The notes beneath the pieces are model-generated. The model worked only from the letters and a program-made list of their open reading frames with translations, ran no database searches and had not been told where the DNA came from. From positions 1 to 64,000 of the forward strand of contig JAGCNI010000069.1 of assembly GCA_017646015.1 (NCBI GenBank): a stretch of 64,000 bases of DNA, written 5' to 3'. Of the stretch, positions 1 through 64,000 are shown piece by piece. A program made the position numbers and the translations under genes. Origin of the DNA: Lentisphaeria bacterium. Lineage in GTDB: Bacteria > Verrucomicrobiota > Lentisphaeria > Victivallales > UBA1829. Positions within the stretch are counted from its first letter, which is position 1. Each line of letters starts with the position of its first letter.

Positions 1-2979
1 AGCAACGACGTGGTCGATACCTCCGTAACCGATATCGTTCGCCCAACCGTCACCACCGAGGATCCAGACAGATTTGTCGCAGAAGTAATCGGAGAGTTCG
101 TTGATCTTGGCGAGGATCGGTTTCCCTTCGGGGCAGTTGCATTCTGCGAGAGCTTTTGCAACAGCAGCTTTGGCAACTTTCTGAGCTTCAACAGCAGCCG
201 GAGTCTTGGAGTTATCCCAGTTTGCCATTGCGCCCTGGAGAGCAGCTTTCAGTTCGCCGCATGCGTTTTCGCAAGCGAGGACTTTTTCGACATATTCTTT
301 GAGGATGGCGCGGTTCTGATCGACAGCGAGACGCATACCGAAACCGAATTCAGCGTTATCTTCGAAGAGGGAGTTTGCCCATGCCGGACCACGACCGTCT
401 TTGGTCTTGGTGTACGGGATGGTCGGGAATGTACCGCCGTAGATAGAGGAGCAGCCGGTGGCGTTGGCGATCATGACGTTTTCGCCGAAGAGCTGAGCCA
501 TCAGTTTGACATACGGAGTTTCGCCGCATCCTGCGCAAGCACCGGAGAATTCAAACAACGGTTTGCGAAGCATTGCACCTTTGACGGTGTTCACGCTGTT
601 TTTGCCCAAAACGTTGTCTGCGGTAGATTCAAAGAATGTTTCGTTTTCGTTGATGCCGGCAGCACGTTCAGCATCCAGTGTGGACCAGACGAGAGCGCGT
701 TTTTCAGCTTTGGACGGGCACTGATCGAGACAGACACCGCAACCGGTACAGTCTTCGATATAGACCTGGATAGCGAACTTGTAGTTTTCATCTTTCGGCA
801 GCGGATCTTTGGATTTGAAGGTTGCCGGAGCTTTAGCCATTTCAGCAACAGAGATCAGCTTGGTACGGATTGCAGCGTGCGGGCAAGCCATTGCGCAGAA
901 ACCGCACTGGATACAGTTGTCAACGACCCATGTCGGAACACGCGGAGCAACACCGCGTTTTTCCAGACATGCAGTACCTGTCGGCAGAGAACCGTCAACA
1001 GACATTGCAGAAACCGGAACGCTGTCACCTTCATTGTGCATGAGCGGTTCGATGATCTTCTTGGCGAATTCATCAGCATCATCAGCGATCAGTTTCGGCG
1101 GATTGTAGCATGCAACGCCGTCGAGAGATGCCGGGATCTTGACTTCCTGGCAGGCATCAGCAGCCATATCGACGAGCTGGTTGTTCATATCAACGATATC
1201 CTGACCTTTTTTACCGAAGGTCTTTGCGTTGAGGTTCTTCATACCTTCTTCAGCCTGAGCGTAGGGAACGATGCCGGAAAGTTTGAAGTAAGCAACCATC
1301 ATAACGGTGTTAGCACCTTTGCCGCGGAGACCGGGCATGTTTTTGACGATCGCTTCAGCGTTGATATTATAGAATTTGACTTTCTTATTGATGATGGTTT
1401 CCTGCATATCGCGTGTGAGGTGTTCAAACACTTCATCATTGCTGTAATGGCTGTTCAGCAGGAAAGTACCGCCTTCTTTGATTCCTTTGAGCAGGTCATA
1501 ACGGCCGATGTAAGCTGCGGTGGAGCAGGAAACAAAGTCCGGGCTGGTGATCAAATAGGTGGATTTGATCGGGGAATCAGAGAAACGGAGGTGGGAGCAG
1601 GTCAGACCGAAAGACTTCTTGGAGTCATAAGCAAAGTATGCCTGAGCATGTTTGTTGGTGTACTGACCGATGATTTTGATGGTGGTCTTGTTGGCACCGA
1701 CGGTACCGTCGCCGCCCAATCCGTAGAACATGCAGTTTGTGGTTCCGGCAGGTTCGGTAACGATCTGTTCTTCAACAACCAGAGAGGTGTTGGTGACGTC
1801 ATCGGTGATACCGACTGTGAATCCGTGGAAACCTTTCTTTTCCAAGTGCTTGTAGATAGCAAGGACCATGGAGGGAGAGAATTCTTTGGAGGAGAGACCG
1901 TAACGGCCGCCGATGATGAAGATATCATTGTTGTCGATTGCGACTTTGACATCGAGGAACAGCGGTTCGCCGAGTGCGCCGGGTTCTTTTGTACGGTCGA
2001 GAACAGCGATGCGTTTGACAGTTTTCGGCAGGACAGCTTTGAATGCTTCTGCGTAGAACGGACGGTAGAGACGGACTTTGACCAAACCGTATTTTGTACC
2101 GCGATTCTTGTTGAGGTAGGTGATAGCTTCTTCGATGGTTTCGCAGGAGGAACCCATGGAAACGATCACATCGGTAGCATCTTCAGCACCGACATAGTCG
2201 AACAGTTTGTAGCTGCGGCCGGTCTTGGCTGCAACTTTGTCCATGTATTCCTGAACGATAGCCGGAGTTGCATCATAGAATTTATTAACAGTTTCGCGAC
2301 CCTGGAAGTAAACGTCGCCGTTCTGAGCACCGACTTTGCAGATGGGTTTATCAGGACGGAGAGCGCGTTCACGGAATTCTTCGATGTACTGGGGTTCGAC
2401 AAGAGAAGCGATGGTTTCATAGGAGATTTCATCGATCTTGTGGAGTTCGTGAGAGGTACGGAAACCGTCGAAGAACTGCAGGAACGGAACTTTAGATTTG
2501 TACGTTGCGAGGTGAGCAACCAGAGCGAGGTCCATTTCTTCCTGGACGGAAGCAGCTGCGAGCATGGCGAAACCGGTGTTACGGCAAGCCATAACGTCAG
2601 AGTGGTCACCGAAAATTGCAAGAGACTGACATGCGAGAGCACGTGCGGTCACGTGGAAGACGGTCGGAAGAAGTTCACCGGCGATCTTGTACATGTTCGG
2701 GATCATCAGGAGAAGACCCTGAGATGCGGTATAGGTACTGGTCAGAGCACCTGCGGCAAGAGAACCGTGAACAGCACCTGCGGCACCTGCTTCAGACTGC
2801 ATTTCTGCAACAGACACTTCTTTGCCCCAGATGTTTTTCTTGTGCTGACTTGCCCATTCATCAACCCATTCGCCCATGGTGGAGGACGGGGTGATCGGGT
2901 AAATTGCTGCAACTTCGCTCAATGCGTAAGCTACATGCGCGGCGGCGTAATTACCGTCAACTGTAATTTCTTTTCCCAT
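1..2979 (-). CDS. nifJ: Pyruvate:ferredoxin (flavodoxin) oxidoreductase, 3' end outside window
   Basis: Converts pyruvate and CoA to acetyl-CoA and CO2 while reducing ferredoxin, the central oxidative step of anaerobic pyruvate metabolism in the cytoplasm. The minus frame is open from ATG at 2979 to the window edge, giving 993 residues of a protein normally about 1170-1200 long. The N-terminus has YPITPSS, typical of the pyruvate-binding domain. Two ferredoxin-type 4Fe-4S motifs follow: CIQCGFCAMACP near residue 686 and CTGCGVCLDQCP near 744. CAGCGETP near 813 opens the thiamine-pyrophosphate domain, whose GGDGWANDIGYGG motif is near 980. The start has an AAGGAG ribosome site. Codons TTA, CTA and TCA are absent over 990 codons, which suggests strong expression. 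The single-polypeptide form is clear. Confidence 0.97.
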   Translation of the reverse strand, partial: MGKEITVDGNYAAAHVAYALSEVAAIYPITPSSTMGEWVDEWASQHKKNIWGKEVSVAEMQSEAGAAGAVHGSLAAGALTSTYTASQGLLLMIPNMYKIAGELLPTVFHVTARALACQSLAIFGDHSDVMACRNTGFAMLAAASVQEEMDLALVAHLATYKSKVPFLQFFDGFRTSHELHKIDEISYETIASLVEPQYIEEFRERALRPDKPICKVGAQNGDVYFQGRETVNKFYDATPAIVQEYMDKVAAKTGRSYKLFDYVGAEDATDVIVSMGSSCETIEEAITYLNKNRGTKYGLVKVRLYRPFYAEAFKAVLPKTVKRIAVLDRTKEPGALGEPLFLDVKVAIDNNDIFIIGGRYGLSSKEFSPSMVLAIYKHLEKKGFHGFTVGITDDVTNTSLVVEEQIVTEPAGTTNCMFYGLGGDGTVGANKTTIKIIGQYTNKHAQAYFAYDSKKSFGLTCSHLRFSDSPIKSTYLITSPDFVSCSTAAYIGRYDLLKGIKEGGTFLLNSHYSNDEVFEHLTRDMQETIINKKVKFYNINAEAIVKNMPGLRGKGANTVMMVAYFKLSGIVPYAQAEEGMKNLNAKTFGKKGQDIVDMNNQLVDMAADACQEVKIPASLDGVACYNPPKLIADDADEFAKKIIEPLMHNEGDSVPVSAMSVDGSLPTGTACLEKRGVAPRVPTWVVDNCIQCGFCAMACPHAAIRTKLISVAEMAKAPATFKSKDPLPKDENYKFAIQVYIEDCTGCGVCLDQCPSKAEKRALVWSTLDAERAAGINENETFFESTADNVLGKNSVNTVKGAMLRKPLFEFSGACAGCGETPYVKLMAQLFGENVMIANATGCSSIYGGTFPTIPYTKTKDGRGPAWANSLFEDNAEFGFGMRLAVDQNRAILKEYVEKVLACENACGELKAALQGAMANWDNSKTPAAVEAQKVAKAAVAKALAECNCPEGKPILAKINELSDYFCDKSVWILGGDGWANDIGYGGIDHVVA

Positions 2980-3051
2980 TACACACTCCTTGGTTTTATG
3001 GTTAATACAATTTGTTAAAATAGATTAAAATTAAAATCTACAAATACTGGA

Positions 3052-3080
3052 AATGTACACCTGAAAATCACTGTTGTCAA
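3052..3080 (-). promoter_or_regulatory. Probable sigma-70 promoter of nifJ
   Basis: On the minus strand a perfect -35 TTGACA (3075-3080) is separated by 17 bp from a -10 TACATT (3052-3057), about 73 bp ahead of the nifJ start. Downstream of the expected start, the interval 3021-3040 has TAGATT and AATCTA as 6-bp inverted arms around an AT core, which could bind a regulator. The promoter is read from sequence only. Confidence 0.6.
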
Positions 3081-3251
3081 ATGTTTTTTTATATTTTTTT
3101 TGAAAAAGGTATTTTTTTACCTATTTCACACCCTGCCCATTCCTTTCAATGTTTTTTACTTTTTCCTCTCTTTTCAGAGAACTTTTCCCCGAAAAACAGG
3201 GTCTTTTCAAAAAAAATACAGAAATTTTATGAAAAAAGTTGTCTGTAACAG

Positions 3252-3279
3252 TTGCAAAAATACAAATTCAAGCTACAGT
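3252..3279 (+). promoter_or_regulatory. Probable promoter of the lon operon
   Basis: TTGCAA (3252-3257), a 16-bp spacer and TACAGT (3274-3279) lie 45 bp before the lon ATG. No heat-shock type element is evident, although lon is a heat-inducible gene in many bacteria. Confidence 0.45.
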
Positions 3280-3324
3280 CTATCACGCATAATTTAAAGA
3301 ATACATAAACGAGGGAGGATTTTT

Positions 3325-5808
3325 ATGGATGAAGAAAACAAAGATTTTTTGGATAAAACATCGGAGCAAACAGAGGAACAGACAGACAAAAGCAGATTGA
3401 CTGTCCCGGCGATCTCTCAACCGGGAGTGATTCTGTTCCCGTATGCTCTGACTCCGCTGGTTCTGGACAATCCGAAAGTGATTGCACAAATTGAAAAAGC
3501 GGCAGCCGGAGATCGCCTGATCGCAGTTTTTCCGGAAATGCCGGATAAAGACAATGCCGTTTCCGAAGTACAGGGAATCGAATTGAACACCGAACATTTT
3601 CAGTTGGACGAGGAACAGGTCTCCACAACCGGAGTTGTGTGCAGACTGGTCAAATCCCTGAAATTCCCGGATAATACAGTCCGTGTCCTGATGCGGGGAT
3701 TATCCAGAGTCCATTTTGAAACAATGGAAAATGAAAGTGAATCTCTGGTCACGGTTGAAAAACTCAAAGAAGACCCGGACAACAGCATCGAAACGACTGC
3801 CATGGTCCGGAATGCAGTCAAACAATTTCAGGAGATCGTTTCATTCTCTCCGAATTTCCCGGAAGAACTCAAGATTGCCATTCTGAATCTGACCGACAGC
3901 AACCGGATCGTTGACCTGATCGCAGACACGATCAATATCAGTTACATTGAAAAACTGGCGATCCTGACTCTGCCCGCCTTGCAGGAACGTCTGCACCTGA
4001 TGACAATCCTGCTCAACCGTGAAGTGGAAGTTTTGCGTCTCGGCTCTGAAATCCAGTCTCAGGTCCATAATGCCATGAGCAAATCCCAACGGGAATTTTT
4101 CCTGCGGGAACAGCTCCGCACGATCAAAGATGAACTGGGCGAAGGCAACCGGAATCCGGATATCGTCAATATTCAGGAACGCATGAGCAAACTGGATCTG
4201 CCGGAAAATGTTGTGGAAATTCTCAAAAAAGAAACAGAACGTCTTGAAATGATCCCGCAGGCGGCAGCGGAATACAATATTGCTTATACTTATATTGACT
4301 GGCTGCTTTCGGTTCCGTGGAATCAATACACAGAAGACCGTCTGGACATCAAAGAAGCGGCAGCAATTCTTGACCGGGATCATTACGGTTTGAAAGATAT
4401 CAAAGAGCGTATTCTGGAATTTCTTTCGGTTCTCCAACTGAAAAAAGACCGGAAAGCTCCGATCATCTGTTTTGTCGGTCCTCCGGGAGTGGGAAAAACA
4501 TCTCTGGGCAAATCCATTGCAGAAGCGATGGGTCGCAAATTCATCCGCATGTCTCTGGGCGGAGTCCGGGATGAAGCAGAGATACGCGGTCATCGCCGTA
4601 CCTACATCGGAGCATTGCCGGGACGGATCATTCAGAGTATGAAAAAAGCCGGGACCTCCAATCCTGTGATCATGCTGGATGAAATCGACAAGTTGGGCAA
4701 TGATTTTCGCGGGGATCCGGCATCGGCTCTGCTGGAAGTGCTCGACCCGCAACAGAACAATACATTCAGCGATCATTATCTGGAAGTGGATTACGATCTC
4801 AGTGCAGTCATGTTCATCGCAACAGCCAACATTACAGATTCGATCCCCGGTCCGCTGCTGGACCGTATGGATGTAGTCAGACTGCCCGGGTACACTGCAA
4901 CCGAAAAATTGCATATTGCAGAACAATTCCTGATTCCGCGTCAACTCAAGGAAAATGGATTTGAAGACCGTAATGTTTCAATCACAAAAGATGCCGCTGA
5001 TGAATTGATCAACTACTACACACGGGAAGCCGGAGTCCGGCAGTTGGAAAGAACTTTCGGTCAGATTTGCCGGAAACTTGCACGGGAAATCGTGGAAGGC
5101 AAACGCAAAGGCAAAAAAATCGTGATTGGAGCAAAAGATATCCATTCTCTGTTGGGCGCACGGAAATTCCTGATGGATGAAGCAATGCAAGCTCCGGAAA
5201 TCGGAGTGGCAACCGGTATGGCATGGACCAGTGTCGGCGGCACGATCCTTCAGGTGGAAACAGCCATGATCCCCGGAAAAGGAGAACTGAAACTGACCGG
5301 ATCTTTGGGAAATGTCATGAAAGAAAGTGCTTCTGCCGCTCTTACTTATATTAAAGGACACGCGGAAGAACTGGGGATCGATCCGGCTGTATTCGCCGAA
5401 AAAGATATTCATATTCATGTTCCGGACGGGGCAACACCGAAAGATGGTCCATCGGCGGGTGTGACAATCACCACAGCATTGGTCTCGCTCCTGACAGGGA
5501 CACCAGTCCGTCATGATTTTGCTATGACTGGAGAAATCAATCTGCGCGGAAAAGTCACAGCGATCGGCGGGGTCAAGGAAAAATCCATCGGAGCTCTCCG
5601 CGCCGGAATCACCAATATCATCCTGCCCGAAGAAAACCGTAAAGATCAGGAAGATATTCCCGAAGATGTGATGAAACAGGTCAAATTCTATTTTGTCTCC
5701 CGGATTCAGGAAGTTCTCGATCTGATGCTGATCAAAAAGAAAAAAGCTGCAAAAAACGCAAAAGCAGCCAAGAAAAAATCAACCGGACGAAAGGCTGGTA
5801 AAAAATGA
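3325..5808 (+). CDS. lon: ATP-dependent protease Lon
   Basis: A cytoplasmic AAA+ serine protease that unfolds and degrades misfolded and regulatory proteins. The 827 residues follow the LonA order: N-terminal substrate domain (about 25-220), AAA+ module with Walker A GPPGVGKT near 384-391 and Walker B VIMLDEID near 450, then the protease domain with PKDGPSAG carrying catalytic Ser710 and GGVKEK carrying the partner Lys near 753. The last 25 residues are Lys/Ala-rich and look disordered. ATG 3325 follows GGGAGG at the right distance. The stop overlaps the start of the next gene by ATGA, so lon probably heads an operon with the exported protein and phosphoesterase behind it. Confidence 0.98.
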   Translation: MDEENKDFLDKTSEQTEEQTDKSRLTVPAISQPGVILFPYALTPLVLDNPKVIAQIEKAAAGDRLIAVFPEMPDKDNAVSEVQGIELNTEHFQLDEEQVSTTGVVCRLVKSLKFPDNTVRVLMRGLSRVHFETMENESESLVTVEKLKEDPDNSIETTAMVRNAVKQFQEIVSFSPNFPEELKIAILNLTDSNRIVDLIADTINISYIEKLAILTLPALQERLHLMTILLNREVEVLRLGSEIQSQVHNAMSKSQREFFLREQLRTIKDELGEGNRNPDIVNIQERMSKLDLPENVVEILKKETERLEMIPQAAAEYNIAYTYIDWLLSVPWNQYTEDRLDIKEAAAILDRDHYGLKDIKERILEFLSVLQLKKDRKAPIICFVGPPGVGKTSLGKSIAEAMGRKFIRMSLGGVRDEAEIRGHRRTYIGALPGRIIQSMKKAGTSNPVIMLDEIDKLGNDFRGDPASALLEVLDPQQNNTFSDHYLEVDYDLSAVMFIATANITDSIPGPLLDRMDVVRLPGYTATEKLHIAEQFLIPRQLKENGFEDRNVSITKDAADELINYYTREAGVRQLERTFGQICRKLAREIVEGKRKGKKIVIGAKDIHSLLGARKFLMDEAMQAPEIGVATGMAWTSVGGTILQVETAMIPGKGELKLTGSLGNVMKESASAALTYIKGHAEELGIDPAVFAEKDIHIHVPDGATPKDGPSAGVTITTALVSLLTGTPVRHDFAMTGEINLRGKVTAIGGVKEKSIGALRAGITNIILPEENRKDQEDIPEDVMKQVKFYFVSRIQEVLDLMLIKKKKAAKNAKAAKKKSTGRKAGKK

Positions 5809-6542
5809 AAAAATGCTCTCTCCGGGGGGGGATTGCAATATGTTTCCTGCTGTTGGGGATTTTCCTGACAGCAGAAGCGACGGAAAAAATCGATCCGGAA
5901 AAAATCGATCCGGAACGTTTTCTGGGATATGTACGTAACCCGCCCGGACGGGATTCATGGGCGTCTCTGAAAGGGACAGCACAGCATCTCCGCGATAATT
6001 CCCGCCCGGTTCAGGCAAAAATCGAAATGGGGATCTTCTTCACACCTGTCCGCACACTTGCACAAATCCGTTTCAACGGAAATGAGGTCTATACGATTGG
6101 ACAATCCTACGGAAAAGATGGTGCGACCAATGTGGAAAAACGGATCACAGACGGCAAAAAAGCACAAATTGGAATTTACGGAATCACTCCGGAAGATCTG
6201 GCATTGAGTTTTCTCTATTGGAAATTTGTCAAAGAAGAAGCACCGGTAACTGTCCGCATGGAAAAATGCCGGGTTTTTCGCTTGGAATCCAAAGATAGAA
6301 AAGAACAGGTCGTGGTCACGATCAGTTGTCAGTATCTCTTCCCGTTCAAAGCGGAATGGTACAGAAAAGATTCCAAGGAACCTGTCCGGAAACTGGAAGC
6401 TGCTGCTTTCCGGAAAAATAATGATTACTGGTTCATCACAAAAATCAATTTGAGCGGAAAAGGCTGGTTCACAACGATCCGGTTCAATGATGTCAACGCC
6501 GGACCGTTCAAACAGAAACTGCCGGAAGGACTCTTCCAATAA
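5805..6542 (+). CDS. Exported protein of unknown function, LolA-like
   Basis: A 245-residue protein with a signal peptide (hydrophobic stretch about residues 8-22, cleavage probably after AEA). The body is rich in alternating beta-strand segments and ends in a region resembling the outer-membrane lipoprotein-carrier (LolA/LolB) fold seen in lipoprotein-sorting protein families. That resemblance is an impression from length and pattern, not a motif match. Just after the signal peptide is the repeated sequence EKIDPEKIDPER, encoded by a perfect 15-bp tandem repeat (5883-5912). It is coupled to lon by an ATGA overlap and abuts the next start (stop at 6542, start at 6542). The likely location is the periplasm. 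The function is not known. Confidence 0.8.
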   Translation: MKKCSLRGGIAICFLLLGIFLTAEATEKIDPEKIDPERFLGYVRNPPGRDSWASLKGTAQHLRDNSRPVQAKIEMGIFFTPVRTLAQIRFNGNEVYTIGQSYGKDGATNVEKRITDGKKAQIGIYGITPEDLALSFLYWKFVKEEAPVTVRMEKCRVFRLESKDRKEQVVVTISCQYLFPFKAEWYRKDSKEPVRKLEAAAFRKNNDYWFITKINLSGKGWFTTIRFNDVNAGPFKQKLPEGLFQ

Positions 6543-7705
6543 TGATATTATACGGATTTATTCTGACTCCTTATATATTTTTCAGGGCGATCCTGCCACT
6601 GAAAATCCACTGGGGCTGGAAGGTCTTGCTGACGGTATTGACCGCATTGACCGCATTCAAAAACAACCTGCTCTTCTGGTTGGGCGGTCCGCTCTTTTTT
6701 GCGCCGGATCTGTCACCGTTCATTCTCTGGAGTGCGATCATACTGTTTGCATTGCTGATTTTTTTCTTTATCCTTCTGCTCGCAAGCGATATTGTATTAT
6801 TGGTACGCAAGATCATTTCTGCTTACAGAAAATACCGTTGTGCATTACAGGGCAAACCATCTCCGGAGATCAGAAACATTCCGCTCAACAAATTGAATCT
6901 GATTCTTTTTTCAACGGCTGTTCTGCTCACTGCGGCAGGACTTTATAACGGCATAAAAATTCCATCCGTCAAATATGAAACGGTCACATACGACAAAGAT
7001 TCACACCTGCCGTTCAAAGCGGATGGCTTGAAGATAGCAGTTCTTGCAGATCTTCATGCGGATAAACTTTCCACACCCGGTCAACTCCGGAAAATCGTGC
7101 AGAAAACAAATGCAGAAAAACCGGATGTGATTTTACTTCTGGGCGATCTTGCAGATGGAACTCCGCAAAAAATCAGCCATATTCTTGAGCCTTTGAAAGA
7201 GCTTCACGCAAAATACGGAGTCTATCTTGTTCCGGGAAATCATGAATATTATTCCGGCTTTGCTCCATGGATGCGCTATTTTACGGAACAGGGACACATG
7301 GTTCTGTTGAATCAGAATCATTACATTCCGGAAAAAGATATCTGGATCTGCGGAGTGGCTGATCCGGCAGGAAAGCGAACAAAAGATATTCAGCCGGATT
7401 TGACAGCAACATTCAAAAATATCCCTCCGCATGCGTTCACGATCCTGATGTCACACCGTCCGGACACTGTTGCAAAAGCCGGACATAAAGGTGCAGATCT
7501 GCAATTTTCCGGCCACACTCATGGCGGTATGTTCCGGGGATTGGATTATCTGGTGGGACGCTTCAACAGAGGATTTGTTTCCGGTTGGTACGATCAGGGT
7601 AAAGGCAAAGTCTATGTTTCCAACGGCAGCGGCATCTGGAAAGGATTTCCGATCCGGCTCGGGAGACCCTCCGAAATCACGATATTCATATTACAAAAAA
7701 AATAA
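6542..7705 (+). CDS. Membrane-anchored metallophosphoesterase
   Basis: A 387-residue calcineurin-type phosphoesterase of the YkuE/YaeI kind. The first 140 residues contain three to four hydrophobic segments. The catalytic domain starts near 160 and has the full metal-binding set: DLH near 170, GDLADG near 201, GNHEY near 231 and GHTHGG near 324. Relatives act on membrane lipids or UDP-diacylglucosamine-like substrates, or have unknown targets. The specific substrate here cannot be told. It follows the exported LolA-like gene with its ATG on the last base of that gene's stop, so the two may act on the envelope together. Confidence 0.9.
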   Translation: MILYGFILTPYIFFRAILPLKIHWGWKVLLTVLTALTAFKNNLLFWLGGPLFFAPDLSPFILWSAIILFALLIFFFILLLASDIVLLVRKIISAYRKYRCALQGKPSPEIRNIPLNKLNLILFSTAVLLTAAGLYNGIKIPSVKYETVTYDKDSHLPFKADGLKIAVLADLHADKLSTPGQLRKIVQKTNAEKPDVILLLGDLADGTPQKISHILEPLKELHAKYGVYLVPGNHEYYSGFAPWMRYFTEQGHMVLLNQNHYIPEKDIWICGVADPAGKRTKDIQPDLTATFKNIPPHAFTILMSHRPDTVAKAGHKGADLQFSGHTHGGMFRGLDYLVGRFNRGFVSGWYDQGKGKVYVSNGSGIWKGFPIRLGRPSEITIFILQKK

Positions 7706-7719
7706 ACGGAGTTTTCAGA

Positions 7720-8412
7720 ATGATACAGGATCGCGATACAGATTTGAGATTTGCCAAATTGGATATGACCCGTTCCGGACGTACCGGCATGGGAGAAACG
7801 ATATATTGTCCGGGAAAAACACCGCAGCAGTTGGCAGAAATCATGCAGGCTTTTATTGCGGAAAACAAGTCCGTACTGGGAACAAAATGCACACAGGAAC
7901 AATATGATTTTCTGCTGGGATCCCGGATCAGTTGCAATTATGATCCGGTTTCACGGTTGTTGACCTGTAAAACAGCAGAACAGAAAAAACTTCCGGGCAG
8001 GATCGCTGTTTGTACCGGAGGAACAGCCGATATTCCTGTGGCTGAAGAAGCAGCAGGTACGATCGAATTTGCCGGAGCGGAAGTGAACCGGTATTATGAT
8101 GTAGGAGTAGCTGGCATACACAGACTGCTCTCCAGGATCGGCGAGATCCGGGAAGCAGATGCAGTCATAGCAGTTGCCGGAATGGAAGGAGCATTAGGCA
8201 GTGTTCTGGCGGGATTGGTGGATACTCCGGTGATCGCAGTTCCGACTTCGGTGGGATACGGCGCTTCATTTCAAGGATTGGCTCCACTGCTTTCCATGCT
8301 CAACTCCTGCGCAGAAGGATTGAGTACAGTTAATATAGATAATGGCTTCGGCGCAGGAGTTCTTGCCATCAGAATGCTTCAGATGGCATTGCGGCATGAA
8401 AAACAGTCATAA
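7720..8412 (+). CDS. larB: LarB, nickel-pincer cofactor biosynthesis carboxylase
   Basis: LarB carboxylates and hydrolyses nicotinic acid adenine dinucleotide to pyridinium-3,5-biscarboxylate mononucleotide, the first step to the nickel-pincer cofactor of lactate racemase and related epimerases. The 230 residues end in the AIR-carboxylase-like fold: RIAVCTGGTADIPVAEEAA, then VAGMEGALGSVLAGL and PVIAVPTSVGYGASF. The N-terminal part has DMTRSGRTGMGETIYCPGK, also typical. It starts 14 bp after the phosphoesterase. Partners larC and larE and a LarA-type enzyme are not in this window, so the pathway cannot be confirmed here. Confidence 0.92.
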   Translation: MIQDRDTDLRFAKLDMTRSGRTGMGETIYCPGKTPQQLAEIMQAFIAENKSVLGTKCTQEQYDFLLGSRISCNYDPVSRLLTCKTAEQKKLPGRIAVCTGGTADIPVAEEAAGTIEFAGAEVNRYYDVGVAGIHRLLSRIGEIREADAVIAVAGMEGALGSVLAGLVDTPVIAVPTSVGYGASFQGLAPLLSMLNSCAEGLSTVNIDNGFGAGVLAIRMLQMALRHEKQS

Positions 8413-8415
8413 GGA

Positions 8416-8670
8416 TCAAAGCAGTCCCCACTCCTTGAGATCCTGTTCGAGAAAGATTGGATTGTAGATTTGACCGGGACGCCATTTCCCATTATATTCC
8501 ATAGTGGGAACGACCCAGTCATCACCGCCGTTGACCTCTATGACTTTTTGAATGACTTCATCCGGCTGATCTTCGATCTCCAGATATTCAAAAGGAATCT
8601 TGTGTTCTTTCAGCCAACGGACAGTTTTCTGACAATGCGGACAGATGCTCCATGCATAGACTTTCAACAT
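8416..8670 (-). CDS. Glutaredoxin-like thiol oxidoreductase
   Basis: An 84-residue single-domain glutaredoxin. The active site is CPHC at residues 10-13, and the cis-proline motif WVVPTM follows the GGDD turn. The start at 8670 is chosen over an upstream in-frame ATG (8733) because AAAGGAG lies 8 bp before it and the family begins directly with the first beta strand (MLKVYAWS). It converges on larB with a 3-bp gap. It probably reduces protein or glutathione-type disulfides in the cytoplasm. The natural reductant is not evident. Confidence 0.88.
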   Translation of the reverse strand: MLKVYAWSICPHCQKTVRWLKEHKIPFEYLEIEDQPDEVIQKVIEVNGGDDWVVPTMEYNGKWRPGQIYNPIFLEQDLKEWGLL

Positions 8671-8794
8671 GATAAATGCTCCTTTCTCTTCTATTAACAG
8701 GTCAAAATATGCCCTGTTTTCATAAAAAGACAACTGAAAACGTGCTTAGTTGCTCTTTTTTTTGAAAAAAAATCCATTTTTTCTGATTATGAAT

Positions 8795-8822
8795 TTGAAT
8801 ATAAAAGTTTTGGGAGTATATT
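8795..8822 (+). promoter_or_regulatory. Probable promoter of rplU-purC
   Basis: TTGAAT (8795-8800), a 16-bp spacer and TATATT (8817-8822). The 12-mer TGGGAGTATATT at 8811-8822 recurs exactly at 20937-20948 in front of the zinc-ribbon/secA pair, which supports TATATT as a real -10 in this genome. Confidence 0.55.
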
Positions 8823-8887
8823 TAAAGGCTTGAGAATAGAAAAACAAAATGTTATACAAAAATAACCAATAGAACAGGAGATGTGTT

Positions 8888-9196
8888 ATGTACGCAGTGA
8901 TCACCAGTGGTGGAAAACAGTTTAAAGTCCAGGAACAGGAAATTGTGACCATGGAACGCATCGCCGGCGAAGCTGGCGCAAAAATCACCTTTGCAGAAGT
9001 TCTCGCAATCGGTGAAGGTGCAGAAATGAAATACGGCAATCCGACCGTTGAAGGCGCAAAAGTCGAAGCAGAAATCGTTGAACACTTCCGCGGTCCGAAA
9101 GTGATCGCATTCAAGATGAAACGTCGCAGAGGCTATCGCAGACGCAAAGGTCACAGACAGGAGCTCACAAAGGTCAGAATCACTTCTATCGCCTAA
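8888..9196 (+). CDS. rplU: 50S ribosomal protein L21
   Basis: A 102-residue ribosomal protein of normal length that binds 23S rRNA. It opens with [14 protein letters not shown] and carries the basic [13 protein letters not shown] patch and the C-terminal family motif [10 protein letters not shown]. The start follows a GGAG ribosome site. In most bacteria rplU is followed by rpmA (L27) and often obg. Here it is followed 11 bp later by purC, so the usual pair is split. Confidence 0.97.
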
Positions 9197-9207
9197 GGGA
9201 TGGAAAG

Positions 9208-10104
9208 ATGAAATACGATTCCAACGGAGCTTTGCTTGTAACGGAAATTCCGGAACTTGCCGCACCTCATCGCGGCAAAGTCCGTGATATTTATGATTTG
9301 GGAGACAGCCTTCTCTTTGTCGCAACGGACCGGATCAGTGCATTCGATTGCGTAATGCCCAACGGGATTCCGGACAAAGGACGTGTCCTCACCTCTATGT
9401 CTCTTTTCTGGTTTGAATTCCTTTCCTGGATGCCGAATCACATTCTTTATTCTGATGTGGCGGATTTCCCGGAAGTCCTCAAACCCTATGCAAAAGATCT
9501 TGCCGGTCGTTCTCTGATCGTCAAAAAAGCAAAAACGATTCCGTTGGAATGTATTGTCCGCGGCTATCTGATCGGAAGCGGATGGAAAGATTACAAGAAA
9601 ACCGGTAAAGTTTGCGGCATTGCATTGCCGGATGGATATCAGCAGGCTCAGAAATTGGCTGAACCGTTGTTTACTCCCTCTACCAAAGCCGATACCGGGC
9701 ATGATGAAAATATCAGCTTTGAAACAGCTTGTGAAATTGTCGGCAAAGATCTGGCTCAGAAAGTTTCTGATTGCACATTGCGGATTTATAAAGAAGCATC
9801 TGCTCATGCAGAAAAATGCGGGATCATTCTTGCAGACACAAAATTTGAATTCGGACAGTTGGATGGTGAAGTCATTCTGATTGATGAAGTCCTCACTCCG
9901 GATTCCAGCCGTTTCTGGCCGAAAAGTGAATACAGTGTCGGCTGCAGTCCGCCGAGTCTTGACAAACAGTTTGTCCGTGACTATCTTGAAAGTCTTGACT
10001 GGGATAAGACTCCGCCTGCACCGGAACTTCCGCAGGAAATTGTGGAAAAGACCCGTGAAAAATATGTCAGTGCGCTGAAAGCACTCAGCGGAAAAACACT
10101 GTAA
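9208..10104 (+). CDS. purC: Phosphoribosylaminoimidazole-succinocarboxamide (SAICAR) synthase
   Basis: Catalyses ATP-dependent joining of CAIR with aspartate in purine synthesis. The 298 residues match the longer, ADE1-like form of the family rather than the 240-residue bacterial form. Visible motifs are [13 protein letters not shown] near residue 20, [20 protein letters not shown] near 38-57, [15 protein letters not shown] near 115, and DTKFEFG and [12 protein letters not shown] in the C-terminal half. It probably shares the rplU transcript and ends at the hairpin at 10129-10167. Confidence 0.97.
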
Positions 10105-10128
10105 CAGGTTTTTATCAGAAAAATTGTT

Positions 10129-10167
10129 CCGGAGACGGCTTGCAACAGTCTGCTCCGGTTCTTTTTT
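10129..10167 (+). terminator. Intrinsic terminator after purC
   Basis: CCGGAG (10129-10134) pairs with CTCCGG (10153-10158) with further pairing inside the loop across a bulge, followed by TTCTTTTTT. It separates rplU-purC from the metX operon. Confidence 0.65.
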
Positions 10168-10192
10168 ATCATAACAGAAGGTTCGGAAAATC

Positions 10193-11356
10193 ATGGCAAC
10201 AGAGAAAAAAACGCCGCCCCCTTCCGCTGTTGGAATCGTCCAGTCACAGGATTTTCATTTTGGCGATTCTCCGGAAGATGTATTGCAGCTGGATTGCGGA
10301 CGCACGCTCCGGTCTGTAACGATCCGTTATGAAACATACGGCAAACTGAATGCGGAAAAAACGAATGCGATTCTGGTTGAACATGCCCTGACCGGAGATG
10401 CACATCTGGCAGGTTATCATACAGAAAATGACAGAAAACCCGGCTGGTGGGATGCGGTTGTCGGTCCCGGACGCCCTTTTGATACAGATAAATATTTCAT
10501 TATCTGCAGTAATATTCTCGGTGGTTGTTCAGGTTCGACCGGGCCCAGCTCCATTGATCCGGATACCGGTGAACCCTACCGCATGAACTTCCCGGTCATT
10601 ACGATCGCCGACATGGTTCGTGCACAGAAACGTCTGATTGATCACCTCGGGATCAAAAAATTGATGGCTGTGGTCGGCGGATCCATGGGTGGAATGCTGG
10701 CAAATCAGTGGCCGATTCTGTATCCGGAGACAGTCGGCAGTGTGATTTCGATTGCCACAGCGATCCAGATCACAGCCCAATCCATTGCATTCAACTGGGT
10801 GGGACGCGAAGCGATCATGGCTGATCCCGGCTGGAAGAATGGCAATTATACCGAACAGCCCCAGAAAGGTCTTGCGATTGCCCGTATGCTGGCACACATC
10901 ACCTATCTGAGCGATGAATCCATGAGCAATAAGTTCGGACGTGCGTTGCAATCCTCCACGGATTATTCATTCAACTTCAATTCTGATTTCCGGGTTGAAA
11001 GTTATCTGAATTATCAGGGGAACAGCTTTGTAGAACGTTTTGATGCAAACTCCTATCTTTATATCACACGTGCCATTGACTACTTTGATGTATCTCTGGA
11101 TCATGACGGAGATTACAAAAAAGCGTTCCAGCACGTGAAATGTCCTTATCTGATCGTATCTTTCTCCAGTGACTGGCTTTTCCCGGAATATCACTCCCGC
11201 GGATTGGCAAAAATGCTGGTTGAAAACGGAAATGATGTAACGTTCTGCAACATTCAGTCTGGTTATGGTCATGATGCGTTTCTGCTTGAATATGAAACGC
11301 TCGGCAAACTGATGACCGGATTTTTGAGCAATATTTCTCAAGAGGTGATAGGATGA
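10193..11356 (+). CDS. metX: Homoserine O-acetyltransferase
   Basis: Transfers acetyl (or succinyl in some members) from CoA to homoserine, committing it to methionine. An alpha/beta hydrolase of 387 residues: GDAHLAGYH near the oxyanion region, GGCSGSTGPSSI near 115, nucleophile elbow GGSMGGM near 163, and catalytic Asp (SSDWLFP) and His (GYGHDAFL) at the C-terminus. Acyl specificity cannot be decided by eye. It is coupled to metW through an ATGA overlap (11353-11356), the common metXW arrangement. No SAM riboswitch was recognised in the 88 bp upstream. Confidence 0.96.
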   Translation: MATEKKTPPPSAVGIVQSQDFHFGDSPEDVLQLDCGRTLRSVTIRYETYGKLNAEKTNAILVEHALTGDAHLAGYHTENDRKPGWWDAVVGPGRPFDTDKYFIICSNILGGCSGSTGPSSIDPDTGEPYRMNFPVITIADMVRAQKRLIDHLGIKKLMAVVGGSMGGMLANQWPILYPETVGSVISIATAIQITAQSIAFNWVGREAIMADPGWKNGNYTEQPQKGLAIARMLAHITYLSDESMSNKFGRALQSSTDYSFNFNSDFRVESYLNYQGNSFVERFDANSYLYITRAIDYFDVSLDHDGDYKKAFQHVKCPYLIVSFSSDWLFPEYHSRGLAKMLVENGNDVTFCNIQSGYGHDAFLLEYETLGKLMTGFLSNISQEVIG

Positions 11357-11982
11357 CATCCAATATAAAATTTCAAGATACCGACCGGATCACACGTTCA
11401 GACCTTGAAGCGATTGCCGATATGATTCCGCAAAAAGCCAAGATCCTCGACCTCGGCTGCGGACCGGGACGTCTGCTGAAAGCACTGAAAACTCTGAAAC
11501 AGGCAAAAGTCATGGGAGTTGAACTGGATCAGGATATGATCATTGAATGTGTCCAGCGCGGTGTTCCTGTGGTTCAGGCGAATCTGAATGAAGAACTCTG
11601 TGAATTTCCGGATAACAGTTATGATTATGTGATCCTGAGCCGGACACTGCAAGAGGTCAAACATCCGGACCTGCTTCTTACGGAAATGTTGCGGATCGGG
11701 AAACACGGGATCGTCAGTTTCATGAACTTCGGACAGTTGGAAGCCCGTCTCCAGATTTTATTCGGCCGCATGCCGGTCACAAAAAGTCTTCCGAAAAAAT
11801 GGTATGAAACAAGCAATATTCATCCGGCGACCCTGGCGGATTTCCGGAATCTGTGCAAAGATCGCGGGATCCGCATTCTGAAAGAGATCCCGATTTCACA
11901 GAAAGGCGATCTTCTGAAATTTCTGACACCGCTCTGCCCGAATCTGTTTGCCTCCAACTGTATTTTTGTTATCTCAAAATGA
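11353..11982 (+). CDS. metW: Methionine biosynthesis protein MetW
   Basis: A SAM-dependent methyltransferase-fold protein of 209 residues that stimulates MetX in characterised species. The glycine-rich SAM motif ILDLGCGPGRLLKAL lies near residues 32-46, with the acidic strand-2 end GVELDQD near 56. The C-terminal family signature is present (WYETSNIHPATLADF). Its start overlaps the metX stop and its stop overlaps the next start (ATGA at 11979), so all three genes are translationally coupled. Confidence 0.95.
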   Translation: MTSNIKFQDTDRITRSDLEAIADMIPQKAKILDLGCGPGRLLKALKTLKQAKVMGVELDQDMIIECVQRGVPVVQANLNEELCEFPDNSYDYVILSRTLQEVKHPDLLLTEMLRIGKHGIVSFMNFGQLEARLQILFGRMPVTKSLPKKWYETSNIHPATLADFRNLCKDRGIRILKEIPISQKGDLLKFLTPLCPNLFASNCIFVISK

Positions 11983-12482
11983 GTCAACAGCGGCACTCTT
12001 TTCCTCCGGTTGCAGCTCCGGATGCAAAAGTATTGATCCTCGGATCCATGCCCGGAGAAGAGTCTTTGCGGCTGCAACAAGATTATGCGTTCTCCCATAA
12101 TGCCTTCTGGCGGATCATGGGAGAACTTTTTTCTTTCTCATCCGATCTTCCCTATGCAGAACGTCTGCAGGAATTACAAAAAAATCATATTGCGCTCTGG
12201 GATACACTTTCATGCTGTATCCGATCCGGCAGTCTGGATTCCAATATCCGCAATGCACAACACAATGACATCACCGGACTCCTGCTGAGATGTCCGGAAA
12301 TCCGAACTATTTTCTGTAACGGTCATGCGGCATACAATTATCTGAAACGTTTTCAAAACGGATTGTTTACAAGAGAGGATCTTCAGGTTTTTTATCTGCC
12401 ATCGACCAGTCCTGCGGCGGCAAGAATGAATTATCATCAAAAATTGGAATATTGGAAAATGGTTGCAGAAAAATGCCGCTGA
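11979..12482 (+). CDS. DNA-deoxyinosine (hypoxanthine) glycosylase, UDG family 6
   Basis: A 167-residue uracil-DNA-glycosylase superfamily protein that removes deaminated adenine (hypoxanthine) from DNA. The N-terminal ILGSMPGEESL is the family motif I, with HNAFWRIMGE after it, and ALWDTLSCC and YLPSTSPAAARM (SPSP-like motif) follow. The start at 11979 is chosen over the longer frame from 11853 because it forms an ATGA overlap with metW and matches the family N-terminus. The longer frame would run deep inside metW. Coupling to methionine genes has no obvious functional reason. Confidence 0.85.
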   Translation: MSQQRHSFPPVAAPDAKVLILGSMPGEESLRLQQDYAFSHNAFWRIMGELFSFSSDLPYAERLQELQKNHIALWDTLSCCIRSGSLDSNIRNAQHNDITGLLLRCPEIRTIFCNGHAAYNYLKRFQNGLFTREDLQVFYLPSTSPAAARMNYHQKLEYWKMVAEKCR

Positions 12483-12558
12483 ACGTATTTTCCGGCGTCT
12501 GCAATGTATTTTTTCTGTAAAAACAGCTTCAAAAATCTGATTTTGGCGTAAAAATGAT

Positions 12559-12587
12559 TTGAAAGTTATTCATATTTATATTATAGT
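12559..12587 (+). promoter_or_regulatory. Probable promoter of the 12.6-19.6 kb exporter-like operon
   Basis: TTGAAA (12559-12564), a 17-bp spacer and TATAGT (12582-12587) sit about 40 bp before the first gene, which has an AAGGAG ribosome site. It is the only good promoter seen ahead of the operon. Confidence 0.6.
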
Positions 12588-12628
12588 GCTGAATTATATT
12601 TTTCAAGAAATAATAAAAGGAGTTTTCA

Positions 12629-14992
12629 ATGGATATGAAAAGGTTTTTCAGTTTTGCGGCGGTCACTCTATTGATCTGCGGCATAATGCTTCCACTTTCT
12701 GCGGCGGTCAAAATCAATAAAACAAAAATCATTTACGGTACATCATTCCGCATGCATCAATCGCAATGGAACATTCTGGAATTTGAATTACAGAATCCGG
12801 ATCCCAAACCGCATACAGTCATGTTCCGTGTCAGATCTGCCGAAGGATATACAGCAAACCTCAATGCCAGCAGTCCGTCCGTAACGATCCCCGCCTATTC
12901 GACTGCGCTTTACAGAGTTCCGGTTTATACGGAAGCATCTGAAAAATATGCTTTTGACATTTTTGAAGATGGAGTCCGCCGTCCGTACTCCTCCCTTCAC
13001 GAATCCTCGATCAAACTGTTGGGGATCCGTCAGGAGCTTGTCGGTCAGCTGAATGATGACAGTGATGCGATCGGCGGATTGAACGATCATCCGCTTTTTA
13101 AAGACAAACTCTTTCCGGTATCATTCCGTGCAAGTTCTGTTCCGACACAAAAGGAACTCTTTCAAAATCTCCGTCTTCTTATAGTCAATGATCCGGATTT
13201 CAGCAACTATACATCTGCTCAATTTTCAGCGATTATTGAATATGCGGCAGCTGGCGGGACAGTGATTTTTCTCAATCCGAAAGGCATATTGGCTGCGGCA
13301 GATACGCCCTTGAACATACTGTTGCCGGTCATTCCGCTGCAAATTCGCAAAATTTCCGGGCTTTCGATCAAAGGATCTCTTCTGAACGGTCACAAAGTAT
13401 TGCCGATGAACCGTCAGGAGATCGAGTTTCTGGATTCTCTGGAAAAAACAGGAAACGGTGTAACACTTGCAACACATGATGGTTTTCCATTTTACCGTGA
13501 AAGCCGTTTCGGATTAGGACGGGTCATCTTTCTGGCTGTCTCGCCGGATCGCGGGAAATTGCTTTTTGACACTGCACTTTCCCAAAAACTGATGGCACGT
13601 ATTCTGCTTTCCAACGGAGCTGAAACAGCCAGTTATACATTTAATGATCCATTGGATAAATTGACAGGTTTTGCAGTGCCGCGTCTGAAGGTAGTCCTCT
13701 ATCTGCTGATTTTTTACTTTGCTCTTCTTCTGGTTGCCTTGTTCATCGGTTTCTATTTCCGGAAAGCGGGTGTTGCATGGTTTTCCTGCAGTGTGATCGC
13801 AATTCTGATGACAGCTGGAATTCTGTGGCATGTCAAAAAAGCACTTGGCGACCGCAGTTCATTGGCGGCAGTGATCAAAATCCGAAATGCAGCTCTTCCG
13901 GAACACACCAACACGTATGTTTCATTGTATGCGGCTCAAACCGGCAAAGAAAATATTCAGGCATCCGGCACACGCAACAGACTGGAATCGATCCCGATCC
14001 CCAGATACAAATCGATTGCTACAGGAGCCTTCAATATCAAATCTCTGTTGGATATCCGCACTCTTGCCAATGGGACACCGGTCATCCACGAAATGAATCT
14101 GGCGGCAAGATCCTCCAAACAATTCACGGAATCAGCCAATCCTGAAAAAGCAGTTTCCGTATTGGCAGACTATCCGGTTCCTGAAATCCGGATCGAAAAA
14201 GACGGTATGACTCTGGCACCCTGGAAAATCCCCGCCGGATTGGAAGCGGAAGCAGCATTTCTGCTGTGTCCCGGCGGCTCCAGACAAATCTCTGTTGACA
14301 GTGACGGAAAATGCACTCTGCAGGAAACAGAAAATGTCATGACTGATCCGATGCAGATGGCATTGCGTCAGGCACTTGAAAAGAGTCATAACAAAACTCA
14401 GCTTGCCGTGGTTGTAATCTCTCCGGTCGATAAAAATCATCCAGTCTGGAAAGGAGAATTTCAGGTGCAGGGAAAAACATTGACCCTGTTCCCGGCAGAT
14501 ATGCGGATCACAGATCAGAATATTACACTCCCGCATGAACTTCTCACTTTCTCACCGTCAGAAACATCATCCCGTCTGCTGCTGATCGGCAATCAACTGA
14601 ATCCGGCACATGCGATACAGCAGGATTTCACCGCAAAACTGATTGCCGCCCTTCCTCCGGTTCTTTATGGATTCCAACCGGACAATGTCATGGTGACAGT
14701 CTCCACGACCAATACGGACCATATTACACCGATTCCGAAATTGCAGATGCCGGATGGAACTGTCATCTTTGGCAAACCTGTCGGCAGCGGACGTTTTGCT
14801 TTTGAAGGAAAATCTTTGCAGACTTTCTTCCATTCGGGAACCAACACAGGGCTTTTACACTTGGAAGGCAGGCTGAAAAAAGAACGCAATCTCAGCAATA
14901 CAGAATTTGCATTTATCACTTGGAATGTGTTGAAACTGAATCTGCAGCTGCAGGGAAAAGTTCCGGCAGAACTCGTAAACAAAAAATTATAA
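12629..14992 (+). CDS. Large membrane-anchored periplasmic protein with predicted GATase-like domain
   Basis: A 787-residue protein of unknown function. It has a signal peptide or signal anchor (residues 5-26), then a periplasmic region of about 325 residues. Its middle part (LRLLIVNDPDFSNYT, then AAAGGTVIFLNPKG, and FGLGRVIFLAVSPD) resembles the class-I glutamine-amidotransferase-like fold found in GldG-type and related ABC-associated proteins. Two transmembrane helices follow (about 354-377 and 380-402). A C-terminal region of about 385 residues is probably again periplasmic. It is first in an operon with an ABC ATPase, permease and HEAT-repeat protein, so it may be the substrate-engaging subunit of that transporter. 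The domain assignment is tentative, and no catalytic motif was recognised. Confidence 0.7.
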   Translation: MDMKRFFSFAAVTLLICGIMLPLSAAVKINKTKIIYGTSFRMHQSQWNILEFELQNPDPKPHTVMFRVRSAEGYTANLNASSPSVTIPAYSTALYRVPVYTEASEKYAFDIFEDGVRRPYSSLHESSIKLLGIRQELVGQLNDDSDAIGGLNDHPLFKDKLFPVSFRASSVPTQKELFQNLRLLIVNDPDFSNYTSAQFSAIIEYAAAGGTVIFLNPKGILAAADTPLNILLPVIPLQIRKISGLSIKGSLLNGHKVLPMNRQEIEFLDSLEKTGNGVTLATHDGFPFYRESRFGLGRVIFLAVSPDRGKLLFDTALSQKLMARILLSNGAETASYTFNDPLDKLTGFAVPRLKVVLYLLIFYFALLLVALFIGFYFRKAGVAWFSCSVIAILMTAGILWHVKKALGDRSSLAAVIKIRNAALPEHTNTYVSLYAAQTGKENIQASGTRNRLESIPIPRYKSIATGAFNIKSLLDIRTLANGTPVIHEMNLAARSSKQFTESANPEKAVSVLADYPVPEIRIEKDGMTLAPWKIPAGLEAEAAFLLCPGGSRQISVDSDGKCTLQETENVMTDPMQMALRQALEKSHNKTQLAVVVISPVDKNHPVWKGEFQVQGKTLTLFPADMRITDQNITLPHELLTFSPSETSSRLLLIGNQLNPAHAIQQDFTAKLIAALPPVLYGFQPDNVMVTVSTTNTDHITPIPKLQMPDGTVIFGKPVGSGRFAFEGKSLQTFFHSGTNTGLLHLEGRLKKERNLSNTEFAFITWNVLKLNLQLQGKVPAELVNKKL

Positions 14993-15021
14993 TAAAATAT
15001 TATTGATAATGGAGAAACAGC

Positions 15022-15966
15022 ATGATGATCAGAACGGAAAAACTTACCAAGAAATTTGGAAATGACCGTGGAATTTTCGGTCTTGACCTGGAAGTACCCA
15101 AAGGCTGTATTTACGGATTTGTCGGACATAACGGAGCAGGCAAGACAACTGCGATCAAAATTCTCTGCGGTCTTTTGAAACCGGAATCCGGCAGAGCATT
15201 TATAGGAGATGTGGAAGTGATTCCCCGGAATTTCACAAAAATCAAACGCAGTATCGGTTACATGCCGGATATTACCGGGGTTTATGATCAGATGAGCGTA
15301 TGGGAATTTCTGGATTTCTATGGTGCCGCTTTCAAGATTCCCCCGAAACAGCGTAAAGAACGGATCGAACAGATCCTTTTCCTGACCCATGCGGAAAATA
15401 TGATCGACTATCAGGTTGCTTCACTCTCCCGCGGGATGCGTCAGAAGGTCGGACTCGCAAAAACATTGATCCATGATCCGGATGTACTGATCCTGGATGA
15501 ACCTGCCGGCGGTCTGGACCCCAATGCCCGCATTGAAATGAGAAAAACCATTGCCGGATTGCGCGAACTGGGAAAGACGATTCTTCTCTCCAGCCATATT
15601 CTGCCGGAACTGGCATCCATCTGCGACAGAGTCGGAATTGTCAATAAAGGTCACTTGCTGGCTCAGGGAACAGTCAAAGAGATCAGTGAAAAATTGCAGG
15701 AAAACCTGACGATCCTCATCACGGTCGATTCCGAAATTGAAAAAGCTCTTGCAATCGTTTCTGCACTTGATACCGTTCAGGATGCAGTGATTGCAGACAA
15801 GAATCATATCAGTTTATCCTATACTGGCGGACGTGAAACTGCCGGTGTACTGCTCGAAAAACTGATGTCTGCCGGAGTCAAAGTCCGCTGGTTTGCAGAA
15901 AACGAAGCGGATCTGGAAAATGTCTTTATCAATATCACTTCAGGAAACGGCAGAAAGGCAGAATAA
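15022..15966 (+). CDS. ABC transporter ATP-binding protein
   Basis: A 314-residue nucleotide-binding subunit of an ABC-2 type exporter. Walker A GHNGAGKTT is near residue 36, the signature SLSRGMRQK near 134, Walker B VLILDEPAGGLDP near 155 and the switch His in LLSSHI near 192. The last 90 residues form the small C-terminal domain found in NosF/CcmA-like ATPases. It lies 29 bp after the large periplasmic protein and 2 bp before the permease, so it powers that permease. The substrate is unknown. Confidence 0.95.
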   Translation: MMIRTEKLTKKFGNDRGIFGLDLEVPKGCIYGFVGHNGAGKTTAIKILCGLLKPESGRAFIGDVEVIPRNFTKIKRSIGYMPDITGVYDQMSVWEFLDFYGAAFKIPPKQRKERIEQILFLTHAENMIDYQVASLSRGMRQKVGLAKTLIHDPDVLILDEPAGGLDPNARIEMRKTIAGLRELGKTILLSSHILPELASICDRVGIVNKGHLLAQGTVKEISEKLQENLTILITVDSEIEKALAIVSALDTVQDAVIADKNHISLSYTGGRETAGVLLEKLMSAGVKVRWFAENEADLENVFINITSGNGRKAE

Positions 15967-15968
15967 AA

Positions 15969-17747
15969 ATGCGTGAAGGCAATCCGATATTCACAAGAGA
16001 ATTTCTGAGTGTTTCCAGGGCATGGAAAACCCGGATCATCATTGCATTGTATCTGGTGATCCTCGCCCTGCTCCTGATCATACTCTGGCCGTCCGGCGGC
16101 GTTCAGTCCGTTGTTACAGAAGGTGCAAAAAAAATCTTCTCCATGTTCTTTTCTGTCAATCTGGCTCTCCTGCTTCTGATGATCCCTGCATTTGCAGCAG
16201 GTTCGATCACAACAGAACGGGAACGCGGAACTTATCCGGCACTGTTCACCACACTGCTCACCTCATTTGATATTATGACGGGGAAGTTGGCATCCGCCGC
16301 TTTGATGATCATTATCATGACCGTTCTTTCCATGCCGGTGGCAGCGATTTGTGCTCTGGCTGGCGGAGTGGATGTTCTGTTCATGAGCAAAATTATGGCT
16401 CTCCTGCTGGCAACAGCATTGTCATACGGTCTGATCGGACTGGCATGCAGTTCTGTTTGCAGACGGACAACCGGAGCGATTCTGTTGAATTATGTTCTTG
16501 TTCTTCTGCTGGCGGGGGCGACCTGGCTGCCGTCCGCCCTGCTCTCCAATCTGTTACCGGAATTCAACGGGATCTTCCAAACGATCCGGAGTATCAGTCC
16601 GTTTGATGCAATCGGCTATCTGCTGTATCCGGACACCTATAAACTGACGATGAATGTGGAGCTTTCCTCCTCATTTTTCAATCCGTTTGTGACTTATCTG
16701 ATTGCCGCTGCGGTGATTTCATTGATCTCACTGATCATCTTCCACTGCAACGTGCTGCATCCGGAAATCAAATCCAGAAAACACAATGGAGATATTTACA
16801 ACGACACCAAAAAAGCGATCAAGCGGAAACTGACATTTCCTTTCTATCTGCTGGATCCGTTGAAACGCAAGAAACCGATCGGACGTTTCAGCAATCCTGT
16901 TTTTGTAGCGGAAATGCGCAGTAAACTGTTTTCCAATCCGAACTTTGTGATCCGGACAGTCAGCTGTATTTTTATATTGAGTCTGGTTCTGTTGACTCTT
17001 CTCTCCTTTCAGATGGGCGAAGAAATCAAAGCCGGCAGTGTCCGTATGGTTGCCATTGTGTTTCAGATCGGGATCGTGGCATTGCTTGCGCCGGGCGTCA
17101 GCAGCGGTTTGATCACCGATGAAATCACCGGCAATACATTCACCGCTCTGCGGATGACTCCGATCTCACCGTTAACGTTGATTTTCGGTAAACTGAAAGC
17201 GACTTTCTTTTATGCTCTGATTTTTCTGGTCAGCAGTATTTTCATTCTGCTTGCCATGGCATATCTGGAACCGGCAGTCTGTTTCCCGGAAACCTCCGTT
17301 CTGGATCCGGCATTTTTCCCGGATCTCTGGCAGAAAATCCAATCAGAACCGGACTGGTTCAATAAATTTTTCCAGACATACCGTCCGATTTGGATCTGGA
17401 TCATTATTCTGCTGCTCAGTACGACTACATTCCTCAGCACCGGACTGGTCTGTTCCGCATTTGCAAAAAATACTCCGTCTGCCACGGCTGCAGCGTATGC
17501 GATCACCGGATTTATCTGTATTGTAACCTTGATCCCGATCCCGTTGAAAGAAAAATTCACGCCTGGACTTTCCGCGTTTCTTTTCTCTTTCAACCCGATC
17601 GTATCTGCCATGCAGGCAACCAGCAACGCATTTGAAGAATACCCCTCGCTCTGGATCAATAATATCGTTACAATGATCGCATTGAATGTGATCTTCCTGA
17701 TCCTCGCTGTCATTCGGGTATATCGTCTGTACCGTCAGCAGAACTGA
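15969..17747 (+). CDS. ABC-2 type permease, double length (two fused halves)
   Basis: A 592-residue integral membrane protein with about twelve hydrophobic segments. Two copies of the NosY-like loop are visible: ITTERERGTYPALF followed by a GK near residue 100, and ITDEITGNTFTALR followed by a GK near 407. Each is preceded by a helix and followed by a further helix cluster. A hydrophilic cytoplasmic segment of about 40 residues (near 265-310) joins the halves. This implies a tandem fusion of two six-helix permeases, so one polypeptide could form the whole channel with two ATPase copies. It lies 2 bp after the ATPase gene. Confidence 0.9.
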   Translation: MREGNPIFTREFLSVSRAWKTRIIIALYLVILALLLIILWPSGGVQSVVTEGAKKIFSMFFSVNLALLLLMIPAFAAGSITTERERGTYPALFTTLLTSFDIMTGKLASAALMIIIMTVLSMPVAAICALAGGVDVLFMSKIMALLLATALSYGLIGLACSSVCRRTTGAILLNYVLVLLLAGATWLPSALLSNLLPEFNGIFQTIRSISPFDAIGYLLYPDTYKLTMNVELSSSFFNPFVTYLIAAAVISLISLIIFHCNVLHPEIKSRKHNGDIYNDTKKAIKRKLTFPFYLLDPLKRKKPIGRFSNPVFVAEMRSKLFSNPNFVIRTVSCIFILSLVLLTLLSFQMGEEIKAGSVRMVAIVFQIGIVALLAPGVSSGLITDEITGNTFTALRMTPISPLTLIFGKLKATFFYALIFLVSSIFILLAMAYLEPAVCFPETSVLDPAFFPDLWQKIQSEPDWFNKFFQTYRPIWIWIIILLLSTTTFLSTGLVCSAFAKNTPSATAAAYAITGFICIVTLIPIPLKEKFTPGLSAFLFSFNPIVSAMQATSNAFEEYPSLWINNIVTMIALNVIFLILAVIRVYRLYRQQN

Positions 17748-17770
17748 AATTTCAACCGGAAGGATCCAAT

Positions 17771-19588
17771 ATGACTCATATACTTTTTTTAACAGCCGCG
17801 CTCTCTTTCCCGTTGGTCATGGAGTGTTGGAAAAATAATGCTCTCACACAGGAAAATCTGGTGATCCCGAATGCTGAACTGCGGATCGATCATGATTTTC
17901 TGCAACAGCAAAGCAAATTATTTCACCAGTTCCCTCTGCCGGAAATCCGCTCAAGAATGGCAAAAGAATTACAGCAGATCCATGACCCGGCTGTGGCAAA
18001 ACATATCTGCGGAATGATCGAAAAGGAAAAAAATCCATTCGTTTGCGATGACCTCTTTCAATCATTGAAAAGACTCTTTGTCAAAACGGGTAAAAATCAA
18101 TATTTGCCATCCGCAAAATGGCTCAAACCTTATCTGCAGAATGAATCCGCTCTCGTCCGCGAGGCTGCATTCACGCTCTATATGATGACAGGTGATCATA
18201 ATGTGCAGCAGATCCTGACTTTTCTGCAAAAAGAAAAGATTCCCTTTGTGCTCCGGAACATGACAAAGATCCTCACAAAGAAAAATGCACCGTTTCTGCC
18301 GGGAAAACAGTTGGGCGAAATTTATTATATTTCAAGAAATAATCCATCCCGCCAGGCAGCCATTATGGAACTTTTGGCAATGCAGAGAGAAAATCCAGAT
18401 ACAGATGTAATTCTGGCTTCGGCGGCAAAATCATCCAACCCGCTTCTGCGGGCAGCAGTCGCACGAGGCTTGGCAAACAATCTGCAGGAGAATAAACTTC
18501 TTCCGCAGCTGATCCAAGATACCGATCCGGCAGTCCGTCTGGCAGCGGTTGCAACACGGGATGGAATTTCGCTTTCCAAAAAAACGATTCCCCCGTATCA
18601 TAAAAAAGTCATTCTGCAAAAACAATTTGCCGACCCCTCTCCGGCGATCCGGGCGGCAGCAGCAGAAAGTACAAAATATTACAAAGGTTTGGATATTACT
18701 GCCGATCTTGTAAAACTTTTTGCAGATGAAGATATCACTGTCCGCAAAGCCGCATGCAGAGCTCTGACTCTCCAAAAGCCATCCCATTTGCTGCGGGAAG
18801 AAGTGGTTGCGATCGGCAATCAAATGATTCCTGCCCGCAGAGAGATCGCAGCATTGTTTGACAACTTGAAAGATATATCTCATGCTCCGGATATTCTCCG
18901 TTGGCTGGATGAATCCGAAGATGATATTTTCACAGAAGAAGCAATCACAATTCTCGGTAACTTGAAATACAAAAAAGCCGCAAACTCCATGATCGCCCGG
19001 AGTTCATCTGTCAATCCGAAAATCCGGACCGCAGCAGCTGTCGCATTCGGAAAATTGAATGTTGACAAAACATTCCCGACTCTCAAGAAACTTTACCGGG
19101 ATAAAAATCAGGACACGGCAGATGCGGCGATGTCCTCGATGTTCCAACTGAAAAATAAAGTTTTTGCGCAGGATTTTTATCATGCACTGAAAACCCGTAC
19201 GTTGGAAACAGAAATGATCCGGACCATTGCGTGCAGAGCCATTGCACAACTGCAGTTGTATCAATCCACCATTCTTCCGGACTTGACAATCCTGATCGAA
19301 AAAGCATGTATCCTGATTCCAATGTCACCGCCGATGCCAGATTCTTTCCGTGTCCGTATTTCAGCGATGCTGTTGTTGAAAGAAGAATTACAGCGCGGCA
19401 ATGCGGATGCAAAAACCGTATTTGAACGGAATCTCAATCCAACCGTTGCCAAAGATGCTGAACAGGATCCCTCATACGATGAATTCCTGCGTCAGCTCCG
19501 GGAAGCATATTCCGGCAATAAAGTCATCGGCAGTCCGATTGAACCTATGGAAGCAACCTGGACCATTTTTTACAATAAAGGAAAATGA
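17771..19588 (+). CDS. Exported HEAT-repeat protein
   Basis: A 605-residue protein. The N-terminal 18 residues are hydrophobic (ILFLTAALSFPLVM) and could be a signal peptide. The rest is an alpha-helical solenoid with repeated HEAT-like units (for example SNPLLRAAVARGLANN, TDPAVRLAAVATRDG, PSPAIRAAAAESTKY, EDITVRKAACRALTL and VNPKIRTAAAVAFGK) between residues about 80 and 500. Such solenoids usually act as binding scaffolds. It follows the ABC permease by 23 bp and overlaps ogt by ATGA, so it probably belongs to the exporter unit. The ogt gene looks like a passenger. Confidence 0.85.
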   Translation: MTHILFLTAALSFPLVMECWKNNALTQENLVIPNAELRIDHDFLQQQSKLFHQFPLPEIRSRMAKELQQIHDPAVAKHICGMIEKEKNPFVCDDLFQSLKRLFVKTGKNQYLPSAKWLKPYLQNESALVREAAFTLYMMTGDHNVQQILTFLQKEKIPFVLRNMTKILTKKNAPFLPGKQLGEIYYISRNNPSRQAAIMELLAMQRENPDTDVILASAAKSSNPLLRAAVARGLANNLQENKLLPQLIQDTDPAVRLAAVATRDGISLSKKTIPPYHKKVILQKQFADPSPAIRAAAAESTKYYKGLDITADLVKLFADEDITVRKAACRALTLQKPSHLLREEVVAIGNQMIPARREIAALFDNLKDISHAPDILRWLDESEDDIFTEEAITILGNLKYKKAANSMIARSSSVNPKIRTAAAVAFGKLNVDKTFPTLKKLYRDKNQDTADAAMSSMFQLKNKVFAQDFYHALKTRTLETEMIRTIACRAIAQLQLYQSTILPDLTILIEKACILIPMSPPMPDSFRVRISAMLLLKEELQRGNADAKTVFERNLNPTVAKDAEQDPSYDEFLRQLREAYSGNKVIGSPIEPMEATWTIFYNKGK

Positions 19589-20058
19589 TTTTCTGGAAAT
19601 ATGAATCCCCCATCGGTCTTCTGATTCCGGAAGAAGATGATGGGGGGCTGACAGCTCTCCATCTGCCCGGGGATCAAGTCGATGCCCTGACAGAAAAGAG
19701 GTGTTGTCTGACTCCGTTATTGAAACAGACATGCAGGGAACTGGATGAATATTTTGCAGGAGTCCGGAAAAGTTTTACGATCCCCCTAACACCGCAGGGC
19801 ACACCATTTCAACAGAAAGTCTGGAGAGAGCTCTGCCGGATCCCTTATGGAGAAACGATCACTTATGGCGAACTTGCCCGTAGGATCGGCACCCCCAAAG
19901 CGGCACAGGCTGTCGGACAAGCCAATCACAACAATCCAATAGCGATCATCATCCCCTGTCACAGAGTCAACGGCAGGAATGAAAAACTGACCGGATATGG
20001 CGGAGGCTTGGAAATCAAACAGTATCTGCTCCGGCTGGAAAAAAATCTGCTGTTATAA
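19585..20058 (+). CDS. ogt: Methylated-DNA--[protein]-cysteine S-methyltransferase
   Basis: A suicide repair protein that transfers alkyl groups from O6-alkylguanine in DNA to its own cysteine. The 157 residues hold the helix-turn-helix segment (TPFQQKVWRELCRIPYGET, YGELARRIG) and the active-site motif IIPCHRV with the acceptor Cys. The conserved NPIAII precedes it and GYGGGLEIKQYLL follows. The start overlaps the HEAT-protein stop (ATGA). It converges on the inositol-monophosphatase family gene with a 4-bp gap. Confidence 0.96.
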   Translation: MIFWKYESPIGLLIPEEDDGGLTALHLPGDQVDALTEKRCCLTPLLKQTCRELDEYFAGVRKSFTIPLTPQGTPFQQKVWRELCRIPYGETITYGELARRIGTPKAAQAVGQANHNNPIAIIIPCHRVNGRNEKLTGYGGGLEIKQYLLRLEKNLLL

Positions 20059-20062
20059 AAAA

Positions 20063-20830
20063 TTACTCAAAAAAGGGCTGAAACTGTTTGATGAGCACAG
20101 GATTTGCCGCCAGAACACTGAGTTCCAATTCAGGATTTCCATTAGACGGTTTGAGTACGACCCCTCCGGCAGATTCCACGAGGAAGATCCCGGCAGCGAT
20201 ATCATATTCCGCCAGAGAAAACTCCCAATACGCATCATATCTGCCGGATGCCACGAATGCCAGATCCAGAGCGGCAGAGCCGCAACGTTTGATATCACGG
20301 ATCAGCGGAACGATCTCATTAAAATATTTCAAATTATTATGTTCCATTTTCTGGGCACGGAGACAGGCAAATCCGGTTGCACATGCGGCATTTCCGATCT
20401 CATCACAGTCAGAGACATGCATCGGCACACCATTTTCAAATGCACCTTTCCCCTCTTCCGCACTGAACATCAATCCGAGAACAGGAGCATACACACAGCC
20501 GGCAATGGTTTTTCCATTTTTTTTCAAAGCAATGGAAATGGAAAAATAAGGATGACGTTTCACAAACGATTGTGTCCCGTCAATAGGATCTATGACCCAG
20601 CAATATTCACTGTTTCCGGTATCCCGTCCGGTTTCTTCGCCGAAAATGGAATGTTCAGGATATTCAGCCCGGATCAATTCAATGATTTTCTTTTCAACAG
20701 CCCGGTCAGCATCGGAAACAAGATCACGGGTGGTGGCTTTCCCGGAGACAGTAAAATGTTTCATATCAGTAAAATAAGCAAGAGCTTCTTTGCCCGCTTC
20801 TCTGGCAACAGATTCAATAAAAAGACGCAT
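20063..20830 (-). CDS. Inositol monophosphatase family protein
   Basis: A 255-residue Mg-dependent sugar/inositol phosphatase. Metal-binding motifs are visible: GEETG near residue 69, WVIDPIDGTQSFVKRHPYF near 79-97, and the C-terminal EYDIAAGIFLVESAGGVV with its metal-ligand Asp. Family members hydrolyse inositol-1-phosphate, 3'-phosphoadenosine-5'-phosphate or fructose-1,6-bisphosphate. The substrate cannot be decided. It stands alone on the minus strand, converging on ogt and divergent from the zinc-ribbon/secA pair. Confidence 0.93.
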   Translation of the reverse strand: MRLFIESVAREAGKEALAYFTDMKHFTVSGKATTRDLVSDADRAVEKKIIELIRAEYPEHSIFGEETGRDTGNSEYCWVIDPIDGTQSFVKRHPYFSISIALKKNGKTIAGCVYAPVLGLMFSAEEGKGAFENGVPMHVSDCDEIGNAACATGFACLRAQKMEHNNLKYFNEIVPLIRDIKRCGSAALDLAFVASGRYDAYWEFSLAEYDIAAGIFLVESAGGVVLKPSNGNPELELSVLAANPVLIKQFQPFFE

Positions 20831-20919
20831 TTTTTGATCCTTTCTTCTTTTTTGTGCTGAAAAATAGCATCTTTTTTATAAAAATCAATATGAAAAGCCG
20901 TTTTTTTTTGAATATGGTC

Positions 20920-20948
20920 TTTCATATTGTGCGAAATGGGAGTATATT
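20920..20948 (+). promoter_or_regulatory. Possible promoter of the zinc-ribbon gene and secA
   Basis: The -10 TATATT (20943-20948) sits in the 12-mer TGGGAGTATATT, also present before rplU. The -35 (TTTCAT, 20920-20925) is weak. AATATG and CATATT form a small inverted repeat across 20911-20928. Confidence 0.35.
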
Positions 20949-21007
20949 ACCAGTTCAGGAATAAAGGATAAAAACAAATACAACATATAAAAACAGGAAC
21001 TCTGATC

Positions 21008-21400
21008 ATGGCAGAAAAAAACGAAATGAATACACAGGGTGCACAGCTTGATTTTGTGTGCACTGATGCGAATTGCAACGGGATCGTCAAATTCAACCTG
21101 ATGGATCTGGAAACGGCTGATTTTCAGGCAATGTGCCCGAAATGCCACCGTCCCTACGCATTTGATCCACAGCTGAAAGAAAAATTTATGAAATTGCATA
21201 AACTGATTCTGGCTCTGCGCGATGCTGAACCGATCCTCGGAGATTGCAATGTCGGCGTTGCAGTTCCCGCAGGTGAAGTGAAAATCCCGTATGCCCTGCT
21301 GCTGACCCGTCTGAACACTATGATCACACTGAATCTCGGAGAACAGAAAGTCGATTTCCATCTCCGTATCGAACCGATGTCTGCTGATACATTCCGTTGA
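21008..21400 (+). CDS. Zinc-ribbon protein of unknown function, upstream of secA
   Basis: A 130-residue protein not recognised as a named family. Cys18 and Cys23 (CTDANC) with Cys43 and Cys46 (CPKC) form a probable zinc ribbon in the first 50 residues. Residues 55-125 look like a compact alpha/beta domain with a strongly patterned C-terminus ([18 protein letters not shown], then DFHLRIEP). ATG 21008 has AGGAAC upstream. It ends 26 bp before secA and shares its strand, so a common transcript is likely and a link to export is possible but unproven. Confidence 0.75.
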
Positions 21401-21426
21401 ACCAGAAAAAGGGGTACAATTTTTTT

Positions 21427-24400
21427 ATGCTCACAAAAATCTTAAAAGCAATCTTCGGCAGCAAGTCCGGGCGTGATATCAAGAAAATCATGCCAAAGGT
21501 CATGCGTGTCAATCAGCTGGAAAAAGAATATCAGAATCTGACTGATGAACAGTTGAAAGCCAAAACAGTTGAATTCCAGGAACGTCTCCGGAACGGAGAA
21601 ACAACTGATGATATCATGTGTGAAGCATTCGCAGTCGTCAAAAATGCCTGCCGCCGTCTTTGCGGAACCACAGTCAATGTCTGCGGTCATGATATGACAT
21701 GGGATATGATCCCCTTTGATGTTCAGATCATCGGCGGTATCGTGCTCCATCAGGGAAAAATCGCTGAAATGGCAACCGGGGAAGGTAAAACACTGGTCGC
21801 AACTTTCCCGCTCTACCTCAATGCTCTGACAGGAAAAAACTGTCAGTTGGTCACAGTCAACGATTATCTGGCAAAACGTGACAGTCAATGGATGGGAACA
21901 GTATTCCGTTATCTCGGACTGACAGTCGGATGTATTCAAAATGATATGGATCCCGCCGAGCGCAGAGAACAGTATAACTGCGATATCACTTATGGAACAA
22001 ACAGTGAGTTCGGTTTTGACTATCTGCGTGATATGGGTATGGCTACAAGCCGGGATCATCTGGTTCAACGAAATCATTTTTATGCAATCATCGACGAAGT
22101 TGACTCCATTCTGATCGACGAAGCCAGAACTCCATTGATCATTTCCGGTCCGGTGGCAGTCTCCACCAATCAATATGGCAATCTCAAACCGCTGATCGCG
22201 GATCTTTTCAACCGTCAGAATCTTCTCTGCGGTCGCTTGATCCAGGAGGCTCGCTCCATTCTCGTCAAAGAAAATGTCACGGAAGATGAGATCGAAGTTG
22301 CCATTACCAAACTGCTTCAGGTGAAACTGGGAATGCCGCGACATAAACAGCTGGCTCATATTCTGGAATCTTCTGAAGTCCTCAAACGTCTTGAAAAAAT
22401 GGAAATGACTGTCCGCAGCGATCAGAACCGCGGTATGCTTCAGGAAGTCGAAGCCGATCTTTTCTTCGCAATGGATGAAAAACGCGGGGAAGCGGATCTG
22501 ACTGAAAAAGGACGTGTCGCCATCTCTCCAGATGATCCGGATGCATTTGTTCTGCCTGATCTTCTGGAATCCATTCATGGAATTGAAAATGATCCGGCTC
22601 TTTCCGAACAGGATAAGCTCACGAAAAAACAGAAATTCCAGGAACAGTTCTCCGAAAAAAGTGAACGTCTCCAGAATCTTTCACAGCTGCTCCGGGCATA
22701 CTGCCTCTTTGAAAAAGATGTCCATTATGTCGTTGCAGAAAATAAAGTCTTGATCGTTGATGAACACACAGGACGTATCCTGCCGGGACGCCGTTTCAGT
22801 GATGGTTTGCATCAGGCTTTGGAAGCCAAGGAAAATGTGGAAATCGAAAAAGAAACACAAACCATGGCATCCATTACGATCCAGAACTATTTCCGTCTCT
22901 ATGAAAAACTGGCAGGGATGACCGGTACAGCGGAAACAGAAGCAACTGAGCTTCATCAGATCTACAAGCTGGATGTTGTCGTGATCCCCACCAACAGACC
23001 CTGTCAGCGGTTTGACCATAATGACAGTGTTTACAAAACAAAACGCGAAAAATTCAATGCGATCGTCAAGGAAACAGAAGAAGCTTATAAACGCGGACAA
23101 CCGGTTCTTCTGGGTACGATTTCCGTGGAAGATTCAGAAATTGTGAGCCGTCTGCTCAAGCTGCGGAAAATCCCGCACAATGTTCTGAACGCAAAAAATC
23201 ATGCGATGGAATCCGAAATCGTGGCTCGTGCCGGACAACGTTTTGCGGTCACTGTGGCAACCAACATGGCTGGACGCGGAACCGATATCAAGCTGGGTGA
23301 AGGGGTCGATGAACTGGGCGGTCTTTATGTGATCGGCAGTTCCCGTCATGACTCCCGCCGAATCGACCGTCAGTTGCGCGGACGCTCAGCACGTCAGGGA
23401 GACCCCGGTACATCCCGGTTCTATGTCTCTCTGGAAGACAATCTGATACGTCTTTTCGGTTCTGACCGTATCGTCAAAATCATGGAACGTTTCGGCTTGG
23501 AAGAAGGCGAAGAACTCCAGCATCCCTGGCTGACTAAGTCCATTGAAACAGCACAGCGTCGTGTGGAACAGCATCACTTCGCCATCCGTAAACGGACTCT
23601 GGAATATGATGATGTCATGAACAAACAGCGTGAAGTTATCTATGGCTTCCGGAAAGAAACATTGTTCAATGATAACTGCCGTGAACTGATTTTCAAAATT
23701 GTGGACACCGCTGTATTCCGTCATATCGAAGAAGCTGTCGCCGCAGCCGGAAAAAATTCTGCAACAGGAATCAATGCAGATCATCTGCTGGCTTGGCTGA
23801 ACAATACATTCCCGATCGGATTTGAAGAAGACAAAGTTATTCTTTACAAAGCCAACGGAACCGTGAATGAAGATGCAACATGCGATGCCATTGTGGAAAG
23901 GATCCGCGAAGTGTATCAGATGAAAGAAGCAGCAGAAGATCCGGAAGGTCTTGTCTGGCTCGAACGGCATCTGATCCTCAATGCTGTTGACCGTCTCTGG
24001 CAGGATCATCTGTATGCAATGGACAACCTCCGTTCCAGTATCGGGCTGCGTGCTTATGCTCAGAAAGACCCCTTGATCGAATACAAACAGGAAGCATTCA
24101 AAATGTTTGAATCCCTGATGGAAGAAATCGATCAGGAAATTCTCAACAATATGTTCCGTTCCGCAACCTCTTTTGAAGCATTTGAACAGCTCTTCTCCAA
24201 TCTGCCGATGACTGAAATCCATCAGCAACTCGGACAGTTTGCTGCGGATCAAACGATTGAAGCCACTCCGGAAATGATGTCCGGAACACCGGAAGCCGGA
24301 GGGATGGAAATGAGTGAACAGGAACCGGAAATCAATATTACTTTCCGACATGATGTTCCCAAAGTCGGACGGAATGATCCATGCCCCTGTGGTTCAGGTA

Positions 24401-24429
24401 AAAAATACAAAAAATGCTGTGGAAAATAA
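21427..24429 (+). CDS. secA: Protein translocase ATPase SecA
   Basis: The motor that drives unfolded preproteins through SecYEG. A 1000-residue protein with ATGEGKT Walker A near 116-123, [14 protein letters not shown] near 217 (Walker B), the preprotein-binding region, GTAETEATE and GRGTDIKLG of the second ATPase half, and a C-terminal zinc motif [13 protein letters not shown] that contacts SecB or ribosomes. Residues about 265-400 carry an insertion relative to E. coli, as in Chlamydiae/Verrucomicrobia-type SecA. ATG 21427 is preferred over TTG 21397, because [13 protein letters not shown] is the usual N-terminus. Confidence 0.98.
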
Positions 24430-24453
24430 ATCTGCAGAATAATACGTTTTTCA

Positions 24454-24481
24454 GGAGCAGTCAAAAGCTGCTCCTTTTTTT
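24454..24481 (+). terminator. Intrinsic terminator of secA
   Basis: GGAGCAG (24454-24460), loop TCAAAAG and CTGCTCC (24468-24474) make a perfect 7-bp stem followed by seven T. Confidence 0.92.
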
Positions 24482-24523
24482 GTGTGTCTCAAAAAATAAA
24501 AATGGATCAGAAAGAAGAAAAAA

Positions 24524-24946
24524 TTATTTTTTTCCGGCACATTCGGGACAAATCCCATAGTAGTCGAGGTGCATGCTTTCCACCTGATATCCCGCAGCCG
24601 GATGCGGCAGAGAAGATGTAAGATCATCGGCAAAAATATCGTGGATCAAATTACATTTCCGACATTTGAAATGAGCATGCAATGAGGTATTCACGTCATA
24701 TCTGAGCTCACCGTCTTCAATCGTCAAAGGAATGACAAGACCATTTTTCTCAAAACATTTCAAGGTATTGTAAACTGTTGTTCTTGAGAGTGTCGGGTGC
24801 ATGGAGACAAGTTCCTGATAAATGGTTTCTGCGACAGGATGGATCCTGTGATCGAGCAGATAATGATAGATCACAATTCTCTGTTCCGACGGTCGGATCC
24901 CATGCTTTTGCAACATTTCAGAAATCTGATTTCTTGAATTCATCAT
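24524..24946 (-). CDS. Fur-family transcriptional regulator, PerR-like
   Basis: A 140-residue metal-dependent repressor. The winged helix occupies residues about 10-80 (TLSRTTVYNTLKCFEKNGLV is the recognition region). HAHFKCRKCNLIHD and the C-terminal CPEC provide two CxxC pairs for structural zinc. HLDYYGICPEC holds the usual ligand histidine. Next to a peroxide-reducing reverse rubrerythrin with a PerR-type operator, it is most likely a peroxide sensor rather than an iron regulator. The start has GGAG 9 bp upstream, and the gene is 87 bp downstream of the rubrerythrin gene, beyond a terminator. Confidence 0.92.
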   Translation of the reverse strand: MMNSRNQISEMLQKHGIRPSEQRIVIYHYLLDHRIHPVAETIYQELVSMHPTLSRTTVYNTLKCFEKNGLVIPLTIEDGELRYDVNTSLHAHFKCRKCNLIHDIFADDLTSSLPHPAAGYQVESMHLDYYGICPECAGKK

Positions 24947-24973
24947 AGAAAAAATCTCCGATCAAAAATTCAA

Positions 24974-25020
24974 AGAAAAACCGATCCGGCGAACTGTTTC
25001 AAACAATCCGACCGGACCGG
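24974..25020 (-). terminator. Intrinsic terminator of the rubrerythrin gene
   Basis: On the minus strand a 9-bp stem (25012-25020 with 24981-24989, one G-U pair) with further pairing inside is followed by TTTTT. It would leave the regulator gene to its own promoter or to read-through. Confidence 0.8.
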
Positions 25021-25033
25021 GAGAGAGAGTCAA

Positions 25034-25582
25034 TTATTTACCGAAGTAGCGTTTGAGCAAACCGGTGAAAGCCTGACCATGACGTGCTTCGTCTCTTGCC
25101 ATTTCATGAACAGTGTCATGGATTGCATCGTAGCCGAGTTCTTTTGCACGTTTTGCAATATCAAACTTTCCGGCACATGCACCGTTTTCAGCATCGGCAC
25201 GCATCTGAAGATTTGTTTTGGTGCAGGGAGCAACCACTTCACCGAGCATTTCTGCAAATTTTGCAGCGTGTTCAGCTTCTTCAAAAGCGATCCGTTTGTA
25301 TGCTTCAGCAACTTCCGGATATCCTTCGCGATCAGCCTGACGGCTCATTGCGAGATACATTCCAACTTCTGTGCATTCACCGATGAAGTGAGCATTCAAG
25401 CCTTCGAGGACCTGTGCATCGACACCTTTAGCGATTCCGATGATGTGTTCAGCAGCCCAGGTGACTTTGCCTTCCACTTTTTCGGTGAACTTGTTTCCCG
25501 GGCATTTGCACTGGGGGCATTTTTCCGGGGCTTCGGTTCCTTCGTGGACATAACCGCAGATCGGGCAGACAAACTGTTTCAT
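25034..25582 (-). CDS. Reverse rubrerythrin (N-terminal rubredoxin domain)
   Basis: A peroxidase that uses NADH- or ferredoxin-derived electrons to reduce H2O2 (and O2) in strict anaerobes. The 182 residues place the rubredoxin-like Fe(Cys)4 domain first (Cys6, Cys9, Cys22 and Cys25 in CPICGY and CPQC), ahead of the four-helix diiron domain. The latter has [21 protein letters not shown] and DEARHGQAF, the ExxH ligand pairs. This order is the reverse of classical rubrerythrin and matches the clostridial revRbr type. The ribosome site is GGAGAAAG. Upstream is a clear PerR-type operator over the promoter. Confidence 0.95.
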
Positions 25583-25617
25583 AATACTTTCTCCTTTTTT
25601 TTGTTTTATTCTGTTTG

Positions 25618-25646
25618 TTATTATTACAAACTTGTAATGATTACAA
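25618..25646 (-). promoter_or_regulatory. Promoter of reverse rubrerythrin with overlapping PerR-type operator
   Basis: The 7-1-7 palindrome TTGTAATGATTACAA (25632-25646) has the layout of the PerR box (TTATAATnATTATAA). A second left half ATTACAA (25623-25629) forms an overlapping 7-2-7 palindrome with its left arm. On the minus strand TTGTAA (25641-25646) and TAATAA (25618-25623), 17 bp apart, make a promoter whose -35 and spacer lie inside the operator. Bound regulator would block it. Confidence 0.8.
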
Positions 25647-25814
25647 CATTTAATCTACAACCATTTTTTTAATTTGCAAATGAAAAACTGAAAAAAATTC
25701 GATTTTTTTTCATTTTTTTTTCAGGAAAGCCGTTTTTGAGTTTCCTTTCTGAGAAAAAGAGGCTATATTACATCAAAAGAAACCATACTATTTTAAAAGA
25801 GAAAGGGAAATTCC

Positions 25815-26636
25815 ATGAATACAAGAAAATTTTTCTGTCTGACCGCCGCCGTATCTGCCGCAATGCTTTTTTCAGCCTGCAAAGAAGATTATGCAGGGAA
25901 AGAACAGAATCATCCGCTTTTCAAAAAAGCCATGACAGCTGCAAAATCAGCAGATTATCAGGAAGCATCCAAACATTTTGAAGATTTTCTGGTACTCTGT
26001 CCCAAATCCTCCCGTACGCACTACGAGCTCGCCAATATCTACGGCGATAATATGAATGATTATGTCAAAGCAGTTTATCACTTCGGCAAATGGCTGGAAA
26101 TGAATCCGAACAGTCAGGACAGCGGTGAAATCATAACACTGCGTGACAATGCGAAGAAAAATCTTTTCAAGCAGATGCAGGAAGAATATAAAGATGATGC
26201 TGCTCTCAATGCTGCCGCAGAAGAACTCACCAAAACAAAAGCCGAACTGGAAAAGTATGTCAAGTACATCGAAGAACAGAAAAATTATGTGGCGGCATTG
26301 GAAAAACAGAACGCACAGATGAAAGATATGCTCAAAAATGCCCGGACAACCCGTCAGCGCACCAGAACGGCGGTCACAAAACAGGAAAATAAACAGCAGA
26401 ATCAGGCAGCTGTCAAACAAACCAAAAATACGAAACAGACCACAGCCCAAAAACAGGGTTCGGTCATTGCCAATCACACGGTCCAGAAAGGGGAAACTCT
26501 GGTCAAAATCTCTCAAAAATATTATGGTTCCCGCATGTATTACAAACTGATTGCCAATGCAAACAAAGGAAAAATCAAAGGGATGCAGGTTCGTGTCGGT
26601 CAGGTCATCGTAATCCCGGCTCTCCCGAAACGCTGA
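25815..26636 (+). CDS. LysM-domain lipoprotein with helical repeat and coiled coil
   Basis: A 273-residue lipoprotein: lipobox FSAC with Cys22, then a helical TPR-like region (about 38-115) and a coiled coil (about 125-175, EELTKTKAELEKYVKYIEEQ). A Gln/Lys/Thr-rich linker follows, and the C-terminus is a LysM domain (HTVQKGETLVKISQKYYGS ... VRVGQVIVIPA). It should be anchored to a membrane and bind peptidoglycan. TATATT at 25764-25769 is a possible -10. It is followed 9 bp later by another lipoprotein gene, so a cell-wall or envelope-complex role is likely. Confidence 0.88.
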   Translation: MNTRKFFCLTAAVSAAMLFSACKEDYAGKEQNHPLFKKAMTAAKSADYQEASKHFEDFLVLCPKSSRTHYELANIYGDNMNDYVKAVYHFGKWLEMNPNSQDSGEIITLRDNAKKNLFKQMQEEYKDDAALNAAAEELTKTKAELEKYVKYIEEQKNYVAALEKQNAQMKDMLKNARTTRQRTRTAVTKQENKQQNQAAVKQTKNTKQTTAQKQGSVIANHTVQKGETLVKISQKYYGSRMYYKLIANANKGKIKGMQVRVGQVIVIPALPKR

Positions 26637-26645
26637 GGTATCAAC

Positions 26646-27215
26646 ATGAAATATATCACACAGACAGCTGTGATTTTCTGTTTGATCCTGCTGGCGGGAT
26701 GCAGTATTTTCCCGGCGGCAAACAATCAGAAAACACACTATTACGATCTGACACAACCGCCGCGGATCACACTGCATCAGCCCTTGGAAGTTCTGCCGTT
26801 TGTCACTACTTCCGGAGATCGTTTCCGCATGGCGGCGAGGATCGGAAAATCTGAAATAGCCGGAGATGATTTTCACAAATGGATCTTACCGCCGGGATCT
26901 CTGCTTACAAAATATTTGCGTCTGGCATTTCGCGATACGCCGGAAACACATCTGCAATCCGAAGAAGATCCGATGACTCTTACTGGAGAGCTCCTTACAT
27001 TCGAAATCTCCGGAGAATATGCAGAACTCGGTGTCCGCTATCATCTTAACTACAAGAAAAAACAATTGGACAAAACCATTCTGCTGCGCGAAAAACTTGC
27101 AGAGGAAACACCGGCGGGATTTGCAGCTGCAATGAGTAAAACAGCAGAAAAATTTGCCGGGATCGTGGCAACAGATGCCAACCGGCTGAGTCAGACAATA
27201 TCAAAAAAGAAATAA
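26646..27215 (+). CDS. Lipoprotein, possibly ABC-transport auxiliary type
   Basis: A 189-residue lipoprotein with lipobox LAGC (Cys19). Shortly after it is YYDLTQPP, the start seen in ABC-type transport auxiliary lipoproteins (the PqiC/MlaB-associated family), followed by a beta-rich domain and a helical tail. The resemblance is limited, and no Mce or PqiAB genes are near. It is sandwiched between the LysM lipoprotein and uppP with a 9-bp gap on both sides, which points to an envelope role. Confidence 0.7.
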   Translation: MKYITQTAVIFCLILLAGCSIFPAANNQKTHYYDLTQPPRITLHQPLEVLPFVTTSGDRFRMAARIGKSEIAGDDFHKWILPPGSLLTKYLRLAFRDTPETHLQSEEDPMTLTGELLTFEISGEYAELGVRYHLNYKKKQLDKTILLREKLAEETPAGFAAAMSKTAEKFAGIVATDANRLSQTISKKK

Positions 27216-27224
27216 AAGTGTTTT

Positions 27225-28040
27225 ATGGATCTTTATTGGAAAGCAGCCCTGCAGGGAATCGTACAGGGAGTCACAGAATTTCTTCCGGTGAGCAGTACCG
27301 GACATCTGATTCTGGTTGGCAAGTTTATGGATTTCGGCGGAGGCAGTTTCACCAACCTATTCAATGTGGTGATCCAGTTTGCCTCCATTCTTGCGGTAGT
27401 TCTCTATTTTCATAAAACCCTGATTCCAGCCGCGATGTTGAAAGATGCGGAAATCAGAATGAATACATTCCGGATCTGGCTCAAGATCATTGCGGGAGTC
27501 ATGCCCATTCTGGTGATCGGATTTCTCTCTGCTGATCTGGTTGAAAAAATGCAGGATTCCCCTCTGGTCGTGGCGATTGCATTGTTGATCGGAGGGATTC
27601 TTCTGTTGAAAGTGGAAGAGTGGTGCAGACGTGAAAAAACAGTGGATAATTTTCAAGATCTATCCTACAAAACAGCAGTCGGGATCGGATTGATACAGTG
27701 TCTTGCCATGATTCCGGGAACCTCCCGTTCGGCCTCGACCATCATCGGAGCATTGGCATTGGGAGCATCCCGTCCATTGGCAGCGGAGTTCTCTTTTCTG
27801 CTGGCAATTCCGACGATGGCAGCGGCATCCGGATACAGTCTGCTCAAACATGGTTCGGAGATCACGACACAACAGGCGATCGCTTTGAGTATCGGATTTG
27901 TATTTTCATTTCTGGTCTCTTGGGGCGTGATCGCATGGTTGATGAATTTTATCCGTACAAGAGATTTCAAAGTATTCGGCTGGTACCGGATCGCATTGGG
28001 GATCGTGGTGCTCGGATACATCTTTTTTCTGCATCAATAA
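27225..28040 (+). CDS. uppP: Undecaprenyl-diphosphatase
   Basis: An integral membrane enzyme that dephosphorylates undecaprenyl diphosphate, recycling the lipid carrier of peptidoglycan and surface glycans. Known in older literature as BacA. The 271 residues are mostly membrane helices with the two active-site motifs GVTEFLPVSSTGHLIL (residues 14-29) and PGTSRSAST (about 165). The gene continues the envelope-related string of two lipoprotein genes. It is followed by a permease gene 22 bp later. Confidence 0.97.
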   Translation: MDLYWKAALQGIVQGVTEFLPVSSTGHLILVGKFMDFGGGSFTNLFNVVIQFASILAVVLYFHKTLIPAAMLKDAEIRMNTFRIWLKIIAGVMPILVIGFLSADLVEKMQDSPLVVAIALLIGGILLLKVEEWCRREKTVDNFQDLSYKTAVGIGLIQCLAMIPGTSRSASTIIGALALGASRPLAAEFSFLLAIPTMAAASGYSLLKHGSEITTQQAIALSIGFVFSFLVSWGVIAWLMNFIRTRDFKVFGWYRIALGIVVLGYIFFLHQ

Positions 28041-28062
28041 ATAATCCCGGAGGATCCATAAG

Positions 28063-29094
28063 ATGAACGGAGGATTCTGGCAATATCTGCTGAAACGGGG
28101 ACTGCTCGGACTTCTTACGCTGAGTGTGATCCTCTTTTCCAGTTATGCTCTGATGCGTCTTGCTCCGGGGGATCCGACCAAAAGTTCCATGATCGGGGAA
28201 AGTGATGCCTCCTCCCAGCTTTCCACGGAACAGAATACTCTGATGCGGAATGAATCACTGTATCAGAAACTGCATCTGGATAAACCGCTTCATATCGGTT
28301 TCCTGTTGTGGCTGAAAGGCGTATTCCACGGAGATCTGGGCGAATCAGCAGCAGTTGACAAGGGGCGTCCGGTAACAGAATTGATCCTCGAAAAACTCCC
28401 GGTCACACTCAATCTGAATCTTCTGGCGATCTGCATCACCTACATTCTGGCGATTCCACTGGGAATCTTTTCCGCTGTCCGCCCGGATACAAAAACAGAT
28501 CATGCGATCACGTTTATTCTATTCTTTCTCTACTCGCTGCCGGTACTGTGGACAGCCCTGATGCTTCAGGCGTTATTTTGCAAAGGCGGCTGGCTGCCGC
28601 TGTTTCCATTGAAAGGATTGGTTCCGGATATTCAGGTGGGAATGACAACATGGGCGATTCTCGGCAAGACCATGCTTCACTATGTGCTCCCGGTATTCTG
28701 TCTGAGTTATGCAGGATTTGCCGGGCTCTCCCGCTTCACCCGTTCAGGCATGCTGGAAGTGATCCATCAGGATTATATCCGTACCGCACGGGCAAAAGGG
28801 GTTCCGGAAACAGGCGTGATCTTTCATCATGCGCTCCGGAATGCCATGATCATTATGATCACACTCTTTGCCGGGATATTGCCCTCGCTGGTTTCCGGAA
28901 GTATTCTGGTTGAATATGTTTTCAATATTCCGGGAATGGGATCTCTTTCCATGCTGGCGTTGAGCAGCAGAGATATACCGTTGCTGATGGCACTCTTCGC
29001 TTTCGGCGGGATCCTGACTCTCCTCGGAATTTTATTGAGCGATATTCTCTATGTGATCGCAGACCCGAGAATTGATTTCAATTCTCGAATTTGA
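28063..29094 (+). CDS. ABC transporter permease, DppB/OppB-type, orphan
   Basis: A 343-residue inner-membrane permease of the peptide/nickel uptake class. The N-terminal helix is followed by the RLAPGDPT motif typical of DppB. The EAA loop (YIRTARAKGVPETGVIFHHA) lies near 237-256, and there are about six helices. Dipeptide systems need a DppC, two ATPases and a binding protein, and none of these is in the window. The gene ends 8 bp from an oppositely oriented gene. Either partners lie elsewhere or the system lost them. Confidence 0.92.
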   Translation: MNGGFWQYLLKRGLLGLLTLSVILFSSYALMRLAPGDPTKSSMIGESDASSQLSTEQNTLMRNESLYQKLHLDKPLHIGFLLWLKGVFHGDLGESAAVDKGRPVTELILEKLPVTLNLNLLAICITYILAIPLGIFSAVRPDTKTDHAITFILFFLYSLPVLWTALMLQALFCKGGWLPLFPLKGLVPDIQVGMTTWAILGKTMLHYVLPVFCLSYAGFAGLSRFTRSGMLEVIHQDYIRTARAKGVPETGVIFHHALRNAMIIMITLFAGILPSLVSGSILVEYVFNIPGMGSLSMLALSSRDIPLLMALFAFGGILTLLGILLSDILYVIADPRIDFNSRI

Positions 29095-29102
29095 AACAGG
29101 CT

Positions 29103-30470
29103 TCAACGCCGGAGATATTCGCTTTTGACAAGCCGCAGCAGATTCTGTTCTTTCGGATTCCGGACAGACCCCAGCAGATCATCGATCTTATTGATCGCGA
29201 TCTCCGTGGGAAGCATCTGTAAAATTTCGATTCCGATCTTCCGGATCCGCAGAATATACTCTTTGGCAATTTCTTTTTCGACCGGTGAAAAAGTTGCCAG
29301 AGCCAACCCCGCAGCAAAAGCGGCTTCCATATCCTGACTTTTTTTCAGCACATCCAAATACGGCTGAATACGGCGGCGTTCATGTTCATCCAATTTCTTG
29401 GTGGATCCCTGTCCCTGCCCTTCAATGGCAACATAACGGATCGTATCAGGGGTATCCCCCATACGCATCACCTGATACATAATATGATTCACAGCGGCAT
29501 ATTCCGGGATTTCTGTAAAAGCGGCAGGATTCTGAAACTCCCGGACAGCTGCCAATGCATCGGCATACTGTTTCAGGGATCGCGGCTTTTTCAGGATTTT
29601 ACGCAAATCGTCCAAAATCAGAGAATACTGTTTCCGTTCCCGGAAAATCTGAACGGTCTTATCGGTATATTCAGGAACACGCAAAACTTTCCGGTAAAAA
29701 CTTTCGGTTGCCAGATAAGGCGGTTCCACCAACAACTGCAATGCCTGATGTGCCATCGTATGATTCCGGGATGCAGCGATCTTCATCAATGCCTCTCCGG
29801 CAACGGTCGATCCGGTCAGTTTCAATGCAAAAAGATGTTGCAGCGGCAACTGTTTTTCCGACTGTTTCCAAGACTCCATGGATTTCAGGATCAACGGCAC
29901 AACATCCGGACCTTTATTCCGGAAATATTCCACCGCTACACGGGAGGTGTATAACTTGTAATCAATCACATTGAGAGCCTCTGCCATCATCCGGTTCATA
30001 TTATCGCCACCACGCAGTCCCAGTGCAGAGGAAAAACTGTTCAAACGCCCGATATCACTTTTCATATACCAGTAATATCCCTTTCCTCTGCCGAGATATG
30101 CGGTGTATTGAACAAGATCATTCCCCGGCATGTTCCAGTCCAGATGTTCGATCAGATCTCTTCCGGGATCGATCCCGACATCCGGAACGATTACAATGAT
30201 GATATATCCTTTTCCATTGAGAGACGCAGAAGATTTGATCGCAGGATCAATATTCCGTTCCAGTACGATCTTCCATGCCCACAAGCCGGATTGACGCATT
30301 TGAGCACAACGTCCGGAGGAATTCAATTTCCAGCCGGGAAATCCATGGATCACATTGCGGATCAATGCCTGATCCGGATGTTTCGGGATCCGGGGAGCTG
30401 CCTCCGCAGAAAAATGGGACCCGGAAAAAAGAATCAGTAATATGGACAGCAATAAAACAGAACGCATCAT
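29103..30470 (-). CDS. Exported alpha-solenoid protein of unknown function
   Basis: A 455-residue protein starting MMRSVLLLSILLILFSG, a clear signal peptide (cleavage near AEA). Residues 80-170 look alpha/beta (KGYIIIVIVPDVGIDPG). The rest is helical with HEAT-like pairs (GEALMKIAASRNHTMAHQA). The start at 30470 is preferred because AGGAGG precedes it by 6 bp. Longer frames would run into dnaE. It lies 22 bp after dnaE on the same strand and converges on the DppB gene. No family was recognised. Confidence 0.75.
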   Translation of the reverse strand: MMRSVLLLSILLILFSGSHFSAEAAPRIPKHPDQALIRNVIHGFPGWKLNSSGRCAQMRQSGLWAWKIVLERNIDPAIKSSASLNGKGYIIIVIVPDVGIDPGRDLIEHLDWNMPGNDLVQYTAYLGRGKGYYWYMKSDIGRLNSFSSALGLRGGDNMNRMMAEALNVIDYKLYTSRVAVEYFRNKGPDVVPLILKSMESWKQSEKQLPLQHLFALKLTGSTVAGEALMKIAASRNHTMAHQALQLLVEPPYLATESFYRKVLRVPEYTDKTVQIFRERKQYSLILDDLRKILKKPRSLKQYADALAAVREFQNPAAFTEIPEYAAVNHIMYQVMRMGDTPDTIRYVAIEGQGQGSTKKLDEHERRRIQPYLDVLKKSQDMEAAFAAGLALATFSPVEKEIAKEYILRIRKIGIEILQMLPTEIAINKIDDLLGSVRNPKEQNLLRLVKSEYLRR

Positions 30471-30492
30471 ATTTCTCCTCCTGAAAAATGGA

Positions 30493-33400
30493 TCACTGCG
30501 GTTGTTTCTGACCTTCAGCTTCCGCATTTTCTTTCCATGCAGGACGTTCAAAACGGGGACGGGGAACCGGGACAGTATCATCTGTTTTGATCCGCCAGCG
30601 TTTTTCTCCATACAATTCATTGATCGATTCCAGCAAAGCACGGGAAACAGTCACACGGAAACGGGAAGATGCTTCGATAAAGACAGTTCCTCCGCGTTCA
30701 GTATGAACACACAAAACAACTTTCGTCTTTGTTCCGGCGTGTCCCCTCAGAACTTTTTGCAGCTGTTTCAACTTTTCCGGCTGATCCGATTCATAGAGAT
30801 GGATGTGCAGTTCTTCACTGAATCCGCCCATGACTTCATCCAGAGAAATGATCTGTTCAGCAGTAATACTGACCGGTGAATTTTCATCCACACGTTTTGT
30901 CAGACCGATCACAAAAACCGGTGTGACTTCCGGCAGAGTACCGTCTTCATTTTTGATCCCGCGATTGAGTTCATCCAAATGGATCAGATCTTTATGTTTC
31001 TCATAAACTCTGGAATATGCAAGAACTTCCAGTGAACCGGAAAGATCTTCAAATTGAATGATCCCGAACGGTTTATTGTCTTTTTTACTGGCTTTTTTGG
31101 CGACACTTTTGATCATGCCGCCGACCCGGACACCTTCATCGGTTTTGCAATCAAAAATCCGTGCGACATTCCGGGTGGAAAAAGTCCGGAAATAATCTTC
31201 ATATTTGGCAATAGGATGTCCGGAAACATAGAATCCAAGCAACTCTTTTTCGTTATTAAGGATTTCAGATTCATCAAATTCCGGAATATCCGGCGGTGGC
31301 ACATCTCCGAACCCGGCATCTTCAAAATCATCCAGCATATCAAAGAGATTTCCCTGACCGCTTTCCTTGTCACGCCGACGGGTCGCAGCTGAGGAAATGG
31401 ACTGTTCAATGATCTCAACCAGCTGGGAACGTTTCAAACCGAATGAATCCATTGCTCCTGCACGGATCAGGTTCTCAACCGCTTTTGCATTGAGATTTCC
31501 TCCGGTACGTTCCAGAAGATCGCTGAGACTTTTGAACTCGCCTCCCGCATCACGCGCTTTGATGATTTCTTCCGAGACACCTTCGCCGAACCCTTTGATC
31601 GCCCCCAGACCGAAACGGATCGCCCCATTATCCACTGTAAAGTTCACATAACTGCGGTTCACATCCGGCGGCAGGATCGGAATACCGGAACTCTTGCATT
31701 CATTGATCAGGAATCGCAGTTTTTCCGAATTGGAAAGTTCACTGGTCAGCACTGCCGCCATGAATTCCGGACGGTAGTTGGCTTTCAGATAAGCGGTACG
31801 GTACGAAAGCAATCCGTAGGCAGCAGAGTGAGATTTATTGAAACCGTAGTCCGCAAATTTCTTGATATTCTGCCAGATCGTTTCAGCGGTATCCTGCGGA
31901 ATATTGTTGGTCTTGAAACAACCTTCAATAAATTTATCATGCTGCGCTTCCATGTCTTTGATCTTCTTCTTACCGATCGCACGGCGGAGAATATCCGCCT
32001 GCCCCAGAGAAAATCCGGCAAGCACCTGCACGACCTGCATGATCTGTTCCTGATACAACATGATCCCGTAGGTTTCTTTCAGATATTGTTCCATCAGAGG
32101 ATGATCATATTCCACAGGGATCGTTCCCAGTTTCCGTCCTACAAACAACGGAATGAACTGCATCGGACCGGGGCGGTAGATCGCAAGAAGAGCGATGATA
32201 TGTTTGATGCTTTCCACTTTGAACTGACGGCACAGATTCTGCATTCCGCCGGATTCCAACTGGAACACAGCCACGGTATCGCCACGATTCAAAAGATCAA
32301 AGGTTGCCTGATCATCCAGAGAGACCTTATCCAGATCAAGATCGATGCCGCGGGATTTCTTGATATTGTCCAGTGCATCCTGAATCAACGTCAGAGTCCG
32401 CAAGCCAAGGAAGTCCATTTTCAGCAGTCCCACAGATTCGCACAAGGGCGCAGTGAACTGAGTAATAACTTCGTCATGAGCACCGCGGCCCAACGGCAGA
32501 AGATTTGCAAGCGGCTGATTGGAAATGATCACGCCGCAGGCATGGATCCCCATCTGACGGTTCAGCATTTCCAACGGACGGGCATACGAAAAAATCTCAC
32601 GGATCCACTCTTCATTGTCAAGAAGCTGTTTCAACTCCGGTGATTCCTTGATCGCTTTGGAAAGAGTCATTTTCGGATCATCAGGAACAGTTTTGGTGAT
32701 CATATTACCATCTGCCGGAGGACGGCTCAGGGCACGGGCTACATCTTTCAACACCGCCTTGGCTTTCAGCTGTCCGTACGTGCCGATCTGAGAAACAGAA
32801 TCAGCTCCGTATTTGTTGATGACATAGTCGATCACTTCCTGACGACGGCGTTCGCAGAAGTCTGTATCAAAGTCCGGCGGAGAAACACGGTCAGGATTGA
32901 GGAATCGTTCAAAGAGCAAGTCATATTTGATCGGGTCGATATCTGTGATCCCCGAAAGATACGCCACCAGAGAACCTGCCCCGGAACCACGCCCGGCTCC
33001 AACGGGAATACCATGCTCTTTTGCCCAGTTGATAAAGTCCCAGACACACAGGAAGTAACTGGGATATTTGGTTCGCATGATGATACTCAATTCATAATCA
33101 AGACGTTTCAGCTTCAGTTCAGCATCCGCTTTCATGTCTTCCGGCGGATCGAACGGATCATAGCCGTATTTTTTCAGATAGCCGCAAACAGAATTTTCCC
33201 CTGTACCGTACAGACAGATTTGTCTGAGATAAGCCCCGGTTTTGCGGAGAATGACTTCCCGCTCTTTCTGATAAGAGATCTCTTCTTCTGTCGGTTCATC
33301 CGTATTGCCGTCTTTCTCTTTCTGTTTTTTGACGATCTCGATTGCGGCATTTCGTGCTTCAAGATCGATTTTTTCAAGATCCAGTGTTGCCACGAATTCG

Positions 33401-34305
33401 GCAGGCGGTTCATATTCAGGATAATGGTTTTCATAACCGATCTCAACATCACAGCGTTCTGCGACTTCACAGGTATTGGAAATGGCTTCAGGAACTTCAT
33501 TCCCAAAGATGGCAAACATCTCATCACCATCTTTGAAATAAAACTCATCCCCCATTTTCATACGTCTTTCATCCGCCATCGTGGTGCGGGTCTGAATACA
33601 CAACATCACTTCATGGGCTTTGGCATCTTCACGCCGCAGGAAATGGACGTCATTCGTTGCGATCAACGGCAGATCATTCTCTTTCGCCAGTTCGATCAAG
33701 CCACGGTTGACTTTTTCCTGTTTTTCTTCGCCATGATACATCAGTTCAAGATAAAAATTCTCACGTCCGAAAATATCCAGATATTCATACAAGACTTTTT
33801 TCGCTGCTTCTTTTCCGTGATCCAGAATGGCAACATCCAATTCGCCCCCCAGACAGGCACTGGATGCGATCAACCCCTCAGCATGGGCTGCCAGAAAAGC
33901 TTTATCAGTACGGGGTTTGTAGTAATATCCACGGGTATGGGCGTCTGACACGATATGACAGAGATTGTGATATCCCACATTGTTCTTTGCCAACAGCACC
34001 AGGTGATAGCCTTTGATATGGGCAACAGTGCTGTCTTTCTGTTCATTACTGTTCGGGGCAACATACGTTTCGCAACCGATGATCGGTTTCAATCCCGCTT
34101 TTTTCATGGCATTATGAAATTCAAGACATCCCCCCATCACACCATGGTCAGTAATGGCACACGCTTTCATCCCTGCATTCTGAACAGCTGTGACCAAATC
34201 CAGTTTTCCTTCTGAGTCTTTCAGTTTCGCCCACGAAATCGGACACGCCCCATCCAGAAGACTGTAATCCGTATGTAAATGCAAATGCACAAAATCTCTT
34301 GGCAT
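30493..34305 (-). CDS. dnaE: DNA polymerase III alpha subunit
   Basis: The replicative polymerase subunit, 1270 residues. It has the N-terminal PHP domain (HLHLHTDYSLLDGA near 8), the palm with PDFDTDF near 477 carrying catalytic aspartates, a helix-hairpin-helix region, and a C-terminal OB fold (VRVGGMIKSVAKKASKKDNK near 1068) and tau-binding tail. It is the DnaE1 type because no exonuclease is inserted. ATG 34305 is chosen over an upstream in-frame ATG because the family starts directly with the PHP strand and AAAGGAAC precedes it. The promoter is at 34354-34382. Confidence 0.98.
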   Translation of the reverse strand: MPRDFVHLHLHTDYSLLDGACPISWAKLKDSEGKLDLVTAVQNAGMKACAITDHGVMGGCLEFHNAMKKAGLKPIIGCETYVAPNSNEQKDSTVAHIKGYHLVLLAKNNVGYHNLCHIVSDAHTRGYYYKPRTDKAFLAAHAEGLIASSACLGGELDVAILDHGKEAAKKVLYEYLDIFGRENFYLELMYHGEEKQEKVNRGLIELAKENDLPLIATNDVHFLRREDAKAHEVMLCIQTRTTMADERRMKMGDEFYFKDGDEMFAIFGNEVPEAISNTCEVAERCDVEIGYENHYPEYEPPAEFVATLDLEKIDLEARNAAIEIVKKQKEKDGNTDEPTEEEISYQKEREVILRKTGAYLRQICLYGTGENSVCGYLKKYGYDPFDPPEDMKADAELKLKRLDYELSIIMRTKYPSYFLCVWDFINWAKEHGIPVGAGRGSGAGSLVAYLSGITDIDPIKYDLLFERFLNPDRVSPPDFDTDFCERRRQEVIDYVINKYGADSVSQIGTYGQLKAKAVLKDVARALSRPPADGNMITKTVPDDPKMTLSKAIKESPELKQLLDNEEWIREIFSYARPLEMLNRQMGIHACGVIISNQPLANLLPLGRGAHDEVITQFTAPLCESVGLLKMDFLGLRTLTLIQDALDNIKKSRGIDLDLDKVSLDDQATFDLLNRGDTVAVFQLESGGMQNLCRQFKVESIKHIIALLAIYRPGPMQFIPLFVGRKLGTIPVEYDHPLMEQYLKETYGIMLYQEQIMQVVQVLAGFSLGQADILRRAIGKKKIKDMEAQHDKFIEGCFKTNNIPQDTAETIWQNIKKFADYGFNKSHSAAYGLLSYRTAYLKANYRPEFMAAVLTSELSNSEKLRFLINECKSSGIPILPPDVNRSYVNFTVDNGAIRFGLGAIKGFGEGVSEEIIKARDAGGEFKSLSDLLERTGGNLNAKAVENLIRAGAMDSFGLKRSQLVEIIEQSISSAATRRRDKESGQGNLFDMLDDFEDAGFGDVPPPDIPEFDESEILNNEKELLGFYVSGHPIAKYEDYFRTFSTRNVARIFDCKTDEGVRVGGMIKSVAKKASKKDNKPFGIIQFEDLSGSLEVLAYSRVYEKHKDLIHLDELNRGIKNEDGTLPEVTPVFVIGLTKRVDENSPVSITAEQIISLDEVMGGFSEELHIHLYESDQPEKLKQLQKVLRGHAGTKTKVVLCVHTERGGTVFIEASSRFRVTVSRALLESINELYGEKRWRIKTDDTVPVPRPRFERPAWKENAEAEGQKQPQ

Positions 34306-34621
34306 ACTGCCTGTTCCTTTCCTTTTTTTCAAAAATCTGTTTTCTGATAAAGTAACATATTAGCAGAACAGTGATTTTGCAAAGCAAAAGTCAAAACTAT
34401 TTTCAAAAAAAATGGATTTCCTTTCCTGAAAGAGCAAACAGATATTTCAAAGATCGGATTTTTTTCTTCCGGCAACTTGAAAAAACAGAGAAAAGATGTA
34501 CATTAAGCCCTCAGGAAGCAGGCAGAACTTGGCTCCGAATAAGAATAATATCGGGGCGGCAACGCCTTATTGTTACAAATGTATGCTGGAGCATCCATGT
34601 TCCCCCTGCTTCCGTTCTTTT
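34306..34621. other. Intergenic region upstream of dnaE and downstream of the WbsX-like gene
   Basis: 316 bp between two minus-strand genes. It holds the dnaE promoter and ribosome site. Only a short GGCG-GCAA-CGCC hairpin (34557-34568) was seen near the end of the WbsX-like gene, without a T tract. No coding frame with a ribosome site was found. Confidence 0.55.
34354..34382 (-). promoter_or_regulatory. Probable promoter of dnaE
   Basis: On the minus strand TTGCAA (34377-34382), a 17-bp spacer and TATGTT (34354-34359) lie about 50 bp before dnaE. The 12-mer ATATGTTACTTT around this -10 recurs in front of pyrR. Confidence 0.6.
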
Positions 34622-35773
34622 TTATTCCTTGCTGAAATTCTTTTCCGTGACTTTTTTGATGGTATCCAGATACCCTGTTCCATACAACTCATCCGGCAGC
34701 AATGCCATTCCTTCGGTCCATTCATTCCAGGCATTGATGATAACAGCCGGAGCATTTTTGTTGATTGCTTTTTCGAGGATCTCCCCGAATTTTTCCGGAG
34801 TTACATCGGTACAGATCGGACAATATCCCAGATTCACATAGTCCATCGGGAATTTGATGGATCGACTCCATCGGGGAGATACATCCAGTCCCATTGTTAC
34901 GCTGGGGAAGTGGGGGAGTCCGCCTTCTTCGATTTTTGCCCAGCAATATTCCTGTGCTTCCATCATGCCGGAATAATCAAAGACCGGACGTTCATGCGGC
35001 AGATCATGATAATAGGAGGGTGCAACGATATTGTATGCAAAGACGGCATCGAATCCGGCTTCTTTGATTTGGGGAACACGTCCCCATCCGCAGAAACGTT
35101 TGTTGTCATTGCAGCACCCGATATTCATCAGGAGATACATTCCGGGGAAACCATTTTTCCGGGCTTGTTCATTCATGATCCTTGCGACATCTTTAGGAGG
35201 AATAGTATCAAACAGTCTTTGTGAATTGAAGAAAGAATAGACCGGTTTGCCGTCGATTTTCCAATAATTTTCGCAACAGAAATACTTTTGTGAACAGTAG
35301 TCGATCACATTACGCAGATCTTCTTCGGAATGAGCGATTTTCAGGTAAAGATTGCTGGACTGATTCACATTGCCGTTCATTGCCTGATGCTGGTCATCAT
35401 CCAGTGCAGGCCATCTGCCCCAGTTGTGATTTGCCCACATCAACGCAAATTTCAAACGGTTCCGGTTCGGTGCATTCAAAAATGCTTCATTCAAAGGTTT
35501 TTCCAGAAATTGTTCGCCATTGTACCAGTACCAGTCAAAAAGAAACCCGGTGATTCCGCTGTCAGCTGCAATATCGATCTGTTTCGCCATCATTGCCGGA
35601 TCGGATTCATCAAAGTAACCCCAGAGCGGACGACGCGGTTGATAATGTCCATCAAAGAGCGGTTTTGTAGTTTTGACCAGTTCCCATTCGCAAAATCCTT
35701 TGCCGTACCATTTTTCATAATGTTTATCCGGATGCCAGCTGGGAAAATAAATTGCAAAAATATCCTGTTTCAT
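34622..35773 (-). CDS. WbsX-like protein (glycoside hydrolase family 99-like)
   Basis: A 383-residue protein of the WbsX family, which has a GH99-like (endo-alpha-mannosidase) TIM barrel and is often found near glycan biosynthesis genes. The N-terminal AIYFPSWHPD matches the family opening (FYLPQFHP in many members). KGFCEWELV, MWANHNWGRW near 128 and C-terminal NAWNEWTEG near 357 are the usual signatures. No signal peptide is present, so it is cytoplasmic. It stands alone here. The start at 35773 matches the family N-terminus, but the ribosome site is weak. Activity is not established for most members. Confidence 0.88.
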   Translation of the reverse strand: MKQDIFAIYFPSWHPDKHYEKWYGKGFCEWELVKTTKPLFDGHYQPRRPLWGYFDESDPAMMAKQIDIAADSGITGFLFDWYWYNGEQFLEKPLNEAFLNAPNRNRLKFALMWANHNWGRWPALDDDQHQAMNGNVNQSSNLYLKIAHSEEDLRNVIDYCSQKYFCCENYWKIDGKPVYSFFNSQRLFDTIPPKDVARIMNEQARKNGFPGMYLLMNIGCCNDNKRFCGWGRVPQIKEAGFDAVFAYNIVAPSYYHDLPHERPVFDYSGMMEAQEYCWAKIEEGGLPHFPSVTMGLDVSPRWSRSIKFPMDYVNLGYCPICTDVTPEKFGEILEKAINKNAPAVIINAWNEWTEGMALLPDELYGTGYLDTIKKVTEKNFSKE

Positions 35774-35819
35774 AAAAATAATTCTCTTTTTGTTGGTGTG
35801 AAAAATCAAATTTTAATAC

Positions 35820-35847
35820 AATATAATCTTTCGGTATTTTTTTTCAA
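35820..35847 (-). promoter_or_regulatory. Probable promoter of the WbsX-like gene
   Basis: On the minus strand TTGAAA (35842-35847), a 16-bp spacer and TATATT (35820-35825), 46 bp before the gene. Confidence 0.55.
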
Positions 35848-36033
35848 GTCATATAATCTGTATTATCAGTAATTTTGTATTGTCATACCAAACCTTTTTC
35901 TGCTGCATTGAAATAGCGGAAAAGAGTCTGATCCTGATGATTTTTCTGTACGGCGGCGATTCAAGTCTTTGGAAAGAGAAAAAAAAGAAAAAAATTCCGG
36001 TGAAAAACTGGAAAAATCAAAAAAAAGATATAT

Positions 36034-36078
36034 GTTACTTTCTGGATAGGATGAGAAAATAACCATCCGGAAAGTAAC
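36034..36078 (+). promoter_or_regulatory. Inverted repeat in the pyrR leader, candidate pyr control element
   Basis: A 14-bp arm GTTACTTTCTGGAT (36034-36047) and its complement ATCCGGAAAGTAAC (36065-36078) pair fully with one G-U, around a 17-nt loop. The right arm contains the only ribosome-site-like stretch (GGAAAG) of pyrR. The left arm overlaps a -10-like TATGTT (36031-36036). It could act as an RNA hairpin that hides the ribosome site or as a DNA operator. The loop does not match the Bacillus PyrR-binding consensus as far as can be judged. Confidence 0.6.
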
Positions 36079-36085
36079 GGTGAAT

Positions 36086-36670
36086 ATGGATCTACATGGC
36101 ACAGATGGCCGGGAACAGTTGATGGATGCACAGGAAATTTCTGTGTTGATCAGCAGCATTGCCGGTATGATTTGCAAGGACAACCCGAATACAGCAGAAA
36201 ATGAACTGATCCTGATCGGGCTTCAGCGTGGCGGCATTCCTCTGGCTGAACGTCTTGCCGCTGAAATTGAAAACAGAACCGGACGTCCCTGTTTGAAAGG
36301 GACACTTGATATTGCGATGTATCGGGATGATATCGGGATGCGTAAGACGCTGCCCCGGATTTTTGAAACGGATATTCCCTTTGACATCAACGGCAGGACG
36401 ATTGTGCTGGTGGATGATGTTCTTCAGTCCGGCCGCAGTATCCGTGCAGCGTTGGATGCCATCACCTACTACGGTCGCCCGGCAGTTGTCCGGCTGGCTG
36501 TTCTGCTGGATCGGGGCATGAGAGAATTCCCGATCCAGGGGGATTATGTCGGAAAAACGATTTCTGTTTCCTCTGACCGTCGTATCCGGCTCAACTGGAG
36601 CGAACTTTCCGAAAATAAAAAAGATTATGTATATTCCATACTGAATACTAAAACAGGGTCACTCAAATGA
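36086..36670 (+). CDS. pyrR: Bifunctional pyr regulator / uracil phosphoribosyltransferase PyrR
   Basis: Binds pyr mRNA in a UMP-dependent manner in characterised species and has uracil phosphoribosyltransferase activity. The 194 residues have the PRPP loop VLVDDVLQSGRSIRAAL near 109-125, RPAVVRLAVLLDRG, and the N-terminal ISSIAGMI helix with GLQRGGIPLA. ATG 36086 is used. GTG 36080 is an alternative two codons earlier and better spaced from GGAAAG. The stop overlaps the pyrB start (ATGA). A regulator at the head of its own operon suggests autoregulation through the inverted repeat just upstream. Confidence 0.95.
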   Translation: MDLHGTDGREQLMDAQEISVLISSIAGMICKDNPNTAENELILIGLQRGGIPLAERLAAEIENRTGRPCLKGTLDIAMYRDDIGMRKTLPRIFETDIPFDINGRTIVLVDDVLQSGRSIRAALDAITYYGRPAVVRLAVLLDRGMREFPIQGDYVGKTISVSSDRRIRLNWSELSENKKDYVYSILNTKTGSLK

Positions 36671-37599
36671 ATAACACTCCATGGACCAGAAAAGATTTAT
36701 TGAGTTTGTATGATCTGACCAAAGAAGAGATTGTTTTTATCCTGGACACTGCAGAAGAGTTCAAGAAAGTCTCTCAGCGGAAGATCAAAAAAGTTCCCGC
36801 TTTGCGTGGAAAAACCGTTGTCAACCTCTTTGTTGAACCGAGTACACGAACCCGGATCTCCTTTGAGTTGGCAGAACAGCGTCTCAGTGCAGATATCATC
36901 AATATCGCTGCGGATGCCAGCAGTCTCCGTAAAGGAGAAACACTATTGGATACGATCAAAAACATTGAAGCGTTGCAGGCTGACCTGATCGTGATGCGTC
37001 ACTCAGCTGCGGGAGCCCCCAATTTTCTGGCACCCCGTGTCCGTTGTGGTATCGTGAATGCCGGGGATGGTGCACACAGTCATCCGACACAGGCGTTGCT
37101 GGATATTTTCACTATGCGTGAAAAATTCGGACGGATCGAAGGGTTGAATGTTTCGATTATCGGAGATATTCTTCACAGCCGTGTTGCCCGCAGTGATATG
37201 TGGGGTTTGTTGAAACTGGGGGCGAATGTGACCTTTGCCGGTCCTTCCACACTGGTTCCCCGTGAATTTATCAAAGCAGGAGTCCGTGTTTGCGATAATC
37301 TGAAAGATGCTCTGGTCGGTGCGGATGTTGTGAATCTGCTTCGAATCCAGCATGAACGGCAGCGCAGCGGTTTCTTCCCCAGTACCGGAGAATATGCAAA
37401 AGTATTCGGGTTGAACAGCGACAGCATGAAATATATCAAACCGGATGCGTTGATTATGCATCCCGGTCCGATCAATCGCGATGTGGAACTTTCTTCTGCG
37501 CTGGCAGATTGTCCGCAATCGGTGATTCTTGAACAGGTAACTAACGGACTGGCTGTACGTATGGCAGTCCTCTTCCTTGTGGCGGGGTGTTTGAAATGA
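36667..37599 (+). CDS. pyrB: Aspartate carbamoyltransferase catalytic subunit
   Basis: Condenses carbamoyl phosphate with aspartate, the second step of pyrimidine synthesis. A 310-residue chain of usual length with the carbamoyl-phosphate motif EPSTRTRISFE (about 58-68), HSAAGAPNFLA, HPTQALLDIFT near 141 and MHPGPINRDVE near 264. No pyrI regulatory subunit is present, as expected where PyrR and a stand-alone PyrC follow. It is coupled to pyrR before it and pyrC after it by ATGA overlaps. Confidence 0.98.
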   Translation: MNNTPWTRKDLLSLYDLTKEEIVFILDTAEEFKKVSQRKIKKVPALRGKTVVNLFVEPSTRTRISFELAEQRLSADIINIAADASSLRKGETLLDTIKNIEALQADLIVMRHSAAGAPNFLAPRVRCGIVNAGDGAHSHPTQALLDIFTMREKFGRIEGLNVSIIGDILHSRVARSDMWGLLKLGANVTFAGPSTLVPREFIKAGVRVCDNLKDALVGADVVNLLRIQHERQRSGFFPSTGEYAKVFGLNSDSMKYIKPDALIMHPGPINRDVELSSALADCPQSVILEQVTNGLAVRMAVLFLVAGCLK

Positions 37600-38888
37600 G
37601 TAAACAGTTGATTTTTACCGGGGCCCGGGTCATTGATCCTGCCCGTAATATTGATCAGGTGATGGATATCGGCGTGAAAGATGGCGTTTTTGCGGATCCG
37701 GCAGAACTGAAAGATGCCGAGATCATTGATCTTTCCGGTTATGTGCTTGCACCGGGATTCATTGATATCCACGTGCATCTGCGTCAACCCGGCAAGACCG
37801 GAGCGGAAACGATCCATACCGGCACAAAGGCTGCCGCCGCCGGTGGTTTCACCGCAGTTGTCGCCATGCCGAATACAAGCCCCTGTGCAGATAATCCCGG
37901 AACCATTCAGTTGATCCGTGACTGTGCTGCAAGAGAAGGGGTCGTTAAAGTTCTTCCTTGCGGCGCAATGTCCAAAAATCTTGCCGGAGAAGAAATGGCT
38001 GGAATCGGCGGTCTGAAATCAGCCGGGGTCGTGGCGTTGTCCGATGACGGCAAATGTATTCAGAATCATGAACTGATGCGGCACGTTGTGGAATATTCCA
38101 GAACATTCTCTCTGCCGATCCTTGACCATTGCGAAGATAAGATCCTCGCAAGCGGCGGCGTGATGCACGAAGGATACTGGTCTGTCTTCCTCGGTATGAA
38201 AGGTATGTCTCCTGCCGCTGAAGAGATCATGGTCGCACGGGATGCCATTTTTGCCAGAATGTCTGATTGGAAGATCCACATCCAGCATGTCTCCTGCAAA
38301 GGGGCGATCGAAACGGTCCGCAATGCCCGCAAAGACGGTATCAAGATCTCGGCAGAAGCTACTCCGCATCACATCGCTTTGACTGATGTTGAGATCAAGA
38401 AATTTGATACCAACTACAAGATGAATCCGCCGCTGCGTTCAGAAGAAGACCGTATTGCTCTGATCGAAGCGTTGAAAGATGGTACTGTGACCGTGATTGC
38501 AACCGATCATGCACCGCATACTGAAACGGATAAAACGGTTGAGTTCGATTACGCTCCGTTCGGAATCATCGGTCTTGAAACTGCGGTCAATGTCTGTATG
38601 ACTGAGTTGTATCACAAAGGACACCTGACCCTGCCGCAGTTGATCTCCAAGTTTACCGAAGGTCCGGCTGATGTGCTCGGCCTTCCCATGGGAACTTTGG
38701 AAAACGGCAGAGCCGCAGACATTACCATTCTTGCTCCGGATGAAAAAGGGGTTGTGGATTCGTCCAAATTCTTCTCCAAATCCCGTAACACTCCGTTCAA
38801 TGGATATGAATATACTGGCTGTGCCGCCGCCACGATCGTGGATGGCAAATGTGTGTTCAGCCGCATAGATGCTCTTTCCGCTGAATAA
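37596..38888 (+). CDS. pyrC: Dihydroorotase
   Basis: A zinc amidohydrolase that closes carbamoyl-aspartate to dihydroorotate. A 430-residue type-I enzyme with DIHVHLRQPG near 58 (metal His pair and substrate Arg), the His ligands in LDHCED and IQHVSC and in EATPHHIALTD, and the catalytic Asp in ATDHAPHT near 304. ATG 37596 forms ATGA with the pyrB stop. The longer ATG 37587 would extend into pyrB. In many bacteria this form pairs with PyrB in a complex. The operon ends at the terminator at 38915. Confidence 0.97.
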   Translation: MSKQLIFTGARVIDPARNIDQVMDIGVKDGVFADPAELKDAEIIDLSGYVLAPGFIDIHVHLRQPGKTGAETIHTGTKAAAAGGFTAVVAMPNTSPCADNPGTIQLIRDCAAREGVVKVLPCGAMSKNLAGEEMAGIGGLKSAGVVALSDDGKCIQNHELMRHVVEYSRTFSLPILDHCEDKILASGGVMHEGYWSVFLGMKGMSPAAEEIMVARDAIFARMSDWKIHIQHVSCKGAIETVRNARKDGIKISAEATPHHIALTDVEIKKFDTNYKMNPPLRSEEDRIALIEALKDGTVTVIATDHAPHTETDKTVEFDYAPFGIIGLETAVNVCMTELYHKGHLTLPQLISKFTEGPADVLGLPMGTLENGRAADITILAPDEKGVVDSSKFFSKSRNTPFNGYEYTGCAAATIVDGKCVFSRIDALSAE

Positions 38889-38914
38889 TTTTTTCAGTTG
38901 CAATTTTTACAACT

Positions 38915-38947
38915 CCCTGTCTGGTCTGATCCCGGCAGGGATTTTTT
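38915..38947 (+). terminator. Intrinsic terminator of pyrRBC
   Basis: CCCTGTC (38915-38921) pairs with GGCAGGG (38934-38940) with one G-U pair, followed by ATTTTTT. Confidence 0.85.
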
Positions 38948-39074
38948 ATGTTTTAAAACCAATTTTTTTTGATTCTGACCCAGTGACAACTGCGCCGTGG
39001 CATACGTTGGAAAATCCGCGGATCTATTATGAATTTTTCAAAGAACACGCGGATCTTTTTGAATCTTGACTTTT

Positions 39075-39830
39075 TCAGACTCCGTGCGCGAAAAAATCCG
39101 GATTCCGGTGGAGGATCGGTTCCATACATTCCAGCGTCTTACAGCAATCCATGAGCATACAGTCCGCATCTCCGATCCTGCATTTTGTCAACGCTCCATA
39201 TTCCAGCAGCACAGATTCCGCCCGGAAAAAGTTTTCCGAGTGTGCTCCTGTATGCCAGTGAATTGTCCGGAGAGTCCGGTTGCCGTTTTTATCAAGAATA
39301 TAACGGATCACCGGTTCTTTGGAGAGAATCGGTACATCGCACCATTCTTCAATGGCATGGAGAAATGTGGCAGTTGTCAGATCGACCCCGATCAGAAGTG
39401 ATTTGGCTTTCCGTTCCAACATTTTTCCCCAGGGGGATTGACGGTTGAATGCGGTATCAAAACACTCATGTCCGGCGATAAAAGTTTCCGCCTCTTTTCC
39501 CCGGACTGCCAGTGAATGAAATGGATGAAGAGAACGTTTTACATCTTTTTCCTGTCTGAAAAGTTCCGGCAGGATCCCGGTACATGCCGGTGTTTTTTCC
39601 GGATCGAAATCGGGATTTGATTCGGTGACAGAACTGTATGAAAATGCGGGAAAGATCAGCAAGCCGTCTTCAGTGATCGTATTTTTCAACGCCTGAAATA
39701 CTCCGGACGCTCTGTTTTCGACATTGCCGAGACTTTTCATGGAGGAGTGAACCAGCAATGTATCTCCTGGTTTGATTCCTGCTGCAGTCAGCTCCCGCTG
39801 CAGAGATTCGATTGTATGGATCTTTGTCAT
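39075..39830 (-). CDS. AAC(3)-family N-acetyltransferase
   Basis: A 251-residue member of the antibiotic N-acetyltransferase (AAC(3)/YokD) family, which uses acetyl-CoA. Landmarks are LLVHSSMKSLG near 25-35, PAFSYS, and HPFHSLAVRG near 101-110 with the catalytic-type His. The family includes aminoglycoside 3-N-acetyltransferases and many chromosomal proteins with no resistance role. The second kind is more likely here because it sits 15 bp behind a NAD(P)HX repair gene with no mobile element nearby. The ribosome site AGGAGAG is good. Confidence 0.88.
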   Translation of the reverse strand: MTKIHTIESLQRELTAAGIKPGDTLLVHSSMKSLGNVENRASGVFQALKNTITEDGLLIFPAFSYSSVTESNPDFDPEKTPACTGILPELFRQEKDVKRSLHPFHSLAVRGKEAETFIAGHECFDTAFNRQSPWGKMLERKAKSLLIGVDLTTATFLHAIEEWCDVPILSKEPVIRYILDKNGNRTLRTIHWHTGAHSENFFRAESVLLEYGALTKCRIGDADCMLMDCCKTLECMEPILHRNPDFFAHGV

Positions 39831-39845
39831 AAAAAACTCTCCTCT

Positions 39846-41399
39846 TCAGGCGTTTACTCTGACTTTTCGGATTGCTTCCCCGATGACTTTGAGCAAATCA
39901 TCGGCAATGATTCCTCTTGAACCTGCCGGACAGAGCAATTCGGCGCAAAGACCATGGATGAATACCGCAGCTCTGGCGGCATTGAATGCACTCAATTCCG
40001 GATTCATCAACATTGCCCCGATCATTCCTGCAAGAACATCTCCGCTTCCGGCAGTTGCCAATGCAGGCGAGCCGCTCAGATTGACTGCATACGCTCCATT
40101 GGGGGAGATCACCAATGTCCTTGCGCCTTTTACAACCAGTGTTACCTGCAGTTTTTCTGCCAATGCAATTCCCTGTTCTTTCCGGTCATCTCCTGTGATC
40201 CCGAATGTTTCACAAAGACGTTTCAATTCGCCGCCATGAGGTGTCAGGACAGTTTCTTCGCTGCGTTCTTTGATCGTTTCTGCCAGTTCCGGATGGGCAG
40301 CCAGGAGATTCAACGCATCGGCATCCAGGAGCAGGGGACATTCTGTTTTCAGCGCATGTTCCAGAAATGTAACGGATTCCGGATCTGTTCCCATGCCGGG
40401 GCCGAGAACCAGTGCCGCAGCTTTGGTTATCAGCGTATCAAATGCCGGAATGGAAAGAGCGGAAAAATAGCCGTTGGAATCTTCTGCTTTCCGCAGGATC
40501 AGAGCTTTGGGAACAGAGCAATACAAGGTGGAACTCTGCGGCATGAGACAGGTCGTCAGTCCGGCTCCGGTACGCAATGCGGCTTCTGCTGAGAGCATTG
40601 GGGCACCGGAAAAATCTCTGCTGCCGCCGGCGATCAGAAGATGTCCCCGGTCATATTTATGAATATCGAATTCTTCTTTTTTGATCCATTTCGCCACATC
40701 GTTTTGAGTGGTACATTCGATCATACCCATGAGACCGAGCGAATATTCAGCGGGGATCCCGATATCAAGAAGTTGGATCCTGCCGCAAAGTTTTGTGCCT
40801 GTTTCGCTGAACATTCCGACTTTGGGTTGAGCCATTGTGAGTGTGAGATCTGCAACGATCGCATCTGGATCCGCCTCGCCGTTATCCGCATTGAGCCCGG
40901 TGGGAATATCCAATGAAACAACCGGATGTCCAGACTGATTGACCAGCTGACACCATGAGCGGTATGGTTCTTTGAGTTCCCCCTTGAATCCAGTTCCGAG
41001 GAGACCGTCAATGATCAGAGCGAACGGCAGATCAAGATGATCGGGGATCAGGTCATAGGAGATATTTTCCCGGATGGAATCCGGAAGTTCCTGAAAAACA
41101 GTCAGAGCATCGCCGGAAAGTTCATTTTCGGGAACAGCGCAATGGAGGAAGATCCGGCAATCTGAGTTTGCAAGCATCCGTGCGACAACAAACGCATCTC
41201 CGGCATTATTTCCTTTTCCGGCAAGGATCACTACGTTTCCGGAGGGGATCCCGGCTTTAAGCAGAGCCGCCCTGTATTCCATGATTCCCCCCGCCGCAAG
41301 GGCTCCGGCGATTCTCATCAGACGGGTTCCGGGAATACCGCCTTCCTGAATAGTTTTCTGATCCAATTCGTGCATTTGTGTTCCGGAAACTGCTTTCAT
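39846..41399 (-). CDS. nnr: Bifunctional NAD(P)HX epimerase/dehydratase
   Basis: Repairs damaged hydrated NAD(P)H. The N-terminal domain (about 1-215) is the YjeF-type epimerase, with VVILAGKGNNAGDAFVVARML near 50 and LIIDGLLGTGFKG near 126. The C-terminal domain (about 235-510) is the ADP/ATP-dependent dehydratase with a ribokinase-like fold: AGGSRDFSGAP, VLGPGMGTD, LLLDADALN, VLTPHGGE and catalytic GSGDVLAGMIGA. ATG 41399 is placed 6 bp after AGGAGG. The adjacent ATG 41402 is only 3 bp away. It is coexpressed with the acetyltransferase downstream. Confidence 0.96.
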   Translation of the reverse strand: MKAVSGTQMHELDQKTIQEGGIPGTRLMRIAGALAAGGIMEYRAALLKAGIPSGNVVILAGKGNNAGDAFVVARMLANSDCRIFLHCAVPENELSGDALTVFQELPDSIRENISYDLIPDHLDLPFALIIDGLLGTGFKGELKEPYRSWCQLVNQSGHPVVSLDIPTGLNADNGEADPDAIVADLTLTMAQPKVGMFSETGTKLCGRIQLLDIGIPAEYSLGLMGMIECTTQNDVAKWIKKEEFDIHKYDRGHLLIAGGSRDFSGAPMLSAEAALRTGAGLTTCLMPQSSTLYCSVPKALILRKAEDSNGYFSALSIPAFDTLITKAAALVLGPGMGTDPESVTFLEHALKTECPLLLDADALNLLAAHPELAETIKERSEETVLTPHGGELKRLCETFGITGDDRKEQGIALAEKLQVTLVVKGARTLVISPNGAYAVNLSGSPALATAGSGDVLAGMIGAMLMNPELSAFNAARAAVFIHGLCAELLCPAGSRGIIADDLLKVIGEAIRKVRVNA

Positions 41400-41436
41400 C
41401 ATTGTCCTCCTGTGAATAATTTTTTGATTCACACTT

Positions 41437-41464
41437 ACTTTACAGTCATAAAATCAAAAGTCAA
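41437..41464 (-). promoter_or_regulatory. Probable promoter of nnr
   Basis: On the minus strand TTGACT (41459-41464), a 16-bp spacer and TAAAGT (41437-41442). An 8-bp inverted repeat ATAAAATC / GATTTTAT (41448-41455 and 41470-41477) straddles the -35 and could be an operator. Confidence 0.5.
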
Positions 41465-41520
41465 GACCTGATTTTATATTATCCATTATGCTTTTTTCTG
41501 TTTTTTCTTTCACTTTGCCC

Positions 41521-41548
41521 TTGAAAAAAACGTAATACGGGCTACTCT
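41521..41548 (+). promoter_or_regulatory. Probable promoter of trxA-tilS
   Basis: TTGAAA (41521-41526), a 16-bp spacer and TACTCT (41543-41548), 55 bp before trxA, which has an AAGGAGAG ribosome site. Confidence 0.55.
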
Positions 41549-41603
41549 ACTCAATGAGTATTTCAACTACATCAATTACAGATAAAAACAAGGAGAGAGA
41601 AAA

Positions 41604-41918
41604 ATGGGTAGTGCAATTCAGCTTACAGCGGAAAATTTTGATGAAACAACCTCAACCGGATTATGTGTTGTTGACTTCTGGGCAGAATGGTGCGGTCCTT
41701 GCAAGATGCTGACCCCCATCATTGATGAAATTGCAGAAGAACTTGAAGGCGAGGTTGTTGTGGCAAAAGGAAATGTGGATGATCTTCCCGAACAGTGTGT
41801 CAGATTCGGTGTCCGCAATGTGCCGATGATCTTCATCTTGCGCGATGGTCAGGTCGTGACACAGCTTTCCGGTATGCAGAGCAAAGCCAAGATCATGGAT
41901 GCCATTGAAAACGCATAA
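41604..41918 (+). CDS. trxA: Thioredoxin
   Basis: A 104-residue classical thioredoxin with active site WAEWCGPCK (Cys near 32 and 35) and the cis-proline motif NVPMIFI. It reduces disulfides in the cytoplasm, with electrons usually from thioredoxin reductase (not in this window). It overlaps the start of tilS by 20 bp. Its own promoter is good, so tilS is probably driven from it. Confidence 0.97.
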   Translation: MGSAIQLTAENFDETTSTGLCVVDFWAEWCGPCKMLTPIIDEIAEELEGEVVVAKGNVDDLPEQCVRFGVRNVPMIFILRDGQVVTQLSGMQSKAKIMDAIENA

Positions 41919-43341
41919 TACATCTGTATCGCAGAGTGTAAAGATTCAGCCGCCGCTTGAGATCGAATCACTGTTGACAGGCAAGACTGTCTGGTGTTCT
42001 TTCAGCGGCGGTTCTGATTCTATGGCTCTGCTTTATTACCTGAAAGAGCAGGAAAAAAAGATCGGATTCCAATTGCAGGCTGTTCATTTTGAACACGGTT
42101 TCCGGGGTGAGGCTTCTTTGGATGATGCCGCATTCTGTCAGCGGATCTGTCAACAGGAGAATATCCCGTTTCAGCTCTTTCATATTGATGCTCCCACTCA
42201 TAAATTGAAAGGGGAGGGCGATGAAGAAGCAGCCAGACGTCTCCGGCTGGATTATTGGAAAAAAATCATATTCAATCCGGAAAACTCTCTGATTGCTTTG
42301 GGTCATCATGCAGGCGACCGTATGGAAAATATTTTTCTGCGTCTGTTCCGTGGTTCAAACTGTTCCGGGCTTTCTTCCATGCGACCTGTCCAGAAGATCG
42401 GAGTGTTGACCTTGATCCGTCCTTTTATTGAAACCTCCCGTCATGAGCTTGAACTCTTCCTGCGGGAACGGGGAATTACGGAATGGTGTCATGATGCGAC
42501 CAACGAACAGATCCGTTACCGTCGCAATTTTGTGCGTCACGAATTATTGCCCCGGATCCTGGAGGCTTTTCCTTTTGCTTCCGGCGGTATCCGTCAATCG
42601 CTCCGCACTTTGCAAAGTGATGCAGAGTGTTTGGAACAACTTGCAGCTCATGAATTCAAACGTCTTTCTCCCTCTTTCAAGGTGAAAGATTTACAGGAAC
42701 TTCACCCTGCACTCCGGGCAAGAGTTCTGCGTATTTTTTTGCAGGATCAGCTCAGACAACCAGCTTTTGTGCCGGATTCAAATCTGCTTGAGCGTTTTGA
42801 AGAATTGTTATCCAATCCCCGTCCGGCGGCACGGATCCCGCTGCCCGGTGTTTCCGGATGTTATTTGATTTTTCAACATGAAAAACTCACCTTGCTTCAG
42901 AGGAGCGATCCGGGGAATGTGGAAAATCAGTCTCAAATCTGGGATCCATTGGAACAGACAGAATTTCCATTTGATTCCTCGCTTGTTCTGCACAGTGAAG
43001 TGGTCGAACCGGAACAGCTCTTTTTCTCACGGGATAAATCTTCCGCCTGTTTTGATCTGGACCTGATCGCAGAACAGCTGCCGCTGCAAGTGACTTACTG
43101 GCAGGAGGGGGACCGTATGATCCCTTACGGAAAAAAGAGTCCGGTTCGTCTGAAAAAATTATTTGCTGATGCGTCGGTCAATACAGCGGAACGGAAATAT
43201 TTTCCAGTGATCCGTCTGGCAGACGGAGAGATTCTGTGGGTGGTCTGTCTCCGCAACAGTGCCATTGCCCCGGTAACAGCGGAAACCCATCGGGTCTTAC
43301 GCCTTTTCGTTACGCAGAAACAACTCCAGCACCATCGCTGA
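41899..43341 (+). CDS. tilS: tRNA(Ile)-lysidine synthase
   Basis: Converts the C34 wobble base of AUA-reading tRNA(Ile) to lysidine with ATP and lysine. An essential enzyme. The 480 residues have the PP-loop SGGSDS near 36, ALGHHAGDRMENIFLRLFRG near 135, GLSSM, and RRNFVRHELLP near 210, then the C-terminal TilS domain (GDRMIPYGKKSPVRLKKLF near 400). The start at 41899 lies inside trxA. No better start was found before the PP-loop, and the ribosome site is weak. The 3' end overlaps asnB by 45 bp tail to tail. Confidence 0.94.
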   Translation: MPLKTHNTSVSQSVKIQPPLEIESLLTGKTVWCSFSGGSDSMALLYYLKEQEKKIGFQLQAVHFEHGFRGEASLDDAAFCQRICQQENIPFQLFHIDAPTHKLKGEGDEEAARRLRLDYWKKIIFNPENSLIALGHHAGDRMENIFLRLFRGSNCSGLSSMRPVQKIGVLTLIRPFIETSRHELELFLRERGITEWCHDATNEQIRYRRNFVRHELLPRILEAFPFASGGIRQSLRTLQSDAECLEQLAAHEFKRLSPSFKVKDLQELHPALRARVLRIFLQDQLRQPAFVPDSNLLERFEELLSNPRPAARIPLPGVSGCYLIFQHEKLTLLQRSDPGNVENQSQIWDPLEQTEFPFDSSLVLHSEVVEPEQLFFSRDKSSACFDLDLIAEQLPLQVTYWQEGDRMIPYGKKSPVRLKKLFADASVNTAERKYFPVIRLADGEILWVVCLRNSAIAPVTAETHRVLRLFVTQKQLQHHR

Positions 43342-45171
43342 GAACAACGCATAACTTCTGTCTTTTCCGCTGAGATGATCTGCAATCAGATGACTGATCC
43401 CATCGGCTGAAAAAATTCCGCGTTTGATTCCTTCGCTGTCCACCAACAGGGTGCTCAAAATCAATTCCTGCCATTCATTTCTGAACCAGTCCGCGAGCGG
43501 GACACCGAATCCGCGTTTGCGTCTTGCTGCGGCTCCCGGGGGAAGATATTTGGCAAATGTATCGCAGAGGATCCGTTTCCGTTTTCCACCGTGTTCTTTG
43601 AATTCAGGGGGCAGGGCGGCTGCAAATTCCAGTGTTTTGTAATCCAGAAATGGCGAACGTACTTCCAGAGAGGCTGTCATACTGGCAGTATCCGCTTTGG
43701 TCAGAATATCTCCCGGCAGGTAGGTATGCAGATCAAAACCGGGGACATCTGCAGCTTTCTGCAGGAAATGTTCTTTATCGAATCCGGTCAAGGTCGGGGC
43801 AACATCCTGAAAGAAATCTCCGCAGAAACTTTTTTTCACCAGTTCATCGGTATGGGATATGATCCCGAGATAGCGTGCCGCAGTTCCGGAGAGAGCTGTT
43901 CCTTTGAGAAAGCGCAGGATCCGTGCGCTCCGGCTTCGTTCATTGCCGCCCCGGAACAGAGTGGAACAAATTTCAACCATTATTTTCCGCAGAAAATACG
44001 GGATGCAGTCAAAGTGTTCCAGATAACGCATGGCAATGTAACGTTCATATCCGTAAAAGACCTCATCGGCACCATCTCCGGAAAGGGCAACAGTCACATT
44101 CTCCCGGGCGAATGAACTCAAAAGATAAGTCGGGATCTGTGAGGCATCCGCAAAAGGCTGTCCATATTCCGTAATCAGTTTCTGCAGGATCCCTGCATCA
44201 CAGGGATCGACCTGTTTCACATGATGCTCAAGACCGTTTTTGGCAAATTGGCGGATCCATTCTGCATTCTGATTGGCAAATTCCCGTTCGTCGTATGCTT
44301 TTTCTTTGAATCCGATCGAGTAACAGCGCAAAGGTCCATCGCTTATTTCCGCTGCCAGCCCTGCAATGATCGTGGAGTCGATCCCGCCGGAAAGAAATAC
44401 TCCCAGCGGTACATCAGAGATCATACGATCTTTTACCGCATTGCGAACCAGTCGATCCAGTTCATGACAGGCATCTTCATAGGAGATGTCGAGCCGTTTC
44501 TGACGATTCGCATCCCAGTATCTTGTTTTCCGGCAGAATGCAGCCCCTGTTTCGAGAATTGTTCCCGGTTCCAGCTGACAGACTTTTTTATAGACTGTGT
44601 CATGGGGAATATAGAGCAGGGATAGATAATCCCAGATTGCCTGCGGATCGAGTTCATCTGGAAAATCCGGATGCTGACGGAGCGCAGCTATGGAGCTGGC
44701 GAAAACAAAATTGCGGTCCGTCTGAAAATAAAAAAGCGGTTTGATTCCGAGACGGTCTCTTGCCAATAAGAGTTTCTGCTGATTGGAATCGTAAAGCGCA
44801 AACGCAAAAAAACCATCCAGTCTGCTGGTCATGTCATTGCCGTATTCTTCATACAGATGCAGCAGCACTTCTGTATCGGAGACTGTCTTGAATCGGTGAC
44901 CTTTTCCAGTCAACTCTTCCCGGAGTTGTTTGTAATTGAAGATTTCGCCGTTGAATGTGACTTGGATCGAACCGTCTTCATTATCCAGCGGTTGTGCTCC
45001 AGTGCAAAGGTCGATCACCGCCAGACGACGGTGTCCCAATGCAATATGATCCTGAATGAAAACTCCTTCACCGTCGGGTCCGCGGCGTTTCAGTTTTTTC
45101 AACATCCCTTCCAGAATATTTTTTTCTGCCGGAGAGTGATCTTTATTCCAAAAACCAGCAATACCACACAT
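43297..45171 (-). CDS. asnB: Asparagine synthase (glutamine-hydrolysing)
   Basis: Makes asparagine, or amidates another acceptor, using glutamine and ATP. A 624-residue protein that starts MCGIAGFW so that Cys2 is the class-II amidotransferase nucleophile. The glutaminase domain covers about 1-200 (GHRRLAVIDL, FNGEIFNY) and the synthetase domain follows, with LSGGIDS near 262 and LSGDGADEVFYGYERY near 363. ATG 45171 has AGGAGG 8 bp upstream. It is the last gene of a minus-strand set with the GSCFA and recD2 genes. Related genes often modify exopolysaccharide or peptide substrates, so the acceptor is not certain. Confidence 0.95.
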   Translation of the reverse strand: MCGIAGFWNKDHSPAEKNILEGMLKKLKRRGPDGEGVFIQDHIALGHRRLAVIDLCTGAQPLDNEDGSIQVTFNGEIFNYKQLREELTGKGHRFKTVSDTEVLLHLYEEYGNDMTSRLDGFFAFALYDSNQQKLLLARDRLGIKPLFYFQTDRNFVFASSIAALRQHPDFPDELDPQAIWDYLSLLYIPHDTVYKKVCQLEPGTILETGAAFCRKTRYWDANRQKRLDISYEDACHELDRLVRNAVKDRMISDVPLGVFLSGGIDSTIIAGLAAEISDGPLRCYSIGFKEKAYDEREFANQNAEWIRQFAKNGLEHHVKQVDPCDAGILQKLITEYGQPFADASQIPTYLLSSFARENVTVALSGDGADEVFYGYERYIAMRYLEHFDCIPYFLRKIMVEICSTLFRGGNERSRSARILRFLKGTALSGTAARYLGIISHTDELVKKSFCGDFFQDVAPTLTGFDKEHFLQKAADVPGFDLHTYLPGDILTKADTASMTASLEVRSPFLDYKTLEFAAALPPEFKEHGGKRKRILCDTFAKYLPPGAAARRKRGFGVPLADWFRNEWQELILSTLLVDSEGIKRGIFSADGISHLIADHLSGKDRSYALFSAMVLELFLRNEKA

Positions 45172-45175
45172 TTTT

Positions 45176-46048
45176 TCATCCTCCTTTTGCAATATGTCCC
45201 GCCGCCTTGAGGCGTTTCCGGCTTTCTCTCAGCAGAACATGCGAATCATTGTCAAAACATTGTTCCATGAAACGGGAAACAACGATCTCTGTTGCCAGCG
45301 GAGAGGGATGCAGCATATCTTCTTTATAAAAACGGTAATCCCGCAGTTCGTCCATGATGATTTCGTAAGCGGGAAAATAACAAACCCGTTCCTGTTGATC
45401 GCAACATTCATGCAATGCAGTCAGGAGCATGGCTTTTGAACGTGCATTCAATAGGAGATCGCCGGGATAATGCCGGACCGGACTGAGCGTAAAAAGAATT
45501 GTTGCCCGGGGACTCAACAAGCAAGCTTGTTGTGCGATCCCGTTGACTGCATCAAGAGTTTCCGGGAGAGAGAGCAGACGGCAGTTGAATTGATGATTGG
45601 GGACTTTATGACAATTTGCGGTGATCTGTTTTGTTTCTTTCCGTTCATATACGACCGCAGACGAGAGCGTTACCAGAAAGAGGTCAGCCTGTTCTGCATT
45701 TTTTCTGAAGATTTCCATGCTTTCATTGCATTTCCGGCAGAGTTCCGAACGGTCCGGATCGGAAAAAGATCCATGATGAGCCCAGGAATGCCACTTCCCG
45801 TTGAATTGGAAAAATTCATCTTCTGCGTATGACTCCATGGAAACGATCCTGCGGATGGATTCATAGATCGAAAAAGGATTATACAAAATTCCGTTTGGGT
45901 TGGCAGATCCTTTGAATCCTGCGGCAAAAAGTTCATCCGTGATCCGTTCCGAGAAACAGGAACCCTGCGATACAAGGATCGTTTCCGGGGTGAACTTCGG
46001 CAGATTCCATTGGAAGTGAACGGGTGTAGTCAGATTCAAATCTTTCAT
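45176..46048 (-). CDS. GSCFA-domain protein
   Basis: A 290-residue protein of the GSCFA family, an SGNH-hydrolase-like group often encoded near glycan genes. The family motif GSCFSERITDEL is at about residues 29-40, NPNGILYNPFSI follows, and SPVRH and a late HPS motif match the rest of the family pattern. No signal peptide is present. The start overlaps the recD2 stop by ATGA, and its stop is 4 bp before asnB. It is presumably an acyl or glycan esterase-type protein, but activity is not established. Confidence 0.88.
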   Translation of the reverse strand: MKDLNLTTPVHFQWNLPKFTPETILVSQGSCFSERITDELFAAGFKGSANPNGILYNPFSIYESIRRIVSMESYAEDEFFQFNGKWHSWAHHGSFSDPDRSELCRKCNESMEIFRKNAEQADLFLVTLSSAVVYERKETKQITANCHKVPNHQFNCRLLSLPETLDAVNGIAQQACLLSPRATILFTLSPVRHYPGDLLLNARSKAMLLTALHECCDQQERVCYFPAYEIIMDELRDYRFYKEDMLHPSPLATEIVVSRFMEQCFDNDSHVLLRESRKRLKAAGHIAKGG

Positions 46049-48273
46049 TTGCCGTTCTCCAGAATTTTATACATTTTGCGGAATGCTTCCTCGAAACGTT
46101 CCCGCAAGAGAGAGTGACGCGGTTCCCGGATCGAATTGCGTACAGCCATGGAAACAGCTTTTCGGGAGCCGACTAAAATCATCAGTTTTTTGGCACGGGT
46201 CATGCCGGTATAAAGCAGATTCCGCTGCAGCATCATATAATGTTGTGTGAGGATCGGCATGACAACTGCGGGAAATTCACTGCCCTGTGATTTGTGAACG
46301 GTTACAGCGTATGCCGTTGTGATTTGATCGGCTTCCTGAAATTTGTATTCGATATCTCCGGCATCGAAACGGATCGTGAAAGAACTCTCGGCATGGTGGA
46401 TGGAAAGGATCGTTCCCATTTCACCATTGAAAATTCCCTTGTCATAATTATTGGAGATCTGCATGACTTTGTCGCCGACATGGAAAATCCTTTCACCGGC
46501 ACGGAATCCTGCTGTATTGGGATTGAGTTTTGATTGCAAACGTTCATTGAGCTGTACTGTGCCGCAGATCCCGCGGTTCATCGGGGTCAGAACTTGAATT
46601 TCATCCCGTGGATCGAACCCGAAACGTTTGGGGATGCGTTCAATGACCATCCGTTCGATCAAGGATGCAACTTCTTCGGGATCATCTTTTTCGATCCAGT
46701 AAAAATCAGCCGTTTCACCATTGGGTGCCGGGGGAATATCCGGAATATATCCGGCATTCACATCGTGTGCCGCCCGGATGATCCCACTGCCATTGCCCTG
46801 ACGGAAGATTTTTGTCAGACGTGAAACTGCAATTTGACGGGAGGCAATCATATCATTCAGAACAGACCCCGGGCCCACGGAAGGCAACTGATCTGCATCG
46901 CCCACCAGCACAACGGTTGCGCCCGGACGGACTGCCCGGAAAAAGGCGACAGATAAGGGCAGGTCAAGCATGGAAACTTCATCCAGAACATACAACTGAT
47001 AGGGCAGCGGATTATTTTTGCCATGCACAAATTGCCGTTGGATCGGATCCCATTTCAGCAACCGGTGCAGTGTCAATGCTGTTTCTCCGGTGGTTTCACT
47101 CATCCGTTTGGCTGCCCGTCCGGTTGGTGCGGCAAGTACCAGATTCAGATTGGCGACCCGGGCACGACGGACAATTTCCGAAACGACCGTTGTTTTCCCC
47201 ACCCCGGGTCCCCCCGTGATGATACTGAGTGGATTTTTGCCCGCCTGTTCCACGGCACTGAGTTGTTCATCGGAAAATCGGGAATCCGGTAATGGTTTGT
47301 GACGGAGGATCCTTTCTCCGTAATGTTTTCTGCAACCGGCAAGATGGGATAACAGTAAAGGCAATTCCTGTTCACAACGCAGTAAGCCCGGTTCATAGAC
47401 CATCGGTGTCTGATCGGGTGCGGGGAATATGACCGCAGTTCCGGCGGTAATTGCCTGATCCAATGCGGAAAAAGCATATTCCTGTTCAATCTCCAGAAGT
47501 TCGCCAAGAACATTGATAAAATCCTCTTTGGGCATGCAGACATGTCCGCTCAGACGGATTTGAGAGAGTGCGTAGCTGACACCTGAGACCAAACGCTGCG
47601 GTGCGATTTTACCGATTCCCGCTTTGGCAGCGATCTTATCTGCCATGACAAATCCGATGCCGTCCACTTCGGATGCCAGACGGTATGGATTTTCCTGCAG
47701 AACTTCTGCCGATGAATCTCCGTAAATGTTATAAATTTTTGAAAAATAAGCATTTGTGATCCCCAGACTCTGCATGTAAATTTGCAGATTCCGTTTTTCT
47801 GCACCGTTTTTCCATGCTTTCCGGATTTCAGCGATCCGTTTTTTTCCCAATCCGGGAACTTCTTTCAAACGGGCAGAGGCATTATTGAGGATCTCCAACG
47901 TTTCTGTGCCGAATGTTTTGACGATCGCCTTGGCATATTTTGCTCCGATCCCTTTGATTGCTCCGGAAGAGAGATATTTTTCAATTCCCTCCACGGTTGT
48001 CGGCAGAGAAACAGAAAAAGAACTGACCCGGAAACGTCTGCCGTAATCTTTATGATTTTCCCAGCGTCCGGTCAGTTCCACTCCCTGCCCGGGAGTGATT
48101 CCGGGCAAGGTCCCGCAAATGCAGTGAAGTTCGCCTTCCGCATCCAGCAGGGAAAGAACCTGAAAACCATTGTCCTCATTGGCATAAATGATTTTTTCGA
48201 TCTTTCCCCGGAGCGATAATTCCGTAAGTGCACCTTGAGCGGCGTTTTGATTGAGCGGCAGATCTTCAGACAT
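46045..48273 (-). CDS. recD2: RecD2-type ATP-dependent DNA helicase
   Basis: A 742-residue 5'-3' SF1B helicase with an N-terminal region (about 1-330) including helix-hairpin-helix elements (YLSSGAIKGIGAKYAKAIV and VPGLGKKRIAEI). The motor has Walker A GGPGVGKTT near 349, VLDEVSMLD near 430, and late motifs TAYAVTVHKSQGSEF near 655. Length and order are those of RecD2, which acts without RecBC in stress tolerance and DNA repair. It heads the recD2-GSCFA-asnB string. Confidence 0.95.
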   Translation of the reverse strand: MSEDLPLNQNAAQGALTELSLRGKIEKIIYANEDNGFQVLSLLDAEGELHCICGTLPGITPGQGVELTGRWENHKDYGRRFRVSSFSVSLPTTVEGIEKYLSSGAIKGIGAKYAKAIVKTFGTETLEILNNASARLKEVPGLGKKRIAEIRKAWKNGAEKRNLQIYMQSLGITNAYFSKIYNIYGDSSAEVLQENPYRLASEVDGIGFVMADKIAAKAGIGKIAPQRLVSGVSYALSQIRLSGHVCMPKEDFINVLGELLEIEQEYAFSALDQAITAGTAVIFPAPDQTPMVYEPGLLRCEQELPLLLSHLAGCRKHYGERILRHKPLPDSRFSDEQLSAVEQAGKNPLSIITGGPGVGKTTVVSEIVRRARVANLNLVLAAPTGRAAKRMSETTGETALTLHRLLKWDPIQRQFVHGKNNPLPYQLYVLDEVSMLDLPLSVAFFRAVRPGATVVLVGDADQLPSVGPGSVLNDMIASRQIAVSRLTKIFRQGNGSGIIRAAHDVNAGYIPDIPPAPNGETADFYWIEKDDPEEVASLIERMVIERIPKRFGFDPRDEIQVLTPMNRGICGTVQLNERLQSKLNPNTAGFRAGERIFHVGDKVMQISNNYDKGIFNGEMGTILSIHHAESSFTIRFDAGDIEYKFQEADQITTAYAVTVHKSQGSEFPAVVMPILTQHYMMLQRNLLYTGMTRAKKLMILVGSRKAVSMAVRNSIREPRHSLLRERFEEAFRKMYKILENGK

Positions 48274-48296
48274 TCCGGGATGATCCTGTTATAAGA

Positions 48297-49418
48297 TCAA
48301 TGATGGGAGAAAACCCGTTCCGGAGCGTGACGGAGCACGACACCCAGTTCATTGGCACGTTTGATCACATCGGCATCTTTGAGAGAACCGGAGGGAGCGA
48401 CCAGAGCTTTGATCCCGGCTTTTGCTGCCACTTCGACTGCATCATAGAAGGGGAAGAATCCGTCGCTGGACATGACTGCGCCTTCCAGAGAGTTGGGACC
48501 CTGATATTTCTGTTTGAATTTTTCAATAGCCTGTTCGACAGCTCCGACACGATCCTGTTCACCGGTTCCGACAGCCAGAGTTTGACCGTTTTTCACAATG
48601 ATAACACCGTTGGAGCGGACACTGATATTGATATACCATGCATCCAGCAGATCTTCCATCTGTTCGGGAGTGGGTTCCACGGTGGAGACCTGAGGACCGC
48701 AAGCCTTGTTTTCACCGGAGGCGGCGGGGAGATCTTCTGCGGAACGGACATTGGTCAGGAGGGGAGCGGCAACAACCAGAGTACCGTCACAGAGGACTTT
48801 GAAAGTATTGAAACGTCCATCGGGATCGTCTCCGACAAATTTCGGCAGGGAGGCGATATCGCCGCACTGGAGGATACGGATCTGTTTATTGAGTTTGAAA
48901 CGTTCCTGATCGTTGAAGATGACCAGAGCATCTTCATCGTATGCGGGAGCGACAACACATTCGCAGAATGTGCTCATGATTTCTTCGGCGGTGGCGGCAT
49001 CGACTTTGACGTTGAATGCGATCACACTTCCGAAAGCGGCACGGGCATCACAGTCACGTGCTTTGATGTAAACATCTTTCAGGGTTTCACCGTCACGCAT
49101 GACAGCTGCGCCGCTGGGGTTGACGTGTTTCATGACAGCGCATGCGGCTTTGTCAAAATATTTGACGATATTGAGAGCACCGGAAATATCTTCGAGGTTT
49201 GTCTGGGAGAGACCGCTTTTTCCATTTTTCAATGTTTTCATATCAGCGAGAGCCCCATGACCGCCTGCGGGGGTGTAAAATGCGGCGGGCTGATGAGGAT
49301 TTGTTCCATAACGGAGGTCATCATTTTTGATAAATTTCCGTGTTCCGGCAGTAATTTCTTCCGGAAAGTCTCCGACATTGCGTGTCAGATACGTGTTTCC
49401 TGCTAATTTTTCAGCCAT
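48297..49418 (-). CDS. Phosphoribosylaminoimidazolecarboxamide (AICAR) formyltransferase, stand-alone
   Basis: Formylates AICAR with 10-formyl-THF in the penultimate step of purine synthesis. The 373 residues correspond to the transformylase half of PurH only. Visible are LRYGTNPHQPAAFY near 36, MKHVNPSGAAV near 94 (Lys-His catalytic motif), ARAAFGSVIAFN near 124, GTGEQDRVGAVEQA near 290 and SSDGFFPFYDAV near 324. The N-terminal MGS-like IMP cyclohydrolase domain is absent, so IMP closure must be done by a separate enzyme. It is divergent from tmk. Confidence 0.93.
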   Translation of the reverse strand: MAEKLAGNTYLTRNVGDFPEEITAGTRKFIKNDDLRYGTNPHQPAAFYTPAGGHGALADMKTLKNGKSGLSQTNLEDISGALNIVKYFDKAACAVMKHVNPSGAAVMRDGETLKDVYIKARDCDARAAFGSVIAFNVKVDAATAEEIMSTFCECVVAPAYDEDALVIFNDQERFKLNKQIRILQCGDIASLPKFVGDDPDGRFNTFKVLCDGTLVVAAPLLTNVRSAEDLPAASGENKACGPQVSTVEPTPEQMEDLLDAWYINISVRSNGVIIVKNGQTLAVGTGEQDRVGAVEQAIEKFKQKYQGPNSLEGAVMSSDGFFPFYDAVEVAAKAGIKALVAPSGSLKDADVIKRANELGVVLRHAPERVFSHH

Positions 49419-49478
49419 TTTTCAATCTCCATTTGAAGGTTTCAATTTTTGTGATATTGTTATAGATAAATTTTAAGG

Positions 49479-49502
49479 TATCAATTTACAATCAAATTGG
49501 TA
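49479..49502. promoter_or_regulatory. Inverted repeat between AICAR formyltransferase and tmk
   Basis: TATCAATTT (49479-49487), spacer ACAATC and AAATTGGTA (49494-49502) form 9-bp arms with one mismatch-tolerant position between divergent genes. It could be an operator, but the interval is AT-rich, so chance is a fair alternative. Confidence 0.35.
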
Positions 49503-49541
49503 GATTCGCAAATATAAAGAATAAAAAAGACGGATTTTCCT

Positions 49542-50183
49542 GTGAAAAAAGGCTTATTTATCACGTTTGAGGGAATGGAAGGCTGCGGAAAGAGCACACA
49601 AATCCAGCTTCTTGCCGAAAAACTCCGTTCTGCGGGACATATTGTAGAGATCACCCGTTCACCGGGAGGAACCCCTGTGGCGGAAAAAATCCGGGAGCTG
49701 TTGAAAGTGCCGACTCCCGGAGATGATCTGGAACCGGAAACAGAATTGCTTCTCTTCGGAGCCTGTCATGCTCAGATGACACGGCATCTTGTTCAGCCGC
49801 TTCTTGCCAAAGGCGGGATCCTGCTGTGTGACCGTTTTTTTGATTCCACAACCGCCTATCAGGGATATGCCCGCGGGCTCGGTGCGGAAAAAGTGCGTCA
49901 GATCAACCGTTTTTCCTGTGGGGATGTGGAACCGGATCTGACTTTGTTGTTGGATCTTGATCCGGAAATCGGGATCGCCCGCAGCCGGAAAAGAGGCGGG
50001 GCAGAGGGGGATCGTTTCGATTCCGAAAAAATGAAATTTCATCAGGATGTACGGAATGCCTTTCTGACATTGGCGGCTGAAAATCCGCATCGTTTCCGGA
50101 TCATTCATGCCGCCGGAACACAGGACGAGGTACATCAGGAGATCATGGAGGCTGTTTATGGAAAGCTGGCAGAGTTATCTTGA
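49542..50183 (+). CDS. tmk: Thymidylate kinase
   Basis: Phosphorylates dTMP to dTDP. A 213-residue P-loop kinase: EGMEGCGKST (residues 10-19), RSPGGTPVAE (the DR(E/S)PG-type motif), CDRFFDSTTAYQGY near 97-110 and a basic LID, RSRKRGG, near 148. The start is GTG at 49542, since no ATG fits the family N-terminus. It overlaps holB by 26 bp. Confidence 0.96.
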   Translation: MKKGLFITFEGMEGCGKSTQIQLLAEKLRSAGHIVEITRSPGGTPVAEKIRELLKVPTPGDDLEPETELLLFGACHAQMTRHLVQPLLAKGGILLCDRFFDSTTAYQGYARGLGAEKVRQINRFSCGDVEPDLTLLLDLDPEIGIARSRKRGGAEGDRFDSEKMKFHQDVRNAFLTLAAENPHRFRIIHAAGTQDEVHQEIMEAVYGKLAELS

Positions 50184-51222
50184 AAAATTTCCCATTCCGA
50201 TGACGGCGTTGAGCCGGGCAAAAAAAGGGGACCGTATGGCTCATGCTTATCTGTTGGTCTCCTCCAATCCGGATTACCGTCTGGATTTTCCCATGCTGCT
50301 TGCCTGTCTGCGTGTTTGTGTGAATCCGAATCCGGATGGTTCTCCCTGTATGGAATGCAAAGAGTGCAAAAAAATCCAAAACGGTCTGTATCCGGATTTT
50401 CATGTGCTTTCTCCTGCATCCAAAGCCCGTGAAATCGTGATCGGAAAAGATTCCGATGATCCGGATACATTGCGCTGGTTTGAGGCTCAATTTCATTTGA
50501 GCAGTATTTCTGAATGGAAAATCGGAGTGATCCAGGAAGCGGATACCATGAATGAATCTGCACAGAATGCGTTTTTGAAAACCTTGGAAGAACCTCCCGG
50601 GAAATGTCTTTTCATTCTGACCACCGGGCGGGCATCCAATCTGCTGCCGACCGTCCGTTCACGCTGTCAACTTCTTGCCTTGACAGACAACCGTTGTGAA
50701 TACCGTTTTCCTCGCTGTTCTGATATTCCTGCGATTCTGGAAAATCTTGCTTTGCAGCCGCAGCGGAGTCTGATGCGTGCGGAAGATTGTACCCGTTCTC
50801 TGTTGGAAATATCCTCTTCTCTTTTGAGTGCAGCCCAGGCGGTTGCCGCTGAACGCTGGGCTCCCCGTCTGGAGGCTGCCAAAGAGTTGGAAAATGCCGG
50901 TGTGAAGTTGATCGAAAAACGCATTGACGGTGAAGCCGGAAGTGAATACCGCCGCAACCGGGAACAGTTTATCAGTCTGATCCATACCTGGTTTGCTCAA
51001 CTTGTTCTGCTTGCGGAAGGAATGGATTTGAGTATTATGCCGAATCCGGAAGTCATGCCGGATCCGGAGAAAGTCCGGAAACTGGTGACAGTTGATCGGG
51101 CGCACCGGATGCTGGAATCGGCTGAATCTCTGTTGGGAGCCCTGCGGACAAATGTCAATGACGAGTTGGCTTTGCGGACTTTTTGTCTGGCGATCAATCA
51201 GATGTTGAAAAAGCCGGTGTGA
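50158..51222 (+). CDS. holB: DNA polymerase III delta' subunit
   Basis: A clamp-loader subunit that helps load the sliding clamp. The 354 residues show the zinc module Cys54, Cys64, Cys67 and Cys70 (CMECKEC), no functional Walker A (usual for delta'), and the sensor-type segments VIQEADTMNESAQNAFLKTLEEPP near 121-144 and TVRSRCQ near 170. ATG 50158 has GGAGG 6 bp upstream inside tmk, so this start is better than the longer frame. The tmk-holB pairing is common in bacteria and suggests one operon. Confidence 0.94.
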   Translation: MESWQSYLEKFPIPMTALSRAKKGDRMAHAYLLVSSNPDYRLDFPMLLACLRVCVNPNPDGSPCMECKECKKIQNGLYPDFHVLSPASKAREIVIGKDSDDPDTLRWFEAQFHLSSISEWKIGVIQEADTMNESAQNAFLKTLEEPPGKCLFILTTGRASNLLPTVRSRCQLLALTDNRCEYRFPRCSDIPAILENLALQPQRSLMRAEDCTRSLLEISSSLLSAAQAVAAERWAPRLEAAKELENAGVKLIEKRIDGEAGSEYRRNREQFISLIHTWFAQLVLLAEGMDLSIMPNPEVMPDPEKVRKLVTVDRAHRMLESAESLLGALRTNVNDELALRTFCLAINQMLKKPV

Positions 51223-51238
51223 TTTTCCGTATTTACAG

Positions 51239-51289
51239 AAAAAAATATGCCCGTCAGATTCGTTGTTTCGGATCGGCGGGCATTTTTTG
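51239..51289. terminator. Bidirectional terminator between holB and the first epimerase gene
   Basis: ATGCCCGTC (51247-51255) pairs with GGCGGGCAT (51275-51283) and inner GATTCG with CGGATC, each with one G-U pair. AAAAAA precedes and TTTTTT follows, so the hairpin can stop transcripts of both converging operons. Confidence 0.9.
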
Positions 51290-51290
51290 C

Positions 51291-52151
51291 TTATGCTTTC
51301 TTGGAGGGCGCGTATTTTTTCAGAAGTTTTTCCAGATATGCTTTTGCTTTGAGAATATCTTTTGCCTGCTGAGGACCGCTGATTTCCCGTTCAATGGTCA
51401 GTTCGCCTGTGAATTCAAGGTCATAAAGCATTTTGATGATTTGTTCAAAATCCGCTCTGCCTTCTCCTACAGCAACCTCTTTTCCAAGTTCATGACCGTT
51501 GGTCGGGAAAACACCGTCTTTGACATGCAGGTTACGGACATATTTTCCGAATACCCACAAGGCATCCACCGGATTGCCGCGACCGTAGAGGATCAGATTG
51601 GCTGTATCCAGATTGACCCCGAGATTGGGCAGTCCGATATCTTCGATGGTACGCAGGAGCGTGAGCGGAGTTTCCTGTCCGGATTCAAACCAGAAATCAA
51701 TACCTGAATCATGACAATGTTGTGCTACTTCAAAAATGGCATTCAATGTTTCCGGGTAAAGCGGATCCATGGGATTTTCCGGAATGAAGCCGCAATGTGT
51801 GATCAGAGCGGGCGCACCAATTGCTTTTGCAAAATCTGCTCCATATTTGAGTTCATCCACTCTTTTCGCCCGCAAATCCCGGGGAACCAGTCCGCAGGTG
51901 TTGGGGCCGCCGTATGAGTTCCAGACGATTCTGCCGGAATATCCACCCCAGAATCCTGCGAGACGGATTCCGGCATCTGAGATCTGTTTTTTTACTGTTT
52001 TGGCGTATTTCAAATCGCGAATCAATTCCATATCCCAGCACTGCACCTGTGCCGCTTTGACACCGTATTGAAGCAAGGGTTCAAAGGGGTTATGATCTTT
52101 CCGGAGCATGGCAAGTACGCCGATTTCCATTTTTTTCTTATTCAGACTCAT
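51291..52151 (-). CDS. Sugar phosphate isomerase/epimerase (TIM barrel)
   Basis: A 286-residue xylose-isomerase-like TIM barrel. Metal-ligand-type residues appear in order: THCGF near 117, FWFESGQET near 153, GVNLDTANL near 176, RNLHVKD near 205, and TIERE near 255. Relatives isomerise or epimerise sugars, inosose or hydroxypyruvate. The substrate is unknown. GGAG precedes ATG 52151. It follows a second family member by 27 bp, which suggests that the two act in one pathway. Confidence 0.88.
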   Translation of the reverse strand: MSLNKKKMEIGVLAMLRKDHNPFEPLLQYGVKAAQVQCWDMELIRDLKYAKTVKKQISDAGIRLAGFWGGYSGRIVWNSYGGPNTCGLVPRDLRAKRVDELKYGADFAKAIGAPALITHCGFIPENPMDPLYPETLNAIFEVAQHCHDSGIDFWFESGQETPLTLLRTIEDIGLPNLGVNLDTANLILYGRGNPVDALWVFGKYVRNLHVKDGVFPTNGHELGKEVAVGEGRADFEQIIKMLYDLEFTGELTIEREISGPQQAKDILKAKAYLEKLLKKYAPSKKA

Positions 52152-52178
52152 CGTTATTCTCCATTCTGTTGAGGTAAA

Positions 52179-52973
52179 TTACCAGGTTCTCAGAAGATCT
52201 GAAACTTTTTTCAGCGATTCACGGGCAGAATACGAGTTCGTAAAATCTCTTGTTTCCAGATTGACATACAATTCTTTGCAACGTGCATCGACCTGATCCC
52301 AAAATGTTCTGATATCCAAATCCCCTTCGCCGATAAGCATATCGGCAAAATGTTTTCCATTTCGTTTCGGAGTGGTATCTGCCTGAGGTGTATCATAGAT
52401 TTTCCAATCTTTCAGGTGCATGTGGACGATGTGATCTTTTAATGAATGATAAGCTGCCACGGGATCATCTGCGGTGGCTGTATTGCCGTGGTCAAAAGTG
52501 AGTTTCAGACCGGGGACAGCGTTGAGGACCTGCAGAACTTCATCGGCGGTTGTGATCGGACTGTTGTAATAACCCGTACTTTCCAAAGTGAGGACCACGC
52601 CAGCCTGTTTTGCTAACGGATAAGCCTGTGCATAATATTCGATCCATGCGTTCCGGTCTTCTTCCATGGTCGTATCGCCTTTCCGGGGAAACGGCGGCAG
52701 CATCATGACGGGAGCACCCATTATGAGTGCATCTTCCAACGAGGCTTTGAAGTCATCCATGTAGGTTTTATCATAATTCAGAAATTTTTCTTTGATCATG
52801 GTGTGAGCCACAATTTTCAACCCGGCATCTTCAGAGATTTTCCGGAGCAGGGCTGGATCTGTGTCATTTGTGGAGATCCAGTCGATTGCATCCATGCCGC
52901 AATAGACTGCCGCTTCTGTAATTTCACGGGGCGTGGAATAAGGCATCATACAAGACATCATACAGAGTTTCAT
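52179..52973 (-). CDS. Sugar phosphate isomerase/epimerase (TIM barrel)
   Basis: A 264-residue TIM-barrel protein of the AP-endonuclease-2 superfamily. VLTLESTGYYNSP, LTFDHGNTA, VHMHLKDW, IGEGDLDIRTFW and YVNLETRD provide the usual acidic and His metal ligands. It shares its promoter (53001-53028) with the epimerase gene after it. The two are not close copies, so they may catalyse successive or alternative steps. The substrate is unknown. Confidence 0.88.
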   Translation of the reverse strand: MKLCMMSCMMPYSTPREITEAAVYCGMDAIDWISTNDTDPALLRKISEDAGLKIVAHTMIKEKFLNYDKTYMDDFKASLEDALIMGAPVMMLPPFPRKGDTTMEEDRNAWIEYYAQAYPLAKQAGVVLTLESTGYYNSPITTADEVLQVLNAVPGLKLTFDHGNTATADDPVAAYHSLKDHIVHMHLKDWKIYDTPQADTTPKRNGKHFADMLIGEGDLDIRTFWDQVDARCKELYVNLETRDFTNSYSARESLKKVSDLLRTW

Positions 52974-53000
52974 AATTCTTGCTCGCTTTCCTGTTGAGTT

Positions 53001-53028
53001 TTTATATTGCTCGGTTTTTTGATAACAA
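53001..53028 (-). promoter_or_regulatory. Probable promoter of the two epimerase genes
   Basis: On the minus strand TTGTTA (53023-53028), a 16-bp spacer and TATAAA (53001-53006). TATATTG / CAATATA (53003-53009 and 53026-53032) form a 7-bp inverted repeat across it that could be an operator. Confidence 0.5.
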
Positions 53029-53094
53029 TATATCTTGTATTCAACGGATTTCCAGTGTTTTTCTTATTTTTTTCAACAGATTCAAACAGAAAAC

Positions 53095-53188
53095 CCCCGT
53101 GCCGGGAGGTCACGGGGGACAACAAAGGAGAGAGTTGTTGTCAGAAAGCCGGTGTTGCGGCTTGTCTGTATCCTACAGAGACTCTCCG
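53095..53188. ncRNA. Candidate structured RNA: four adjacent perfect hairpins
   Basis: Four stems lie side by side: H1 CCCCCGTG/CACGGGGG (53095-53119), H2 ACAACAA/TTGTTGT (53120-53142), H3 AAGCCG/CGGCTT (53147-53164) and H4 TCTGTA/TACAGA (53166-53180). The H2 loop holds GGAGAG, complementary to CTCTCC at 53183-53188, so a pseudoknot is possible. On the minus strand H1 is followed by TTTTC and may end the methyltransferase transcript. The other stems are not needed for that. It matches no RNA family that I recognise, and strand and function are unknown. Confidence 0.4.
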
Positions 53189-53226
53189 GAAGATGATTTG
53201 TTCCCTGTAAAATAAAAAAATAATTG

Positions 53227-54444
53227 TTATCTTTTTTGAAGATACGAGATGCTCTCAAAATGAGAGGTGGTCGGGAACATGTCGATCAGACGGCTTTTTT
53301 GAATACGGTATCCTGATTTTTCCAATACCGCCAGATCCCGGAACAAGGTATCCGGGGAACAGGAGATATACACAATGGCATCGGCTTTGCTGCGGCAGAG
53401 CAGTTCCAATGCATTTTTATCAAGACCTGTCCGGGGCGGATCGATCAGAAGCAGTGTTCCCTTCGGAACTCCTGCCGGATAGTGTTTCCGGAATACAGTG
53501 GCACTGTCGCCCGCAAAAAAACGGCAGCGTTCTGAAACACCATGAGCAGCAGCATTTTGTTTTGCATATTTTATTGCCACAGGATCCAGTTCAATTCCGA
53601 CTGTTTTCAACTCCAGACAATGTTCCGTACAGAGGATGGAAAATACACCGCATCCGCAATAGAGCTCGATCATATTGTTCAGCGCAGACTTTGCAACGGT
53701 TTCGAGTGTTGCTTCTGCCAGTTTTCCTGACATGTAGGGATTGATTTGAAAAAAAGAATTTTCTCCGGTGCAGAATGTTCCAAACCCATCCAGTTCTTCT
53801 GTCAGTGCATTTTCTGTTTTTCCGGTCAGGATCCTGACGCCATTTTCTTTTGTGTGCCGGAACGTGATACGTTGTACCGTACAGGAAAGAGATTCTTTTT
53901 CCCATGTTCTGTTGCGGAGGATTTCCCGGATCTCTTTCCTGGCAAGCAGACAATCTTTCACCGGGATCAGGGTCTGGTTGTCTTCACCTCTGTATCCAGC
54001 CTGAATTGCGGAAGAGTTTTTCTCTTTTTCAATAGATAAAACAATTTTATTCCGCCAGTTTTCTCTGCATACAGCTCCGGTCGGCGGCTGAATGAATTCC
54101 GCAGGAGAACTTTGCAGTTTGGCTTTTTCCGCAAAAGAGAAAAATTGTTTCTGTTTCCATTCCAGCTCCATCGGGTAGGGAATATGCGCATAAGAACAGC
54201 CCGGACATGGATTGGGACACTGTGGAGAAATCCTTTCCGGCGACGGGGTGAGAATTTCAGTGACAACTCCCTCCGAATAATTTTTTTTGTCCGCTGTGAT
54301 CCGGACTCTGACCTTTTCGCCGGGGATAGCATTTCTTACAAAACATACTTTCCCGTTATCCCGTCTTCCGACAGCTTTCCCGCCGAATGCAAGTGCGAAA
54401 ATTTCAATGATTTCCATTCCGGAATCCTGTTTGTTTGTATTCAT
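53227..54444 (-). CDS. 23S rRNA / tRNA (uracil-5-)-methyltransferase, TrmA/RlmD family
   Basis: A class I SAM-dependent RNA methyltransferase of 405 residues. An N-terminal TRAM-like RNA-binding domain (about 10-60) is followed by a Cys-rich CPNPCPGCS that may hold an iron-sulfur cluster, a SAM site with ELYCGCGVFSIL near 272, and the catalytic core DPPRTGLDK and YISCSPDT near 366 with the nucleophile Cys. The exact uracil position cannot be told. ATG 54444 overlaps the stop of the Sel1-repeat gene (TGATG), with GGGAG 7 bp upstream. Longer upstream starts would lie inside that gene. Confidence 0.92.
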   Translation of the reverse strand: MNTNKQDSGMEIIEIFALAFGGKAVGRRDNGKVCFVRNAIPGEKVRVRITADKKNYSEGVVTEILTPSPERISPQCPNPCPGCSYAHIPYPMELEWKQKQFFSFAEKAKLQSSPAEFIQPPTGAVCRENWRNKIVLSIEKEKNSSAIQAGYRGEDNQTLIPVKDCLLARKEIREILRNRTWEKESLSCTVQRITFRHTKENGVRILTGKTENALTEELDGFGTFCTGENSFFQINPYMSGKLAEATLETVAKSALNNMIELYCGCGVFSILCTEHCLELKTVGIELDPVAIKYAKQNAAAHGVSERCRFFAGDSATVFRKHYPAGVPKGTLLLIDPPRTGLDKNALELLCRSKADAIVYISCSPDTLFRDLAVLEKSGYRIQKSRLIDMFPTTSHFESISYLQKR

Positions 54445-56981
54445 CAACGGACTCCCATGATTTTTTTCCGCCATTTCCGTGCTTCCTGTTCATTTTTCAT
54501 GACCCCGATTCCGTCTTTATACATGATGGCGATATATTGCATTGCCACAATATGATTTTTTTCAGCGGCTTTTTTGAACCAGCTCATAGCTGTCTGATAA
54601 TCCGGGGAAACTCCGGCTCCGTTGTAGTACATGATCCCGATACAGCACATGGCATCCGCAGAACCGAGAGTGACAGCTTTCTGATACCAGTTGTAAGCCG
54701 CCTGATAATCCTGAGTGATCCCTTCGCCCCGCTGATACATGCTCGCAACAAGAAGCATGGACTGAAGATGTTGTTTTTCCGCAGCCTGTGTCAACATTGC
54801 CAGAGCCTGTGCGTAATTCTGTTTGACACCATCTTTTCCTGTGTAGTAGATCCAGCCGAGAATATACGCAGAAACAGGATCTGTGAATTCCGTAAGTTTG
54901 CTCAAATATTTTTCCGCTGCCGCATATTGATTCCGGGAAAACAAAATGATCCCCGCTTTTTCAAGTGCATATTTGTTTCCTTTGTCTGCGGGGAGACGGA
55001 GAAAATGCAATGCTGCATCAAGATCTTTGTCGATACCAGTTCCTTCATAATACATTTTTCCCAACAGCAATGATGCCTCATAATTGCCATTGCCTGCTGC
55101 AATTTGAGCGTATTCAGCGGCTTTTTTATGGTCTTTACGTGCCAGACTGTATTCCGCCAGTTTTGCCAATGCGGGAATACTGCCTTTTCCGGCTGCAAGC
55201 AGATAATATTTTTCAGCTTCAGGCGGATTCCCTTTGACAGTTCCAAATCCTTTTTCGGTCAGAGAAGCCAACTTTTCCGTTGCCGGCAGATCGCCTTTAT
55301 CTGAAAGTTTTTTCAATAAGACAAATACAAATTCCGGAGCGGCTTTGATCCCGTCTGCATTTTTCAGGATCAAATCTGCATATTGCCGTACTGCCGGAAG
55401 ATGATCTTTTTCCGCTGCTTTCCGGATCCATTCCAGAGCTGGTTGATTCTTTTTTTCTTCCAACAGGAGAGTTCCGTAAAGATACATAGCTTCGCTGTTG
55501 CCCAGTTCTGCAGCTTTTTTCAGATAAAACTGTGCAGACTGAAGATTTTTATCAACACCTCTTCCCTCCAGTGTCATCTGTCCGCAACGGAGCAGGGCAG
55601 CGACATCATTTTTATCTGCCAGACGCCGGAAGTAGCGGAATGCCGCCGCATCATTTTTGAGCGGTGTTTTTCCTGCGATATACAATTCCGCCAGAAGTCT
55701 TCCGGATTCAAGATCGCCGCTTTCCGCTGCATTTTTCAGATACAATACCGCCAGAGCGTGATCCTGTTTCACTCCTTTGCCGGAAATATACATTTTCCCG
55801 ATTTGGATTTTAGCTTTCTGTGAACCGTTTGCCACAGCTTTTTCAAAAACAGTAAATGCTTTTGCCGGATCGGGAATGATTCCGTTGGATCCATTCAGAA
55901 GCAACATTCCGTAGTAATAAAGTGCATCCGGATCCCGGAGTGTTTTCTGTAAATAGAATTCTGCCAGAACCGGATCTTTGGATTGTCCGAACCCGCCTGT
56001 ATGATAAATTCTTCCCAGCAATCCGTTCAAATCATATTCTCCACTGATCGAGGATTGTTTTTCTTTCAATCCCTGCAACAGCATCAGTGCCGCCTTTGTA
56101 TAATCTTTTGCAGTTCCTCTGCCTTCAAAATAAAATGTTCCCAGAACTGCGGCGATCCCTTCTCTTTTGGCGCGATAGAGTTGCTGATACAATTCAAAGG
56201 CTTTTTTCTGATCCATGATCGTTCCTTTCCCATCACGGTACAAAACAGCCAGATATTCCATCGCTTCCAAACTGCCCCGTTCGGCTGCCTGTTTCAGATA
56301 AGAATATGCCATGGCATAGGATCGTTTGATCTGTCCGGTTCCGTTGAAATAGAGTTTTCCCAGCTCTTCCATCGCCGCAATATTTTTTTCTTTTGCCGCT
56401 TCCTGAAGTGTTTTCAGATACATTTTCGGCTGATCCGGAGCATATAAGAGTGCCAGTTGGTGCAGAAGAGAAACATCGCCATTCTTCAATTTTTCTTTGA
56501 TCCACTGGATCGCTTCTGCCCGTTGGGCTGAATTTGTGATTTCCGGATGTGCAATATACAATCGGATCAGGGCATCTCTACCTTTTTCATAGCCTTTTTC
56601 AAGTGCTTTCCGGAATGATTCTGCCGCCTGTTGATATTTGCCGGATTTGAGAAGTGTCTGTCCCGCTTGAAAGGCAGCTTCTCTTTCCGCCTTGAGATCC
56701 GGTTTCCCGGGGGCAGGCTTCGTGAGAGTTGCTGTTTTTTGCAGCTCTGCAATCATATTTTTCAACTGTTGGCTCTTTTCTGTTTCCGGTTGTTTGCTTT
56801 CAAAAATTTTATCCAGTTGCGCCGCTTTGATCTTGTATGCCCGGGAGCCTTTGGTGTATTTTTTTTCAATCAGTTTTTCTGCCTGATCCATCAGATCCGG
56901 ATAGGTATCCGCAGCAGAAAGAGTCAGAGAAACAAAAATCAAGACAAGAAATGCAGAAAAAATTTTCCGGGATATAGCCAT
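54444..56981 (-). CDS. Exported Sel1-repeat protein
   Basis: An 845-residue protein with a signal peptide (IFSAFLVLIFVSLTLSAA) and a short helical region. From about residue 120 onward it has roughly 18-20 Sel1-like repeats of about 36 residues (pattern ALxLxGxxYxxGxG with D/K and A at fixed places, for example LGKLYFNGTGQIKRSYAMAY). Sel1 solenoids act as scaffolds in signalling and in protein quality control. ATG 56981 is preferred to 56996 because GGAG lies 9 bp before it. It is translationally coupled to the methyltransferase, an unusual pairing. Confidence 0.9.
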   Translation of the reverse strand: MAISRKIFSAFLVLIFVSLTLSAADTYPDLMDQAEKLIEKKYTKGSRAYKIKAAQLDKIFESKQPETEKSQQLKNMIAELQKTATLTKPAPGKPDLKAEREAAFQAGQTLLKSGKYQQAAESFRKALEKGYEKGRDALIRLYIAHPEITNSAQRAEAIQWIKEKLKNGDVSLLHQLALLYAPDQPKMYLKTLQEAAKEKNIAAMEELGKLYFNGTGQIKRSYAMAYSYLKQAAERGSLEAMEYLAVLYRDGKGTIMDQKKAFELYQQLYRAKREGIAAVLGTFYFEGRGTAKDYTKAALMLLQGLKEKQSSISGEYDLNGLLGRIYHTGGFGQSKDPVLAEFYLQKTLRDPDALYYYGMLLLNGSNGIIPDPAKAFTVFEKAVANGSQKAKIQIGKMYISGKGVKQDHALAVLYLKNAAESGDLESGRLLAELYIAGKTPLKNDAAAFRYFRRLADKNDVAALLRCGQMTLEGRGVDKNLQSAQFYLKKAAELGNSEAMYLYGTLLLEEKKNQPALEWIRKAAEKDHLPAVRQYADLILKNADGIKAAPEFVFVLLKKLSDKGDLPATEKLASLTEKGFGTVKGNPPEAEKYYLLAAGKGSIPALAKLAEYSLARKDHKKAAEYAQIAAGNGNYEASLLLGKMYYEGTGIDKDLDAALHFLRLPADKGNKYALEKAGIILFSRNQYAAAEKYLSKLTEFTDPVSAYILGWIYYTGKDGVKQNYAQALAMLTQAAEKQHLQSMLLVASMYQRGEGITQDYQAAYNWYQKAVTLGSADAMCCIGIMYYNGAGVSPDYQTAMSWFKKAAEKNHIVAMQYIAIMYKDGIGVMKNEQEARKWRKKIMGVR

Positions 56982-57019
56982 ACGGTTCAGCTCCATTTGT
57001 TAAAGATTCTTTTGAGATG

Positions 57020-57048
57020 AATATACCATAGAGACGCATAATTTACAA
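57020..57048 (-). promoter_or_regulatory. Probable promoter of the Sel1-repeat gene
   Basis: On the minus strand TTGTAA (57043-57048), a 17-bp spacer and TATATT (57020-57025), about 38 bp before the start. Confidence 0.65.
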
Positions 57049-57074
57049 GGAATATTTCAAGGTTTATTCCGGAA

Positions 57075-57126
57075 AATAAATAAAAACACACCTCCGTGTT
57101 TCCACATAGGCGGAACGGAGGTGTGT
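57075..57126 (-). terminator. Strong terminator of the 57-64 kb sugar cluster
   Basis: ACACACCTCCGT (57086-57097) and ACGGAGGTGTGT (57115-57126) form a perfect 12-bp stem, followed on the minus strand by TTTTTATTTATTTT. It lies 27 bp after the isomerase stop. Confidence 0.93.
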
Positions 57127-57152
57127 GATGGATTTATCTGTAAAAACAGAGA

Positions 57153-58523
57153 TCAATAAATCATTTTGATTCCATTGATCTTGGCATAGTTTTCAATCAG
57201 CTCCATATTGTCGCCGTAGGTGACAATGTAATGCTGTCCCATGACATTCTGGAGGAATTCTTCAGAATCTTTTCCGAAGAAAACTTCGATGCTCGGGAGC
57301 TGCGGAGCCGGGGGAGCCCAACCGGCTTCTTCCCAGGTTTCCGGAGTCTTGGCTTCGCCACGGACAGCGTGGAGGATCAATTCACCATCGACCTGTGCCA
57401 GACGGACCAGTGTGACAGCTCCTGTTTTGACTTTGGAGACGTTCAGCAGACCTTCTCCGAAAGAGCCGAATGCGTTCGGCATGACTGTGATCTTGCCGTC
57501 AACAACAGATGCCGGGACATAATCCGGAACCCCCATCAGAGCGGACTGAGCGGTGAATTCATAGAATTCCATGTATGCCGGAGATTTTCCGGTCAGATAT
57601 TTCATGATGAGCTGTGTGACAGCACCATAGGAGTCATTTTCCGGAACAGACGGAATATCCATTTCATCATGCAGCAGAGTCAATGCCCCGGCAGGAGCAA
57701 ATTTCAACAGTTTTTTCACACCGTCCACATCGCAGAACGAGAAAGCATCATAGCCGCGTTCTTTGATCTTCTTCTGGAAAGCCAGAGAAAGACGGACAGA
57801 ATTTTCGACAGTACCTTCCTGCGGAGCACGGACAAAGTTCCAGTTTTTGCGGATCTTATCAGCAAGGACATCAATTTCCGCCTGCGGGATCTCTTTGATC
57901 AGCTGGTCGATTTCGAGCAGATCAAAATGTTCGATCTCAGCACCGATTTTGCGTTTGAGCAGATTGCCGTCATACAGAGTCCCGAAAAGACGCATATCAC
58001 GGTAGCCGCTCATGCCGATGAATGCATGGTGCATCATGGCAGAGGCGGAAGCCGCCCGCAGATAGCTGACCGCTTCATCATAACGCGGTTCAGAATCTTT
58101 TTTGTTGACCAGATATTTGAAATTGTAACCCATTTCCTGCATGGGCGCACGCAACGCTGTGGAACCAGCCTGATCGGCAGTTGTCACAAAGTGACCGTTT
58201 TCACGCCAGCCGCTGAGACCCCAGAGGAGCATGGGTTTGTGTTTGAACGGTTCAATGACCTTGATCACAGCCCAGGTCGGGATCCAACCTGCAATACAGA
58301 CGACCAGCGCATCGAAATCACCTTTGGAAAGTTCTTCCACTGCACGCTGAGCCTGTTCTCCTGCCGGATCATCACTGACCGGAGCCGTTTCAAAAAGTTC
58401 AACACCTCTTTTTTTCAGTTCATCCGCTGCAATTCTGCAACGGTTATCAATAAATTCCCGGGGGGTATTGACTTCTCCGAAACCGACAAATCCTGCACGG
58501 ATCTTCCATCCTTTCTGAATCAT
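57153..58523 (-). CDS. L-fucose/L-arabinose isomerase-family enzyme
   Basis: A 456-residue protein of the FucI/AraA isomerase fold. GFVGFGEVNTPREF opens the first Rossmann-like domain. VVCIAGWIPTWAVI, LLWGLSGW and GYNFKYLV follow, then FCDVDGVKKLLKFAPAG and the acidic IPSVPENDSYG near 292. QHYIVTYGD near 434 holds a C-terminal His as in family members. Many relatives have substrates other than fucose or arabinose, and no named sugar can be given. It is coupled to the FGGY kinase before it (ATGA), so it probably handles the free sugar or its acid. Codons TTA, CTA and TCA are absent over most of its length. Confidence 0.85.
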   Translation of the reverse strand: MIQKGWKIRAGFVGFGEVNTPREFIDNRCRIAADELKKRGVELFETAPVSDDPAGEQAQRAVEELSKGDFDALVVCIAGWIPTWAVIKVIEPFKHKPMLLWGLSGWRENGHFVTTADQAGSTALRAPMQEMGYNFKYLVNKKDSEPRYDEAVSYLRAASASAMMHHAFIGMSGYRDMRLFGTLYDGNLLKRKIGAEIEHFDLLEIDQLIKEIPQAEIDVLADKIRKNWNFVRAPQEGTVENSVRLSLAFQKKIKERGYDAFSFCDVDGVKKLLKFAPAGALTLLHDEMDIPSVPENDSYGAVTQLIMKYLTGKSPAYMEFYEFTAQSALMGVPDYVPASVVDGKITVMPNAFGSFGEGLLNVSKVKTGAVTLVRLAQVDGELILHAVRGEAKTPETWEEAGWAPPAPQLPSIEVFFGKDSEEFLQNVMGQHYIVTYGDNMELIENYAKINGIKMIY

Positions 58524-59998
58524 AATTTACCTCCGAATGTTGGCATAAGCATTTTGTTCAGTTTTTGATATTGTTTGAAATAGCCCGGATAAACTTCTGC
58601 ATTTTTTCCGGGAACGTAGCGTTTTCGGATCCGGACCATGGCGGAAATACATTCTTCCGTATCTTTGAAATCTCCGCAGGCAACCGCTCCGAGGATCGCA
58701 GCTCCGAGTGAGGTCGCTTCTTCACATTCCGTCGTCGTGACTTCACAGTTCAAAACGTCTGCTTTGATCTGCATCCAGAGATCACTTTTGGACGCTCCTC
58801 CGAGAGAACGGATCTCCCGGATTTCAGCTCCGAGTTTTTTCAGAACTTCAAGATTGTCTTTGAGCAGATAGGCAACCGATTCCATGATCGCACGTGCCCA
58901 GTGAGCTTTCTTGTGTGCAAGCGTGATCCCGTAAGCCACTCCGCGTGCTTCCGGATTGCAATCCGGGGAAATCGCTCCCGCACAATGCGGAAGAAGGATC
59001 AAACCTTCACTTCCCGCCGGAATTTTGGACGCTTCTTCTGTAAATTCTTCATAACTCATCCCTCCACCGAACTCATCACGGAAATGTTTCAACAACATCC
59101 CCGCTGTCGGTGCCCACGGCAACAGAACAAAATCTCCTTTTCTGAAGCCGAGATAAGTACTCAGACGGCGTTCTTCATCATACACGATCTGCGGAAATGC
59201 CGCACAGACAGCCAGCGTACAACCGGTCGTTTCTGAAAGCATTCCGGCTTTCCCGCAACCACTGCCGAGATTCCCGCAGACATGGTCGATCGGAGCCACC
59301 GCAACCGGAGTGCCCGGAACCAGCAGAGAATCATTTTCAATACAGCGTCCGGCAATTTCACCCGCATCTTTGAGTTCAGGCAATTGTGCCTCGCTGATAT
59401 GCAATGCTTCCAGCATCGCCGGATCATATTTGCCAGTACGGATATCATAATAGAGTGCAGACGGCATCAGTCCCCGGCAGGTGGCGTATTTGCCTGTAAG
59501 TTTGCCGATGATGTAGTCTTCAACCATCAGATATTTGGCTGTCCGGGCAAAAAGTTCCGGCTCATGTTTCTGATACCAGAGAATTTTTGCCGCAGGCAAG
59601 CAGGGAAGCATTTCTGTCTGACCGGACATGCGGAAAAGTGCATCCGTGGTGAATTTGCTGTCCAGAAATGCCGCTTCTTCCACTGCCCGGTTATCCAGCC
59701 AGACAATCGCTTTCCGCAAAGGCTTTCCGTTTTCATCGACCATGATCAGAGTTTCCGCCTGACCTGTTACTGCAAGTGAACGGATTTGAGAGGGGGCGAT
59801 CCCGGCAGCATCAACCGCCTGGTGGAGCGCTTTCCGGGTCGATTCCCAATACACCTCAGCATCCAGTTCCACAATATCGGGCTTCGGGGTCTCAAGGGTA
59901 TATTCGGCAAGTCCGATCCCTTTCGGAAATCCTTCTGCATCAAATAATACGGTTTTGATCCCGGTCGTTCCGATATCAATTCCCAGATAATAATTCAT
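58520..59998 (-). CDS. FGGY-family carbohydrate kinase
   Basis: A 492-residue sugar kinase. The N-terminal phosphate-binding motif GIDIGTTGIKTVLFD (residues 6-20), TGQAETLIMVD near 78, WLDNR near 96 and the C-terminal SLGGASKSDLWMQ near 402 fit xylulose-, fuculo- or ribulo-kinases. The conserved FGGY signatures are recognisable but the substrate is not. It starts 12 bp after the ceramidase-like gene and overlaps the isomerase gene by ATGA. Kinase plus isomerase is the classic pair for a ketose pathway. Confidence 0.92.
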   Translation of the reverse strand: MNYYLGIDIGTTGIKTVLFDAEGFPKGIGLAEYTLETPKPDIVELDAEVYWESTRKALHQAVDAAGIAPSQIRSLAVTGQAETLIMVDENGKPLRKAIVWLDNRAVEEAAFLDSKFTTDALFRMSGQTEMLPCLPAAKILWYQKHEPELFARTAKYLMVEDYIIGKLTGKYATCRGLMPSALYYDIRTGKYDPAMLEALHISEAQLPELKDAGEIAGRCIENDSLLVPGTPVAVAPIDHVCGNLGSGCGKAGMLSETTGCTLAVCAAFPQIVYDEERRLSTYLGFRKGDFVLLPWAPTAGMLLKHFRDEFGGGMSYEEFTEEASKIPAGSEGLILLPHCAGAISPDCNPEARGVAYGITLAHKKAHWARAIMESVAYLLKDNLEVLKKLGAEIREIRSLGGASKSDLWMQIKADVLNCEVTTTECEEATSLGAAILGAVACGDFKDTEECISAMVRIRKRYVPGKNAEVYPGYFKQYQKLNKMLMPTFGGKL

Positions 59999-60010
59999 AA
60001 AGATCCTTAC

Positions 60011-61486
60011 TTATTCAAAAAGCTTGTTGATCTCTTCCACAGTACGGTCTGCCAGTTTGTAACCGCCATCAGAGCCGACCTGACCGTTGATGATCAGACC
60101 GCCGTATCCACCGAAACGTTCTGCATCGGGGCTGGGCAGATAACCTGCATGGAAATTGCCATTGCCGGAAAGCTGAACCAGGAATGTCTGGAAGGCTTTG
60201 GAACGGGCTTTGATATTCTGTCCATAGTACAGATAGAGTTCAAACGGATTGTTGGCAATCGCAATGTCGCCCAGACGGATCACGTTCATATCAAAAATGT
60301 AATTGGGATTTTCATCCTGATTTTCATAGCGGGTGATGACCGCCTGTGCATTTTTGATCAACACAAAATGATGCAGTTTGCTGTCATACGGTCCGGGACC
60401 GTCGATTTTTTCATTGGCATGTGTTTCTGCACAGAATGCTTCAAAGGCTTTGTCTTCCGGCATGATCGCTGTCAGACGTGCCAATTCAGCCTGTGCCGCT
60501 TTGTAATCCTGATAGGAAGCACGGCGGCGGGGAAGAACAACTTCCACGTTTTTGCTGATGAATGCAGGAGCATATTCGATTTCGCTCAGTTCCGCTGCTT
60601 TGATGGCTGTGAGAAGACGGTTTGCAAGCACCGGCACACCATCTGCATGCCAGAAGTCCGGTTCTGTTGTGTAGTGACGGACAAGGTCACGGGGAGACTG
60701 GCATCCGGCAGGAGAGATTTGATAGAGTGTATGGAAATCTTCGCCGTATTCTTTCTTGAGCAATTCGCGGGTCGCACCGGCAAAGTCTGAAGAGACCTGA
60801 TAGGTGGATTCCATGTTCTGAGAGGGACATGCCACGTTGAGGAACATACCAGTCTTTTTGCCGTTTTCATCAAAGGTGAAAAGCATTTCAACGCCGGTGT
60901 CTTCCCCCGCTTCCAGACCGATGAAGTCCGGACGGGTGGTGTCACCGTACATTTCAGCTGTACCATTGGTGTAAACTGCACGGCGGCAGTGACCGATACG
61001 GGCATTGCCGAATCCTTTTGCGATCCCGCCGGGTTTACGGTTGTTCCATGCTGCCACAATGGTATCGACAATGATGGGCACTGCAAAGGCCGCATATTCA
61101 TCGGGAGTCAGAACTTCTGCATCCTTATTGACATCGCCCCATGCGATCGCTCCGACGCCGCCCAGTTTTGCATTGAATGAAAGAGAGGGGGCACTGTGAG
61201 AGTGGATCGCATTGATGAACAGTTTTTTCGTATCAAATCCGGGGATTCTTTCACCGACTTTTTCGCGGACAAGATCAACAAACTGACGGGGAGTTCCGCA
61301 ATTGTCAACCGTTCCGGCAATAAAGGCATCATCACCGCAGGAGAATGCTGCTGCAACGAATTTCAATCTGGAATGGATCTTTTCTGCGATACGGGCATAA
61401 TATTGACCGTACAGCGGGATTTTTTTTCCGAGAGAATCCGGAGTGATATCGGCTTCACTCCAACCGATCATAAGTTTTTCATTCAT
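60011..61486 (-). CDS. Neutral-ceramidase N-terminal-like protein
   Basis: A 491-residue protein whose N-terminus GWSEADITPDS and INAIHSHSAPS resemble the neutral/alkaline ceramidase N-terminal domain (GxADITP and HxHxG-type metal site). No signal peptide is visible, so it is probably cytoplasmic, unlike secreted ceramidases. In sugar gene clusters such proteins have unknown hydrolase roles. Start 61486 follows AAGGTG. The frame from 61504 would overlap the upstream oxidoreductase stop. A lipid substrate is not implied by this context. Confidence 0.78.
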   Translation of the reverse strand: MNEKLMIGWSEADITPDSLGKKIPLYGQYYARIAEKIHSRLKFVAAAFSCGDDAFIAGTVDNCGTPRQFVDLVREKVGERIPGFDTKKLFINAIHSHSAPSLSFNAKLGGVGAIAWGDVNKDAEVLTPDEYAAFAVPIIVDTIVAAWNNRKPGGIAKGFGNARIGHCRRAVYTNGTAEMYGDTTRPDFIGLEAGEDTGVEMLFTFDENGKKTGMFLNVACPSQNMESTYQVSSDFAGATRELLKKEYGEDFHTLYQISPAGCQSPRDLVRHYTTEPDFWHADGVPVLANRLLTAIKAAELSEIEYAPAFISKNVEVVLPRRRASYQDYKAAQAELARLTAIMPEDKAFEAFCAETHANEKIDGPGPYDSKLHHFVLIKNAQAVITRYENQDENPNYIFDMNVIRLGDIAIANNPFELYLYYGQNIKARSKAFQTFLVQLSGNGNFHAGYLPSPDAERFGGYGGLIINGQVGSDGGYKLADRTVEEINKLFE

Positions 61487-61503
61487 TTGAACACCTTTTT
61501 CCA

Positions 61504-62646
61504 TTAAAGAGCAACTGTGGAGCTGTTTTTCCAGCTTTCGAGGGCTGCCGTAAAGAGTTTATGAGAGAGCGCTGCTTCGTCCGGAGTCACACAGGAAACA
61601 AATTTTCCTTTGGGTTTTCCTTCGGTGATTTCTGTTACGAAAGATGCCCACATCTGGAGAATGCTGTCTGTAAATCCGAATTCAAAGATGCCGCCGGTAA
61701 TGGTCTTGAATGCAGTTTCGTAACCCATGTCGATCTGTTGAACAGCCTGTTCTCCGCCATTGTATTCGAGCAGTTCCAGACGACGCGGATTTTTGCTGCT
61801 CCATTTTGCACAGCCTTTCATACCTTTGACTTCAAAATACCAGGTATCAGTTTCACCCGGCGCAATGCGCTGAGTCTTGATGGTCAGCGGGAAGACATGA
61901 CCGAATTTCGGATCATCAGCTTCGCAGAGCAGAGTTGCATTATCCCATGTGACACAGGGAACCATGGCACCATCTTTTCCCGGGCGTTCCTTGACGAGTT
62001 TGGAGAGGATCGCACGGACGTTTTTCGGAATGAATCCTGCGCGGAAGGGGAAGTGGCATGCGTGCATACCCAGGTCACCCATGCAGCCGTATTCACCATT
62101 GAATTCGATCATACGTTTCCAGTTGATCGGTTTCATCGGATTCAGGTCGGAAGAGTGGAGAAAGCCGGAGTTGACTTCGATCAGCGGACCGAAGAAATCG
62201 GTTTCCAGAAGTTTTCCGATTTTCTGCATCGGGGGATAGAACGGGAATTCAGAACTGCATCTGACAGTGACTTCCGGATGTTCTTTGATGCAAGCCATGA
62301 TCGCATCATTGGCTTTTTTGTCGATCCCGAACGGTTTTTCTCCGAGGAGATGTTTGCCGGCTTTGATAATATCGCAGTAGATCTGTTCATGCAGATTGTG
62401 GGGAACAGCGCAATAGACTGCTTCCACTTCAGGATTTGCAAGCAGTTCTTTGTAGTCATCAGTGACTTGTTTGATCGTGGCGAAGTTATCCTGATACCAG
62501 GGATAAAGAGCCGGATTTTTGTCGCAGACAGCGACCAGTTCCGGTTTTGCACTGATTTCTGTGAGGTGACACCAACGGGCGCAGGCACTGGCGAATTCAC
62601 GACCCATCAAGCCTGCTCCGATAATACCGAATTTTACTGTTTTCAT
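61504..62646 (-). CDS. Gfo/Idh/MocA-family oxidoreductase
   Basis: A 380-residue NAD(P)-dependent sugar or inositol dehydrogenase-type protein. The Rossmann motif GIIGAGLMGREFA is at about residues 6-18. EAVYCAVPHNLHEQIY and the catalytic-region GEKPFGIDKKAN (the EKP motif, Lys likely catalytic) near 104 follow. ECGMGDLGMHACHFPF-like sequence near 195 is the second conserved region. ATG 62646 has AGAGG upstream and matches the fold. Such enzymes often open a pathway by oxidising a sugar to a keto form. Confidence 0.9.
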   Translation of the reverse strand: MKTVKFGIIGAGLMGREFASACARWCHLTEISAKPELVAVCDKNPALYPWYQDNFATIKQVTDDYKELLANPEVEAVYCAVPHNLHEQIYCDIIKAGKHLLGEKPFGIDKKANDAIMACIKEHPEVTVRCSSEFPFYPPMQKIGKLLETDFFGPLIEVNSGFLHSSDLNPMKPINWKRMIEFNGEYGCMGDLGMHACHFPFRAGFIPKNVRAILSKLVKERPGKDGAMVPCVTWDNATLLCEADDPKFGHVFPLTIKTQRIAPGETDTWYFEVKGMKGCAKWSSKNPRRLELLEYNGGEQAVQQIDMGYETAFKTITGGIFEFGFTDSILQMWASFVTEITEGKPKGKFVSCVTPDEAALSHKLFTAALESWKNSSTVAL

Positions 62647-62665
62647 AGTAGTTTTACCTCTTGTT

Positions 62666-63427
62666 TTATTTTGAAAGACCGGTCCATTCCAGAACCGGGA
62701 TTTCAAATGTTTTCAATCCGGGGATCACATCTGTCAGCCGTTCAAGGTCATTACGCAGATAGAATTGATCCAAAGGAAGTTTGAATTCATCATGGTGAGT
62801 GGGAACCAGATAACGGAAACGGAGATTTTTCTGCAGCATTTCCGGGAATCCCTCTTTCCAACGGCTGATTCCGCAGAAAAGATAATCACATGCAAGCCCG
62901 GATATGCTTTTTTCATACATATTGGCAGTCCCGATATTCAGGATTTTCATTCCGTCCACTTCGATGAGAAATGCGAATGTTTCTCCACACCGCCATCCTT
63001 CCGCTGTATTCAACGCATCCCGTTCGGGCATGGAGTCATATCCCTCCGGGACCCCTTCGATTCCCATGTGACGAGACTCAAAAACAGTGACTTTGACATT
63101 TCCGGGAAGCAGCAATGTTTCCCCGTAAGAAAGTTCATAAAGCTGTTTTTCCGGAACCCCCATTGTCCGCATGATCATACAGGCTGTGCGTGATGCATAG
63201 AGTATGGCGTTGCAGTTGTTGAGGATCCTTGGAATATCCGGCAGATGATCCCAGTGGGCATGAGTCATTAAAATAAAGTCCGGTTTTGTTGTGATATAAC
63301 GATCCACTTCACCGGGGATATGCAGTTTGTTCCGGTCGCGGCTGACATAGGGATCGATCATGAACGATCCATGACTGTGCCGGAATTCCAGTGCATTGGT
63401 TCCATACCATTTGACTTCAGGAGTCAT
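62666..63427 (-). CDS. Metallo-beta-lactamase-fold hydrolase, UlaG-like
   Basis: A 253-residue MBL-fold protein. VKWYGTNALEFRHSHGSFMID begins it, typical of the UlaG (COG2220) branch that includes L-ascorbate-6-phosphate lactonase. The metal motif THAHWDHLPD is at about residues 55-64, and a His in VFESRHMGIEG near 119 and the late HHDEF near 212 complete the site. A lactonase would fit beside a sugar dehydrogenase. It lies 19 bp before the dehydrogenase. A LacI-type palindrome lies 23 bp upstream. Confidence 0.85.
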   Translation of the reverse strand: MTPEVKWYGTNALEFRHSHGSFMIDPYVSRDRNKLHIPGEVDRYITTKPDFILMTHAHWDHLPDIPRILNNCNAILYASRTACMIMRTMGVPEKQLYELSYGETLLLPGNVKVTVFESRHMGIEGVPEGYDSMPERDALNTAEGWRCGETFAFLIEVDGMKILNIGTANMYEKSISGLACDYLFCGISRWKEGFPEMLQKNLRFRYLVPTHHDEFKLPLDQFYLRNDLERLTDVIPGLKTFEIPVLEWTGLSK

Positions 63428-63449
63428 ACAGCCCTCAATATGATTTTTT

Positions 63450-63463
63450 ATAAAACGTTTTAT
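63450..63463. promoter_or_regulatory. LacI-family-type operator palindrome
   Basis: ATAAAACGTTTTAT is a perfect 14-bp palindrome with the central CG typical of LacI/GalR operators. It is 23 bp upstream of the hydrolase gene and on its minus-strand leader. No LacI-family gene is in the window. Confidence 0.5.
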
Positions 63464-63505
63464 CCCCTTGCCTCATGATCCCGGGAGGAATGAAGCGGCA
63501 AGGGG
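63464..63505 (-). terminator. Hairpin between the aminotransferase and hydrolase genes
   Basis: CCCCTTGCC (63464-63472) and GGCAAGGGG (63497-63505) pair perfectly over 9 bp around a 24-nt loop. No T tract follows on the minus strand, so termination would be weak. It may partially separate the two transcription units or stabilise RNA ends. Confidence 0.4.
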
Positions 63506-63519
63506 GCAGGATAACAGGA

Positions 63520-64000
63520 TCAGCCGAGCAGTTCTTTTTCAGTTTCTGCGATAGCTTCTTCGATGATGTCCATACCTTTCATAGCGACTTCGTTCGGCAT
63601 GATGATCGGGGGGCTCATGCGGAGAATGTGACCTGCGGGAACCCATGCCAAACCTTTTGCAAATGCTTTCTGATAGACCATCTTACCGGCTTCGTCGAAC
63701 GGAGTTTTTGCAACTTTGTCTTTGACCAGTTCGATACCGAGCAGACAGCCTTTGCAACGTGTGTCGCCGACGATTTTGTATTTGGTTGTCCAGTCAGCCA
63801 TGCGTTTCTTGAAGAGGACTTCAAGTTCCTGAGCGTGTTCGAGCAGACCTTCTTCTTCGATGACTTCGAAGCATGCGAGAGCAGCAGCGCAAGCCATCGG
63901 GTTGCCGCCGTAACTGGTGGAGGCGGAAATTTTGTCAACGGCATCCGCATAAGGAGTACGGACAGCCATGCATGTGACAGGGAATCCGTTACCGAAACCT
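63520..64000 (-). CDS. Class III aminotransferase, 5' end outside window
   Basis: The visible 160 C-terminal residues of a PLP-dependent class III (acetylornithine/4-aminobutyrate-type) aminotransferase. GFGNGFPVTC at the window edge is the segment that follows the PLP-binding Lys, with the Lys itself just outside. YGGNPMACAAALACFEVI and the late RMSPPIIMPNEVAM follow. The amino acceptor or donor is unknown. It precedes the sugar cluster by 92 bp, which holds a hairpin and an operator, so membership of one transcript is possible but not shown. Confidence 0.88.
   Translation of the reverse strand, partial: GFGNGFPVTCMAVRTPYADAVDKISASTSYGGNPMACAAALACFEVIEEEGLLEHAQELEVLFKKRMADWTTKYKIVGDTRCKGCLLGIELVKDKVAKTPFDEAGKMVYQKAFAKGLAWVPAGHILRMSPPIIMPNEVAMKGMDIIEEAIAETEKELLG

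What the first reader, a model, noticed from the sequence alone, without database searches (positions are those of the whole stretch)
53095..53188. Array of four perfect hairpins with a possible pseudoknot
Stems of 8, 7, 6 and 6 bp lie almost without spacers between two minus-strand genes. The H2 loop GGAGAG can pair with CTCTCC just after H4. A simple terminator would need H1 alone. The rest suggests a structured RNA (small RNA or cis-element), although the epimerase promoter lies beyond H1, so a leader role for the epimerases is less likely.
Basis: partly seen in the sequence, partly recalled or inferred. Interest (0 to 1): 0.5.

Follow-up and report, generated by a model that had tools for sequence, protein, structure and literature searches.

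The report
Stress-sigma-driven small RNA in Lentisphaeria
The hairpin array is a small regulatory RNA gene on the minus strand, apparently switched on by an envelope-stress type sigma factor and carrying a fixed sequence that could block ribosome-binding sites; relatives occur in other Victivallales.

Summary
The four hairpins are real (start off by one base). They are not one structured array. On the minus strand they are pieces of a small RNA gene between rlmD and a sugar-isomerase-like gene. H4 overlaps the promoter/start site, H3 is the 5' hairpin, H2 encloses an invariant 15-nt CU-rich stretch (CTCTCTCCTTTGTTG), and H1 is the Rho-independent terminator. A search with those 15 nt alone found 15 RNA loci in 10 of 137 genomes of the order, all in the window's family. 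All 14 complete loci have a sigma-E-like promoter (GGAAC or a one/two-base variant, N17, GTC) 44-49 nt upstream. The 13 distinct RNAs fold with a 5' hairpin, which covaries in genus g10, and a terminator. The same motif (N17 or N18) lies upstream of an RpoE-like ECF sigma gene in 23 of the 30 best matches examined, including the window's own genome. A second family (genus g48) has 4-5 shorter copies per genome with this promoter and a related CU-rich stretch. Best reading: an ECF-sigma-dependent, base-pairing small RNA with an anti-Shine-Dalgarno seed, working like RybB/MicA or fusobacterial FoxI/FoxJ. Targets are unresolved and there is no expression evidence. The pseudoknot is rejected. New family of a known kind.

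The parts
53200..53204 (-). -35 element GGAAC of a sigma-E/ECF-type promoter
   Evidence: GGAAC-N17-GTC at 53204-53180; this motif or a variant at the same spacing in 14 of 14 complete f1 loci found by the seed alone
53180..53182 (-). -10 element GTC
   Evidence: published sigma-E boxes are GGAACTTTT and GTCAAA (PMC1804206, passage read)
53165..53179 (-). H4 of the finding: overlaps the -10/transcription start region, probably not transcribed as a whole hairpin
   Evidence: position relative to GTC; in relatives the 5' helix begins about 8-12 nt after GTC
53084..53171 (-). predicted small RNA, about 85-88 nt (5' end inferred, within about 3 nt)
   Evidence: promoter plus terminator; homologs. 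The R1 match at 53172-53085 is by construction, as the window was one of the 13 sequences of the model
53142..53168 (-). 5' hairpin (contains H3)
   Evidence: a 5' hairpin folds in 13 of 13 distinct RNAs; covariation shown in genus g10 only
53120..53134 (-). invariant 15-nt stretch CTCTCTCCTTTGTTG, proposed anti-Shine-Dalgarno seed
   Evidence: 15 loci in 10 genomes, identical by construction of the search; the unconstrained DNA search reached the same stretch in 7 loci of relatives, the weakest (G011) at E 0.099
53119..53141 (-). H2: hairpin that puts the seed in its loop; only in genera g1 and g3
   Evidence: folds; absent in g10 and g48
53084..53118 (-). H1: Rho-independent terminator with T-rich tail, possibly shared with rlmD
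   Evidence: terminator-like site 53111-53092, - strand; 4 of 11 terminator pairs changed on both sides in at least one of 13 sequences
53227..54474 (-). rlmD/rumA, 23S rRNA m5U1939 methyltransferase (upstream neighbour)
   Evidence: TIGR00479 246.7 bits, cut-off 183.55
52179..52973 (-). xylose-isomerase-like TIM-barrel protein (downstream neighbour)
   Evidence: PF01261 E 3.5e-22

Best explanation
A free-standing small RNA gene, transcribed from the minus strand by RNA polymerase carrying an RpoE-like ECF sigma factor (own-genome copy at G000:C110, followed by a probable membrane anti-sigma gene). Under envelope-type stress the sigma factor would be released and transcribe its own operon, some envelope/quality-control genes and this RNA. 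The RNA has a 5' hairpin, an invariant CU-rich stretch complementary to an extended Shine-Dalgarno sequence (CAACAAAGGAGAGAG), and a terminator; it would base-pair over ribosome-binding sites of mRNAs and repress them, forming the repressive noncoding arm of the response. Shown by sequence comparison: conserved gene, promoter match, terminator, strand, same promoter motif before the sigma gene. Inferred: expression, sigma dependence and autoregulation, the stress signal, target repression, any RNA chaperone.
For: Seed-only search: 15 RNA loci in 10 of 137 order genomes; reversed-pattern control 4 hits in 137 (the 16th forward hit is an antisense SD site in G016). GGAAC (10), AGAAC (1) or CGATC (3), then N17-GTC, in 14 of 14 complete loci, 44-49 nt upstream of the seed, and at no other spacing from 12 to 22. 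Covariation in the 25-pair g10 structure: 6 pairs, all in the 5' helix, with two-sided changes (reached by 8 of 500 shuffles), covariation score reached by 0 of 500, 96.4% of cells paired against 31-44% when slid; 11 G-U against 3 A-C cells in the helix. ECF gene: GGAAC-N17-GTC in the 150 nt upstream in 21 of the 30 best matches, N18 in 2 more, shuffle rate 0.2%; apart from 17 and 18 no spacing from 10 to 25 occurs more than once. The ECF matches E. coli sigma-E (1or7) at 1.9e-33 and TIGR02939 RpoE at 3.7e-42, below its cut-off. G135 and G136 (another family) have 4 and 5 short copies with the same promoter; one of these, L091/L336, was found by a model that did not include the promoter. Flanking genes differ between loci.
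Against: No transcript data. Not universal: no member recognised in G001 (same genus) nor in the 13 g5 genomes, although all 13 have the ECF and the 12 of them examined have its promoter motif. 7 of 30 ECF loci lack GGAAC-N17/18-GTC; two of these (G135, G136) have CGAAC-N18-GTC by eye and five (G005, G007, G008, G014, G015) have neither. One covariation measure was not above shuffles (further pair types, 240 of 500), and the g10 terminator helix hardly varies. No conserved target: exact 12-nt complements outside the RNA genes number 12 in 12 genomes, against 10 for the reversed control; weaker matches recur only between close species. The genome-wide promoter count (72 against 18 reversed controls) is weak, because a mis-spaced version also exceeded its control (27 against 9) and many sites lie inside ORFs. 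8 of the 9 g48 copies were found with a pattern that includes the promoter, so their promoter is not independent evidence.
Confidence: 0.75

Rival explanations
1. Plain rlmD terminator (H1) plus chance hairpins in a short intergenic gap.
For: H1 is a good terminator on the strand of rlmD, 109 nt after its stop; the H3 and H4 stems are only 6 bp.
Against: The region upstream of H1 recurs with an invariant 15-mer and a promoter motif in 14 complete loci, with other neighbours where I looked.
Confidence: 0.05
2. Cis-acting leader (attenuator or riboswitch) of the downstream gene.
For: In the window an isomerase-like gene starts about 110 nt beyond the terminator on the same strand; in 3 of 4 g10 genomes a PstS-like gene follows the second copy.
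Against: Neighbours differ between loci, and in at least one (L044) the next ORF is on the other strand. The invariant part is a linear CU stretch rather than a ligand fold. In three g10 genomes two copies with separate promoters and terminators stand in tandem.
Confidence: 0.1
3. A small RNA that acts not on single mRNAs but by binding a protein, or as a general brake on translation (its CUCCUUU copies the 16S anti-SD sequence, recalled).
For: Invariant anti-SD-like core; 4-5 copies per genome in g48; no shared extended target found.
Against: The conserved stretch is 15 nt, longer than an SD alone would need; pairing with mRNA at the SD is the common mode for C-rich motifs (PMC4132741 and PMC11005410, passages).
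Confidence: 0.1

Closest known systems
RybB and MicA (sigma-E-dependent sRNAs of enterobacteria)
   Same: Promoter boxes: GGAACTTTT and GTCAAA in PMC1804206 (passage) against GGAAC, mostly followed by (A/T)TT, and mostly TGTC here; about 70-90 nt; terminator; an RpoE-like sigma factor in the genome.
   Different: No match to any Rfam family at its cut-off; the conserved part is an internal CU-rich anti-SD stretch rather than the 5' end (5'-end seeding of RybB is recalled); different phylum; targets unknown.
FoxI and FoxJ (sigma-E-dependent sRNAs of Fusobacterium nucleatum)
   Same: Sigma-E sRNA arm in a phylum far from Proteobacteria; C-rich seed, in a loop (FoxJ) or linear (FoxI); more than one sRNA (PMC11005410, passages).
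   Different: Here the same RNA is duplicated (tandem in three g10 genomes, 4-5 copies in g48); sequence relation to FoxI/FoxJ not tested; no experiments.
LhrC1-5 (Listeria monocytogenes)
   Same: Multicopy, envelope-stress sRNA with redundant CU-rich (UCCC) motifs of the kind that bind SD sequences (PMC4132741, passages).
   Different: LhrC depends on the LisRK two-component system, not on an ECF sigma factor.

Membership tests
ECF-sigma(sigma-E)-dependent sRNA (functional class) | sigma-E-type -35/-10 boxes at fixed spacing at the start of the RNA | tested here: met
   14 of 14 complete f1 loci, 4 of them with a variant -35 box
ECF-sigma(sigma-E)-dependent sRNA (functional class) | genome encodes an ECF sigma whose own promoter has the same boxes | tested here: met
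   own genome G000:C110, and 23 of 30 best matches with N17 or N18
ECF-sigma(sigma-E)-dependent sRNA (functional class) | Rho-independent terminator | tested here: met
   (prediction)
ECF-sigma(sigma-E)-dependent sRNA (functional class) | transcript induced by the sigma factor | not testable with these tools
   needs RNA data
ECF-sigma(sigma-E)-dependent sRNA (functional class) | base-pairs with and represses envelope mRNAs | tested here: inconclusive
   seed is complementary to SD regions; no conserved target found
RybB, MicA or any other Rfam family | match to the family's covariance model at its cut-off | tested here: not met
   0 matches in the window and in 13 further loci; sub-threshold hits in the window (rli32, PrrF and others) far below cut-off
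FoxI/FoxJ | sequence homology to FoxI or FoxJ | not tested
   sequences not held; only passages of the paper read

The most novel reading that the evidence does not exclude
Victivallales evolved independently a noncoding arm of an RpoE-like ECF response, in which an amplified family of near-identical RNAs (up to 5 per genome) copies the 16S anti-Shine-Dalgarno sequence and acts as a broad SD-blocking brake on translation rather than on a few mRNAs.
Probability: 0.15. Interest if true: 0.8.

Novelty: new member of a known kind. Interest (0 to 1): 0.6.

Why it matters
Sigma-E-dependent sRNA arms are described in Proteobacteria and Fusobacteriota (PMC11005410, abstract and passages). A further occurrence in the PVC group, with its own RNA family, would suggest that pairing an ECF activator with a repressing sRNA is a recurrent solution, and it gives an entry point (promoter motif, sigma gene, seed) for regulation in a largely uncultured phylum. 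Paper searches for Lentisphaerae with small RNA and sigma factor, Victivallis with sRNA and a wider PVC search listed nothing on such an RNA; I saw listings only, and the library is open-access only.

Tried and rejected
Pseudoknot GGAGAG/CTCTCC: on the minus strand GGAGAG lies in the promoter spacer, outside the predicted transcript, and occurs in 1 of 23 promoters, the window's. Plus-strand RNA: the T-run terminator and the ECF promoter are on the minus strand, and G-U counts favour it; the simple sigma-70 scan showed no plus-strand site between 52774 and the array. Rfam at relaxed E-values: chance level. Weak R1 matches: of the 20 loci printed, those I judged by eye are mostly generic terminators; I kept L091 (G136) and, tentatively, L089 (G043: GGAAC-N17-GTC, terminator, a different CU stretch, on the contig that also carries that genome's ECF gene). 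The weak matches without a printed locus were not looked at. The RNAalifold consensus on all 13 RNAs recovered only the terminator, presumably because MAFFT does not align the 5' helix across genera; the covariation count therefore uses the 7 g10 sequences, with a structure I drew from them. Two Thiomicrorhabdus MAG loci with the same 20-mer show no such promoter or GC-rich terminator by eye and were set aside. Target search gave no conserved target. Promoter+seed pattern in the class: 8 of 197 genomes; 7 are known f1 genomes and 1 (G163, L108) was not followed. The last order-wide pattern hit 36 of 137 genomes; outside the known f1 loci and g48 I did not examine its hits, and its reversed control also hit many genomes.

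Full report
Observation. The four stems are present, one base off the stated start, and the region folds better than shuffles on both strands. Hairpin counting alone is weak evidence, so comparison with relatives was needed.

Relatives. A DNA search of 60 relatives plus the window's own genome gave its three strongest other genomes (G002, G024, G019) around H3-H2-H1, with exact 21-mers there in G012, G004 and a second G019 locus, and a weak match (E 0.099) in G011. The core CTCTCTCCTTTGTTG, searched alone in 137 genomes of the order, hit 11 genomes, all in the window's family f1: 15 RNA loci in 10 genomes (one cut by a contig end) and one antisense site in G016, which is the SD region of a lipoprotein-like gene. 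Public names seen for relatives: Lentisphaerae bacterium ADurb.Bin242 (contig length equal to that of G002 C87) and uncultured Victivallales/Lentisphaeria MAGs. NCBI places Victivallales in phylum Lentisphaerota, PVC group.

Anatomy. All 14 complete loci have, 44-49 nt before the core, a box GGAAC (10), AGAAC (1) or CGATC (3), 17 nt, then GTC. No other spacing from 12 to 22 occurs. From about 8 nt after GTC, 13 of 13 distinct RNAs fold as 5' hairpin, core, terminator (the 14th, L042, repeats L043 up to the terminator and was left out). In genus g10 (7 RNAs) the 5' helix has 6 pairs changed on both sides (8 of 500 shuffles reach that), the covariation score is reached by 0 of 500 shuffles, and slid controls pair in 31-44% of cells against 96.4%; the number of further pair types is not above shuffles (240 of 500), and the g10 terminator hardly varies. 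G-U versus A-C cells (11:3) favour the minus strand. In g1 and g3 an ACAAC arm folds the core into the H2 hairpin; in g10 the core has at most 3 weak pairs. H4 of the finding straddles the -10/start region, and the proposed pseudoknot partner lies in the promoter spacer of the window only (1 of 23 promoters).

Sigma factor. Sigma-E boxes in Salmonella are GGAACTTTT and GTCAAA (PMC1804206, passage). In four genomes I listed the 27 Sigma70_r2 matches; one orthologous ECF gene in each has the motif just upstream of its start (G002 and G011 with N17, G004 with N18; own genome with N17, confirmed). Matches to the own-genome protein P0001 at E<=1e-20 occur in 68 of 137 genomes, the weakest probably paralogs. 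Among the 30 best, 21 have GGAAC-N17-GTC within 150 nt upstream and 2 have N18; G135 and G136 have CGAAC-N18-GTC by eye; five (G005, G007, G008, G014, G015) have neither. Shuffles reach N17 in 0.2%, and apart from 17 and 18 no spacing from 10 to 25 occurs more than once. P0001 matches Sigma70_r2 and r4_2, RpoE and SigW models below their cut-offs and E. coli sigma-E 1or7 at 1.9e-33, with a similar region-4 stretch (igtvksrisrgrell against VGTVRSRIFRAREAI). The next gene encodes a protein with a Cys/His motif and a hydrophobic segment, which I read as an anti-sigma factor from recall; Pfam gives no match. Of the 10 f1 genomes with the RNA, 9 have the ECF at E<=1e-20; in the tenth, G023, only a g10-like ECF promoter at a contig end was seen. 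Both g48 genomes have it.

Regulon. The pattern GGAACNTT-N13-TGTC gave 72 hits in 9 genomes against 18 for the reversed control, but the mis-spaced version gave 27 against 9 in 6 of these genomes, so the count is weak, and many of the 71 sites read lie inside ORFs. Recurrence before similar genes is stronger: a VWA-domain membrane protein (BatA-like, name recalled) in 5 of the 9 genomes including the window's (L184, L187, L231, L237, L242; only the L184 protein was scanned), an LptC-like protein in three g10 genomes (L255, L259, L264; only L259 scanned, below the Pfam and NCBIfam cut-offs) and the ECF itself. Single cases include a Lon-like protease (L243) and a membrane-fusion-type protein (L257), named by eye. 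This fits envelope and protein-quality stress, by inference.

Second family. The last search (GGAAC-N17-GTC-N28..58-CTCCTTT) gave four sites each of one kind in G135 and G136, family f4, genus g48. Fetched, they are about 60-nt RNAs, AGAATGTTTCCTCTCTCTCCTCCTTTTGCTG plus terminator, one pair per genome in tandem about 220 nt apart; G136 has a fifth variant, found by the model R1, which does not include the promoter. Spacer sequences differ while -35, -10 and RNA are kept. They show no 5' hairpin, so the shared parts are promoter, CU-rich stretch and terminator.

Mechanism. The stretch is complementary to CAACAAAGGAGAGAG, an extended SD. C-rich motifs that bind SD sequences are described for such sRNAs (PMC4132741, passage), and C-stretches serve as seeds in FoxI/FoxJ (PMC11005410, passage). 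In the three g10 second copies the 5' loop also holds CTCTCC or TCTCC. Specific targets are not established: exact 12-nt complements outside the RNA genes number 12 in 12 genomes against 10 for the reversed control; five of the 12 are followed closely by a start codon and an ORF (lipoprotein-like in G016, cut by the contig end, SDR/FabG-like in G002, pilin-like in G004 and G012, AraC-type in G026), with no conservation across genera. Of 27 matches CAAAGGAGAG-N3..11-ATG in 9 genomes, an RnfA-like gene is shared, but only by G018 and G023.

Verdict. A new sRNA family of a known kind, likely (0.75) ECF-dependent and SD-blocking; expression, sigma dependence and targets untested.

Noticed in passing
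L051, L052, L053, L049 (g10 genomes), starting 51 nt upstream of the first RNA copy's -35 box: A CRP/FNR-like palindrome (TGTGA-N6-TCACA; CGTGA in L051) stands at the same distance in 4 of 4 g10 first copies, and in 0 of 6 g1/g3 loci in the stretch searched, suggesting a second regulator.
   Followed up: partly
L051, L052, L053: In 3 of 4 g10 genomes the tandem RNA genes sit upstream of a PstS-like phosphate-binding protein gene (PF12849 for the G018 protein); not seen in L049 (G011).
   Followed up: partly
L337 (G043:C189), locus position 437, + strand: GGAAC-N17-GTC followed by a CU-rich stretch (TTTCCCTTTTCTTCTG) and a terminator, on the same contig as the ECF gene: possible ECF-dependent RNA with another seed.
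   Followed up: partly
L126 (G011:C3, near the ECF gene on the other strand): A longer sigma-70-type gene also has GGAAC-N17-GTC 37 nt upstream of its start: possible sigma cascade.
   Followed up: no
L031 and L033 (Thiomicrorhabdus MAG): Two near-identical loci carry the 20-mer ACAACTCTCTCCTTTGTTGT after a gene end without this promoter context; probably unrelated.
   Followed up: partly
window 54444-56996, - strand: 850-aa protein with many Sel1 repeats (PF08238, 249.8 bits) next to rlmD.
   Followed up: no
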